Source: a virus
Reading direction: 5' to 3' (one strand)
DNA length: 41,619 nucleotides
IMG/VR virus record: IMGVR_UViG_3300027754_000190
Span: 1 to 41,619 of that record
In this document: positions 1 through 41,619 of the stretch, one piece after another
Layout of the letters: each line of letters opens with the position of its first letter
Position numbering within the stretch: the first letter of the stretch is position 1
Translations under genes and position numbers: made by a program
The notes under the pieces: generated by a model
The model's database searches: none
What the model was told of the DNA's origin: nothing
What the model saw: only the letters and a program-made list of their open reading frames with translations

Positions 1-4
1 TATC

Positions 5-412
5 ATGGCAGTATTTACAAAAGTAAACGGAACTACACAACCAGTATTTGCACTGGACGTGGCCAACGGTTCTATCGCAGGAACAGCTAACGTAGCTGCT
101 CAAGGTCCAGTTCAGATCCAAGGTCCTAAACTAGACTTTTTCACATTGACAGCTAACGCTGCTTTGACCAATGCCGGTAACGTCAATGGTTATTTGAACA
201 ATGTGTTGCAGTCTATCCAACAGACTGGTACAATCGCAATTTACCAAGCCGGCGCTACAGCTGGTACAATCAGCATTGCTATCTACCCAAGCGGCGCATA
301 TACCACAGCTACCCTGGTTGCTGCTGCTCAAGTGGCCAATGCAACTGGTGGCTTGAACATTGGTATCCCAACTGGCAATGTAAGCAACACAGCCAGCTTC
401 ACTAGCCTGTAA
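5..412 (+). CDS. Putative virion structural protein, 135 aa
   Basis: Small Ala/Thr/Gly/Asn-rich protein of beta-strand type composition with very few charged residues and no signal peptide or membrane segment. I do not recognise a named family. Composition and position at the head of a block of virion-type genes, followed at once by a strong terminator, suggest an abundant structural protein such as a head decoration or tail component; this is inference. The start lies four bases from the window edge, so its ribosome binding site cannot be judged. Confidence 0.6.
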   Translation: MAVFTKVNGTTQPVFALDVANGSIAGTANVAAQGPVQIQGPKLDFFTLTANAALTNAGNVNGYLNNVLQSIQQTGTIAIYQAGATAGTISIAIYPSGAYTTATLVAAAQVANATGGLNIGIPTGNVSNTASFTSL

Positions 413-432
413 TCTAGGTCAGCGATAGCCGC

Positions 433-466
433 AACCCCGGAGGTAAAAAATCCGGGGTTTCTTTTT
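433..466 (+). terminator. Intrinsic terminator after the first structural gene
   Basis: Perfect 9-bp inverted repeat AACCCCGGA (433-441) / TCCGGGGTT (451-459) with a 9-nt loop, followed by TCTTTTT. A late-type box TTAAATAT begins five bases after the T-run, so termination and a new start are closely coupled. Confidence 0.9.
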
Positions 467-470
467 GGCC

Positions 471-478
471 TTAAATAT
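471..478 (+). promoter_or_regulatory. Late-promoter-like box TTAAATAT
   Basis: One of a set of (C/T/G)TAAATA(C/T) octamers placed just upstream of virion-type genes, resembling the T4 late consensus TATAAATA. Only seven bases separate it from the ATG at 486, which would make that mRNA leaderless. Confidence 0.45.
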
Positions 479-485
479 CTATCTA

Positions 486-917
486 ATGAGAATACAATGT
501 CGCACACTTTTTGATTGCAGTTACACAGGCACCACTGGCCATTTTAGACCAGCCGAAATCCCGTTTGAAGACCGCATAGGGCAGATGATAACAAATCAAG
601 CAGACTGGCATCACAGCCGCAATCAACAACGCAACTGGGAAACTCTGTTGCAGATCATTGGATTGCGCACTCAGCCCATGGATATCACCACACCTGTTTA
701 TCGCACTGGTGCGTGGGAATTTGAATTTCGAGTAGAAGCACCGTCTGTGTATGCAATAGATGGTGACCCAGACCCATTGGCTGGACTTGTACAAGGTTGT
801 GCAGATGTGCCCATGATGACCCGTCTTACTGAACAGCCCGAATTGAAATCCACTATCACAACCATTGGTGCAGAACAGAATATCTGGTTTCGGGCACTAA
901 ATACATCATTGGAGTAA
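486..917 (+). CDS. Conserved T4-like phage protein of unknown function, 143 aa
   Basis: Soluble protein with a conserved-looking core (FRPAEIPFEDRIGQMITNQA) followed by a short motif with His, Asn and Trp. I recognise the style from T4-like marine phage virion regions but cannot assign a role. The ATG at 486 was preferred to an in-frame TTG at 465, which lies inside the terminator T-run. No Shine-Dalgarno sequence precedes 486, and the box TTAAATAT at 471-478 would start transcription almost at the start codon. Confidence 0.65.
   Translation: MRIQCRTLFDCSYTGTTGHFRPAEIPFEDRIGQMITNQADWHHSRNQQRNWETLLQIIGLRTQPMDITTPVYRTGAWEFEFRVEAPSVYAIDGDPDPLAGLVQGCADVPMMTRLTEQPELKSTITTIGAEQNIWFRALNTSLE
897..904 (+). 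promoter_or_regulatory. Late-promoter-like box CTAAATAC
   Basis: Octamer inside the 3' end of the preceding gene, 19 bases upstream of the ATG at 923 and followed by a GGAG ribosome binding site. Same motif as at 1604 upstream of the scaffold-like gene. Confidence 0.4.
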
Positions 918-922
918 GCATA

Positions 923-1186
923 ATGGACACAACGGATATCGAAAAGAAAAGCCTCGAGGCTCACGTGGAACTTTGCGCTGAGCGTTATCGCCTGCTGGAG
1001 CTCAAGATTGAAAATGTGGAAAAAAGTGTGGGTTCGGTTAAAACTGTGGTCACAGAAGTGCATGAGATGATGCACGAAATGTCCAACAAACGCAATGATC
1101 AATTGATCAACTGGGGCATAGGTATCATTGGTACCTTGATAGGCACAGTGGCCTGGTTGGCTGTGCAATACTTCAAGAACTCATGA
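923..1186 (+). CDS. Coiled-coil protein with C-terminal membrane anchor (XhlA-like topology), 87 aa
   Basis: Residues about 1-58 form a charged, heptad-rich helix. Residues about 62-82 are a single hydrophobic segment (WGIGIIGTLIGTVAWLAVQY) ending in a short KNS tail. This is the architecture of haemolysin XhlA-type and similar phage tail-anchored proteins, some of which take part in lysis, but topology alone does not prove homology. GGAG lies 8 bases before the start. The 3' end overlaps the next gene by 4 bases (ATGA). Confidence 0.6.
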   Translation: MDTTDIEKKSLEAHVELCAERYRLLELKIENVEKSVGSVKTVVTEVHEMMHEMSNKRNDQLINWGIGIIGTLIGTVAWLAVQYFKNS

Positions 1187-1662
1187 TACACGAACAAAAA
1201 CTTGAAGTCTTGATGACAAGAGAGTTTAAAAAACATTCAGCTAACACCATTGTGGATGACGACACTGGTACCAAGTATTTGGTATTTGGCAAGTACGAAA
1301 TCACACAGACTGCGGAGGGATTTGTGGTCAGTGACTGGTATAGTGCTATACATTGTTTTTCTGCCAAACGTATTGCTTTGAGCTGGTGCATAGCAGACAA
1401 ATATCAAAGATACAATTTATCAAACAACCTAGTGATACTGGATCGTAGGCAACAGGTTCTCAAAACAGATATCTATTGCAGTCGTAAAACCGCCGAAGTC
1501 AGCGGGCACGAATCATTCTACGAAATAGTAAATACAAAGATGCAACCCAAGATTGACATGCTTGAGTCAGTGACCGCCGAATTAGAAAAATGTGTAAATT
1601 CGGCTAAATACCTACAGATTAGAGGATTCCATAATGAAACTGCAAGAACTAGCGGCTCCTAA
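1183..1662 (+). CDS. Hypothetical phage protein, 159 aa
   Basis: Not recognised by family. A mixed alpha/beta N-terminal part (to about residue 110) is followed by a helical C-terminal part (about 110-145) with regular hydrophobic spacing. The start ATGA overlaps the upstream stop, indicating translational coupling; an in-frame ATG at 1213 is an alternative. The 3' end overlaps the next gene by 29 bases and carries that gene's late-type box and ribosome binding site. Confidence 0.6.
   Translation: MIHEQKLEVLMTREFKKHSANTIVDDDTGTKYLVFGKYEITQTAEGFVVSDWYSAIHCFSAKRIALSWCIADKYQRYNLSNNLVILDRRQQVLKTDIYCSRKTAEVSGHESFYEIVNTKMQPKIDMLESVTAELEKCVNSAKYLQIRGFHNETARTSGS
1604..1611 (+). promoter_or_regulatory. 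Late-promoter-like box CTAAATAC
   Basis: Box 23 bases upstream of the ATG at 1634, with AGAGGA as ribosome binding site between them. Spacing closely matches the box before the tailspike (24 bases). Confidence 0.5.
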
Positions 1663-2566
1663 GCCATCAAAACAAATCGCCAAAGTATTCGAAAGTTATT
1701 TTGGTTCGCGTATCAGCTTTGACCGTTTGACTAGAAATCAAACCCGAATGATGCTGAGCAAGGTACGTGGCGTACTGGGCGAGCACCGCGGCAGCACCGC
1801 ACGTCATACCAGCGAGCAAAACCCAAAGTATTTGCAACTAGTCATGATGGAACAAGCTCTTGCCAGCCGCTTGAGCGAAGAGATTATTCCCGGAGGTGGC
1901 GGCGGCGCCCCCAACCCAGGGCAACAGAGTTCCGGTTCTGCTCCAGGGCAAAGTACACCCCAAACAGGACAATCACCAACACAACCGCCACAACAACCGC
2001 CACAAGATCCTAAACTGGCTGCTGCATTGCAGAGAGAAAAATCTGGAAACTCAAGTCCGGAAGACAAGAAGCTGATAGCCAGTGCAGCAATGGCCATGGC
2101 CGAAAGCCGTTTGCGTAGAGAATACCGCATCTTGAAAGAATCCGAAATCCAACAAGCACAAGTGGTATTGGCTGCACAAGACCTGGTGGACAAGATGCAA
2201 GACATGGTGGAAGAAGTCAGTGAACTGCAATTCAAAGACTTGCCTGCCCTAGTTGAAAGTATCAAGAATCAAGTTGGTGTGGATCAAGCCATGCAATTCA
2301 ACACTGACGCCACCGGTGCCCTGGCCGGCTTGCTACAGAATCTGCAAGGCGCTAGACAACAACTGGAAGCTGCACTGGGTGTGGTAACAGGTACCGGCGG
2401 CCCTGACATGAGTGCTATTGCCGGTGACATAGCCGGCGCACCCGCAGCGCCTGGCGGTATGCCACCTCCTGCTGGTGACGACATGGGATTGGCAGGACCA
2501 GTTCCGGGTGAAGAAGAACCAGCAGCACCTCCAGCTGGACCCAGTCTAGGCCGAGCACGTAGATAA
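1634..2566 (+). CDS. Putative virion/prohead-associated protein with Gly/Pro/Gln-rich linker, 310 aa
   Basis: The N-terminal part (about 1-90) is helical and ends in a motif of the type SEQNPKYLQLVMMEQ that I associate with a conserved T4-like marine phage protein. A low-complexity G/P/Q-rich linker follows (about 90-130), then long coiled-coil helices (about 140-255) and an Ala/Pro/Gly-rich tail with a basic GRARR end. Scaffolding or prohead-core function fits the composition and the neighbourhood but is not proven. A clear AGAGGA and a late-type box precede it. The stop and the next start overlap (TAATG). Confidence 0.65.
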   Translation: MKLQELAAPKPSKQIAKVFESYFGSRISFDRLTRNQTRMMLSKVRGVLGEHRGSTARHTSEQNPKYLQLVMMEQALASRLSEEIIPGGGGGAPNPGQQSSGSAPGQSTPQTGQSPTQPPQQPPQDPKLAAALQREKSGNSSPEDKKLIASAAMAMAESRLRREYRILKESEIQQAQVVLAAQDLVDKMQDMVEEVSELQFKDLPALVESIKNQVGVDQAMQFNTDATGALAGLLQNLQGARQQLEAALGVVTGTGGPDMSAIAGDIAGAPAAPGGMPPPAGDDMGLAGPVPGEEEPAAPPAGPSLGRARR

Positions 2567-2916
2567 TGCGTATATTTGAAGTTGACGACTCTTCATCGGC
2601 AACCTCGACTCAGCTGATGGGCCTGGCTGATTTCTTAGCAGGGCGTGTGTCAGATACTGATGCCAATAGAGACATGGCCCAGGCTGCATTTATCAGCGCA
2701 GCACAGAGTCTAGGCATCAATGTAAATCAAAGTAACCTTGGCGATCTCATTGCCAAACCTCCATTGAGCAACATTCTGGAACCATTAGATCCCAATTCCG
2801 GTGTGATCACATTCAAAGGTGGTGATCCCATCAACACTGCCATGCCTGTGAACAGAGCACAAGACATAGTAGCTGCTGCTGCCAAGTCGGCCATGAAGAA
2901 AAAACGAGTCGGTTAG
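2566..2916 (+). CDS. Conserved phage protein downstream of scaffold-like gene, 116 aa
   Basis: Small protein with an acidic/Ser-rich N-terminus (MRIFEVDDSSSATS), a helical middle and a strongly basic end (SAMKKKRVG). Translationally coupled to the 310-aa protein by a one-base overlap, so the two probably act together in head assembly; this is inference from arrangement only. No catalytic motif or membrane segment is visible. Confidence 0.6.
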   Translation: MRIFEVDDSSSATSTQLMGLADFLAGRVSDTDANRDMAQAAFISAAQSLGINVNQSNLGDLIAKPPLSNILEPLDPNSGVITFKGGDPINTAMPVNRAQDIVAAAAKSAMKKKRVG

Positions 2917-2939
2917 TCCAGAAGGATTGCTCTTTGTGA

Positions 2940-2947
2940 GTAAATAC
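2940..2947 (+). promoter_or_regulatory. Late-promoter-like box GTAAATAC upstream of iscU
   Basis: Variant of the octamer seen before virion genes, 28 bases before the iscU start. It adjoins a hairpin that covers the ribosome binding site. Confidence 0.35.
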
Positions 2948-2966
2948 CTTATTATATAACATAAGG
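2947..2966 (+). promoter_or_regulatory. Hairpin covering the iscU ribosome binding site
   Basis: Perfect 6-bp inverted repeat CCTTAT (2947-2952) / ATAAGG (2961-2966) with an 8-nt loop. The 3' arm contains most of the AAGGA ribosome binding site (2963-2967), so folding would hide it. The stem is AU-rich and weak, so any effect may depend on temperature or on a bound factor. Confidence 0.4.
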
Positions 2967-2974
2967 AACACACA

Positions 2975-3361
2975 ATGGCTTACTCAGACAAAGTTGTCGA
3001 TCACTACGAAAATCCACGCAATGTGGGTAGCTTTGCCAAAGACGATGACAGCATCGGAACTGGTATGGTAGGAGCACCTGCCTGTGGTGACGTGATGAAA
3101 TTACAGATAAAGGTAGTAGATGGAATCATCCAAGACGCCAAGTTTAAAACGTATGGTTGCGGCTCAGCGATTGCGTCAAGTTCGCTGGTTACTGAATGGG
3201 TCAAAGGACGCACACTTGAGCAGGCAGCGTCGATCAAAAATAGCGAAATTGCTTCTGAGCTTGCCCTCCCTCCAGTTAAGATTCATTGTTCAATACTTGC
3301 GGAAGATGCGATCAAAGCGGCAGTAGCAGACTATCGTAGCCGCCATGATAACCTTAACTGA
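2975..3361 (+). CDS. iscU: IscU-like iron-sulfur cluster scaffold protein
   Basis: Full-length (128 aa) IscU. In bacteria IscU receives sulfur from IscS and iron to build a [2Fe-2S] cluster, then hands it on with HscA/HscB help. All key residues are present: Cys37 in APACGDV with the conserved Asp39, Cys62 in TYGCGSA, and His104/Cys105 in the LPPVKIHCS segment. The last segment includes the LPPVK motif that HscA recognises. Similarity to proteobacterial IscU runs end to end, so recent acquisition from a host is likely. No iscS, hscA or fdx is nearby, so it would depend on host partners. It overlaps iscA by 17 bases. Confidence 0.96.
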   Translation: MAYSDKVVDHYENPRNVGSFAKDDDSIGTGMVGAPACGDVMKLQIKVVDGIIQDAKFKTYGCGSAIASSSLVTEWVKGRTLEQAASIKNSEIASELALPPVKIHCSILAEDAIKAAVADYRSRHDNLN

Positions 3362-3671
3362 AACAGCTGATAAAAAAATCCGACGACTACTAGAAAAGCG
3401 CGGTGGCATAGGCATACGACTAGGTGTAAAAACTACTGGTTGCTCTGGACTAGCTTATGTGTTAGAATACATAGATGCGCACCCATCAGACCTTGACACT
3501 GTGATCAACTATGCACAACCTGGATTCTCTGTGATAGTAGATAAAAAACATGAAGTGTATCTTTCGGGTATGACTATAGATTATGTTCGTCAAGGCCTCA
3601 ATGAAGGATTTGAATTCTCCAATCCCAATGAACGCGATCGATGTGGATGTGGAGAAAGTTTTAGAGTTTGA
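3345..3671 (+). CDS. iscA: IscA-like A-type iron-sulfur carrier
   Basis: 108-aa A-type carrier protein. This family binds iron or an Fe-S cluster and delivers it to target apoproteins. The three family cysteines are present: Cys33 in TTGCSGLAY, and Cys100 and Cys102 in the C-terminal CGCGESFRV. The sequence NEGFEFSNPN before the last pair is typical of IscA rather than of unrelated HesB-like proteins. It starts inside the end of iscU and ends in a TTGA overlap with the next gene, so iscU, iscA and the next gene look co-translated. Confidence 0.95.
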   Translation: MITLTETADKKIRRLLEKRGGIGIRLGVKTTGCSGLAYVLEYIDAHPSDLDTVINYAQPGFSVIVDKKHEVYLSGMTIDYVRQGLNEGFEFSNPNERDRCGCGESFRV

Positions 3672-4702
3672 TCAAGGATTTTTTTTGCAGTCGACAAACT
3701 AGTATCCCAGGAATAACATCGGTAAATGATTCAAGATACGTGATGTTTAATTTTGGTGATATTGATCAATATCTTGATCAGTTTGATATTATCACACAAA
3801 TCTCACCAGGTGCCACGATCATTTTAAATGCCTACAATGATGGATACAACTGTGAGTATCTGTTGCATCGTATTCACACCCTAGGACTTGTGGGTCATTG
3901 CTTTGTGTTAGTAAGTGATCACCAATTTGCCGCAAACAATCGCGAACATGGTATTAGATTTTTTCCTTTTGCCTGGCACTGGTTACACAGTTATCATGCC
4001 CAAGTGTATGTAGCAAGTCCACCACCACAGCCATGCACGATCGATTGGCGGTCAAGAACATATCGATTGAGTTGTTTGAATAGAATGCCTAGCTACTCAA
4101 GATTTAGAACCTATTATGAATTGCAAAAACAATCCTGGTTTGATAGTGCTTATACAAGTTTTGGTGGTACTGGCATGAGTCGTAATCCTACAATTGATCC
4201 ATATGATGGCCTTGAGCCGGATGCTCAACATTGGTTCCGTTCGCACGAACATGAGTTTCCACGTAGTAGTCAGACTGATTATGTGTGGACCAACGACTGG
4301 GAATTTTCGGCACCGGCTTATGCCAATACCTATGCCAATCTTGTGACTGAAACATTTAGTGAAAGTGTTCTTATGAGTGAAAAAACTGTAAAGCCATTAG
4401 CGGCTGGCAACCTGGTGTTTGTGTCGGCACAGAGAAATTTTTTACAGGTGTTGAGAAATTTAAAATTTGACATTGACTTTGAGGGAGTTGACCATAGCTA
4501 TGACGTCTTGCCCACTTGGTTTGAAAGAACACAGGCTGTGGTAAAAGAAATTGACCGTGTGTATGCAACTATTCCTGAAATCTGGCATGCTAACAAACAG
4601 CGACTGATTTACAATCAACATTGGTTGTTCAGTGATGACTTTAAAAACTTAATGCTAACTGATGTGAAAGACTTATTTGACAATGTACAATCCAAAATTT
4701 AA
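3668..4702 (+). CDS. Glycosyltransferase-like phage protein, 344 aa (paralogue A)
   Basis: The C-terminal region has the pattern SEKTVKPLAAGNLVFVSA, then LxxLRNLxFD and SYD, resembling the acceptor/nucleotide-sugar part of fucosyltransferase-like enzymes (EK...A.G). The same pattern occurs in the minus-strand gene at 30495-31730, so the two are paralogues. Substrate unknown; the glycosyltransferase call rests on this motif only. The start is a TTG overlapping the iscA stop; the ATG at 3741 is an alternative that still keeps the conserved region. The 3' end overlaps the exonuclease gene by 20 bases. Confidence 0.55.
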   Translation: MIKDFFCSRQTSIPGITSVNDSRYVMFNFGDIDQYLDQFDIITQISPGATIILNAYNDGYNCEYLLHRIHTLGLVGHCFVLVSDHQFAANNREHGIRFFPFAWHWLHSYHAQVYVASPPPQPCTIDWRSRTYRLSCLNRMPSYSRFRTYYELQKQSWFDSAYTSFGGTGMSRNPTIDPYDGLEPDAQHWFRSHEHEFPRSSQTDYVWTNDWEFSAPAYANTYANLVTETFSESVLMSEKTVKPLAAGNLVFVSAQRNFLQVLRNLKFDIDFEGVDHSYDVLPTWFERTQAVVKEIDRVYATIPEIWHANKQRLIYNQHWLFSDDFKNLMLTDVKDLFDNVQSKI

Positions 4703-5399
4703 TTATCAACCCATTCCCAGAGTCACGATAGAGGGCAAACGATTCTATGCCACACCCGATGGCAATAACTTACCGTCGGTGACCACAATACTGGACAAGA
4801 CCAAAAGCGAAGCTAGCAAAGCAGCACTACACAATTGGCGACGTGCTGTGGGGGCAGAAAAAGCACAACAGATAACCACTGAGGCGGCCAACCGTGGCAC
4901 CAGGATGCATACCTATCTTGAGGACTATGTAAAGAAAGGTGAGATCAAAGAACGCGGAACCAATCCATTTAGTTGGAGCAGCCATGAAATGGCCAAGACT
5001 GTGATACGTGACGGATTAAAGAATGTTACAGAATTTTGGGGCATCGAAGTTCCATTATACTTTCCTAAGATCTACGCAGGTACAACTGATGGTGCTGGCA
5101 TACATCTAAATGAAGAATCCATATTGGATTACAAGCAAACTAACAAGCCCAAGAAACGCGAATGGATTGATGATTATTTTGTGCAGTTATGCGCCTATGC
5201 AGAAGCACACAACGAACTGCATGGCACAAAAATACGCAAGGGCGTGATTCTCATGTGTGTGAAGCCGGACCTTGATGCCGATCACAATCTTATCTCAAAG
5301 CCGCAGTACCAAGAGTTTGTGCTAGAAGGCACAGAATACGATCGCTACCGTGATCTGTGGTGGCGCAAAGTAGAAGAATACTACACCAAATACATATAG
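4683..5399 (+). CDS. PD-(D/E)XK exonuclease of the RecB/MGME1-like type
   Basis: 238-aa nuclease. The N-terminus has the SVTTIL segment and an RGTRMHTYLEDY motif. The catalytic core is GTTDGAG (Asp136), then ILDYKQT (Asp149, Lys151), followed by QLCAYAEA. This order is typical of RecB-family single-strand exonucleases, including Cas4 and mitochondrial MGME1. The likely role is DNA processing in replication or recombination. The ATG at 4683 is preferred over the TTG at 4677. No Cas genes or arrays accompany it. Confidence 0.85.
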   Translation: MYNPKFNYQPIPRVTIEGKRFYATPDGNNLPSVTTILDKTKSEASKAALHNWRRAVGAEKAQQITTEAANRGTRMHTYLEDYVKKGEIKERGTNPFSWSSHEMAKTVIRDGLKNVTEFWGIEVPLYFPKIYAGTTDGAGIHLNEESILDYKQTNKPKKREWIDDYFVQLCAYAEAHNELHGTKIRKGVILMCVKPDLDADHNLISKPQYQEFVLEGTEYDRYRDLWWRKVEEYYTKYI

Positions 5400-5407
5400 T
5401 TGCCCTG

Positions 5408-5426
5408 GCCCGTGCGGGCTAAATAT
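5408..5426 (+). promoter_or_regulatory. GC hairpin fused to late-promoter-like box CTAAATAT
   Basis: GCCC-GTGC-GGGC (5408-5419) forms a short GC hairpin just after the exonuclease stop. Its last C begins CTAAATAT (5419-5426), which lies 24 bases before the tailspike start with CAAGGA between. No T-run follows, so it is a weak terminator at best. Confidence 0.45.
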
Positions 5427-5449
5427 GTGATACCTCAAGGAATCACATC

Positions 5450-7219
5450 GTGGCAATTGTACAAATTTCAAGAATCACCCAACGCAAAGGCTTCACCGAA
5501 GACCTACCTCAACCGCTAGCCGGTGCAGAATTTGGATGGGCCACAGACGAACGTCGATTGTTTATCGGAAATGGTACCATCGAAGATGGTGCACCTGTTG
5601 TTGGAAATACAGAAGTATTAACAGAATTCTCTGACATATTATCTTTCAGCACAGCCTACACTTATCAAGGTGCAGCAGCCGGTTATGCTGTGCAGACTGG
5701 GCCCAGTAGCAGTTCACCAGAATCCCAAAGCCTCCAATCCAGGCTCGACAGTTATGCAGTAGTGACTGATTTTGGTGCCGTGGGTGACGGAGTCACTGAT
5801 GATACTGCGGCCATCAACCGTGCTCTTTATCAACTGTATTGCCGAGAAGTCAATACCAGCATCAGACGTAGTTTGTTTTTTCCAGCTGGCACTTACATCG
5901 TTACTGATACCATAGCCATTCCTCCTTACGCATTATTGTACGGCGAAGGGTCCAATTCTAGTATCATCAAGTTCTCGGTGTTGCAATGGACTAGTTCGGT
6001 GGCGTATCCTTCGGGGGTATTGGTCAGCAATGCAGGGAGTTTTTACAGAGCTAACTTTGATGTACCAATTGGCACTACATTAGGCGGCACAACCAGTGGC
6101 GGACAATATTATTGGGGAGATATCAATACCGGTGCTGCATCTACTCTGCCTACCTGTGGTGCCAGTACCGCAGACAGTTTACAACAAACTGGAGTGAGCG
6201 TGGGATCCAATGGTGCTACCACTCCACAATACATCACCATCAGAGATATGGCATTTGCCACTGATCAAGACAACGACCCATTCCTTTGGCAGAATGCACA
6301 ACAATGTTCAGCTACAGGTGTGACTTTCTCGGGTGCCGGCACCACTAGTACTCTTACAGGTACCACAGCCAACACCCATGCTGTGAATTACGCAGGTACA
6401 TCTCCGGTGTGTGAAAATATCATCATGGATACTTGCAAATTTACCGGTTGTACTTTTGGTACTTACACCACTACTACCGTACAAGGTATTACCTATAGCA
6501 ACAGTACGTTTGACACATTGTACCAGGGCATATACTTTGGTACCAATGCCACTGGTGTGCGTATTGTACAAAACACATTTGATAATATCTACGTGGAAGG
6601 TATTGTATTCAGCGCCTGCTCATTGAATGCCAGTGCGTACAATACATTTTATGATGTTGGTAACCATTTTGCAGGAATAGGTTCTCCTGCCAGCAACATA
6701 ATTTTAATCTCCGGCAATAACAATATCAGCGTGGGTGACATGTTCACTCGCACCACTGCTAATAGCGTCACATACGCTCGCATCGCGTTGAGCAATACCA
6801 ATAGTACCGCCATGAGCATGAACGTTCGTGGTATCACTTACTATGTCAGCAATGCGGCCAGCAACAGCATTGCCAATCAACTGGCACAAGGAACATATGC
6901 ACGAGATAATGGTATCAATGATACGTTGGCTGACAACTCCACTGGCACATTGTTCATAGTAGACACCAGCATAATGAAATCATTCAGAATGGATTACACC
7001 ATCACAAGAGATACTTTTGTTAGAAATGGCCAACTGGTTGCGGTTTCTGGTGCTGGTGGCGGATTTACTTACACAGATGACTATGCAGAAAATGCCATCA
7101 CTGGTATCACATTGACTGCTGCAGAAGCTTCAGCTGGTGGCAACATCACAGTAAGTTATACATCGACTAGTACAGGCATCGCCGGTAACATCAAATACAG
7201 CGTAACACATTTAAACTGA
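5450..7219 (+). CDS. Tailspike/tail fibre with pectate-lyase-fold beta-helix, 589 aa
   Basis: Residues about 1-60 form the N-terminal virion-attachment module seen in T4-like phage fibres (LPQPLAGAEFGWATDERRLF, IGNGT). Residues 107-123 are the pectate-lyase-3 entry motif DFGAVGDGVTDDTAAIN. The rest is a long series of short T/N/G/S-rich strands typical of a right-handed beta-helix, so host polysaccharide binding or cleavage is likely. Residues about 178-225 are an insertion between helix rungs that resembles a segment of the 697-aa structural protein. The start is GTG, chosen for CAAGGA 9 bases upstream and the conserved N-terminus. Confidence 0.85.
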   Translation: MAIVQISRITQRKGFTEDLPQPLAGAEFGWATDERRLFIGNGTIEDGAPVVGNTEVLTEFSDILSFSTAYTYQGAAAGYAVQTGPSSSSPESQSLQSRLDSYAVVTDFGAVGDGVTDDTAAINRALYQLYCREVNTSIRRSLFFPAGTYIVTDTIAIPPYALLYGEGSNSSIIKFSVLQWTSSVAYPSGVLVSNAGSFYRANFDVPIGTTLGGTTSGGQYYWGDINTGAASTLPTCGASTADSLQQTGVSVGSNGATTPQYITIRDMAFATDQDNDPFLWQNAQQCSATGVTFSGAGTTSTLTGTTANTHAVNYAGTSPVCENIIMDTCKFTGCTFGTYTTTTVQGITYSNSTFDTLYQGIYFGTNATGVRIVQNTFDNIYVEGIVFSACSLNASAYNTFYDVGNHFAGIGSPASNIILISGNNNISVGDMFTRTTANSVTYARIALSNTNSTAMSMNVRGITYYVSNAASNSIANQLAQGTYARDNGINDTLADNSTGTLFIVDTSIMKSFRMDYTITRDTFVRNGQLVAVSGAGGGFTYTDDYAENAITGITLTAAEASAGGNITVSYTSTSTGIAGNIKYSVTHLN

Positions 7220-7644
7220 TGTGGTTTTCCACTTTTGCCCAGCGGCTCGAAAGTTGGCAACAACTGAGGCAAGCTGCTGAAACTATGCCAGCAGAGGCTG
7301 CTGCCGAAGCCATTAACACCTGGTGGTTTCGTGCCCCTTGGTCGGCTTATCATTTGCACTGGGATGATCAAGAAGATTGGCCCGATCCATGGACATTATT
7401 GAGCGATAATATCTATTGTCCGGTCGCTCGCGGGCTGGGAATCCTGTATACTGTGACTATGATAGATCACCCAGAATTACAAGATGCTGCTTTGATAGAC
7501 ACCGGAGCCGACAATTTAGTCCTGATCAGCCAAGAGAAATATATATTGAATTGGGACCAGTCTCGAGTGTTAAATATTGATCCAGGACAATATCAAATAC
7601 AACACAGCTTGACTCAGCAGCAAGTAAAACAACAAACAAGGTAG
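7219..7644 (+). CDS. Conserved T4-like phage protein downstream of tailspike, 141 aa
   Basis: Trp-rich N-terminal half with WPDPWTLLSDNIYC and ARGLGILYT, a pattern I associate with a conserved protein next to fibre genes in T4-like marine phages. The C-terminal tail is Gln/Thr-rich. It starts in the tailspike stop codon (TGATG), so it is translationally coupled and may assist fibre assembly; that role is inference. Confidence 0.6.
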   Translation: MWFSTFAQRLESWQQLRQAAETMPAEAAAEAINTWWFRAPWSAYHLHWDDQEDWPDPWTLLSDNIYCPVARGLGILYTVTMIDHPELQDAALIDTGADNLVLISQEKYILNWDQSRVLNIDPGQYQIQHSLTQQQVKQQTR

Positions 7645-7646
7645 CG

Positions 7647-9962
7647 ATGAAAATTACAACAGTACAAAAGCGCGATGGCAGCAGAGAGCCATTGGCATTA
7701 GAAAAATGGCAGGCTCAGATTGCCAAGGTATGTGCAGGCATAGCAGATGTTAGCCAAAGCATGGTAGAGATCAAGGCACAGATGCATTTTTACGATGGTA
7801 TCAGCACAAGAGAAATCGACGGAGTTACTCTACGTGCTATAGTAGACCTGATTGATGTGGAATCAAATCCAGATGTAGGGCATACCAATTATCAATATGT
7901 GGCCGGCAAACAACGCCTGAGTATGCTGCGAAAAGATGTGTATGGAAGTTACGCAGTTCCACATCTATATGAAATTATTAAAAAGAATGTGGCCACTGGA
8001 TTGTATACTCCAGAATTGTTAGAATGGTATACTGAAGACGATTGGAATCGTATGGGAGACATGATCGATCATGACAAAGACGAGAGCCTGAGTTATGCTG
8101 CGATTGAACAATTGATTGAAAAGTATCTGGTAAAGAATCGTGCCACCAAGGAAACATATGAAACGCCACAGGTCCGTTATATGGTTGCGGCAGCAACAGT
8201 CTTTCACAAAGAAGAGCCGAATACAGCGCGTATGCGATATATTAAAGAATATTATAACGCAGCTTCAGATGGCCTGTTTACTCTTGCTACTCCTGTTCTC
8301 GCTGGGCTTGGCACTCCAACAAAACAATTCAGTTCGTGCGTTCTTATCCGCAGTGATGATGACTTAGATAGCATATTTGCCTCCGGGGAAATGATGGCCA
8401 AGTATGCCAGCAAGCGAGCTGGCATTGGGTTGGAGATTGGCCGACTGCGTCCATTGGGCAGTCCCATCCGTGGTGGCGAAATTATGCACACCGGCATGAT
8501 ACCTTTTCTAAAAAAGTGGTTCGGTGATCTACGTAGTTGTAGTCAAGGAGGTATTCGTAATGCTAGTGCTACTGTTTTTTATCCTATTTGGCATCATCAG
8601 TTTGATGATCTTATCGTACTCAAGAATAACCAGGGTACAGAAGAGACCCGCGTTCGACACATGGACTATGGAGTGGTCTTATCCGCCTTCTTCTGGAGAC
8701 GATTCAAGAACAAAGAGAACATAACATTCTTTGACCCCAACGAAGTACCAGACTTGTATGAAGCATTTTACAAAGATACTGCACTATTTGAAGAACTTTA
8801 CTGCCGGTATGAAAAGCAGAAAGGCCTGCGTAAGAAAACGATGGCTGCGGAGGAAGTTTTCAAGAGTGGTATTCTCAAAGAACGAACAGACACTGGACGT
8901 ATATATCTAGTGTTCATTGATAACGTGATGAGCCAAGGACCGTTTGATCCGGAATATCACACCATTTACCAGAGTAACCTTTGCTGTGAAATACTTTTGC
9001 CTACTCGTTCCTTTAAGCGGTTGGATGATACTGATGGTCGCATCGCACTTTGCACATTGGGAAGCATCAACTGGGGAGCCTTCCGTAATCCAGAAGATAT
9101 GCGTAGGGCTGCCCGCATTCTGCACCGCAGTCTCAATAATATTCTTGATTACCAAGACTTCTTATCCATCCAATCACGCCTGTCCAACGATGAGATCCGA
9201 CCACTGGGCATCGGCATCACCAACCTTGCCTACTGGCACGCCAAGAGAGGCCTGCGTTACGGGGAGAAGGATGCTCTAGCTGAGATCAAAACCTGGATGG
9301 AACACATGGCTTTCTATCTCACAGAAGCCAGTGTGGAACTGGCCAAAGATCGCGGCGCATGCCTAGGAAGCGAACACACACGTTATGGTCGAGGAGTATT
9401 TCCTTGGGAATTACGAGCCCAGGGTGTGAATGAACTTGCCGACTTTGCTCCAGAATTAGATTGGGAGACCTTACGCACCAACATGAAAACTCATGGTGTT
9501 CGCAACGCCACACAGATGGCCGTGGCACCTGTGGAATCTAGTTCAGTGGTGATCAACTCAACCAATGGCATTGAAATGCCCATGAGCTTGATCTCAGTGA
9601 AAGAAAGTAAGGCTGGTAGTTTTGTGCAGGTGGTGCCCGAATATCATCGACTGAAAAACAAATATCAGATGATGTGGGAACAAAAAGACTGCGAAGGTTA
9701 TCTCAAGACTGCTGCTGTGATTGCAGCGTATGTTGATCAATCAATCAGCACCAACACATTCTACAATCCTGCACACTTTGCAGATCGCAAAGTACCGATC
9801 ACATTGATCGCCCGAAACCTTATGCAATCGCATGCATGGGGATTGAAAACTTTTTACTACAGTCTGATCAACAAGCAAGGCAGCAAAGAGGCAGCAGAGG
9901 ATGCGCCACTCATGCCCATAGACTTTGATCTTGAGGAAGATTGTATCGCTTGTAAATTATAA
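7647..9962 (+). CDS. nrdA: Class Ia ribonucleotide reductase, large (alpha) subunit
   Basis: 771 aa, full length. It reduces ribonucleoside diphosphates to deoxyribonucleotides. An N-terminal ATP-cone (about 1-90, KRDGSREPLALEKW) suggests allosteric control. The active site is complete: QFSSCVLI and ALCTLGSINW carry the redox cysteine pair, SNLCCEI the thiyl-radical Cys with Asn and Glu, and LKTFYYS the radical-transfer Tyr-Tyr. The C-terminal CIACKL (Cys766, Cys769) is the shuttle that glutaredoxin re-reduces. nrdB and a glutaredoxin follow directly, giving a complete dNTP supply unit. Confidence 0.97.
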   Translation: MKITTVQKRDGSREPLALEKWQAQIAKVCAGIADVSQSMVEIKAQMHFYDGISTREIDGVTLRAIVDLIDVESNPDVGHTNYQYVAGKQRLSMLRKDVYGSYAVPHLYEIIKKNVATGLYTPELLEWYTEDDWNRMGDMIDHDKDESLSYAAIEQLIEKYLVKNRATKETYETPQVRYMVAAATVFHKEEPNTARMRYIKEYYNAASDGLFTLATPVLAGLGTPTKQFSSCVLIRSDDDLDSIFASGEMMAKYASKRAGIGLEIGRLRPLGSPIRGGEIMHTGMIPFLKKWFGDLRSCSQGGIRNASATVFYPIWHHQFDDLIVLKNNQGTEETRVRHMDYGVVLSAFFWRRFKNKENITFFDPNEVPDLYEAFYKDTALFEELYCRYEKQKGLRKKTMAAEEVFKSGILKERTDTGRIYLVFIDNVMSQGPFDPEYHTIYQSNLCCEILLPTRSFKRLDDTDGRIALCTLGSINWGAFRNPEDMRRAARILHRSLNNILDYQDFLSIQSRLSNDEIRPLGIGITNLAYWHAKRGLRYGEKDALAEIKTWMEHMAFYLTEASVELAKDRGACLGSEHTRYGRGVFPWELRAQGVNELADFAPELDWETLRTNMKTHGVRNATQMAVAPVESSSVVINSTNGIEMPMSLISVKESKAGSFVQVVPEYHRLKNKYQMMWEQKDCEGYLKTAAVIAAYVDQSISTNTFYNPAHFADRKVPITLIARNLMQSHAWGLKTFYYSLINKQGSKEAAEDAPLMPIDFDLEEDCIACKL

Positions 9963-9971
9963 GGGAATAAT

Positions 9972-11075
9972 ATGTCAAAACAACAATACAATCTCGCCAC
10001 ACGTACCGATTATCTCAGTCGCAAGATGTTCCTGGATCCCGAAGGTCCGGTCACCATCCAACGATTTGAAGAAGTCAAGTACAACAAGATACAAAAGATC
10101 GAGCAGACTGCACGTGGATTCTTTTGGGTGCCTGAAGAGATCAGTCTCAGCAAAGATGCCAACGACTTCAAGGACGCATCCGATGCAGTGAAACATATCT
10201 TCACCTCAAACCTGCTGCGCCAAACAGCCCTGGACAGTCTGCAAGGGCGTGGCCCAGCACAGGTATTCACTCCGTGTGTGAGCTTGCCCGAGCTGGAAGC
10301 ACTCATGTACAACTGGAGTTTCTTTGAAACCAACATCCACAGCCGCAGTTACAGCCACATCATCCGCAACATCTACAATGTGCCCAAGGATGTGTTCAAC
10401 ACCATCCATGACACTAAAGAAATTGTGGACATGGCAAGCAGTGTGGGCAACTACTACGACAAACTGCATGAACTCAACTGCTTCAAAGAGATCAATCCAA
10501 AGACAGTGAGTGAACCCAGCCACATAAAGGCCATATGGATGGCCTTACATGCCAGTTATGCACTGGAAGCATTCCGATTCATGGTATCGTTTGCCACCAG
10601 CCTGGCCATGGTAGAAAACAAGATCTTTATCGGCAATGGCAACATCATCAGCCTGATCCTGCAGGACGAACTGCTACACAAAGAGTGGACAGCGTTCATG
10701 ATCAACCAGGTCATAAAAGAAGATCCACGTTTTGCAGAAGCCAAAGCTGAATGCGAAACTGAAGTGTACGAGTTGTACGTGGATGTGATCCGTGAAGAAA
10801 AAACCTGGGCTGATTATCTATTCAATAAAGGTCCAGTGATCGGGCTGAATGCCAATGTGCTCAAGGACTTTGTGGACTACACTGCTGTGGCTGCACTGAA
10901 AGAAATTGGTATCAAATACCAGAGCTCTGCCCCTAGAAGCACACCAATTCCCTGGTTCAACAAGCATGTGGACACCAGCAAGAAACAAACTGCGCTGCAA
11001 GAGAACGAATCAACTAACTATGTTATCGGAGTCATGAGCGACAGCATTGACTACGATCAATTGCCTAATTTATAA
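9972..11075 (+). CDS. nrdB: Class Ia ribonucleotide reductase, small (beta) subunit
   Basis: 367 aa. It holds the di-iron centre and tyrosyl radical used by NrdA. Ligand motifs are present: RQTALDSLQGRGP (Asp), LEALMYNWSFFETNIHSRSY (Glu, Glu, His and the radical Tyr), LEAFRFMVSFA (Glu), and ILQDELLHKEW (Glu, His). A radical Tyr is kept, so it looks like the classical Tyr/Fe type. AAGGGA precedes the start, nine bases after nrdA ends. Confidence 0.97.
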   Translation: MSKQQYNLATRTDYLSRKMFLDPEGPVTIQRFEEVKYNKIQKIEQTARGFFWVPEEISLSKDANDFKDASDAVKHIFTSNLLRQTALDSLQGRGPAQVFTPCVSLPELEALMYNWSFFETNIHSRSYSHIIRNIYNVPKDVFNTIHDTKEIVDMASSVGNYYDKLHELNCFKEINPKTVSEPSHIKAIWMALHASYALEAFRFMVSFATSLAMVENKIFIGNGNIISLILQDELLHKEWTAFMINQVIKEDPRFAEAKAECETEVYELYVDVIREEKTWADYLFNKGPVIGLNANVLKDFVDYTAVAALKEIGIKYQSSAPRSTPIPWFNKHVDTSKKQTALQENESTNYVIGVMSDSIDYDQLPNL

Positions 11076-11083
11076 GGAAACCA

Positions 11084-11305
11084 ATGAAAGCCATAGTATG
11101 GTCAAAGGACCAATGCCCCTACTGCGACCAAGCCAAAGCATTGCTGAAGTCTCGCAATATTGAATTTGAAGAACGAAACGTGAGCCACGACTGGACTCGC
11201 GAACAACTGTTAGAAGCAGTACCAAATGCTCGTTCCGTGCCACAGATCTTCTTGGATGAAGAACTAGTGGGCGGTTTCACTGAACTCAGACAACGTCTTA
11301 CTTGA
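11084..11305 (+). CDS. grx: Glutaredoxin
   Basis: 73-aa glutaredoxin with the dithiol active site CPYC (Cys11, Cys14), the cis-Pro motif SVPQIF and the glutathione-binding GGFTEL. Placed 8 bases after nrdB with its own AAGGAAA, it is the likely electron donor to the C-terminal cysteines of NrdA. Comparable in role to T4 NrdC. Confidence 0.95.
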   Translation: MKAIVWSKDQCPYCDQAKALLKSRNIEFEERNVSHDWTREQLLEAVPNARSVPQIFLDEELVGGFTELRQRLT

Positions 11306-11327
11306 AAACATATACAGAAAGTTTAAA

Positions 11328-11636
11328 ATGAAAATTCCAATCACCCCAGGTCAAGTTTATACCTTTAAATTAAACTCAGGAGAAGAACTCATCGCCAAAG
11401 TGTCTGCAGAAGAGTCTAGTGGCTGGCTAGAGATCGAGCATCCAGTCAGCGTGGCGCCGGGACCGCAAGGTATGGGATTGGTGCCCAGTCTATTCACCGC
11501 AGATCCTACCGAAAGACTACAACTAAATACTTCTAGTGTGAGTCTTTATGCACTCACTGATGATCCGGTCAAGATGAAATATATTGAAGCAACCACTGGA
11601 ATCAAGATACCTGAAAAGAAAATCATATTGGGATAA
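11328..11636 (+). CDS. Conserved small phage protein with possible Sm-like beta-barrel, 102 aa
   Basis: The N-terminus GQVYTFKLNSGEELIAKVSA looks like the first strands of a small SH3/Sm-like barrel. I believe the family is common in T4-like marine phages, but no function is known to me. It lies between glutaredoxin and the PAAR gene, with one base before the PAAR start. A CTAAATAC octamer at 11523-11530 inside it could serve the downstream virion genes. Confidence 0.6.
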   Translation: MKIPITPGQVYTFKLNSGEELIAKVSAEESSGWLEIEHPVSVAPGPQGMGLVPSLFTADPTERLQLNTSSVSLYALTDDPVKMKYIEATTGIKIPEKKIILG

Positions 11637-11637
11637 T

Positions 11638-11904
11638 ATGCCGGCAGTGCAACGCTTGGGAGACAGAGACACAGGTGGCGGAATAATCACTTCTGCTGTT
11701 AACTCAGTGCGTGTGAACAATCTCCCAGTGTCAGTAAATGGCAGTACCGTGAGCCCGCATAACTCTCGCCCCACACATGTTCCTGTAACTGCCAACGGCA
11801 TCAAGAGTGTGAGAGTTGCCAATCGACCCATCAATGTAGCAGGTAACGCAGACACCTGCGGACATGCACGAACTGGTGGCAGCGAAAATGTAAGAATCGG
11901 CTGA
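11638..11904 (+). CDS. PAAR-domain spike-tip protein, 88 aa
   Basis: PAAR proteins cap the central tail spike of contractile phages and type VI secretion systems with a metal-bound sharp tip (T4 gp5.4). The whole protein is one PAAR repeat: MPAVQRLGDRDTGGG at the start, paired SVRVNNLPVSVNG and SVRVANRPINVAG strands, and His/Cys candidates for metal binding in SPHNSRPTH and DTCGHART. The ATG at 11638 was chosen over an upstream in-frame TTG because the PAAR fold begins there. The next gene follows after one base. Confidence 0.88.
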   Translation: MPAVQRLGDRDTGGGIITSAVNSVRVNNLPVSVNGSTVSPHNSRPTHVPVTANGIKSVRVANRPINVAGNADTCGHARTGGSENVRIG

Positions 11905-11905
11905 T

Positions 11906-13999
11906 ATGGCTCGAAGTATATTAACTCCGTTGCAACTGACTGCATCTGCGGCATTGCTAAACAATCAAGGTCTCAAGGCATTGCCCACGGCCTTGGCCTC
12001 TGCTATATCGCAGTATAATGCTTTTACTATCACCGCAGCAATCAACGGTGCTATCAACAACGCAGCAGGTAAGACCTGGTGCTCAAGTACCACATTGACG
12101 TCATTGCAAACCATACGTGGATCAGGCACAGGTTGTCCTGCATTGGGCAACAGCATACCACCTGCGTACACCACACTGACTCCGGTGGCCAATCCGTCGG
12201 GCTTGACAGGACTTGTTTCACAAACTGCCAACTATTATCTAGGATATGGGGATAGCGGAAGATTCGCACAGGGATTCATGACCGTAGAGGGATTCATTGG
12301 AACCACTAACGATTATATCAACACCGCAGTCAATGCTCCTACTTACCTTGGACCCAGTTTTTCCAGCATGGATGCCTTGACCACTGCGGATATCACCGTG
12401 GTCAACTCAGACCTTGGCCCATTTGGTACAGACCTTGCCAATCAAGGCCAACTGACCGATCTAGGTAACCTGGAACTATACGGCACACCAGCAGGATTGA
12501 TACAACAGATCACTCGGGTAGCCGGCATTTCAAATGCTGTGGTACCGGCTCTACAATCTGCATTGACCGCTGCTGGACTAAATTCACAAAACATACAGGA
12601 TCTGGTAAACGATAATCGCATCAGTTTGTTCAAACCTGATGGGCTCACCGATAATGAATTTGATCAACTGCAACTGCAAGCATACTATGCCATGAACATG
12701 GTCATGGGCGATGATCTTGCACAGATACTGAGTATACTGAGAGTGACCACTCCGGACATTGACTCACTGGCAGATCTATTGGATCCTATAAAAGTATTTC
12801 CAGAAAGCTATCTCACTTTACAGACTCCTAGTCCGTACGGCCCGGTTCTAATCTTCAATCCCAACAGCAGTGTCAATTCAGCAGTACAACCCATAGTGAA
12901 TTCTTATCTGCCCAATGCGTCGGGGTGTGACGAACTGGGCAAGGTCATACCTCCAGGCGATGCCATAGCCAACAAAGCCATACAGGTGGCGTTCCAACAG
13001 ATACCCAACATAGCAGGCACTGATTTGCCTTCATTGGCAGAAAGTGTAAAAGGATATTTGGACCAGACGTGGAATCCTGAACAACCATATCTGGCCAACG
13101 ACCTAGTGGCCAACGGATCGCCTATTCCTGAGTTTTATCGAGCACAACAAGAGGTACCTGTGGGCACAGATATCAACAATACCAGTTATTGGTTGCCAAC
13201 CACACTAGGCGGCCAGAGTACCATGACTGGGTTACCCGATATTGTAGCATTGACCACTCCGGTGCCATCTTCGGTCACTACGTTTTTTGATACCAACATA
13301 GCCACTGGCACCGGGCCCAATGGCACAATCACCACGTGTGATGTATTGGGAACGGCCATCAACTACAATAGTCTTGACACCTATCTCAACACGGCCAGCA
13401 CAGCATTGACTGCGATTGTGGGATCGGCCAGTTACAATACATTATTGGATCTGTATCAACGTATTGGGAATGTGTGCAACAGCACCTATGGCGATCCGGC
13501 AGTGAGTGTGACCGTTCCAGCAGGTGCAGGTGCAGGAGTTTATGCCAATACATTTCCTTACTACGGTGGCGACTTGGCATTACAGACCCTGATACCATTG
13601 GCCAATACTGCATTGGACAGCGTGGTTGCAGCCTGGCCCACACAGACTACCGCAATGAACACAGCATGGAATGCTATATGTACCTCTCTAAGTTCGGAGA
13701 AAGCATTACAGACTCGTGCCGGGATCAATTATTTCAATCTGTTGGCCGGCGAGCAACCCAGTGTGATGGCCTTTGTGCAAAACTTGCCATCATATGCCAT
13801 GATGACTGAAACATGTCAAGCAGCTGAGTTTTTGGAAAGCATAGCCGACACCACCATAATCGGTGGCCAGGCCATAATCGGTGCCATGCGAGAAGCACGT
13901 AATCAAACATCGTATCAAGCATCTGGGTTGTTTGCAGCCAATCACATACCAGCCGATCCACCGATCACCCCATCACCTGCGGTGGTTCCGGTGCAATAA
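11906..13999 (+). CDS. Large putative baseplate/tail structural protein, 697 aa
   Basis: Large, mainly helical, Asn/Thr/Ala-rich protein without signal peptide or membrane segment. It sits directly behind the PAAR tip gene, which suggests a role at the tail tip or baseplate; I do not recognise a named T4 counterpart. Residues about 387-432 (WNPEQPYLANDLVANG, FYRAQQEVPVGT, YW) form an aromatic-rich module also found inserted in the tailspike, and may bind carbohydrate. The start is one base after the PAAR stop. Confidence 0.65.
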   Translation: MARSILTPLQLTASAALLNNQGLKALPTALASAISQYNAFTITAAINGAINNAAGKTWCSSTTLTSLQTIRGSGTGCPALGNSIPPAYTTLTPVANPSGLTGLVSQTANYYLGYGDSGRFAQGFMTVEGFIGTTNDYINTAVNAPTYLGPSFSSMDALTTADITVVNSDLGPFGTDLANQGQLTDLGNLELYGTPAGLIQQITRVAGISNAVVPALQSALTAAGLNSQNIQDLVNDNRISLFKPDGLTDNEFDQLQLQAYYAMNMVMGDDLAQILSILRVTTPDIDSLADLLDPIKVFPESYLTLQTPSPYGPVLIFNPNSSVNSAVQPIVNSYLPNASGCDELGKVIPPGDAIANKAIQVAFQQIPNIAGTDLPSLAESVKGYLDQTWNPEQPYLANDLVANGSPIPEFYRAQQEVPVGTDINNTSYWLPTTLGGQSTMTGLPDIVALTTPVPSSVTTFFDTNIATGTGPNGTITTCDVLGTAINYNSLDTYLNTASTALTAIVGSASYNTLLDLYQRIGNVCNSTYGDPAVSVTVPAGAGAGVYANTFPYYGGDLALQTLIPLANTALDSVVAAWPTQTTAMNTAWNAICTSLSSEKALQTRAGINYFNLLAGEQPSVMAFVQNLPSYAMMTETCQAAEFLESIADTTIIGGQAIIGAMREARNQTSYQASGLFAANHIPADPPITPSPAVVPVQ

Positions 14000-14043
14000 C
14001 TGCTCAAAAACCTGTGAAAATGCACAAGTCTGAGCATATGAGC

Positions 14044-14051
14044 TTAAATAT
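14044..14051 (+). promoter_or_regulatory. Late-promoter-like box TTAAATAT upstream of porin
   Basis: Lies 14 bases upstream of the -35 of the porin sigma70 promoter, giving the porin two candidate start signals of different timing. Confidence 0.35.
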
Positions 14052-14064
14052 TACTCAGTGGCAA

Positions 14065-14093
14065 TTGACATCCTAGAGATAAATTGCTATAAT
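14065..14093 (+). promoter_or_regulatory. Sigma70 promoter of the porin gene
   Basis: TTGACA (14065-14070), 17-bp spacer ending in TGC (extended -10), TATAAT (14088-14093). Both hexamers match consensus exactly. The porin ATG lies 28 bases downstream of the -10. Confidence 0.9.
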
Positions 14094-14121
14094 CAACTAC
14101 TTCAATTTTTAAGGAGACTTC

Positions 14122-15021
14122 ATGAAGAAATTAGTAACAGTATTGGCCCTCGCATTGGCCGCCTCAGCCGTTTGGGCGCAAACTGCACCTCAAGTGAGTG
14201 TGTATGGTAAAGTACGGGTGTATGAAGAATCATACACACTGGGCACCGCCAGTGCTCTCACTCGCTTGACCAATGATTCAAGCCGTTTGGGTTTCAAAGC
14301 CACTGGCGACGTTGGTAGCGGTATTACTGCTACTGCTGTGCTAGAAACTGGCGTGGCTGTAGATGCTCCAAGTGCTACCACACTGGGTGATCGCACTGCT
14401 CGTTTTGATCTCAGCAATAGCCTGGGTTCTGTGGGCATGGGCCGTGACAAGCATTCAGCAGTTCGTGCATTGGATAACTTTGATGTATTTGGCAATGCAT
14501 ATGGCACCATCGTGGGCACCGTGCATAACGCACAAGGCTCGCGTGTGCAGAACGCATTGTTTGTGAGCAGCGCACCTATCGCTGGTTTCACTGCTAATTG
14601 GCAGATGGCCAACAGCGAAGTTGCCGGTACTGCTAATACCACAGCAGGCAGCATTGACTACACACAAGGACCATTTGCAGCCACATTCGCTCGCTATGAC
14701 GATGGCATTTCTAGTTCTACCAATATCGCCGGTGTGAAATACAACCTAGCATCTACTGGTACTACCGTGTTTGGTCTGTACAGCAATGACGTGGCAACCA
14801 ATGTCAGCACCACTGGTAAGAGCATTGGTGTAAGCCAAGCAATCACTGGTCAATTGAGTGTGATGGCCAACTACGGTGAAACCGACACTGGCAAAACCGG
14901 TCGCGGGGTTGGTGTAGCTTATGCAATGAACAAAGCATTGAATTTCCATGCTCGTTACAGCATGATTGACACAACCACTGACGTTACCCAATACGGTGTG
15001 GGCGTTGAATACAATTTCTAA
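14122..15021 (+). CDS. Outer-membrane porin of the Gram-negative porin (Porin_4) type
   Basis: 299 aa. The signal peptide MKKLVTVLALALAASAVWA is cleaved before QTAPQ. The mature protein starts with a strand (VSVYGKVRVY), contains SRLGFKATGDVGSG and LSNSLGSVGMGRD, both typical of Burkholderiales trimeric porins, and ends in GVGVEYNF with the C-terminal Phe needed for BAM recognition. It is somewhat shorter than typical family members (about 330-380 aa), so some loops, possibly the constriction loop, may be trimmed. The gene has its own promoter, AAGGAG and terminator. A phage porin could change permeability or mask receptors against superinfection; this is inference. Confidence 0.92.
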   Translation: MKKLVTVLALALAASAVWAQTAPQVSVYGKVRVYEESYTLGTASALTRLTNDSSRLGFKATGDVGSGITATAVLETGVAVDAPSATTLGDRTARFDLSNSLGSVGMGRDKHSAVRALDNFDVFGNAYGTIVGTVHNAQGSRVQNALFVSSAPIAGFTANWQMANSEVAGTANTTAGSIDYTQGPFAATFARYDDGISSSTNIAGVKYNLASTGTTVFGLYSNDVATNVSTTGKSIGVSQAITGQLSVMANYGETDTGKTGRGVGVAYAMNKALNFHARYSMIDTTTDVTQYGVGVEYNF

Positions 15022-15039
15022 TCCCAATTAGAACAAACC

Positions 15040-15065
15040 AAATAGGCCCTCTGGGGCCTATTTTT
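15040..15065 (+). terminator. Intrinsic terminator of the porin gene
   Basis: Perfect 10-bp stem AAATAGGCCC (15040-15049) / GGGCCTATTT (15054-15063) with loop TCTG and continuing T-run. Confidence 0.92.
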
Positions 15066-15116
15066 ATGACCGTGAGTATGCGAACATTCATATATAATGC
15101 ATATGAGGAATGTTGA

Positions 15117-15374
15117 ATGACAGATCCCAGGGCAACCGCACGGGAGTTACTGGATGAATGGAATCGTTACAAAGTAGCGAGGCCACGAAATCACGCATTA
15201 GATATTCAATACGAAAAAGATCAATTATCTAAATGGGCAGAGATATTACATCGTAATATGTTATGGAGCACAGATTTGATTGAGATAACCGAAAACTGCC
15301 ATCAGTTTCAAACTAGATTATCTAGATTCAAAGATAATATTATCATAGAATTGCTGACCCACGGCTCAGTTTAG
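15117..15374 (+). CDS. Hypothetical helical protein, 85 aa
   Basis: Charged, all-helical protein (ARELLDEWNRYKVARPRN and further helices). No family recognised. GAGGAA precedes the start. A TATAAT at 15093-15098 lacks a good -35. The 3' end overlaps a terminator, so this may be a single-gene unit between the porin and the early operon. Confidence 0.6.
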   Translation: MTDPRATARELLDEWNRYKVARPRNHALDIQYEKDQLSKWAEILHRNMLWSTDLIEITENCHQFQTRLSRFKDNIIIELLTHGSV

Positions 15375-15386
15375 TGTGGGTTTTTT
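15357..15386 (+). terminator. Intrinsic terminator after the 85-aa gene
   Basis: ACCCAC (15357-15362) / GTGGGT (15376-15381) with a 13-nt loop and six Ts. The stop codon lies in the loop. Confidence 0.75.
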
Positions 15387-15392
15387 GCAACA

Positions 15393-15432
15393 AAAAATCC
15401 CAACTTTTTGTTGAAAAATCGCAACTTTCTGT
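15393..15432 (+). repeat. Two 19-bp near-identical direct repeats upstream of an early promoter
   Basis: AAAAATCCCAACTTTTTGT (15393-15411) and AAAAATCGCAACTTTCTGT (15414-15432) differ at two positions and lie 21 bp apart, two helical turns. The second copy places CAACT 22 bp before the -35 of the promoter at 15444, the same distance as the CAACT dyads at two other promoters. Confidence 0.7.
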
Positions 15433-15443
15433 GTAGAATTCGG

Positions 15444-15472
15444 TTGACCCGAATTGCCCGAACTGCTATAAT
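15444..15472 (+). promoter_or_regulatory. Sigma70 early promoter
   Basis: TTGACC, 17-bp spacer with GCCC at spacer positions 7-10 and TGC at its end, TATAAT, followed by ACACACAT. Drives the 61-aa gene at 15506. Confidence 0.88.
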
Positions 15473-15505
15473 ACACACATAGACAGCAACAAACAGGAGT
15501 TCCAA

Positions 15506-15691
15506 ATGCAAGTTACCATCGACATCCCTAAAAAAGTCATCAACACCATCAAAAAATCTGCAGAGGTCTATGGCAATGCAACGCCCACAGATGCTCAAAT
15601 CAAAGAGTTCTTGCAATGGCATGTGCTGGGCATCTACGTCGACTTCCACGGCGAAGATCTGGAAGATATTGCAGCTGAAAATTTCAATTAA
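15506..15691 (+). CDS. Hypothetical early protein, 61 aa
   Basis: Small protein with an amphipathic N-terminal half (VTIDIPKKVINTIKKSAEVY) and an acidic C-terminal half (DFHGEDLEDIAAENF). No family recognised. AGGAG lies 9 bases before the start under a strong consensus promoter, so expression is probably immediate-early and high. Confidence 0.65.
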   Translation: MQVTIDIPKKVINTIKKSAEVYGNATPTDAQIKEFLQWHVLGIYVDFHGEDLEDIAAENFN

Positions 15692-15696
15692 AATCG

Positions 15697-15708
15697 CAAC
15701 TGGAGTTG
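15697..15708 (+). promoter_or_regulatory. Dyad CAACT-GG-AGTTG upstream of early promoter
   Basis: Inverted repeat whose first base lies 22 bp before the -35 at 15719. The same dyad at the same distance occurs at 40463-40474. Candidate operator or activator site. Confidence 0.55.
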
Positions 15709-15718
15709 GTAAAATCGG

Positions 15719-15747
15719 TTGCCCAGAAATAGCCAAAATGCTATAAT
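15719..15747 (+). promoter_or_regulatory. Sigma70 early promoter
   Basis: TTGCCC, 17-bp spacer ending in TGC, TATAAT. From 15733 the DNA is identical for 37 bp to the promoter/leader at 16025. Confidence 0.82.
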
Positions 15748-15769
15748 ATGGGCATGTTCAGTAAAAAGG
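15733..15769 (+). repeat. 37-bp direct repeat, copy 1 (promoter plus leader)
   Basis: Covers half the spacer, the TATAAT, a short leader and the AAAAAGG ribosome binding site. Identical to 16025-16061. Indicates duplication of a promoter-leader cassette with different downstream genes. Confidence 0.85.
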
Positions 15770-15777
15770 CTCGCACC

Positions 15778-16005
15778 ATGAAAGCAAAAATCCTGATTAC
15801 ATCCATAGACAACATGAAGTTGTTCCAGGGTCGACTGCCCACCCGGCGCTGGGGGTTTTGCGAAATCGTGCGCGAGGTCACTATTGAGCCCTGCCCGCAT
15901 GGTGTATATGAAGATGGCAACTATGGCTATGTCAAGATCGACGGGAAAAAAGTCCGTGTGATCAACGGTCGTGGTGGTGAAACATCATTCGAAATCAGCC
16001 GATAA
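15778..16005 (+). CDS. Hypothetical early protein, 75 aa
   Basis: Beta-rich small protein with a basic stretch (RLPTRRWGFCEIVREV) and a C-terminal YGYVKIDGKKVRVINGRGG. No family recognised. The ATG at 15778 is preferred because AAAAAGG lies at a proper distance. An in-frame ATG at 15748 would overlap the promoter and lie upstream of the expected transcription start. Confidence 0.65.
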   Translation: MKAKILITSIDNMKLFQGRLPTRRWGFCEIVREVTIEPCPHGVYEDGNYGYVKIDGKKVRVINGRGGETSFEISR

Positions 16006-16010
16006 AACGG

Positions 16011-16039
16011 TTGACCAGAATCGCCCAAAATGCTATAAT
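16011..16039 (+). promoter_or_regulatory. Sigma70 early promoter
   Basis: TTGACC, 17-bp spacer with GCCC at positions 7-10 and TGC at its end, TATAAT. Second copy of the 37-bp promoter-leader repeat. Confidence 0.88.
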
Positions 16040-16061
16040 ATGGGCATGTTCAGTAAAAAGG
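16025..16061 (+). repeat. 37-bp direct repeat, copy 2 (promoter plus leader)
   Basis: Identical to 15733-15769, 292 bp apart. Sequences diverge right after the AAAAAGG ribosome binding site, where the unrelated coding regions begin. Confidence 0.85.
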
Positions 16062-16069
16062 AATCCAAA

Positions 16070-16444
16070 ATGCAAGAGTTCAAAACCTGGGAAGAGATGA
16101 GCGATCTGGAGCAAGCCCAATGCCAATATTGGGACATGTATAAGGACGCATATGGCGTTCGCCCTCGCGGTATCGATACCTCCACTTGGACCCTTGAGGA
16201 CTTCCACACCGAGTTCGTTGAACTGGGTGCAGTGATCAATCGTGAAGAAGCCAACCGCAAGGAGTCTGAACACACCGCAGCCCACGAGTTCGAGATGCGG
16301 ATCCAAAGCATCCTGGCCTGCGGTGCCAAGGACCGTGAGATGGCCCTGCGTTGGATTCACGAAGCCGAAGGTTCAAATGGGGACGACGAGTTCCTGTGCT
16401 ACCTGGTTGGACTGCCCTATCAATATTTTCGCAAGGTGGCATGA
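16070..16444 (+). CDS. Conserved phage early protein, 124 aa
   Basis: Acidic helical protein with YWDMYKDAYGVRPRGID and a Trp-rich ST-W-T-LEDF segment, a pattern I have met in many unnamed phage proteins. The start at 16070 was chosen because the AAAAAGG of the duplicated leader lies 9 bases upstream. A longer in-frame extension would run through the promoter. The stop overlaps the next start (ATGATGA). Confidence 0.65.
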   Translation: MQEFKTWEEMSDLEQAQCQYWDMYKDAYGVRPRGIDTSTWTLEDFHTEFVELGAVINREEANRKESEHTAAHEFEMRIQSILACGAKDREMALRWIHEAEGSNGDDEFLCYLVGLPYQYFRKVA

Positions 16445-16620
16445 TGACTGATCAGACAATGCGAGTGATCCCCGGCGTGGGCGAAGCAGGCCTGGACACA
16501 GAAGCCAGTCCGGGCAACGGGCAGTTCTATGTTCGTCTCTACGATGGATCCTATGACATGTGTGGCTACGACACCATCGAAGAAGCCTGGGAAGAACTGG
16601 TTGATATCGCTGGCATTTGA
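16441..16620 (+). CDS. Hypothetical small protein, 59 aa
   Basis: Starts inside the stop of the previous gene (ATG at 16441 or 16444). A Gly-rich N-terminus leads to a QFYVRLYDGSYDMCGYDT strand pair and an acidic helix (IEEAWEELVDIAGI). No family recognised. Its 3' end contains the -35 of the next promoter. Confidence 0.6.
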   Translation: MMTDQTMRVIPGVGEAGLDTEASPGNGQFYVRLYDGSYDMCGYDTIEEAWEELVDIAGI

Positions 16621-16629
16621 TCGTATAAT
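16601..16629 (+). promoter_or_regulatory. Sigma70 early promoter
   Basis: TTGATA, 17-bp spacer, TATAAT, inside and just after the end of the 59-aa gene. Lacks the TG of an extended -10. Followed by a leader nearly the same as that at 16904 (ATCGCAACAAGGAGCA). Confidence 0.75.
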
Positions 16630-16655
16630 ACAAACATCGCAACAAGGAGCAGCAC

Positions 16656-16874
16656 ATGGGATATCGAGTTGTAGCAGACAAATACCAGATGGACGAGATG
16701 CGTGAAAAATACGGTCCGCGCCCAGGTCTGGAAGGCCCATTCAACTTCACTGGCCGTGTGCTGTATTACGATCCCCGTGAAGGTCAGTATTATGACCCCA
16801 AGACGGATTTTTATTTGGAACAGGCAGAAATGGACCAGGTCCATCAACGTATAGTTGATATCCTAAAAGCCTGA
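16656..16874 (+). CDS. Hypothetical early protein, 72 aa
   Basis: Tyr-rich protein (MGYRVVADKYQMDEMREKYG, VLYYDP, GQYYDPKTDFYLE) with a C-terminal helix. No family recognised. AAGGAG ribosome binding site in a leader shared with the next unit. Confidence 0.6.
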   Translation: MGYRVVADKYQMDEMREKYGPRPGLEGPFNFTGRVLYYDPREGQYYDPKTDFYLEQAEMDQVHQRIVDILKA

Positions 16875-16903
16875 TTGACCATTAATTCCATAACTGCTAT
16901 AAT
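16875..16903 (+). promoter_or_regulatory. Sigma70 early promoter
   Basis: TTGACC immediately after the previous stop, 17-bp spacer ending in TGC, TATAAT, then ACACACATCGCAACAAGGAG. Confidence 0.87.
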
Positions 16904-16929
16904 ACACACATCGCAACAAGGAGCATGAC

Positions 16930-17163
16930 ATGATCGCAGAACGCCCTCGCACCGCACTTTATGACGCACGCCACGGTGGCCCATATGACCGCGGCAGTGC
17001 CGATTCTTACTACAGCCGTGGATATCAGCCTCACTATTTTGAAGGTGCTACCTCTATCACTCCTCGCGTGGAGATGGCAGATATGACTGCTGCTGAAATC
17101 ACAGCCTACACCGCAGGCTTCAATGACAACGAATCGTTTGGTGACAAGAAGGATTGGGGTTGA
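16930..17163 (+). CDS. Hypothetical early protein, 77 aa
   Basis: Gly/Tyr/Arg-rich, probably flexible N-terminal half (RHGGPYDRGSADSYYSRGYQ) and a C-terminal AEITAYTAGFNDNESFGDKK helix-turn. No family recognised. It lies under a consensus promoter with AAGGAG, so probably abundant early in infection. Confidence 0.6.
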   Translation: MIAERPRTALYDARHGGPYDRGSADSYYSRGYQPHYFEGATSITPRVEMADMTAAEITAYTAGFNDNESFGDKKDWG

Positions 17164-17164
17164 T

Positions 17165-17341
17165 ATGAGCATGCTAACAGAAAAAATGAACGAAGACATC
17201 CAGCGTATCATCGATCGACTGGAGCAGACCAAACAGGAACGGAACCGCTGGGAGAAGATCCGCTTGGTGAAACAGGTCACCCATTCAGTAGAAGACTACG
17301 AGTCCTACTGGCAGGAAAAACTGGCTGACTTGGCGGGGTGA
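17165..17341 (+). CDS. Hypothetical coiled-coil protein, 58 aa
   Basis: One long charged helix (EKMNEDIQRIIDRLEQTKQE and on). The start at 17165 directly after the previous stop is preferred over a longer in-frame reading that overlaps it. No family recognised. Confidence 0.55.
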   Translation: MSMLTEKMNEDIQRIIDRLEQTKQERNRWEKIRLVKQVTHSVEDYESYWQEKLADLAG

Positions 17342-17344
17342 TAT

Positions 17345-17758
17345 ATGGGACTGGACATGTACGCCTATGTGGCCGCCAAGGCTGGCGAGATGAATGCACA
17401 CTATGAAAGCTACAGCCACGATCTTGCTGAAACTTCGTCCCTATTACCCAGGCCGCCCAAGCCACGTGAAATCGCTTACTGGCGCAAGCATCCCAACCTG
17501 CATGGCTGGATGGAACGTCTCGCTGAACAGAAAAATCTAGACTATGACAGCTTCAACGGTGTTGAACTGGAACTGACCTGGGAGGACATTGAGCAGTTGG
17601 AACGGGATATCCGCAACAAGAAGTTGCCTGGCACGGCAGGATTCTTTTTTGGCAACAACGCCGACGATCATTATCGTGAAGATGATTTGAAGTTTGTGCG
17701 TGAAGCCAAGGCAGAACTATTCTGCGGACTCAAAGTTTTCTACAACAGCTCATGGTAA
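17345..17758 (+). CDS. Conserved phage protein of the MGLDMYAYV type, 137 aa
   Basis: Begins MGLDMYAYV and contains AYWRKHPNLHGWME, a proline-rich linker before it (LLPRPPKPRE), GTAGFFFGNN and a final VFYNSSW. I have seen this pattern in many phage and some bacterial hypothetical proteins, without an assigned function. The 3' end overlaps the next gene by 7 bases. Confidence 0.7.
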   Translation: MGLDMYAYVAAKAGEMNAHYESYSHDLAETSSLLPRPPKPREIAYWRKHPNLHGWMERLAEQKNLDYDSFNGVELELTWEDIEQLERDIRNKKLPGTAGFFFGNNADDHYREDDLKFVREAKAELFCGLKVFYNSSW

Positions 17759-18213
17759 AAAAAGTCTATTACGAAAAGGTCGGCAGGAAATATGTTCCTG
17801 TGGCCGAATACGACAGCGATTACCTGGATGCTTTCCCTAAAGGCAGCACTTTAGTGATATGCCATCCAGGTGGGCAGAGTCGTAGATTCGACATCAATCC
17901 TGATTACGCAGCCTTGATTGCTGCTGGCCGTGTGGCCGAGGATGCTATGATTCAAGCCATGCACAAAGCCAGTGAAATGAAACCAGTAAAAACTCCCATC
18001 ACCCCGGCTCAACAACGAGCATGGAAAGGCCTGGCCCGAGCGTTTGGCACTGAACTATGCACATTGAATGGAGCCAGTTCCTGGGAGATCGCTCAGGCAG
18101 GCTTGGGGGCATTGGAACAAGAAGCAGATAAGTTGATGACCAATACAGCAGTGAAAGAAGCCTACGACCAGTTCCTGTTTGTGTGTGCATTGACCCGACA
18201 ACAACGGAAGTAA
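17752..18213 (+). CDS. Conserved phage protein, 153 aa
   Basis: N-terminal KVYYEKVGRKYVPVAEYDSD followed by FPKGSTLVICHPGGQSRRF and DPDYAAL-like segments, then a helical C-terminal half (PAQQRAWKGLARAFG). Recognisable as a recurring hypothetical protein in T4-like phages; function unknown. Starts inside the previous gene and ends three bases before the DNA ligase start. Confidence 0.65.
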   Translation: MVKKVYYEKVGRKYVPVAEYDSDYLDAFPKGSTLVICHPGGQSRRFDINPDYAALIAAGRVAEDAMIQAMHKASEMKPVKTPITPAQQRAWKGLARAFGTELCTLNGASSWEIAQAGLGALEQEADKLMTNTAVKEAYDQFLFVCALTRQQRK

Positions 18214-18216
18214 ATA

Positions 18217-19599
18217 ATGACAAATGAATTCACATACGACATTGATGATCCACGCTATGAGGGCACCATGTCGTCTGGCTGGATAACAGAACTGGCTGAA
18301 TCCGACAGCCGCCTCCACAAGGAAAAGGTCATAGAAAAAGCCTTGATGGCCGCAAAGTTGGGCAGTGCCGATGCACAGGCTTTTTTGTTCAACTGCTATC
18401 AAGCCTACAATCCTTTCTATACCTTCCATGTGAAGCAACTGCCCGAGACCGCAGGACTCACAGGTCGTGCCAATCCGTGGCCCAGGTTCTGGGGCTTGCT
18501 GGAAGCACTACGCACACGGTCCAGCACCGGGCACACAGCCAGGGACATGATACAGAGAATCAGCGAAGAGTTTGACAGCGATGAGTGGAACTTGGTATGT
18601 GTGCCTGTGATCCGCAAAGACCTCCGCTGCGGCATCACAGACAAGACACTGAATAAGGTGTTGGGCAAGACCCAATATCGCATTCCGGTGTTCTCTTGCC
18701 AGTTGGCACAGGACTCAACTGATCGCCCGGCCAAGATGAAAGGCATCAAACGCCTGGAAGTCAAACTGGATGGTGTGCGTGTGTTGGCAGTGGTCACTCC
18801 TCACCGGGTGACTTTGTACAGCCGCAACGGCAAAGAGTTTGGGAACTTTCCGCAGATTGCAGAGGCCTTGATGAAGGTGGCTAACGGAACAGTCAAAGGT
18901 GGTATGGGACCGGGTGGTGTGGTATTGGATGGTGAGATCGTGGGAGAGAGTTTCCAGAAACTCATGCGTCAAGCACATCGCAAAAATGATGCTCAAACTG
19001 AAGGCATGGTATATCATGTGTTTGACATGATCCCATTGAATGACTTCAAAGAAGGGCACTGCAATACACGACAGAGCCGACGCTTGGAGTGGGTGGAGAA
19101 TCTGCGAGCCAGATTCGACAAGACTGATTGCTTGCGTGTGATGTCAGGGCATGATGTGGATCTAGACACAGCCGAAGGGCATGATCAGATGAATCGCTAT
19201 GCCCAAGACTCAGTGAAAGACGGATTCGAAGGCATCATGATCAAGAATCTGGAGGCGCCTTACGAGTGCAAGCGGTCGGACTTCTGGATGAAATGGAAGC
19301 CCACCATAACAGTTGATCTCAATATCGTGGGATTTGAACAAGGAACTGGTCGCAATAGTGACCGCTTGGGTGCTATAATTTGTGAAGGAACAGATGATGA
19401 CAGACACATTAGAGTCAATGTTGGTAGCGGTTTTAGCGACGATGACCGCCAGCGGCTTTGGGATTCACGTGATACTTTGCTGGATAACGTGGTTGAAGTC
19501 GAAGCTGACGCTGTCACGCAAAACCAAGACGGAACCTACAGTTTGAGGTTTCCTCGATTTGTGAGATTCCGTGGATTTGAAGCAGGAGATAAACTATGA
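18217..19599 (+). CDS. ATP-dependent DNA ligase (T4 gp30-like)
   Basis: 460 aa. Seals nicks using ATP through a ligase-adenylate intermediate. The nucleophile is Lys183 in EVKLDGVRV (motif I). Other nucleotidyltransferase motifs follow: LYSRNGKEFG (III-like), VVLDGEIVG, GFEGIMIKN (IV) and WMKWKP (V). Residues about 1-170 are the helical DNA-binding region and the C-terminal part is an OB-fold. Size is near T4 ligase. It works with the replication genes and possibly with the MBD4-like glycosylase downstream. The stop overlaps the next start (ATGA). Confidence 0.95.
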   Translation: MTNEFTYDIDDPRYEGTMSSGWITELAESDSRLHKEKVIEKALMAAKLGSADAQAFLFNCYQAYNPFYTFHVKQLPETAGLTGRANPWPRFWGLLEALRTRSSTGHTARDMIQRISEEFDSDEWNLVCVPVIRKDLRCGITDKTLNKVLGKTQYRIPVFSCQLAQDSTDRPAKMKGIKRLEVKLDGVRVLAVVTPHRVTLYSRNGKEFGNFPQIAEALMKVANGTVKGGMGPGGVVLDGEIVGESFQKLMRQAHRKNDAQTEGMVYHVFDMIPLNDFKEGHCNTRQSRRLEWVENLRARFDKTDCLRVMSGHDVDLDTAEGHDQMNRYAQDSVKDGFEGIMIKNLEAPYECKRSDFWMKWKPTITVDLNIVGFEQGTGRNSDRLGAIICEGTDDDRHIRVNVGSGFSDDDRQRLWDSRDTLLDNVVEVEADAVTQNQDGTYSLRFPRFVRFRGFEAGDKL

Positions 19600-19826
19600 G
19601 CAAAAGAATTGGGCCCATTACATTAGACGGTGAAGCCGCTGATCGAATCACTGTGCTTGCTCTTAAAGAACAGAGAAACTATCTCAAGAAACAACTCTCG
19701 GAGTGGAAGAAAAACCCCAAGACTGACGCCAATCCTGACGGATACTGGTTGCATCCTGAAGACGTAAGTGGGAACGAAATCATGATTCACCACCTGGATG
19801 CGGTGATCAAATATTTTGGTGGCTAG
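19596..19826 (+). CDS. Conserved small phage protein, 76 aa
   Basis: Helical protein (ADRITVLALKEQRNYLKKQL) followed by a basic/proline segment and NEIMIHHLDAVIKYFGG. Coupled to DNA ligase by a 4-base overlap. No function recognised. Confidence 0.6.
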   Translation: MSKRIGPITLDGEAADRITVLALKEQRNYLKKQLSEWKKNPKTDANPDGYWLHPEDVSGNEIMIHHLDAVIKYFGG

Positions 19827-19849
19827 AATTTTTAAACAGGAGAAAAACT

Positions 19850-20377
19850 ATGATCACATTACAGCAATTTCTAGAAACAATTGAATACAAAATAACCGAA
19901 GGTGACAGCTATGGCTGGACATGTTTTGGTCCCAACAGCCACCAGCTGGGTTCTTGGAACGGCATCCATGGCGCCGGTGGCTGGAGTGCCAACATAGTGT
20001 TCAGCACCAAGAGCCAAAAGGTCTATTGTGTAGAAGTATGCGACTACACCAATGATCGTGCATACCGACTGATCAACCCCAAGTATCGAGACAAGTATGA
20101 TCAGGAAGCCAAACAGCGTGGTTCCCAGGCCGACCAAGCCTGGGACGATGTGGATTACACTGACCTTGAAACCGATGCTGATTTCACGGAAAAAGCACAG
20201 GCCATTGTGGCTGTGCAAGACTACGACACACGTATCTCGGTACCAGTGGATTTCACTGACGAAGAGATCTTGAAGTATGCCATGCTGGCACATGAAAAAG
20301 ACATCACCCTGAATCAATTTATCGAACAAGCTCTGCGAGACTTCATGGAGCATCACAAACTACCAAACGATGATTGA
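19850..20377 (+). CDS. Conserved phage protein with RHH-like C-terminus, 175 aa
   Basis: Residues 1-125 are a beta-rich region with Trp/Gly repeats (GWTCFGPNSHQLGSWNG) and VYCVEVCDYTNDRAYRL. The C-terminal 35 residues (DEEILKYAMLAHEKDITLNQ) look like a ribbon-helix-helix or antitoxin-like helix pair, but lack a clear preceding strand. Good AGGAGAA ribosome binding site. Function unknown. Confidence 0.6.
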   Translation: MITLQQFLETIEYKITEGDSYGWTCFGPNSHQLGSWNGIHGAGGWSANIVFSTKSQKVYCVEVCDYTNDRAYRLINPKYRDKYDQEAKQRGSQADQAWDDVDYTDLETDADFTEKAQAIVAVQDYDTRISVPVDFTDEEILKYAMLAHEKDITLNQFIEQALRDFMEHHKLPNDD

Positions 20378-20795
20378 ACCTCTGCGCGATGATCTCATGG
20401 TGCAGCAGCAACTGGACTGGGAAGATAATACTTATGTACACAAGTGGAGGCACATGGTAGCAGTGATCATGCTGAATCAAACAGGCCGCAAGCCTGTGAA
20501 GACAGTGTATCCACTATTCATGCATCACTGGCCCACACCTTGTAAATTGTTGCAAAGCACGCCTGATCGGGTAAAGGATGTGATCCAGAGTCTGGGCATG
20601 AGAAATGTGAGAGAGAACCGGATTCGCCGAATGACCCAAGACTACTTGACTTGGAACGGTGAAGATGCTACAATGCTTTATGGTATTGGCAAGTACGGAT
20701 CAGATAGTTATGAGATCTTTTTCAATCATAACTACACCGTGGAACCCACGGACAAAGAACTCAAACGCTATTTACAGGAAGAAGTATTTGTATGA
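20370..20795 (+). CDS. MBD4-like HhH-GPD DNA glycosylase, 141 aa
   Basis: Compact HhH-GPD superfamily protein: WRHMVAVIMLNQTGRKPVKT is the first helical region, LYGIGKYGSDSYEIF (GIGKYG at 105-110) the helix-hairpin-helix DNA-binding motif, and VEPTDKELKRY carries the likely catalytic Asp128. The last two segments closely match the catalytic domain of vertebrate MBD4 (GIGKYG.DSY.IF and HPEDHKLN). MBD4 removes T or U from G mismatches. Expected role: base-excision of deaminated or modified bases. It lacks an iron-sulfur loop. Overlaps both neighbours by 4-8 bases. Confidence 0.85.
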   Translation: MIEPLRDDLMVQQQLDWEDNTYVHKWRHMVAVIMLNQTGRKPVKTVYPLFMHHWPTPCKLLQSTPDRVKDVIQSLGMRNVRENRIRRMTQDYLTWNGEDATMLYGIGKYGSDSYEIFFNHNYTVEPTDKELKRYLQEEVFV

Positions 20796-21208
20796 AAATT
20801 GGACTCAGCTACAGCCGTTGTGTGCGCGACATCGTGGATGGCGTGGTGGATATCAACGATGTGCTGATCGTGATCGCACGTACTAATTTTGATCCCAATG
20901 ACGACGAGCAATGGGCCGGAATATGGGCCGGCTATCGTATCGGCTTTATGAGTCATCCTGAGTGGGCGGACTATCCCGACGAAGATGAAGATCGATTCCG
21001 TGCAGTATCAATTCAATTGTGGAGTGATGGCAAGTTTCATCAACCGCGCAAGTTCGGCGCACATCAAACACGCCGTCCGGAAATTTGGTTGGAGGCTGTG
21101 CTGCCCAGCAGCGAATTACAAAAGAATGCCGCAGCAAAAGACGCTTGGGATAGTTTCCAAGTGATCGCAGGCCTGACCAACGTGAAACTAGATAAGGAAT
21201 ATCAATAA
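20792..21208 (+). CDS. Conserved T4-like phage protein, 138 aa
   Basis: Starts MKIGLSYSRCVRDIVDGVVD and contains WAGIWAGY and PEWADYPDEDEDRF. A recognisable recurring phage hypothetical protein with no assigned function. Coupled by ATGA to the glycosylase and by TAATG to the next gene, so the three may be made in fixed proportion. Confidence 0.65.
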   Translation: MKIGLSYSRCVRDIVDGVVDINDVLIVIARTNFDPNDDEQWAGIWAGYRIGFMSHPEWADYPDEDEDRFRAVSIQLWSDGKFHQPRKFGAHQTRRPEIWLEAVLPSSELQKNAAAKDAWDSFQVIAGLTNVKLDKEYQ

Positions 21209-22059
21209 TGGCACAACATGGAAACTACTGGAGTTGTACTCCTTTCGCAGACTGGATTCGCGGTACTACCAAATTAAAAATGGGTACCAGCGAGGAATGG
21301 CACGAATGGGAAACCCGTGCCAAACGCGACTATCCTGTGCGTTGGTGGATAGCCGAAGAAGGTCTGGGCCATGTGCAAGATTTTGTAACTTATCCTGTGA
21401 GAAAGATCTACGATGTCAAGTATTACATTAATAATCGCTGGGTTACTCGCACTCATGCTCTTACCGCCCATCCTCGTGATATTGAGCCTGGCACTTGGAG
21501 TGATGTTGGCAATAGGTTCCTTCCATGCTTATTCAATGAGCTTGTGGATTTTGTTGAAATCGAATCGGCCTGGAGTCACATTGCGTGGGGAAGTGCTGAA
21601 GATCGCGCCAAGTATGATCCTCCTTTCTGGGCTAGTGGTTGGTGGCGTTGGCGCACTTGGCGTAGCCCTCAAGCAGGTCTCGATCATCTTGACTGGGCAA
21701 TGACACTCACACTTGGCAACGATATGGGTGTGGAAGAAGGTGACGAAAACTACGGTCGTCCAACTGGTCAAGCTGAACGTGCAAAGGAAATCAAAGAACT
21801 TTACACATGGTGGACTGTGACTTATCGCAATCGACCTGATCCATATGAAGCCAGCGGCTGGAGTGACTACTGCGATCGCTTGCGTGAAGAGCGTGGTGAT
21901 CATGGCTTTGGGGTTGGAATGAAATCTAAGAATCCCGAGACTGAAGACATGGGCAAACAAGCTCTTGAACTTTCCAGCAAGATCGAAGCGGCATACGACG
22001 CAGAAGATGAAGAAATGATGATCCGCTTGATCCGGGCACGTGATAGCCTTTGGACCTGA
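21208..22059 (+). CDS. Conserved phage protein, Trp-rich, 283 aa
   Basis: Very Trp-rich soluble protein. Visible segments are NYWSCTPFADWIRGTTKL, TSEEWHEWETRAK, VKYYINNRWVTRTHAL and a FLPCLFNELVDFVEIE helix, followed by a Trp/Arg-rich loop and a helical, acidic C-terminus. I have met this pattern in large phages without a function. No membrane segment. A long ORF on the opposite strand (21529-22341) is a shadow. Confidence 0.65.
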   Translation: MAQHGNYWSCTPFADWIRGTTKLKMGTSEEWHEWETRAKRDYPVRWWIAEEGLGHVQDFVTYPVRKIYDVKYYINNRWVTRTHALTAHPRDIEPGTWSDVGNRFLPCLFNELVDFVEIESAWSHIAWGSAEDRAKYDPPFWASGWWRWRTWRSPQAGLDHLDWAMTLTLGNDMGVEEGDENYGRPTGQAERAKEIKELYTWWTVTYRNRPDPYEASGWSDYCDRLREERGDHGFGVGMKSKNPETEDMGKQALELSSKIEAAYDAEDEEMMIRLIRARDSLWT

Positions 22060-22062
22060 CAC

Positions 22063-22290
22063 ATGATATACTTCAGTGCAGTATTGTTCATCACAGCTCT
22101 GGCAGGATGGGGCTGGATGGTGTTTGGCAATCACTTTACCTGGGTGGAACGCCGCAAGGAACTTTGTAAGATTGGTGATCATTGGATGACAACTAAACCA
22201 TTGATTTGGCATAATAAACGAGGTGAATACTTTAGTGGAACACATTGTAGAGCCTGCGACTTTCAGAAAGTTATAAAGGTTGAAAAATGA
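22063..22290 (+). CDS. Small membrane protein with Cys-pair, 75 aa
   Basis: The N-terminal 22 residues form a membrane helix (FSAVLFITALAGWGWMVFG). The rest is a small cytoplasmic or periplasmic domain with Cys in ELCKIGDHW and THCRACDF (C-x2-C), possibly metal-binding. No family recognised. Overlaps the next gene by 4 bases. Confidence 0.55.
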   Translation: MIYFSAVLFITALAGWGWMVFGNHFTWVERRKELCKIGDHWMTTKPLIWHNKRGEYFSGTHCRACDFQKVIKVEK

Positions 22291-22454
22291 ACGAACAAAT
22301 TCAAGAATACACTGACAAATTAGAACAAGCCGTGCCCGCATGGGTGGTCAGCACCTTTGGCACTTGGCCTGCGGAAACTCGACTGTACATGTATCTGCAT
22401 CACTTGCAGTTGGCCCGCATGGATGAATTTGTTGAGTTATTGAAGGCACGATAA
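22287..22454 (+). CDS. Hypothetical small protein, 55 aa
   Basis: Found from an ATGA overlap with the upstream stop. Helical, beginning MNEQIQEYTDKLEQAVPAWV and ending EFVELLKAR. The N-terminus resembles the MNERI starts of the HFGVE family, but the family C-terminal signature is absent, so it may be only a distant or truncated relative. Confidence 0.5.
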   Translation: MNEQIQEYTDKLEQAVPAWVVSTFGTWPAETRLYMYLHHLQLARMDEFVELLKAR

Positions 22455-22457
22455 AAA

Positions 22458-22670
22458 ATGAAACAAAAACTGATAGATCAACTGCTACACAAGGCCGGTG
22501 CTCGCTTTGGTGCCGAGGGCACCGACTATTCCGATTTCTCATCCGTGAAGTTTGCTGAATTGATCGTGGCAGAATGTTCCAGCCGGGTGGATCATATCCT
22601 GCGTGAGCGGCAGGCGGGCGGCGGAACCATGGGTGACGACATCAGAGAACATTTTGGAGTCAAGCAATGA
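22458..22670 (+). CDS. HFGVE-family small protein, 70 aa
   Basis: Member of a family repeated in this window. It has an N-terminal helix, a central VKFAELIVAECSSRVDHIL (family core F-A-x-L-I-V-x-E-C) and the C-terminal signature REHFGVKQ. No catalytic motif. Function unknown; the pattern suggests a small helical binding or adaptor protein. Confidence 0.65.
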   Translation: MKQKLIDQLLHKAGARFGAEGTDYSDFSSVKFAELIVAECSSRVDHILRERQAGGGTMGDDIREHFGVKQ

Positions 22671-22762
22671 ACTTTTTTTGGGGATTCTTACTTGGATACA
22701 TAGTAGCGGTATTTTATATGGCACATCGTGCTAATGTAACTGCCAGAGTGGATAGAGAATGA
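22667..22762 (+). CDS. Tiny membrane protein, 31 aa
   Basis: Overlaps both neighbours by four bases (ATGA at each end), which supports translation. Residues 2-19 are a membrane helix (NFFWGFLLGYIVAVFYMA) followed by a short charged tail. Too short for family assignment; possibly an inner-membrane micropeptide. Confidence 0.5.
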   Translation: MNFFWGFLLGYIVAVFYMAHRANVTARVDRE

Positions 22763-23028
22763 ACAAACAAATTCGACTACTTGCCGAAAAAGCTGGCATA
22801 CACGATGATGTGTGTAGTATGTGTCCAATTCACGAACTGGAAAAGTTCGCCCTGTTGATCATGAACGAATGCATCGATCAGGTGGCAGGAACCAAGATCG
22901 TGGGCCAGATTTTAGGAGATGAGTTTGATGAATTGAGTGAGTCGGCCCGCAACAAATACACTCAGTGGAACAATGCCTTGGTGATCGCCACCATGAATGT
23001 CAAAGAACACTTTGGAGTAGAAGAATGA
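22759..23028 (+). CDS. HFGVE-family small protein, 89 aa
   Basis: Begins MNKQIRLLAEKAG, has the core LEKFALLIMNECIDQ and ends NVKEHFGVEE. Extra Cys residues (DVCSMCPIHE, C-x2-C) precede the core, absent from the other copies. Tightly coupled to the SGNH hydrolase gene downstream. Confidence 0.65.
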   Translation: MNKQIRLLAEKAGIHDDVCSMCPIHELEKFALLIMNECIDQVAGTKIVGQILGDEFDELSESARNKYTQWNNALVIATMNVKEHFGVEE

Positions 23029-23420
23029 TTGATTGCATGATTGTGGGCGACAGCATCGCAGTTGGCACACATCAGTACAGACCCGAATGCGTGGCCTACG
23101 CCAAAGGTGGTATCAACAGCTCTCAATGGAACAAGCAAAATTCAAATAAAAATCTCACGGCAAAAACCGTGATCATCAGCTTGGGTTCCAACGACCATAC
23201 CGGTGTTCGCACACTATGGGAACTGCAACAACTCAGAGCCAGAACAGATGCTGAACGAGTGTTTTGGATCTTGCCGGCGATCAAGCCTGATGTACAAGAG
23301 ATGGTCAGGATCGTGGCACGAGACCATGGCGATACAATACTGCCAATCCCAAACTTACAAGCAGACAAAGTGCATCCCAGCGGTGCTGGCTACAAAAAAC
23401 TGGCGGAACAAACACGATGA
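23025..23420 (+). CDS. SGNH/GDSL-type hydrolase, 131 aa
   Basis: Minimal SGNH fold. Block I is VGDSIAVG with nucleophile Ser10; block III is SLGSND (Asn56); block V is DKVHPSGAGY with Asp114 and His117. The family includes esterases and acetylhydrolases acting on sugars, lipids and peptidoglycan. The small size and lack of a signal peptide point to a cytoplasmic substrate. The start at 23025 (ATGA overlap) is preferred to an in-frame upstream ATG. A larger SGNH-like protein lies at 35475. Confidence 0.8.
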   Translation: MIDCMIVGDSIAVGTHQYRPECVAYAKGGINSSQWNKQNSNKNLTAKTVIISLGSNDHTGVRTLWELQQLRARTDAERVFWILPAIKPDVQEMVRIVARDHGDTILPIPNLQADKVHPSGAGYKKLAEQTR

Positions 23421-23695
23421 TCAATCTAGACTTCAGCATTGCTAACCCATGGCGAACCGATAAGATTTGGGATATCCTATGGAGCAAATCAAGATTGATC
23501 ACCCAGAACAAGGCCTGGGAGTTCAACGGATACCGCACTGGCCGTATCATCAATCTAGAGTTTGAATGGACACTACAAGGCGACCACGCAGGTGCTAGAA
23601 TCATGTTGGGTGTGTTTGGATACGAAGTTGAACTGGCCTTCTACGACACACGGCATTGGGATTATGATCTAGCCACTTGGAAATGTTATCAATGA
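23417..23695 (+). CDS. Conserved phage protein, 92 aa
   Basis: Beta-sheet-like small protein with Trp-rich N-terminus (NPWRTDKIWDILWSKSRLI) and alternating strands (GARIMLGVFGYEVELAFYDT) ending in RHWDYDLATWKCYQ. Recurs in large phages as I recall; no function known. Four-base overlaps at both ends. Confidence 0.6.
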   Translation: MINLDFSIANPWRTDKIWDILWSKSRLITQNKAWEFNGYRTGRIINLEFEWTLQGDHAGARIMLGVFGYEVELAFYDTRHWDYDLATWKCYQ

Positions 23696-23901
23696 ACTCG
23701 TTGATCGAACGCATGGCCAGTGAAGCCGGACTCAAATACTCGCCCGAGCAAGCAGAAGCAGTGGAGCGACTAGTTCGTGTCGCTGCTGCTTTCTGTATTG
23801 ATCAGTGCGGTGGTCGAGGTGTATGTGTGGGATCCACCTTGGTCAAGAACAAGATCCACACAGCATTTGATATGAACCGACCACCAGAAAGAACTTTTTA
23901 A
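23692..23901 (+). CDS. Small protein distantly like the HFGVE family, 69 aa
   Basis: MNSLIERMASEAG at the start and VERLVRVAAAFCIDQCG in the middle match the spacing of the HFGVE-family core, but the ending (IHTAFDMNRPPERTF) lacks the signature. Could be a diverged paralogue. The start at 23692 overlaps the previous stop. Confidence 0.55.
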   Translation: MNSLIERMASEAGLKYSPEQAEAVERLVRVAAAFCIDQCGGRGVCVGSTLVKNKIHTAFDMNRPPERTF

Positions 23902-23908
23902 GGAGAAA

Positions 23909-24124
23909 ATGATGGCAACAGCAAAGACAGTGAATAAACTTGGAGACAAGTTGGTCAAAGTGAATGAGAACTTCTCAATCAACATGTATGACAATGGCTT
24001 CATGGTGGAAGCCGGCGGCCGCAACAAAAAAGGCGACTATGTGAATGCAAAGATCATGTGCAGCAATGTGGATGAGGTGTTGAGCCTTGTGCGCGAAGCA
24101 TGTGAAATGGAAAGGGATGCATGA
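23909..24124 (+). CDS. Conserved small phage protein, 71 aa
   Basis: Compact alpha/beta protein with VNENFSINMYDNGFMVEAGG and a C-terminal helix DEVLSLVREACEMERDA. I recognise the type from T4-like phages, without function. AAGGAG precedes the start; the end overlaps the next gene by 4 bases. Confidence 0.65.
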   Translation: MMATAKTVNKLGDKLVKVNENFSINMYDNGFMVEAGGRNKKGDYVNAKIMCSNVDEVLSLVREACEMERDA

Positions 24125-24411
24125 TGGACAAAGTAAAAATCAGTGGTATTGATTATTCAATCGTGATGCGGTCGCCTGAAGAAATGGGCGGAAATATTGG
24201 TCTTGCCAATTTCAATAACCAAGAAATTTCGATCAATCAAAGCATGACACCCCAGACAGTCAAGATTGCAAAGTGGCACGAAGTCATTCACATTCTTGAT
24301 CACACGTATGATCTAGACATGACCGAGAAACAAGTCAAGTTCTTCACTCATGCATTGATAGCATTGCTTGAAGACAATCCTGGAATAGTGGAACACTTTA
24401 GAGGAGTATGA
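24121..24411 (+). CDS. Predicted HExxH zinc metallopeptidase, 96 aa
   Basis: Contains KWHEVIHILDHTYD with HEVIH at 53-57, the zinc-binding and catalytic pattern of ImmA/IrrE- or SprT-like small peptidases; Asp60 or Asp64 may be the third ligand. The rest is a beta-hairpin N-terminus and a C-terminal helix. The motif alone gives a moderate prediction. A target could be a host regulator, as ImmA-type proteins cleave repressors, but that is inference. Confidence 0.6.
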   Translation: MMDKVKISGIDYSIVMRSPEEMGGNIGLANFNNQEISINQSMTPQTVKIAKWHEVIHILDHTYDLDMTEKQVKFFTHALIALLEDNPGIVEHFRGV

Positions 24412-24412
24412 C

Positions 24413-24829
24413 ATGGCAATGTGGACACTGACAACACAGCACAAAAAGAATGCTGTAGAAAAACAATTCTGGCGCAAAGATGGCGAAACTATCATCCGCA
24501 CAGAAGGCTATCGTTGGGGTACATTCTATTGCGAAAGCGATGACCAACCCGAGATTGACCTAGCCAATCCAGACGAATACAATCTCAGCGAAAGCGATTA
24601 TGATTGGGAACTGGACAACCTGGATGACGGCTGCTGGGCCGAATGGGACTGGCCAGTTGACATGACTGAAGAACAACAGGACGAGATCATGGCCGCCTGG
24701 GAAGAAGATTACTTCGATGGCATGGAACAATTGGGTTGGTCATGCGATGATACTGAATATATCCTGATGGGACCATTGGAGTTGTCAGACGAAGATGGCA
24801 ACACTGTGGGCCAAGGCGAGCCAGATTAG
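24413..24829 (+). CDS. Very acidic conserved phage protein, 138 aa
   Basis: Extremely rich in Asp/Glu/Trp. The C-terminal half has MTEEQQDEIMAAWEEDYFDG, then LGWSCDDTEYILMGPLEL, a pattern I recall from many T4-like phages. The strong negative charge raises the idea of DNA mimicry, but nothing proves it. Last gene of the long early operon. Confidence 0.65.
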   Translation: MAMWTLTTQHKKNAVEKQFWRKDGETIIRTEGYRWGTFYCESDDQPEIDLANPDEYNLSESDYDWELDNLDDGCWAEWDWPVDMTEEQQDEIMAAWEEDYFDGMEQLGWSCDDTEYILMGPLELSDEDGNTVGQGEPD

Positions 24830-24831
24830 AC

Positions 24832-24860
24832 TTGACACACCTCCTGTCTCGTGCTATAAT
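24832..24860 (+). promoter_or_regulatory. Sigma70 promoter of the membrane protein-clpX region
   Basis: TTGACA, 17-bp spacer ending in TGC, TATAAT: an exact consensus with extended -10. Begins two bases after the previous stop and about 190 bp before the next gene. Confidence 0.92.
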
Positions 24861-24866
24861 TGACTG

Positions 24867-25042
24867 GCATGGGCGAGGAGGTGGGTAGTTTGATGGGCGG
24901 GCAGGGTAACATAATCTCGAGATGCCTGTTTGTTCCGTAGCAATTCGAACATAAATCCCGTAGGTGCGACCGAGACCTCGATCGCAAGATCAAAACCAGG
25001 ATGTTCCTGGGGGTATGCTATGAGAAATAGTCTGGAAAGGAT
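24867..25042 (+). other. Long structured leader or small RNA, candidate
   Basis: About 180 transcribed bases without a credible gene. Visible local hairpins: TGTTC/GAACA, GATC-GCAA-GATC (GNRA tetraloop) and CCAGGA-TGT-TCCTGG (perfect 6-bp stem). Long-range pairing of CGAGG near 24874 with CCTCG near 24977 is possible. The first 70 bases are G-rich with GGAGG. A 23-codon reading frame from 24869 lacks a ribosome binding site and is not called. No tRNA features. Confidence 0.45.
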
Positions 25043-25048
25043 GTAGAA

Positions 25049-25372
25049 ATGTCTGTTGAAATTGAGACCTCTGCGCAGAGCATGTCTGAGTCACTCAACT
25101 CGCTTAGAGTAACGCCCTTGCCCATGCACCGTATCTACATGAAGATTGGCAGCACCGCGATCTGGTACAAGATCATGCGTGAAGCCAATGCTCTATATGG
25201 TCGTAACTGGCGCGGTCAATCAGGTGTGAAACGCCGATTGGACCGATCAATATGGGATCTTGGCCACAAAGAAAATCTAGTGGTTTGTTGGTTCGAAGTG
25301 CCTGATGAAAAATTTGGCACATGGGTAGCCTTAAAGTATGCGGTCTCCCTGGTCGCTGCACCCGGTAAATAA
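25049..25372 (+). CDS. Hypothetical protein, 107 aa
   Basis: Basic alpha/beta protein with AIWYKIMREANALYGRNWRG and VVCWFEVPDEKFGTWVALKY. No family recognised. First gene after the long leader, with AAAGGAT as ribosome binding site. The next gene's in-frame upstream extension would overlap its end. Confidence 0.55.
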   Translation: MSVEIETSAQSMSESLNSLRVTPLPMHRIYMKIGSTAIWYKIMREANALYGRNWRGQSGVKRRLDRSIWDLGHKENLVVCWFEVPDEKFGTWVALKYAVSLVAAPGK

Positions 25373-25376
25373 TCTT

Positions 25377-26945
25377 ATGTTCCTCAGTCTTATCACCTTG
25401 GCGGTGGCCTTGAGCCTCAGCGTTATTGCCGCCTATTACAGCATAGCAGGCCTCACTGCGATCTTTGCCGCAGCCGTGATTCCTATCATGGTCATGGGAT
25501 CGATACTAGAAGTGGCCAAGGTGGTTGTGACCATATGGTTGCACGAGTATTGGCACCGAGCCAGGTGGTTGATGAAACTATACTTGGTGCCAGCAGTGGT
25601 GATGTTGATGGTAATCACCAGCATGGGTATCTTTGGTTTCCTATCAAAAGCACACAGCGATCAAAGCCTGGTGTCTGGAGATGTACAAGCCAAGATAGCA
25701 GTGTATGATGAAAAAATCCGGACTGACAAGGAGAACATAGATGTTAATCGCCGAGCTCTTAAACAAATGGACGAGGCTGTGGACCAAGTTATGGGTCGCA
25801 GTTCAGACGAAAAAGGTGCGGACAAGGCTGTGGCTGTACGGCGCGGCCAACAAAAAGAACGTCAGCGCCTGCTTGCGGAAATTGCAGAAAGTCAAAAGCG
25901 TATTGCAGCACTCAATGAAGAACGTGCGCCGATCGCAGCCGAAGTTCGCAAGGTCGAGGCTGAAGTTGGTCCCATCAAATACATAGCAGCACTGATCTAC
26001 GGTGACAACCCTGACACCAATGTGTTAGAACGGGCTGTGCGGTGGGTTATCATCTTGTTGGTATGCGTGTTTGATCCGCTAGCCATCATGATGTTGTTGG
26101 CTGCTACAGAAAGTCTCAAGTGGGCTAGAGAAAAGATCGAGGAAAAGATTGAGGACCCTACAGAAGATATATCCGAGGACGGATACAAAACACCCTGGAC
26201 CTATGAGCCAGACGATGGACCATTGACCGATGAGCAAATTGATCAGATCAAAGACATAGCAGCACAAAAAGAATTTGATATCAACGATCATCCATACTTA
26301 TTCACACCTGCTGGCAATCACACACCGCCGGGTATAGATCCTGTACCGATCCAGGTATATCGTCCTGAACCCAGTGATCCTGAGCTAGAACCTTGCTACA
26401 AGTGTGGTACACCTTTGCTCAATGCTGCTGGCATTGGACCATTCTGTCCAAACAAGGAATGTGATGTCGCCGATGGTCCTTTCTTAAGAGAAGACCGGCC
26501 TGAGATTGTGTTGGCAGGAATCTTGACAGAAGATGAAGATATTGACGAAGAAGATCCTCGTGTGAAATCCAGGATCAAACGCTGGAAACTTGATCATCCA
26601 TTAGACACCTTAAAGAACCAACGTGTGCGTCTCAGGATGGGAATCATCAAACAATTGCCTTGGATGGAATATCCTGACAATACATTCGGCGATACTTTTC
26701 CTACTGATCCCAAGCGCGGTGATACGTTTGTTCGCACAGATGTACAACCTACCGTGGTATACAAGTTCAATGGGCAGTCTTGGATGGAGGTTGACAAAAA
26801 CCTTGCAGACAGCTACACTTACGATGACGCCTACATTAACTACCTGATTGAAAAATTAGATAGCGGCGAATATGATCCGGACTTGCTGAGTGATAGTGAG
26901 AAAGATCAAGTGGCAGAACAACTCAGGAAACAAAATAACCAATGA
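25377..26945 (+). CDS. Large phage membrane protein with coiled coil and Cys4 motif, 522 aa
   Basis: The first 110 residues form a multi-pass membrane domain (two closely spaced helices, then [20 protein letters not shown]). A long periplasmic or cytoplasmic coiled coil follows, then another membrane helix ([20 protein letters not shown]). The tail is acidic, with CYKCGTPLL and CPNKEC (zinc-ribbon-like), then [20 protein letters not shown] know similar proteins in T4-like marine phages, function unknown. The start at 25377 avoids overlap; an in-frame ATG at 25338 is the alternative. Overlaps clpX by 4 bases. Confidence 0.65.
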
Positions 26946-28147
26946 AAATTAACGAATCAACTGATACCTGTAGCTTCTGTTCCAAACACAAAGATTCGGT
27001 GACCAAACTTATTGTAGGTGAGTCGGTGGCTATCTGTAATGAATGTGTGGAACTATGCGAAACTCTGCTGAAAGATGAACTTGTGACTCCACCCAGCGAT
27101 CCATCAGCATCACTGGATCCAATGGAGATCAAACAACATCTTGACCGCTATGTGATCGGTCAGGATCCGGCCAAACAAGTACTGAGTGTAGCAGTGGTAA
27201 ATCATTATAAACGTATCAACAACAAAGAATCTGATGTGGAGATTGAAAAGACCAACATCTTGATGTTAGGCCCCACTGGCTCGGGCAAAACTTTGTTGGC
27301 CCGCACTATCGCACGTTATCTAGACGTGCCTTTTGTTATCGCAGACGCTACCAGTCTTACCGAAGCCGGGTATGTGGGCGATGATGTAGAAAGCATGATC
27401 AGTAGATTGTTTGCTGCGTCTGGCAACGACGTAGACAAAACACAGCGCGGTATTGTGTTTATTGATGAGATTGACAAGATCAGTCGCAAAAGTGAGAGTG
27501 CCAGTATCACTCGAGATGTCAGCGGAGAAGGTGTGCAACAGGCATTGCTCAAGTTGGTGGAAGGTACCAAATGCAGGATCACCCCGCAGGGTGGCCGCAA
27601 GCATCCATCTGGTGAAACTGTGGAGATTGATACCAAGAATATCTTGTTTATCGGTGGTGGTGCGTTTGTGGGACTAGATAATCTGGTAAAAAATCGCACA
27701 AAGGGCACAACCATCGGCTTTGGTGCCAACATGGACAGAGACACATCCATGCATCTGGCACAGACCACCCCAGAAGATCTCATGCGCTATGGTATGATTC
27801 CAGAGTTTGTGGGGCGATTCCAAAATTGGGTATCGCTTGCTGAACTCAGCAAACAGGATCTAGTGCAAATCCTAACACAGGTTAGACACAGCTACATTTC
27901 GCAATACAGCTGGTTATTCAATTGCGACAATGTAGAACTAACATTCACTGACTCTGCGTTGGATCTCATTGCCGAACGCACATTGCAGAACAAAACCGGC
28001 GCACGTGGCCTGCATTCAGAACTGGAACGGGTATTGCTGCCACACATGTTCTATCTGCGCCAATATCACAAACAAGGAATAAAAACCGTGACGATCGATG
28101 TGGATCAAGTGGCGGAACCTGTGGCACTAAAAGCAGCTAATCTTTAG
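26942..28147 (+). CDS. clpX: ClpX-type AAA+ unfoldase
   Basis: 401 aa, nearly full length. ClpX unfolds tagged proteins and feeds them to ClpP. Zinc-binding domain: Cys10, Cys13, Cys31, Cys34. Walker A GPTGSGKT at 110-117, Walker B FIDEID at 173-178, pore loop GYVG with Tyr144, RKH loop at 219-221, and the ClpP-docking loop IGF at 258-260. So it keeps both substrate handling and ClpP contact. No clpP is in the window, so it would use host ClpP. The host-like sequence suggests transfer from a bacterium. Start ATGA overlaps the upstream stop. Confidence 0.96.
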
Positions 28148-28151
28148 CATC

Positions 28152-28418
28152 ATGTACATTGCTTTTGACCTCAAGCGAGATAGCGCCTTGGGCGCCGGAG
28201 CCACGGCTGCATGGTGGAATCACATCTTACATCAAGAGTTGAGTATTTGGTATCAGAAGCACACGATTGCTTACCAAATCAAAACGGTAAAATATGTCAC
28301 CAGGGTGGTGCTAGAGCCCGATGAGATGTATAGTTTTTTCGCCATGACTTGGAATCCTGTGAATCCAGAACTCAGAAATTATCGTGTGGTTGAACCAATG
28401 AGTCTTGACAACCATTGA
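28152..28418 (+). CDS. Conserved small phage protein, 88 aa
   Basis: N-terminal MYIAFDLKRDSALGAGATAA, then AWWNHILHQELSIWY and a VVLEPDEMYSFFAMTW strand. A recurring phage hypothetical protein as I recall. It lies between clpX and hsp20 and its 3' end holds the hsp20 promoter -35. No function recognised. Confidence 0.6.
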   Translation: MYIAFDLKRDSALGAGATAAWWNHILHQELSIWYQKHTIAYQIKTVKYVTRVVLEPDEMYSFFAMTWNPVNPELRNYRVVEPMSLDNH

Positions 28419-28435
28419 GATTTTGTGTATAAATA
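28405..28435 (+). promoter_or_regulatory. hsp20 promoter: sigma70 -35/-10 merged with T4 late box
   Basis: TTGACA (28405-28410), 17-bp spacer, then TATAAATA (28428-28435). The octamer is the exact T4 late consensus and its first six bases also serve as a -10. The gene could be read both early and late. Confidence 0.7.
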
Positions 28436-28439
28436 CACT

Positions 28440-28465
28440 TGTAGATGCCCATGGTGGGGTCTACA
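28440..28465 (+). promoter_or_regulatory. 5'-terminal stem-loop of the hsp20 leader
   Basis: TGTAGA (28440-28445) / TCTACA (28460-28465) with an inner CCC/GGG pairing. It begins 5 bases after the TATAAATA box, so it would sit at the very 5' end of the mRNA. Confidence 0.5.
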
Positions 28466-28501
28466 CAAAACGTCATACTTGCTTATTAAAGGAGAAAACA
28501 A

Positions 28502-28951
28502 ATGACAAAAACTCTACACCTTCGTGCCCTGGATATTCCAGAATTTACCAAATTTGGTATTGGTTTCAACACCATGTTTGACGAGCTGCACAGGATACAC
28601 TCTCAGCAGTCCGGCACAAATTACCCTCCATACAATGTAGTACAAATCGATGAGGACGAGTACATGATCAGTTTGGCTGTGGCTGGATTTGGCTTGGACA
28701 ATCTCACAGTGACCAAGGACAAAAACTTCTTGATCATCGAAGGCAAACAACACGAACTCGCAGATGCTGTTGAACCCAACTATCTACATCGTGGAATCAG
28801 TGCAAGAGATTTCCGCAGAGAGTTCAAGCTGGCCGATCATGTGGAAATAGATCATGCACACTTGGAACTGGGTATCTTGAATATTCACCTAAAACGTGAT
28901 ATTCCTGAGGCACAAAAGCCCAAGACGATCGCTATTTCTTACGCTAAGTAA
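28502..28951 (+). CDS. Small heat-shock protein (Hsp20/IbpA family)
   Basis: 149 aa. Holdase chaperone that binds unfolding proteins. An N-terminal arm (1-45) is followed by the alpha-crystallin domain (about 46-138): YNVVQIDEDEYMISLAVAGF, LTVTKDKNFLIIEGK, HRGISARDFRREFKLADHVE and LGILNIHLKRDIPE. The C-terminal tail KPKTIAI carries the I-x-I anchor. AAAGGAGAA ribosome binding site. Related proteins occur in T4-like cyanophages, where a role in virion assembly or host stress has been proposed. Confidence 0.95.
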   Translation: MTKTLHLRALDIPEFTKFGIGFNTMFDELHRIHSQQSGTNYPPYNVVQIDEDEYMISLAVAGFGLDNLTVTKDKNFLIIEGKQHELADAVEPNYLHRGISARDFRREFKLADHVEIDHAHLELGILNIHLKRDIPEAQKPKTIAISYAK

Positions 28952-28994
28952 TATAATAAAACATAGAGTGTGCGGCACGGTGTTGCACACTCTA
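28952..28994 (+). promoter_or_regulatory. TATAATAA box and 5' stem-loop before clpS
   Basis: TATAATAA (28952-28959) has no clear -35. Five bases later a perfect 10-bp stem TAGAGTGTGC (28964-28973) / GCACACTCTA (28985-28994) starts. No T-run follows, so it does not look like a terminator. AGGA and the clpS start come 14 bases after the stem. Confidence 0.55.
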
Positions 28995-29008
28995 ACATAG
29001 GAACCAAT

Positions 29009-29326
29009 ATGTCGCAATCAGATACCCGCACTAAAATCAAACCGTCAGAGGCAGTTAAAGAACCGCCATGGTTCAAGGTAGTCTATCTCAATGACAACCA
29101 AACCTCCATGGAATTTGTAGTTGAATCATTGATTGACTATTTTGATTACACGGTAGAAACTGCCGAACAGATCACAGTGGATGTGCATCAAACTGGTTCG
29201 GCCTGCGTGGCAGTATTGCCTTATGAAATCGCTGAACAAAAAGGCGTTGAAGTAACCTTGCTAGCACGGGCTCAGGGCTTTCCTTTGCAGATCAAGCTAG
29301 AACCCGAAAACATGGTCAGTAGTTAA
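29009..29326 (+). CDS. clpS: ClpS-type N-degron adaptor
   Basis: 105 aa. ClpS recognises proteins with Leu, Phe, Tyr or Trp at the N-terminus and delivers them to ClpA-ClpP. The core PPWFKVVYLNDNQTSMEFVV has the pocket residues Asn28, Asp29 and Met34, and DVHQTG gives His60, all matching bacterial ClpS. One family Asp is Asn30. The flexible N-terminal tail (1-18), needed for handover to the unfoldase, is present. No clpA is here, so host ClpA or the phage ClpX would be the partner. AGGA precedes the ATG at 29009. Confidence 0.92.
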   Translation: MSQSDTRTKIKPSEAVKEPPWFKVVYLNDNQTSMEFVVESLIDYFDYTVETAEQITVDVHQTGSACVAVLPYEIAEQKGVEVTLLARAQGFPLQIKLEPENMVSS

Positions 29327-30104
29327 CGACCACACGTTTGGGGTAATACACATGTTGAGCATACGGTGCATCTGATCGGCCTCTGCAGTTGTTGACGAAT
29401 CTCACATTGCTGCGTGTTTGATCCACTGATCCGTGATAGTGGCCAAAACACCAGGTATCGATTTTGTTTTCAGTATCTGCTGCTAGAGCCTGCATCATGT
29501 ATCGATTGCCCATCACATTGAATCTCATGGTACCTGCTAGATCTATATCATGTGCTATCAGCGCCGGATCCGGAACAAAGTGAGTGACCATGATGATTTT
29601 TTTGACATCTCTATGTGTTTGTAATCGTTTCACAGAGTTCATCATATATGCTGCATCAGTTGCTGCCATTTTGGCCAGTTTTCGAGTTACATCTTCGTTT
29701 ATGCCATATTCGCCTTGGCACCAAGCTTCGGTAGCAGCAGAATCTATGGTGGAGTCAAAGTCAAACCCGCACCATCCATTAGTACCTAAGATGGCCACAC
29801 CATCTGCTATGACCATGTTGTCTTGGAGATAAACCACGTTTGGAATCTTATCAATTTTACGAGCTAGATCCAGATAGCTTTTGCCCACACTATCTAGTCG
29901 CCCCGAATGTTCGTCATTGCCATCGATATAAAACACAGCTTGATAACATTGCCCTAGATGATGCAGTACTTTGAGTACATCGGGCCTATTACGGCCGATA
30001 TCGCCGGCCACGATGCAAACAGGACTGGTGGCCTGTGATTCCCAGGAGAAGTCGCCCCAGGTATCGATGTGTAGGTCAGAAATTAAGTCAAATACAAATG
30101 TCAT
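29316..30104 (-). CDS. Calcineurin-like metallophosphoesterase, 262 aa
   Basis: All metal-site motifs are present in order: SDLHID, VAGDIGR, GNDEH, MVTHFVPD and FGHYHG. The family includes phosphatases, nucleases and nucleotide pyrophosphatases; the substrate is unknown. It runs opposite to clpS and their 3' ends overlap by 11 bases. A TTAAATAT box (30110-30117) lies 5 bases before the ATG and there is no Shine-Dalgarno sequence, so the mRNA may be leaderless. Confidence 0.88.
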   Translation of the reverse strand: MTFVFDLISDLHIDTWGDFSWESQATSPVCIVAGDIGRNRPDVLKVLHHLGQCYQAVFYIDGNDEHSGRLDSVGKSYLDLARKIDKIPNVVYLQDNMVIADGVAILGTNGWCGFDFDSTIDSAATEAWCQGEYGINEDVTRKLAKMAATDAAYMMNSVKRLQTHRDVKKIIMVTHFVPDPALIAHDIDLAGTMRFNVMGNRYMMQALAADTENKIDTWCFGHYHGSVDQTRSNVRFVNNCRGRSDAPYAQHVYYPKRVVVNY

Positions 30105-30109
30105 GATAC

Positions 30110-30117
30110 ATATTTAA
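30110..30117 (-). promoter_or_regulatory. Late-promoter-like box TTAAATAT for the phosphoesterase
   Basis: Minus-strand octamer ending 5 bases before the start codon. With T4-type late spacing, the first transcribed base would be the A of ATG. Confidence 0.4.
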
Positions 30118-30128
30118 AAGGAAACACG

Positions 30129-30491
30129 ATGAACATTATTTTTGGAGACTCTATCAAATACATACCCGACAGTTTTACCTGTTTGGAGTTGGACTCATTC
30201 CGAGTGCCTGGCGGCGACGCCATGCCCACTTGGTGTGTGGTAGAAAAGGTCCCGTTGAGTGAATTCCCGCTGCTGGAAGCACACAAGAAAATACATGCTG
30301 ATATCATCCAATACTACAGAGAACAGCAATGGAATTATTGTGAACAGGCCATCCAAGGCATGATGGGAAAATGGGACAGAGAGCTAGATAGTTTCTACAC
30401 AGACTTGCTACAGCGAGTACTGCATTTCAAGCAAAATGCACCTGCAGCTGGCTGGGATCATGTGCGAGTCAAAGAACTACAAACAAAATAA
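30129..30491 (+). CDS. Conserved T4-like phage protein, 120 aa
   Basis: N-terminal MNIIFGDSIKYIPDSFTCLE followed by WCVVEKVPLSEFPLLEAHKK and a C-terminal helical DRELDSFYTDLLQRV. Recurs in T4-like phages as I recall, with no assigned function. AAAAGGAAA ribosome binding site. Divergent from the phosphoesterase with 24 bases between starts. Confidence 0.65.
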   Translation: MNIIFGDSIKYIPDSFTCLELDSFRVPGGDAMPTWCVVEKVPLSEFPLLEAHKKIHADIIQYYREQQWNYCEQAIQGMMGKWDRELDSFYTDLLQRVLHFKQNAPAAGWDHVRVKELQTK

Positions 30492-30494
30492 TTA

Positions 30495-31730
30495 TTATTT
30501 CCACAGACGATTGATTTCATTGTGGATTATTTTGTTTTTGTACTGGTCCAATATGCCAACCGCTCGGGATAGATTGGCAGAAAATTCCTGATGGATACTT
30601 TGTTGCCATTCTTGAGAGAAAAACAATCTTTTGTTGTGGGTTGCTATTTCATACAATTGTGTCCATAGATTCAATTTTTCAGATCTATCTAATGCTGCAA
30701 TTCTTGACATCTCCTGTATTACAGCATCTAATCGTTGCCGTGGATCCGTGATTGTGTCATAGGTTTCGTCTATCAAGCGATCAAAAGTACGAAAGCCATA
30801 GTTTCTGAGATATTGCAAACTGCCGTGTGTGGCCATCAAAATAAAAGGGCGCCCACACGCAATAGGCCGTAGTGTTTTTTCGGTGAGATGCAACCTAGTG
30901 TCGTCAAACAATGTCTCCAGTACCACTTCTATTGCAATCTTAGAATAGTCATTGTTATTGTAATCAGCACTGGCGTTTGAATTGTGTATGTTAGCCGGGA
31001 AATATTGTGCCAGATCCTGTAAATCTGCATTCAACGCCGGATTGCTGAATTGATGACTTAGGTAATGATGCCCGTTGTCCCACTCGGCAAACGACGTGCG
31101 ACAATGAGATTGTAATTGTTGCTGGGCCAGTTCGTGCATGAATGTCAGTCTGTATTCACGTGATCCGGACCAAGCACGGTTGTAGATTAAAAAATCAGTT
31201 TGTACAAGATTAAAATTTATAACCAATCGAGGATCAACCAGCGCATATCTAAACCAATCAGCGGCAATTATAGCATGGCTCCAGTAATACACCCCAATGT
31301 AGTCATTGTCTTCGTATTTTTGCAATTGTTCGCTGCGTTTTTCAGAATGCAAAATCAAGATTTTATCGTGTGCCAACTGAATCATATAATAGATCAATCC
31401 GCGGAGATGCAGGCTGGATAAAAAATCTATCTGTGCAGGATCCCATCTATCCCACTCTTTCTTCTCGGTCATTTTTAAATCAACGCAATCTCGTTCGACC
31501 AACCAATTCCGAATGTCTGATTCAGAGTATAGTTCATAGAAAAGTGGCTCCTGGTCATGACATATCATCGCGGGATCTGATATATAGAGAGAATTTGGAT
31601 AAGGAGTATGAGTCAACTCTTCAAGATCTTCTAGTTTTTTTGAGCCATGGGTCTTCCAGCGATAAATGAGTAAAGCACGGTCGCTGATGCTGTGTAAAAA
31701 GTTATATAATCTATCTAAAGGAACACTCAT
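30495..31730 (-). CDS. Glycosyltransferase-like phage protein, 411 aa (paralogue B)
   Basis: C-terminal region LTEKTLRPIACGRPFILMAT, LQYLRNYGFRTFD and DETYDTITDPRQRLDAV parallels the protein at 3668-4702. The N-terminal part has ALLIYRWKTHGSK and ICHDQEPLFY. Probably transfers a sugar, by analogy with the EK...A.G pattern of fucosyltransferase-like enzymes, but donor and acceptor are unknown. The ATG at 31730 lies back to back with the ATG of the dehydrogenase gene (CATATG). An upstream GTG at 31802 would overlap that gene and is less likely. Confidence 0.55.
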   Translation of the reverse strand: MSVPLDRLYNFLHSISDRALLIYRWKTHGSKKLEDLEELTHTPYPNSLYISDPAMICHDQEPLFYELYSESDIRNWLVERDCVDLKMTEKKEWDRWDPAQIDFLSSLHLRGLIYYMIQLAHDKILILHSEKRSEQLQKYEDNDYIGVYYWSHAIIAADWFRYALVDPRLVINFNLVQTDFLIYNRAWSGSREYRLTFMHELAQQQLQSHCRTSFAEWDNGHHYLSHQFSNPALNADLQDLAQYFPANIHNSNASADYNNNDYSKIAIEVVLETLFDDTRLHLTEKTLRPIACGRPFILMATHGSLQYLRNYGFRTFDRLIDETYDTITDPRQRLDAVIQEMSRIAALDRSEKLNLWTQLYEIATHNKRLFFSQEWQQSIHQEFSANLSRAVGILDQYKNKIIHNEINRLWK

Positions 31731-32987
31731 ATGAAAAAAATTGGATTTATTGGTATTGGTAAACTGGGGCTTGATTGTGCCGAAGTCATGGCACAACAGC
31801 ACGAAGTCAGAGGCTATGATATTTACCCACGAACCAGTGACTCAGTAAAAGTCTGCGATATTGACGAGTTGGTAAACGAAAGCGAATGGATCTTTATCGC
31901 TGTGCCCACACCACATGCCGAAGGCTATGATGGATCGGTACCTTCCAGCCACATGGAACCGAGAGATTTTGGGCATGACGCAGTGATCGATGCCATCAGC
32001 AAAGTCAATGCTCATGCACAAGATTCCAAGAAAGTGGTGCTGATCAGCACAGTATTGCCGGGTACCACCCGTAAGAACTTTGTGCCATTGCTGGACTCAA
32101 AACACCAATTCTTGTACAACCCCTATCTCATTGCCATGGGATCGGTAAAATGGGACATGGTCAATCCAGAGATGATCATGATCGGCACAGAAGATGGAGA
32201 CTGGAATGGTGTAGCCGGAGAATTAAAAGATCTATACGACACTGTGATGCAGAACAATCCGCGCTATGAGATCGGCACCTGGGACGAGTGCGAAGCTATC
32301 AAGATTTTCTACAACACATTCATTTCGGCCAAAGTGGGCTTGGTCAATATGGTACAGGACTTTGCCATGAAAATTGGCAACATCAATGTGGATGTGGTCA
32401 CTGACGCACTAGCACGTAGCACCATGCGTATCATGGGACCCAAGTACATGACAGCAGGCATGGGCGATGCAGGTGCCTGCCATCCACGTGACAACATTGC
32501 TCTGCGTTGGCTAGCACAAGAATATGAAATTGGCTACGACTTGTTTGACACAGTGATGCATGCTCGTGAGATCCAGGCCAAAAACCTGGCCAAGTTCCTG
32601 GTAGAGCAGTCCGGCGATTGGATCATTGGAGAACACTTGCCCATCGCCATACATGGTAAAGCCTACAAGCCAGATGTTCCTTATTGTATCGGATCATACT
32701 CCACACTGGTAGGACATTATATCAAAGAACTGGGTCATAAAGTTGTTTATCTTGATCCATTAGCAGACGATCCTGCCGACGTTGTCAACGAATTACAAGG
32801 ACCTCACGTGGTGCTGTGGGCACACAATCGCAAGATCACATACGAATACACTGGCGATCAATTGGATACTCAACCCTATTGCGTAATACCGGGTGGCAGC
32901 ATCATCGTAGATCCTTGGCGCAAGCTGAATCAAACCGCTGACGGTATCACAGTGATCCATTATGGAAACACCCGCAATCATACTTAG
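31731..32987 (+). CDS. UDP-glucose/GDP-mannose dehydrogenase family protein
   Basis: 418 aa. These enzymes oxidise a nucleotide sugar to the uronic acid with NAD. The Rossmann motif GIGKLG is at 8-13, AVPTPH corresponds to the conserved cofactor-loop motif, and Cys250 in AGACHPRDN is the catalytic cysteine (family GGxCxPKD). The product would be UDP-glucuronate or a similar sugar acid for polysaccharide or DNA modification. AAAGGA precedes the start. It overlaps the next gene by 26 bases. Confidence 0.88.
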   Translation: MKKIGFIGIGKLGLDCAEVMAQQHEVRGYDIYPRTSDSVKVCDIDELVNESEWIFIAVPTPHAEGYDGSVPSSHMEPRDFGHDAVIDAISKVNAHAQDSKKVVLISTVLPGTTRKNFVPLLDSKHQFLYNPYLIAMGSVKWDMVNPEMIMIGTEDGDWNGVAGELKDLYDTVMQNNPRYEIGTWDECEAIKIFYNTFISAKVGLVNMVQDFAMKIGNINVDVVTDALARSTMRIMGPKYMTAGMGDAGACHPRDNIALRWLAQEYEIGYDLFDTVMHAREIQAKNLAKFLVEQSGDWIIGEHLPIAIHGKAYKPDVPYCIGSYSTLVGHYIKELGHKVVYLDPLADDPADVVNELQGPHVVLWAHNRKITYEYTGDQLDTQPYCVIPGGSIIVDPWRKLNQTADGITVIHYGNTRNHT

Positions 32988-33486
32988 ATATTATCCTATC
33001 CCTAAATTCTGGGATGACGAGTTTAAGAATCTGGATTATGAGAATGAAGAATTCAATGATCCAGAAAATCTGCACCGATGGCTGACACTGGGGTTTGAGA
33101 ATCGATTCACTGGCGACATGTGTGACATGCGCAAGCCGCAACCTTGGTTTAATCAACAGTTCATAGACATATATACTGAAAAGGGGTGGAAAGATATTGG
33201 CACCAGTTACTACTGCATGTGGCCCGGTACCATACTTCCCAACCATCAAGACCTTTACAAAAAGTATGTGGAACTTTTCAATCTTCAAGGAAAAGAGACC
33301 TCCATACGCAGAGCAGTGGTTTATCTTGAAGATTGGAAATCAGGACATTATGCTGAATTTAAAGAAAAACCATTTACCGGATGGCGCGCCGGAGATGTGG
33401 TAGAGTGGTATTACGATACCCCGCATCTGGCAGCCAACATGGGAACAGAACCCAGGTACACATTACAGATCACAGGGCACTTATGA
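32962..33486 (+). CDS. 2OG-Fe(II) oxygenase-like protein, 174 aa
   Basis: Jelly-roll segments LPNHQDLYKKY (candidate His-x-Asp iron ligands), RRAVVYLEDWKSGHYAEF and WRAGDVVEWYYDTPHLAANM (distal His), then PRYTLQITG with a likely 2-oxoglutarate-binding Arg. Resembles the oxygenases common in T4-like cyanophages and the Asp/Asn beta-hydroxylase fold. Substrate unknown; placement between a sugar dehydrogenase and an amidinotransferase suggests the same pathway. Confidence 0.75.
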   Translation: METPAIILRYYPIPKFWDDEFKNLDYENEEFNDPENLHRWLTLGFENRFTGDMCDMRKPQPWFNQQFIDIYTEKGWKDIGTSYYCMWPGTILPNHQDLYKKYVELFNLQGKETSIRRAVVYLEDWKSGHYAEFKEKPFTGWRAGDVVEWYYDTPHLAANMGTEPRYTLQITGHL

Positions 33487-34394
33487 TATCAAGTTGGAAT
33501 GAATGGAGCACACTGAAAAAGGTCGTAGTAGGATCTGCCACCGATGCTAATTGGCCCGTACATGATCCGGTGTTCAACAAGGAAAGCGAAAAAACCACCT
33601 GGAAAGAAACTCCGGTGCCGTCGGGACCAGTGCCCGAGTGGATTATTCAAGAAGCTAATCAAGACCTAGATCAATTGACTGTGACACTACAACAGCTAGG
33701 TGTGGAGGTTGTGCGACCCACACCGCTTAATTTCCAGGCGCATGATGGCTTGTACAACTACTGCCCTAGAGATCGATTTTTAATCTACGGCGATACCATG
33801 GTAGATCCTGCCATGATGTATCCCTGCAGAGACATGGAACTGCAATGCTATCATGACATTGTGGACAAAGCAGACCGATACTTGTTCATGCCCAGAAACG
33901 AAGGCATGGTCATGGATGCAGCCAATGTGCTGAGATTGAATGATCAAATGTTGTTCTTGGAATCTCCTTCGGGCAATCGTGCGTCGTACAATTGGATGTG
34001 CGAGCAGTTTCCGGATGTGCGGATAGAACTGTGCAATTTCTATTCGGGTGTGCATATTGACAGTACCATAGTGGCCCTGAGAGAAGGCTTGGTCATGCTG
34101 AATGCCAGTAGAGTAACATTTGACCAGGTTCCTAAAGTGTTTGATGGATGGCACAAGATTTGGGTAACCGATGTGGTGGCCCAGGATTTTTACCAATATC
34201 CATATGCCTCAAAATGGATTGGTATGAACATGTTGGTGGTAGATCCAAACACAGTGATAGTGGATCAAGCTCAAACCGAATTGATCAAAACCCTAAAAAG
34301 CTACAAGTTCTCTGTGATTCCGTTGCAGTTGCGCCACAGTAGAACACTGGGTGGTGGATTCCATTGTGTAACACTAGATTTGATCCGAAGCTAA
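33483..34394 (+). CDS. Glycine amidinotransferase-like enzyme, 303 aa
   Basis: AGAT-type amidinotransferase, which moves an amidino group from arginine to an amine. N-terminus SSWNEWSTLKKVVVGSATDA matches the family. The triad is complete: Asp145 in MVMDAANVLR, His191 in GVHIDST, Cys295 in GGGFHCVTLD. The start at 33483 overlaps the upstream stop (ATGA); a longer reading in this frame through the oxygenase gene is a shadow. The acceptor is unknown: glycine, another amine, or an amino group on a sugar. Confidence 0.88.
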   Translation: MISSWNEWSTLKKVVVGSATDANWPVHDPVFNKESEKTTWKETPVPSGPVPEWIIQEANQDLDQLTVTLQQLGVEVVRPTPLNFQAHDGLYNYCPRDRFLIYGDTMVDPAMMYPCRDMELQCYHDIVDKADRYLFMPRNEGMVMDAANVLRLNDQMLFLESPSGNRASYNWMCEQFPDVRIELCNFYSGVHIDSTIVALREGLVMLNASRVTFDQVPKVFDGWHKIWVTDVVAQDFYQYPYASKWIGMNMLVVDPNTVIVDQAQTELIKTLKSYKFSVIPLQLRHSRTLGGGFHCVTLDLIRS

Positions 34395-34417
34395 TATGAT
34401 ATTCGTACAAAAAATCA

Positions 34418-34446
34418 TTGACAAACATATATAAATCATGTATAAT
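34418..34446 (+). promoter_or_regulatory. Sigma70 promoter of uvsE
   Basis: TTGACA, 17-bp spacer, TATAAT, then ACACAC and ATG at 34453. The expected start site falls on the A of ATG, so the mRNA would be leaderless. Confidence 0.85.
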
Positions 34447-34452
34447 ACACAC

Positions 34453-35478
34453 ATGACTATACCCCAAATTGGTTTTTGTTGCAAATGGCTCAATGATCCG
34501 TCCGAATGCGGCGGCATGAAAGTCAATGCTGTGGACCGTGATCTAAACGGCCGATCAACCACCATGCGCTGGCTGCGCGAACACAAGGGCGAAGCCGAAC
34601 AGCGACAATGGGACATAATGAATCACAATGCCGCTGCGGCAGTTCGACTGATTGAACGTGTGGCCACACTGCCCCAGGGTCGACGAATGGTGCGGCTGGG
34701 TTCGGAAATGTTGCAAGGATATACTGAACCCAGCTGGATTGACTGGTGGCAACGACAAGAAATCCAAGACCACTGTGCCAAGATCTTTGCTCCTGTAGGC
34801 GAAACTGCTCGTAGGCTGGGTGTGCGGATCAGTTTCCATCCCGGTCAGTTCTGTGTGCTGGCCAGTGAAGCAGATGAAATTGTGGAACGCAGCATACTAG
34901 AATTTGAATATCATGTGGACATGGCTCGTTGGATGGGCTATGGCAGCTCTTGGCATGATCATGGTTTCAAGATAAATGTGCATTTGAGCGGTAAAGGTGG
35001 CCCCGCTAAATTCCTACGCACTTTGGGTAGGCTAACTCCCGAAGCTAGGAATCTAATCGCCATCGAGAATGATGAGATGACAAATGGTATCGACGTTACT
35101 TTGGCTGTGGCTGAGCATTGTGCTCTTACGCTGGACATCCACCACCACTGGATCCGCACCGGTGAATACATCACGCCCGACGACCCTAGGTCGCGTCGCG
35201 TTGTGGAGTCTTGGCGCGGTACTCGTCCTGCTCTTCACTACAGTGTTAGTCGTGAAGACGTTTTGGTGGATCACGATCCCGGAACTAGACCAGATCTCGC
35301 ACAGCTACTTGACCGGGGATACCGTAGGCAGAAACTTCGAGCACATTCGGACTTTCTTTGGAACTCGGCTGTGAATGACTGGGCATTGACATTCAGCAAA
35401 GATTGGGATATCCAGGTCGAAGCCAAAGGCAAGAATTTGGCCAGCCAACAACTGTATGAGCAATCGCTGAGTCAATGA
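34453..35478 (+). CDS. uvsE: UV-damage endonuclease (UVDE family)
   Basis: 341 aa. TIM-barrel enzyme that nicks DNA 5' to UV photoproducts. Metal-site motifs are present: IGFCCKWLND at the N-terminus, ISFHPGQFCVLAS, INVHLSGKGG, IENDE, DIHHHW and the C-terminal RAHSDFLWN and EAKGKNLA. The ATG at 34453 is preferred over the in-frame ATG at 34438, which overlaps the -10. No ribosome binding site is visible for either. Useful to a phage in sunlit water. Confidence 0.94.
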   Translation: MTIPQIGFCCKWLNDPSECGGMKVNAVDRDLNGRSTTMRWLREHKGEAEQRQWDIMNHNAAAAVRLIERVATLPQGRRMVRLGSEMLQGYTEPSWIDWWQRQEIQDHCAKIFAPVGETARRLGVRISFHPGQFCVLASEADEIVERSILEFEYHVDMARWMGYGSSWHDHGFKINVHLSGKGGPAKFLRTLGRLTPEARNLIAIENDEMTNGIDVTLAVAEHCALTLDIHHHWIRTGEYITPDDPRSRRVVESWRGTRPALHYSVSREDVLVDHDPGTRPDLAQLLDRGYRRQKLRAHSDFLWNSAVNDWALTFSKDWDIQVEAKGKNLASQQLYEQSLSQ

Positions 35479-36431
35479 TTACCTTGTTTGTGGGCGATGT
35501 TGGAGAATATCTTGCCAACATCGCCCTGCTGCACAGCGGTAATGCCAGGTTAATCACTGCTAAGAATTGTAAAAATATTCGTGCTGGAACATATTACACC
35601 AGCATAGGGGATCTAGTTACCGAAGAAAAATTTTCAGCGGTACTTGAACAGGCTGATGTGATAATTTATTCGCCGCCAGATGTCTGGAGCACAGCAGAAT
35701 CAAACCGCATTACCGAATACTGGGTTGCAGTAACGCGGGCGTTTGAAGACAAAACCGTGGTCAATGCCGACCGCTTAAAATTACCATTGCTGAGTAAATT
35801 TTTGCAATTGGCAGACGGTAGAAAAACTCAATCGCCGCAGTTATGGATAGCCGGGTGCAGTATCACTCATGGAGTAGGGGTCAGACAGTCTGAAAGATAT
35901 GGGCAATTGCTGTCGGATCAACTGAACATTCCGGTGTCGTTTTTGACAGCGCCTGGATCTTCTATTGCCTGGTCAGCCGACCAACTGCTGAGATCCGATC
36001 TTCGTGCAGGAGATATAGTGGTCTGGGGATTGACTACTACAGGACGAATTTCTTGGTTCCGAGACAATGCAGATTTAAAACACATCAACATATACACATA
36101 CATGAGTGACCCAGGATTCGACGATCATGTTAAAATCACTCGGATATGGGAACAGGACCGGGCCTATGAGGCCATAACAAAAATACATCAGGTGATTAAC
36201 TTTTGTGCCAAGCTGGAAGCAAAGTTATATCTAGCGGGCATACTGATGGATCTACGCAGATATTCATTGGATTTTGAAAACTTTATTCCGTTCTATCATG
36301 GTGATAGAGAAAAATATAATGACAATCAATTCTTGGACATAGGATCAGATCCTGAACGACATCCTGGGCCAGTCACGCATCAGTGGTATGCCAACAAGAT
36401 CCTGGATCGGATCAATCAAATAAGTAGTTGA
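35475..36431 (+). CDS. SGNH-hydrolase-like protein, 318 aa
   Basis: The N-terminal 110 residues form a separate alpha/beta region (LFVGDVGEYLANIALLHSGN). The SGNH-like part begins with LWIAGCSITHGVGV (Ser129 as block I nucleophile, Cys in place of the usual Asp), then LTAPGSSIAWS and a C-terminal GSDPERHPGPVTHQWYA with Asp/His candidates. This is the pattern of sugar O-acetyl esterase-like proteins in phage surface-modification clusters. Overlaps uvsE by 4 bases. Confidence 0.65.
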   Translation: MITLFVGDVGEYLANIALLHSGNARLITAKNCKNIRAGTYYTSIGDLVTEEKFSAVLEQADVIIYSPPDVWSTAESNRITEYWVAVTRAFEDKTVVNADRLKLPLLSKFLQLADGRKTQSPQLWIAGCSITHGVGVRQSERYGQLLSDQLNIPVSFLTAPGSSIAWSADQLLRSDLRAGDIVVWGLTTTGRISWFRDNADLKHINIYTYMSDPGFDDHVKITRIWEQDRAYEAITKIHQVINFCAKLEAKLYLAGILMDLRRYSLDFENFIPFYHGDREKYNDNQFLDIGSDPERHPGPVTHQWYANKILDRINQISS

Positions 36432-36721
36432 TGGGCAATTTTTTAACAAACATCACAACCTGGATCAAGAATGACTATCGAGCATACCCTTTACGTTTTA
36501 TCGTGGAAACTACGGCTTGGGCGATCAGTATCGGATGTTCGGTCACTATGGCGCTCACAGTCCCGACTCCGCCTCTTATTATTCTGTATCCTATTTTTAT
36601 CAGCCAGTGCGTTATGTATGGTTGGGCTGCTTATAGCCGCCGATCTTTTGGCATGCTCGCTAACTACGTCTTGCTTGTTGCTATCGATAGTGTAGGACTC
36701 ACCCGCATGCTGACCATCTAG
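36431..36721 (+). CDS. Small multi-pass membrane protein, 96 aa
   Basis: After an N-terminal amphipathic part (TTWIKNDYRAYPLRFIVETT) there are about three membrane helices (AISIGCSVTMAL, LIILYPIFISQCVMYGWAA, MLANYVLLVAIDSVGL). Similar small proteins occur in cyanophages; role unknown. The ATG at 36431 overlaps the previous stop by one base. The 3' end overlaps the minus-strand gene by 4 bases. Confidence 0.6.
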   Translation: MGNFLTNITTWIKNDYRAYPLRFIVETTAWAISIGCSVTMALTVPTPPLIILYPIFISQCVMYGWAAYSRRSFGMLANYVLLVAIDSVGLTRMLTI

Positions 36722-37332
36722 GCCCCGCTTTTTACTGCGGCGTCAGTTTGTTTTTTCTGTTCTTGTTCTCTCGCCCGTTGATGTTCTCTGCGTATCTTTG
36801 CAGCAGTTGCTCGTTTGGCGTCAAGCTCGGCTTGCTCTTGTGACATGCTGTAAAATTGAATACTCATCATGATCACTGCAAACATTATAACAGCCACACC
36901 AACAAAATACAAAGCACCCATGAAAATTTGTCCCATCTTTTCTTTGTGTTTTTGTTTGGCTTCTTCAATTGCTCTTTCTTCTGCTTGTCTTGCCTTGACC
37001 AACCGGTTACGCTCCTTGAGCATTTCTTCCCAGATTTGTGGTTTACCCAACTGCCAGTAAATCATATCTTTGAGTGCTCGCTCATCTTCACGCAACTTGT
37101 CACTGTGCATGGCAAACTCTAGAGCCTGACGACCCAGCTCTGCATCACTTTTTCCGATGTTGCTGATTCTGGCTTTTATGCTTGCGGTATGTACTGTGTC
37201 AGCGGATTGAAAAAACTTGCTAAATTGCCCAATGAGGCTGTGGATATCCTTGCCCAAGGCCACAGCTTGTTTTATCTGACTCACTGCTGCCTGTGCTGCG
37301 GTAAAAGCTAATCCAATGGTGATTGGATCCAT
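36718..37332 (-). CDS. Coiled-coil membrane protein, 204 aa
   Basis: Begins MDPITIGLAFTAAQAAVSQI, then a helical region, a highly charged coiled coil (about 90-135), a membrane helix (IFMGALYFVGVAVIMFAVIM) and a second charged coil to the C-terminus (Lys/Arg/Gln-rich). I recall similar MDPIT-type proteins in marine phages. The ATG at 37332 has AAAGGGG nine bases upstream and is preferred over an in-frame GTG at 37338. Possible scaffold at the inner membrane. Confidence 0.6.
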   Translation of the reverse strand: MDPITIGLAFTAAQAAVSQIKQAVALGKDIHSLIGQFSKFFQSADTVHTASIKARISNIGKSDAELGRQALEFAMHSDKLREDERALKDMIYWQLGKPQIWEEMLKERNRLVKARQAEERAIEEAKQKHKEKMGQIFMGALYFVGVAVIMFAVIMMSIQFYSMSQEQAELDAKRATAAKIRREHQRAREQEQKKQTDAAVKSGA

Positions 37333-37334
37333 GG

Positions 37335-37562
37335 TCACCCGCCCCTTTTACATATTTCAGGGTATAATCTATTAGAGCAATCTCGTATCGCCCATTCTAC
37401 GCATCTAACTTTTTGTTCCAGAGCAGTTTCGACCCATTGCCATCGCACACACACTCTTGCCTGATCTTTTTTTAATCCGTTGGCAGTTTCTTCACTGGCC
37501 ACTATTACCGTTGACAACAATAATAAAACAACCGTCCATTTTACAATGGAAACCATAGCCAT
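37335..37562 (-). CDS. Small exported or anchored Cys-rich protein, 75 aa
   Basis: N-terminal hydrophobic segment (MVSIVKWTVVLLLLSTVIVA) followed by a short charged domain with four Cys (VCVRW, RCVEW, DCSNR, EICKR), which could form two disulfides in the periplasm. The start at 37562 (or ATG at 37556) lies in the end of the DUF4337-like gene. A longer in-frame reading upstream is discarded. Function unknown; size and place would suit an envelope or lysis accessory protein. Confidence 0.55.
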   Translation of the reverse strand: MAMVSIVKWTVVLLLLSTVIVASEETANGLKKDQARVCVRWQWVETALEQKVRCVEWAIRDCSNRLYPEICKRGG

Positions 37563-38068
37563 ATGCCCTGTGCCATGAGCACAGCGCCGATAATGCCTAC
37601 TCCAATGCTGGCATAGAACATGCCCATGCTCACTGCCAGAATACTGGCACTCAGCAGCACTATGCTGAGTTGCAGGGTAGAGCTGGCAAAAGTCAGCCAT
37701 GGACTGTGCTTTCTTGCTTCATCGCGGTCGGCTTCCAGTGCTCGGGCACGAGCCATGAGTTCTTGTTTGCCTTCGTTTTTCACAGGATCGCTTTCGTATC
37801 GATCAATCCGGGCGGTGAGTTCCTGGACTTTCTTTGTGTCCCGGCGCGCAGCAGCGTCATCTCTAGCATTTTCTGCTATGGTCTGTTTGATGCTCTTGGC
37901 CTGATAAAAACTCCATGTGTCATTGAGTTGCATGGTATTGGTCAGCACTTGACTGCTGATGCCATTGGCAATGTAAGTGGTCACTGCTAGTAGTGCTGCG
38001 ATCACTGTGATTACCCAACCTGCGCGATCCTTGATGTGTGCTTCTCTTTCTGAACGTGATTCTGCCAT
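37541..38068 (-). CDS. DUF4337-like membrane protein, 175 aa
   Basis: N-terminal amphipathic part, a membrane helix (WVITVIAALLAVTTYIANGI), then the family signature NDTWSFYQAKSIKQTIAE, a charged coiled coil, and two more membrane helices near the end (LSIVLLSASILAVSMGMFYA and GIIGAVLMAQGIWLWF). This matches the DUF4337 family of bacterial membrane proteins, function unknown. GGGAGA precedes the ATG. Confidence 0.8.
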   Translation of the reverse strand: MAESRSEREAHIKDRAGWVITVIAALLAVTTYIANGISSQVLTNTMQLNDTWSFYQAKSIKQTIAENARDDAAARRDTKKVQELTARIDRYESDPVKNEGKQELMARARALEADRDEARKHSPWLTFASSTLQLSIVLLSASILAVSMGMFYASIGVGIIGAVLMAQGIWLWFPL

Positions 38069-38102
38069 GATTTTCTCCCTGTTGTTGTTATTTTTGAGGC
38101 CA

Positions 38103-38134
38103 AAATAAAACCCCTCTATTATTTAAGAGGGGTT
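38103..38134 (-). terminator. Intrinsic terminator with TAAATAAT loop
   Basis: Perfect 9-bp stem AACCCCTCT / AGAGGGGTT (38109-38134), then TTATTTT on the minus strand. It ends the upstream sensor-domain gene. The 8-nt loop reads TAAATAAT on the minus strand, resembling the late box, 50 bases before the DUF4337-like start. Confidence 0.85.
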
Positions 38135-38156
38135 GGAAAAAAGAAAAACTAGTGGT

Positions 38157-38888
38157 TTACTGAGTGGTTTTCTTTGCTCGAGGCTTGGCCACAGGTTTTT
38201 TGACTGTAACACGCTGAGGTTTCATAACTTCTTTGTGCTTGATGATCAACACCAACAGCAGCAGACTTACATTGATAACAATGATCAATGCCCAGGCAGC
38301 GGTCATATAAAATAGATATTCAGATTGCAATCTGTTCACTACCATGGAGTAAAATTGATTTGTAGTATCAACGATTTCTTTCTTGTATTTTTTGTAATCA
38401 TCACCAAACATCAACATCTGTGCTTCTGTGTAATGATGCATCATTATTTCAAAATTTATTTCGGGTCGACCCTTGTCGATCCAGGCAAACGCCTCGACTT
38501 CTAGTTTAGCAAGATTGTTGCTGAGTTGTTCTGCCTTCAATAACTGATCCAATTCAGACTGCAAAAACGGAACTTCTTTTACTCTGACTTTGAATGATTT
38601 TGTCACGCCCTGGTTATCGGCCACTTCACCGTTGCGTATTTTAAGCACATTATTGAACTCTGTTCTCCATTGTTCGTTTTTGGTTGTTACAAAAAATCTA
38701 GCATAGTTGGTTAAATCGTCTGATGATTTGGCCATGGTACGACTGAGCGATGCAGCCTGATTCAGAGTGGTCAGTTGTGTTTCTGCACTTTTAAAACAGC
38801 TCAACACACCTAGGCTGCAGACGAATATTACACCAGCAATAATGTATGGTGCGCGACGGTATTCTAAGATTTTATCTAGTATTTTCAT
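38157..38888 (-). CDS. Orphan chemoreceptor-like periplasmic sensor protein, 243 aa
   Basis: Topology: membrane helix (15-33), a helical periplasmic domain of about 160 residues, membrane helix (AAWALIIVINVSLLLLVLII), then a short basic tail. The segment SSDDLTNYARFFVTTKNEQW with KIRNGE nearby is the hallmark of four-helix-bundle ligand domains of proteobacterial chemoreceptors and sensor kinases. HAMP, methyl-accepting and kinase domains are all missing. The tail RVTVKKPVAKPRAKKTTQ resembles that of the protein at 39127-39471. Could sense or titrate a ligand, or interfere with host receptors. Confidence 0.75.
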   Translation of the reverse strand: MKILDKILEYRRAPYIIAGVIFVCSLGVLSCFKSAETQLTTLNQAASLSRTMAKSSDDLTNYARFFVTTKNEQWRTEFNNVLKIRNGEVADNQGVTKSFKVRVKEVPFLQSELDQLLKAEQLSNNLAKLEVEAFAWIDKGRPEINFEIMMHHYTEAQMLMFGDDYKKYKKEIVDTTNQFYSMVVNRLQSEYLFYMTAAWALIIVINVSLLLLVLIIKHKEVMKPQRVTVKKPVAKPRAKKTTQ

Positions 38889-39076
38889 GTGAATGTCTTA
38901 AACAATAACGCCAAGGCTTGTTTTACCTCAGCCTGATAGTTGGTCAGCACCACCATGCCCACTCCCAACGCTGCGGTTGGAAAACTTTTTGTGGTGGCAG
39001 AAGGCGCCGGTGCCGCAGGCGGTGCCGCTTTTGGCCTGTGAACTGCTCTTTTAGTTGCTACGATGTTTTTAGTCAA
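38885..39076 (-). CDS. Small protein with one hydrophobic helix, 63 aa
   Basis: Basic, Ala/Pro-rich N-terminal half (RPKAAPPAAPAPSATTKSF), then a hydrophobic stretch (AALGVGMVVLTNY). The only sensible start is a TTG at 39076, with GGTGGGGG upstream as a loose ribosome binding site. Overlaps the sensor gene by 4 bases (ATGA), which supports translation, but the call remains uncertain. Confidence 0.45.
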   Translation of the reverse strand: MTKNIVATKRAVHRPKAAPPAAPAPSATTKSFPTAALGVGMVVLTNYQAEVKQALALLFKTFT

Positions 39077-39106
39077 AATAAACCCCCACCAATATTTAGT
39101 GAGGGT
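39074..39106 (-). terminator. Terminator hairpin carrying a CTAAATAT late box in its loop
   Basis: On the minus strand: ACCCTCAC stem, loop TAAATATTG, GTGGGGGT stem (one G-U pair), then TTATTTT. It ends the gene at 39127-39471. CTAAATAT (39092-39099) spans the loop and would start transcription of the next gene, whose TTG start lies in the T-rich tract. Confidence 0.75.
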
Positions 39107-39126
39107 GTTATTTTAAATCTAGTAGG

Positions 39127-39471
39127 TTATTGTGGGGATTTCTTGGCGCGTGGCTTGGCCGGCGCTTTGGCTGCTGGTGCTTTGGCAGCGGGCTTCTTAG
39201 CAAAAGTGCGTTTCTTCTTTTCGGCTGCTGCTGCTGGCGTGGGTTCTGGTCCCAACTTCACAAGCGGTGGCTCGGGCACATACGGGATTGGTGTCATCTC
39301 AGGTTGCGGAGCTGGTTCCAATTTGTGGGATGCTTGAGGAACTGGGACGGGCCATCCAGGATGCCCGGGATGGTGTGTGGTAGAACTAGGTGGTTCTACT
39401 TTGTATGGTGCCTGTGCGGAATTGGTTTCGGGTTTCTTTCCGGTAAAGAATTCGACGATTTTCTTGAACAT
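39127..39471 (-). CDS. Proline-rich phage protein with Lys/Ala-rich tail, 114 aa
   Basis: N-terminal amphipathic FKKIVEFFTGKKPE, then a long Pro/Glu-rich, probably disordered middle, and a basic tail of KKPAAKAPAAKAPAKPRAKK type ending SPQ. The tail is like histone H1-type or DNA-binding tails and like the tail of the sensor protein nearby. I believe similar MFKKI-type proteins exist in marine T4-like phages. AGGAG 8 bases upstream; an exact TATAAATA lies 17 bases before the ATG. Confidence 0.6.
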   Translation of the reverse strand: MFKKIVEFFTGKKPETNSAQAPYKVEPPSSTTHHPGHPGWPVPVPQASHKLEPAPQPEMTPIPYVPEPPLVKLGPEPTPAAAAEKKKRTFAKKPAAKAPAAKAPAKPRAKKSPQ

Positions 39472-39488
39472 GAGTGTCTCCTATGCTT

Positions 39489-39496
39489 TATTTATA
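39489..39496 (-). promoter_or_regulatory. T4 late promoter TATAAATA
   Basis: Exact consensus octamer on the minus strand, 17 bases before the start at 39471, with AGGAG between. The strongest single sign of T4-type late transcription in this window. Confidence 0.7.
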
Positions 39497-39567
39497 ACCA
39501 AGCACATTTTGGCAAAAAAATCTCGCAGAAAACCCCGTAAATTGCTGCACTGCCGCAATTTGTCATA

Positions 39568-39606
39568 TATAATAGCACATAGGATGCTGCACAGGGCGGG
39601 TCCTAT
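39568..39606 (+). promoter_or_regulatory. TATAAT box and 5' stem-loop before the phasin-like gene
   Basis: TATATAAT ends at 39573 with no clear -35. ATAGGA (39579-39584) / TCCTAT (39601-39606) forms a perfect 6-bp stem starting 5 bases after the box, so again a 5'-terminal hairpin. Confidence 0.5.
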
Positions 39607-39634
39607 AAATTGCTTGCTTAATTAAGGAGAAACC

Positions 39635-39916
39635 ATGTTTACAGCAGACACCATGATCGACACCGTTCAAAACGGTAAAAAACAATTCGTCAAGACTTTC
39701 GTCACCAACGAGCACATCGCCGAGTCCATGAATCATTTCATCGACACACAGGCCGACTACACCAAAAAGGCCATGAAAGCCACCACAGATGCAGCCACAG
39801 AAATCATGCAAGAAACCATCAAGGTCATGCGTGAAACTGCCAAGTTTGACTACGCTAAGTTTGGCGAAGGTATCATGAAAGCATATCAGGCCACAGGAAA
39901 GGCCAAAGGAGCCTAA
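39635..39916 (+). CDS. Phasin-like helical protein, 93 aa
   Basis: All-helical and amphipathic: QNGKKQFVKTFVTNEHIAES, FIDTQADYTKKAMKATTDAA, then ETIKVMRETAKFDYAKFG. The pattern (FVxTQxxYTKxAxxA) resembles short phasins, which coat polyhydroxyalkanoate granules in Betaproteobacteria, but such sequences are easy to match by chance. AAGGAG precedes the start. An alternative is a generic coiled-coil phage protein. Confidence 0.55.
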   Translation: MFTADTMIDTVQNGKKQFVKTFVTNEHIAESMNHFIDTQADYTKKAMKATTDAATEIMQETIKVMRETAKFDYAKFGEGIMKAYQATGKAKGA

Positions 39917-39917
39917 C

Positions 39918-40082
39918 ATGTTCAAAAGATTCTTGAGTTGGTTCACAGCACCACAGCACTACGGAACCAGACTGGAGCAGTACATCTTGTCACACAATCC
40001 TACCAGTACCACACAGGTGGAAGCATTGGAGCGAAAGTTTGAGCTGATGTATTCGGCCCGCAACAAGAGCTGGATGGTATGA
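39918..40082 (+). CDS. Hypothetical small protein, 54 aa
   Basis: Begins MFKRFLSWFTAPQHYGTRLE one base after the phasin-like stop. The VEALERKFELMYSARNKSW C-terminus is helical. AAAGGAG upstream. Not recognised. It shares an MFK-hydrophobic start with the protein at 39471 but nothing more. Confidence 0.55.
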   Translation: MFKRFLSWFTAPQHYGTRLEQYILSHNPTSTTQVEALERKFELMYSARNKSWMV

Positions 40083-40213
40083 AAATATTAAAATCCATTT
40101 ATAATTTTCTAGGCCAAATGGCTCGTGCTCATGCTGCTGCAAATCTGGCACGATCTGGTGATCATAGGGCTGCAAAAAGACTTATGATGGAAGATTTCCG
40201 GGGTTGGATTTAA
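40079..40213 (+). CDS. Hypothetical basic protein, 44 aa
   Basis: ATGA overlap with the previous stop. Short helical protein (ARAHAAANLARSGDHRAAKR) with a basic face and a C-terminal MEDFRGWI. Not recognised. Terminates 27 bases before the terminator hairpin. Confidence 0.5.
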   Translation: MKILKSIYNFLGQMARAHAAANLARSGDHRAAKRLMMEDFRGWI

Positions 40214-40231
40214 CCAATTAGAATTTTCTGG

Positions 40232-40260
40232 TTGACCACAAATCCGGTCCGTGCTATAAT
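40232..40260 (+). promoter_or_regulatory. Sigma70 early promoter inside a terminator hairpin
   Basis: TTGACC, 17-bp spacer ending in TGC, TATAAT. The spacer contains the left arm and the loop contains the -10 of the hairpin at 40240-40278. Confidence 0.85.
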
Positions 40261-40283
40261 ACAGCATAGACCGGATTTTTTTT
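40240..40283 (+). terminator. Terminator hairpin enclosing a -10 box
   Basis: AAATCCGGTC (40240-40249) / GACCGGATTT (40269-40278), perfect 10-bp stem, with a further TGCT/AGCA pairing in the loop, then eight Ts. RNA from upstream would terminate; RNA started at the internal promoter (about 40267) lacks the left arm and would not. Confidence 0.82.
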
Positions 40284-40451
40284 ATGAGCAATGCAATGAC
40301 ACCAACTAGTTTTGTGATCCAATTGCCTCGACAGCGCAGACGCGCTGTGGAGTTGTATTCACGCGACACCCCATTCCGCGGTCGTGCTGAACAGAGCAAA
40401 ATCCAATATCGTCGCCGTCCCAAGCACATCAAACAAAAGTTTGAAGAATAA
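40284..40451 (+). CDS. Small very basic protein, 55 aa
   Basis: MSNAMTPTSFVIQLPRQRRR followed by RRRPKHIKQKFEE. About a quarter of residues are Arg/Lys, suggesting nucleic-acid or ribosome/RNA-polymerase binding. The ATG directly follows the terminator T-run and has no ribosome binding site, so the leader would be only about 17 bases. Not recognised; another start at 40296 is possible. Confidence 0.55.
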   Translation: MSNAMTPTSFVIQLPRQRRRAVELYSRDTPFRGRAEQSKIQYRRRPKHIKQKFEE

Positions 40452-40462
40452 CTGTATTTTTC

Positions 40463-40474
40463 CAACTCAAGTTG
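40463..40474 (+). promoter_or_regulatory. Dyad CAACT-CA-AGTTG upstream of early promoter
   Basis: Extends to CCAACT/AGTTGG. It begins 22 bp before the -35 at 40485, as at 15697, and the stretch between dyad and -35 is also conserved (AGTTGGTAAATTCGGTTG here, AGTTGGTAAAATCGGTTG there). Confidence 0.6.
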
Positions 40475-40484
40475 GTAAATTCGG

Positions 40485-40513
40485 TTGATTGGAAATTGCC
40501 CATTTGCTATAAT
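40485..40513 (+). promoter_or_regulatory. Sigma70 early promoter
   Basis: TTGATT, 17-bp spacer with GCCC and a terminal TGC, TATAAT, then ACACACAT. Confidence 0.82.
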
Positions 40514-40537
40514 ACACACATACGCAGAAAGGAGCCG

Positions 40538-40738
40538 ATGATGACTATGGTAGCAAAGATGACAGACGGCCGCATGGTCGAAGTGGTGCGGGTTGCTGAC
40601 ACCGTGGGCTTCAGTTCGGATCGTGGGTGGGTGATGATCTGCTTTGACTTTGAGAAGGCTGATCGCAAGCGCGAACACTTCAAGTGGGTTCCTGCTGAGA
40701 CCCGATTTGATTGGGTTAGAGAATTTGTTTTTGTTTAA
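40538..40738 (+). CDS. Hypothetical early protein, 66 aa
   Basis: Beta-rich small domain (MTDGRMVEVVRVADTVGFSS, GWVMICFDFEKADR, HFKWVPAETRFDWV), possibly a small barrel. AAAGGAG precedes ATGATG; either ATG (40538 or 40541) fits. An in-frame extension upstream would cross the promoter and is discarded. Not recognised. Confidence 0.6.
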   Translation: MMTMVAKMTDGRMVEVVRVADTVGFSSDRGWVMICFDFEKADRKREHFKWVPAETRFDWVREFVFV

Positions 40739-40753
40739 CGCAAGGAGATAATC

Positions 40754-41002
40754 ATGGCAATCGTTTGGAATGTTCAAGTATACCGGGTCAATCCCGAGAC
40801 TGCTCGCCCTGACTTCTACAAGGTGCTGAGCGAGCGAGAGTTCGCGGTCGATCTCGAAGCATATCCAGGAGCGGCCGAAGAAGAGGCATATGGATATGCG
40901 GCAGTTTACAATCGACAGCACTACTACAATTACCCTGATACTCCTACAGGCTTTGCCTTTGTGACAGGACAGATCGACACTGAGACTGGAGAGAATCTAT
41001 GA
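40754..41002 (+). CDS. Hypothetical early protein, 82 aa
   Basis: MAIVWNVQVYRVNPETARPD, then an acidic/aromatic region with Tyr-rich AYGYAAVYNRQHYYNYPDTP. No family recognised. AAGGAGA ribosome binding site; four-base overlap with the next gene. Confidence 0.6.
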   Translation: MAIVWNVQVYRVNPETARPDFYKVLSEREFAVDLEAYPGAAEEEAYGYAAVYNRQHYYNYPDTPTGFAFVTGQIDTETGENL

Positions 41003-41268
41003 ACGAACGAATTGATCAACTGTGGGGCCAGGCCTTGGATCAGGCAGTGCCTGAAACATATACCCAACTGAGTCACAGCCAAGTGCTCAAAGTCAAACAG
41101 GTGTTCGCTGAGTTGATTGTTCGGGAATGTGCTGACTTGTTTGTAGATCGGCGTTATATGGTTCTAAACCCGCTTGAGCCATTTGCTTATGAACGAGTTC
41201 GTGTGTTGAAAGAACATGACAAAGATACGGTTAAAAAGATTAAACAACATTTCGGAGTTGAACTATGA
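40999..41268 (+). CDS. HFGVE-family small protein, 89 aa
   Basis: Begins MNERIDQLWGQALDQ, core VFAELIVRECADLFVDRRYM, ends KIKQHFGVEL. Four-base overlaps with both neighbours. Its direct downstream neighbour is another copy, an apparent tandem duplication. Confidence 0.68.
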   Translation: MNERIDQLWGQALDQAVPETYTQLSHSQVLKVKQVFAELIVRECADLFVDRRYMVLNPLEPFAYERVRVLKEHDKDTVKKIKQHFGVEL

Positions 41269-41465
41269 ACGAACGAATTAAAGAACTTGCTGAAGAATCC
41301 TACAATGAGTTTTATAATATTCATATAGATTTAGAAAAGTTCGCCCAGTTGATTGTTCAGGAATGTATTGATCTGATCAGTCCATATACTGTTAGCATGA
41401 ACAGACCCGGTGAAGAATACCTACATCCTATTCTAGAGATTAGAAAACATTTTGGAGTTGAATAA
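41265..41465 (+). CDS. HFGVE-family small protein, 66 aa
   Basis: MNERIKELAEESYNEF, core LEKFAQLIVQECIDLI and final IRKHFGVE. Adjacent to and overlapping the previous paralogue by 4 bases. Same MNERI start, but a shorter linker between core and signature. Confidence 0.68.
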   Translation: MNERIKELAEESYNEFYNIHIDLEKFAQLIVQECIDLISPYTVSMNRPGEEYLHPILEIRKHFGVE

Positions 41466-41472
41466 TCACACC

Positions 41473-41619
41473 ATGCACTACCTGATCAAAGCCTCCGTCT
41501 ATTACCGTAATCGCGCCCCGGGCTGGGTGGCGGTGCTGCACGGCTATCCTTGGCACCACACCGGCCCAACTGCCAAACGGGATGCTGAGGCAGCGGTTGA
41601 CCGGGCCTGCCACCCTGTG
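41473..41619 (+). CDS. Partial hypothetical protein, cut by the window end
   Basis: 49 codons are visible, starting MHYLIKASVYYRNRAPGWVA and continuing with GYPWHHTGPTAKRDAEAAVD. No stop before the edge. Looks like a small alpha/beta protein; not recognised. There is little sign of a ribosome binding site, so the start is provisional. Confidence 0.45.
   Translation, partial: MHYLIKASVYYRNRAPGWVAVLHGYPWHHTGPTAKRDAEAAVDRACHPV

Follow-up and report, generated by a model that had tools for sequence, protein, structure and literature searches.

What is an outer-membrane porin gene doing in the DNA of a T4-like phage: is it a genuine phage gene, does it move as a unit, and what might it contribute to infection? 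We addressed these questions for the window, by which we mean the whole 41,619-nucleotide stretch of IMG/VR record IMGVR_UViG_3300027754_000190, and for related viral contigs. The features around the porin gene are as follows.

7647-9962, plus strand: nrdA, class Ia ribonucleotide reductase large subunit, a syntenic anchor
9972-11075, plus strand: nrdB, ribonucleotide reductase small subunit, a syntenic anchor
11906-13999, plus strand: upstream flank, a 697-aa protein, 33-35% identical in most relatives
14065-14093, plus strand: sigma70-type promoter, TTGACA-17-TATAAT, 12/12 match, with TG ahead of the -10 element
14111-14116, plus strand: ribosome-binding site AAGGAG, 5 nt upstream of the ATG, read from the sequence
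14122-15021, plus strand: porin coding sequence, 299 aa, intact; modelled as a 16-stranded outer-membrane barrel
14122-14178, plus strand: signal peptide, residues 1-19, AxA-type, predicted cleavage after VWA, read from the sequence
14452-14541, plus strand: loop L3 and constriction region, residues 111-140, from the AlphaFold2 secondary structure
15040-15066, plus strand: intrinsic terminator, a 10-bp hairpin (15040-15063) followed by a U-run
15117-15374, plus strand: downstream flank, an 85-aa ORF, variable among relatives

The encoded protein has the ends of a general porin, namely a signal peptide (MKK at the start, SAVWA/Q at the predicted cleavage site) and a C-terminal aromatic residue (VEYNF, with Phe as the last residue), and both are present in all orthologues. 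An AlphaFold2 model built on an alignment of the viral orthologues (mean pLDDT 77.5) has the 16 strands and the L3 constriction loop of general porins, with a helix at residues 112-119 within L3 and loops L4-L8 of only 2-8 residues each. The top Foldseek matches of this model were Omp32 (E 3.7e-15, TMq 0.74, 20% identity) and BpsOmp38, both Burkholderiales porins, and OmpF and PorB were also found. At the sequence level, the protein has no match in Pfam (including Porin_4), PHROG or NCBIfam. A phmmer search recovered PorB (E 2.7e-4), and a profile of the phage family searched against PDB porins recovered Omp32 (E 3.5e-11), BpsOmp38 and PorB. A sequence-only reading of this DNA had described a complete Burkholderiales-like porin, and the reading frame, its two ends, the modelled fold and the structural matches all agree with that description.

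A gene of such bacterial appearance could in principle have entered the contig by misassembly, or through fusion of a bacterial fragment to phage DNA. Apart from the look of the gene nothing points that way, and we regard the chance of it as negligible. Both junctions recur in contig L003, which is 99.7% identical at the DNA level across positions 8704-15841 of the window, and again in diverged phages such as L006; a pattern scan of a bacterial genome collection did not find the porin family. Orthologues were identified at 30 IMG/VR loci, with 53-100% identity, all of them open from signal peptide to terminal Phe. At 25 of these 30 loci, the gene order is the same: nrdA, nrdB, small ORFs, a gene of 640-700 aa and the porin. 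An artefactual junction or absence from related phages would have undone the sequence-only reading; since L003 and the diverged phages repeat both junctions, the refuting observations are not there, and the gene is a real phage gene.

The gene preceding the porin belongs to a family of 640-1167 aa that neighbours the porin slot (window 11906-13999, L027:6003-7922, L103:11915-15415) and occurs as a tandem pair in L076 and L092. The family has no significant match in Pfam, PHROG or phage records, and the AlphaFold model of the 697-aa member in the window (pLDDT 58) was uninformative. Genes for B12-binding radical SAM proteins lie just 3' of the porin, on either strand, at L006:9830-11398 (minus strand), L011:7797-9458 (minus strand) and L032:8944-10557.

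The porin carries its own transcription signals. The perfect sigma70 promoter noted earlier is confirmed, and it belongs to the same class as other promoters of this phage: TTGACN-16..18-TATAAT occurs at seven sites in the window against 0.08 expected, most of them with TGC ahead of the -10 element. Further TTGAC(A/C)-17-TATAAT sites with TGC, mostly before small ORFs, are located at 15444-15472, 16011-16039, 16875-16903, 24832-24860 and 40232-40260, and the class is also seen in the relatives L059, L089 and L164. The terminator is as strong as had been supposed, with a folding energy of -15.1 kcal/mol (z -3.5; 0 of 200 shuffled sequences folded equally well). A hairpin and T-run follow the porin stop codon in all orthologues despite differing stem sequences (GGCCC, CCCTGC, GGGCA and ACCCACC types), so that the terminator is preserved among the phages as an element while its sequence varies. 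The late-type box proposed at 14044 (TTAAATATTA) did not hold up: with one mismatch allowed there are four matches against 2.55 expected, which is not above chance, and TATAAATA is absent from the vicinity of the porin gene.

Comparison of relatives suggests how the gene travels. Among nrdB relatives, the porin is present at every locus whose nrdB is 90% identical or more and that extends 4 kb or more downstream; most loci with nrdB at 84-87% identity lack it. In L059 and L089 the slot is empty, the 697-aa-type gene being followed directly by the promoter of the next gene. In L107 and ten further loci (most of L164-L175), the slot holds a different porin, which matches Pfam Porin_4 and has a TTGACT-type promoter and a terminator of its own; the two porins were never found together in one locus. 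The window-type porin also occurs, with unrelated flanks, in a jumbo lineage (gp23-positive contigs of 212-303 kb). Between L019 and L018/L015, DNA identity of 86% is limited to the porin ORF and its immediate leader (protein identity 90%), and the TerL proteins of those lineages (L113 vs L115) are only 68% identical. A tree test rejected a single clade of the porins found in the nrd context (p-AU 6e-4). With its own promoter and terminator, a slot that is empty or refilled in relatives, and movement between phage lineages that involves the ORF alone, the porin has the marks of a moron; the comparisons support its interpretation as a mobile, moron-style single-gene cassette, as had been suggested. 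No lysogen is known, and related jumbo phages are generally regarded as lytic.

Placement of the phage rests on terminase and capsid. A gp23 search matched jumbo contigs and gave no match in window-type contigs, so TerL was used to type the window lineage. The closest relatives of the window-type TerL and of the jumbo-type capsid come from PA5oct-like jumbo phages within the T4 superfamily, in keeping with the original description of a T4-like phage. Judging by the IMG sample numbers, these are probably freshwater phages. Elsewhere in the window are a ClpX-like AAA+ protein with the ClpX zinc finger (26942-28147), conserved in relatives, and two genes that score below the curated cut-off, a nucleotide-sugar (UDP-glucose type) dehydrogenase (31731-32987) and a UvsE-like UV endonuclease (34438-35478).

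The porin had also been expected to point to the host group, and to that extent it does. For both slot porins, most bacterial neighbours come from Burkholderiales or from related betaproteobacteria, and among plasmid records the PstS protein of related phages (described below) is nearest to Burkholderiales by a narrow margin. The host is thus probably a Burkholderiales-type betaproteobacterium, a group that the data fit and within which they do not name a host. Naming the lineage from a porin tree was dropped because the plasmid and bacterial relatives mostly share 25-28% identity across the greater part of their length, and neither of two scans of the bacterial genome collection, one of them by pattern, found a close source.

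What the porin does is best approached through its neighbourhood in relatives. In the jumbo lineage, the porin is followed by pstS, identified through Pfam (E 5.7e-38) and through PHROG ('phosphate transporter subunit', 2e-70); the PstS protein is 53-58% identical to bacterial PstS. A PstS-based search gave 39 viral loci, 33 of which had enough upstream DNA to be tested. In 12 of these 33, from the jumbo lineage and its kin, a window-type porin ends 57-106 bp ahead of the pstS frame; the loci are not independent, several being near-copies of one phage, and the lineages are mostly correlated. The intervening gap holds tandem 11-bp Pho-box-like repeats (ATGTAATATTACTGTCACAATTATGTCAC), which occur at 2.4/kb at pstS starts and at 0.03/kb elsewhere in the same loci (about 77-fold). 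In L143 and L144, an unrelated barrel-like protein takes the place of the porin before pstS (L143:4064-4615 and the matching ORF of L144; 183 aa, with a signal peptide and the ending LSFNF, directly 5' of pstS). Four window-type contigs (G004, G007, G009 and G011) have pstS 19-22 kb downstream of the porin, and pstS is likewise present on one contig that carries the alternative Porin_4 porin, a contig listed twice, as L147 and as L169. At L014:1147-1334, a Pho-box-like repeat (CTGTCACAATATTGTCAA) persists after a porin that is not followed by pstS, as if pstS had been lost. A PhoX-like reading of L076:18354-19925 was dropped, there being no Pfam match. The Pho boxes belong to pstS and not to the porin: upstream of the porins, in the window and the relatives checked, none was found (best score 8-11 of 14). 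Because the lineages are mostly correlated, and because neither the window nor its 157-kb relative G010 contains pstS, the link between porin and pstS is suggestive and not proven.

We favour, with modest confidence, the view that during infection the porin of this large-genome phage sustains or raises the permeability of the outer membrane to small nutrients, chiefly phosphate or other small anions. Host sigma70 RNA polymerase would transcribe the cassette from its early-type promoter, presumably early in infection, and the terminator would end the transcript. The host Sec and BAM machineries would export the protein, and the modelled fold predicts a 16-strand pore in the infected cell's outer membrane. 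This pore may pass small nutrients, with a putative preference for phosphate and other anions, and in the relatives the phage PstS beside it would capture phosphate in the periplasm. Nutrient permeability fits best because it accommodates the early-type promoter, the strong constraint on the protein, the repeated recruitment of barrels and the pairing with PstS. It also counts in its favour that the closest solved fold is that of the anion-selective Omp32 and that eyelet arginines align: R55, R91 and R141 of the phage protein, invariant in the phage family, correspond to R38, R75 and R133 of Omp32, which we take to be its eyelet arginines. Against it, such arginines are also present in cation-selective OmpF-type porins, and the mature protein has a slightly acidic rather than a basic overall charge (18 K/R vs 21 D/E). 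The lack of pstS in the window and G010, the missing Pho box at the porin, the non-independence of the pstS loci and the existence of a phage (HTVC008M) with a porin and no pstS count against it too.

The main competing explanation is that the phage porin replaces or dilutes a host porin used as receptor by the same or competing phages, that is, receptor replacement or superinfection exclusion. An early-type promoter would also suit this role. So would the very short loops L4-L8 of the model (2-8 residues), since they leave little surface for tail fibres; short conserved loops would thus fit a decoy porin and weigh against the nutrient role. There is also precedent in the lambdoid phage porins, for which receptor replacement has been proposed. 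That precedent, however, is lysogenic, a setting in which lasting immunity pays; a general reading of the window showed no lysogeny gene. Selection on the protein is purifying (dN/dS 0.108 over 52 close pairs), and it is the external loops that are most constrained (L4-L8 0.065, L1-L3 0.09, barrel 0.12), whereas an arms race would be expected to diversify them. Receptor replacement also leaves the porin-pstS pairing unexplained. We judge it possible but unlikely, and favour nutrient permeability over receptor masking, as the evidence of the neighbourhood (pstS and its Pho boxes) tilts that way. Were receptor replacement correct, this T4-superfamily phage would have an exclusion system of a rare, porin-based kind.

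A less probable account, to which we give little weight, invokes other physiology, such as leakiness, relief of envelope stress or passage of a non-phosphate solute (carboxylates, nucleotides or amino acids), with the adjacency to pstS a by-product of an accessory-gene hotspot. Omp32, the closest solved structure, has been described with bound malate, the window type has no pstS near its porin, and the accessory genes around the slot do turn over. Unrelated barrels nevertheless recur beside pstS or in the slot more than a single hotspot would obviously give.

Beyond nutrient permeability for the window porin itself, a broader and more tentative proposal, somewhat less probable to our minds, is that large freshwater phages trade the outer-membrane half of a phosphate route, placing unrelated barrels beside a Pho-box-controlled PstS so that the path would run from outer membrane to periplasm. 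Among the loci examined, no other version of the barrel is as widespread as the window porin, which also travels alone. Accounts of phosphate-related auxiliary genes in phages usually place them at the inner membrane and in the periplasm (pstS). If the proposal is right, some large phages remodel the outer membrane to feed their replication, which would be relevant in phosphate-poor lakes. The literature searched, outside most subscription journals, contained no phage porin paired with pstS and no traded porin slot.

Several known systems invite comparison. Omp32 of Comamonas/Delftia acidovorans (PDB 2FGQ and 1E54; anion-selective according to the PDB) has the 16-strand fold modelled for the window porin. 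It is a bacterial gene product of 332 residues, whereas the mature phage porin has about 280 and, in the model, very short loops L4-L8.

Phage porins are already known, and BFVD contains predicted viral porins. The 'outer membrane porin' of pelagiphage HTVC008M (AGE60376.1) and its pelagimyophage relatives is, like ours, encoded by a phage of the T4 superfamily and comparable in length, and the two are homologous (tblastn 8e-6, HMM 1e-13). It differs in its marine SAR11 host, its acidity (16 K/R vs 36 D/E), its very long branch in the tree, its position between baseplate genes and the lack of pstS in the genome. The pelagimyophage type forms a conserved family of its own, with 58 loci (L176-L233) in viral contigs related to HTVC008M.

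The lambdoid porins Lc (of PA-2) and NmpC likewise represent a phage-borne porin carried as an extra gene, but they belong to temperate phages and to the enterobacterial OmpC family; our literature search, again outside most subscription journals, found no paper on this precedent. The glnK-amtB-ompL cassettes of viruses from oxygen-depleted seawater, with probable Bacteroidetes hosts (PMC8115048), resemble the porin-pstS arrangement of the relatives: a virus-encoded porin adjoins a gene for nutrient acquisition, and a promoter and a terminator are present. They differ from it in concerning nitrogen rather than phosphorus, in having a different porin and in those probable hosts. Finally, the pstS auxiliary metabolic genes of cyanophages are, like those of the relatives described here, phage homologues of PstS; the arrangement in these relatives differs in that pstS has a porin of the outer membrane as its partner and that the host is likely betaproteobacterial.
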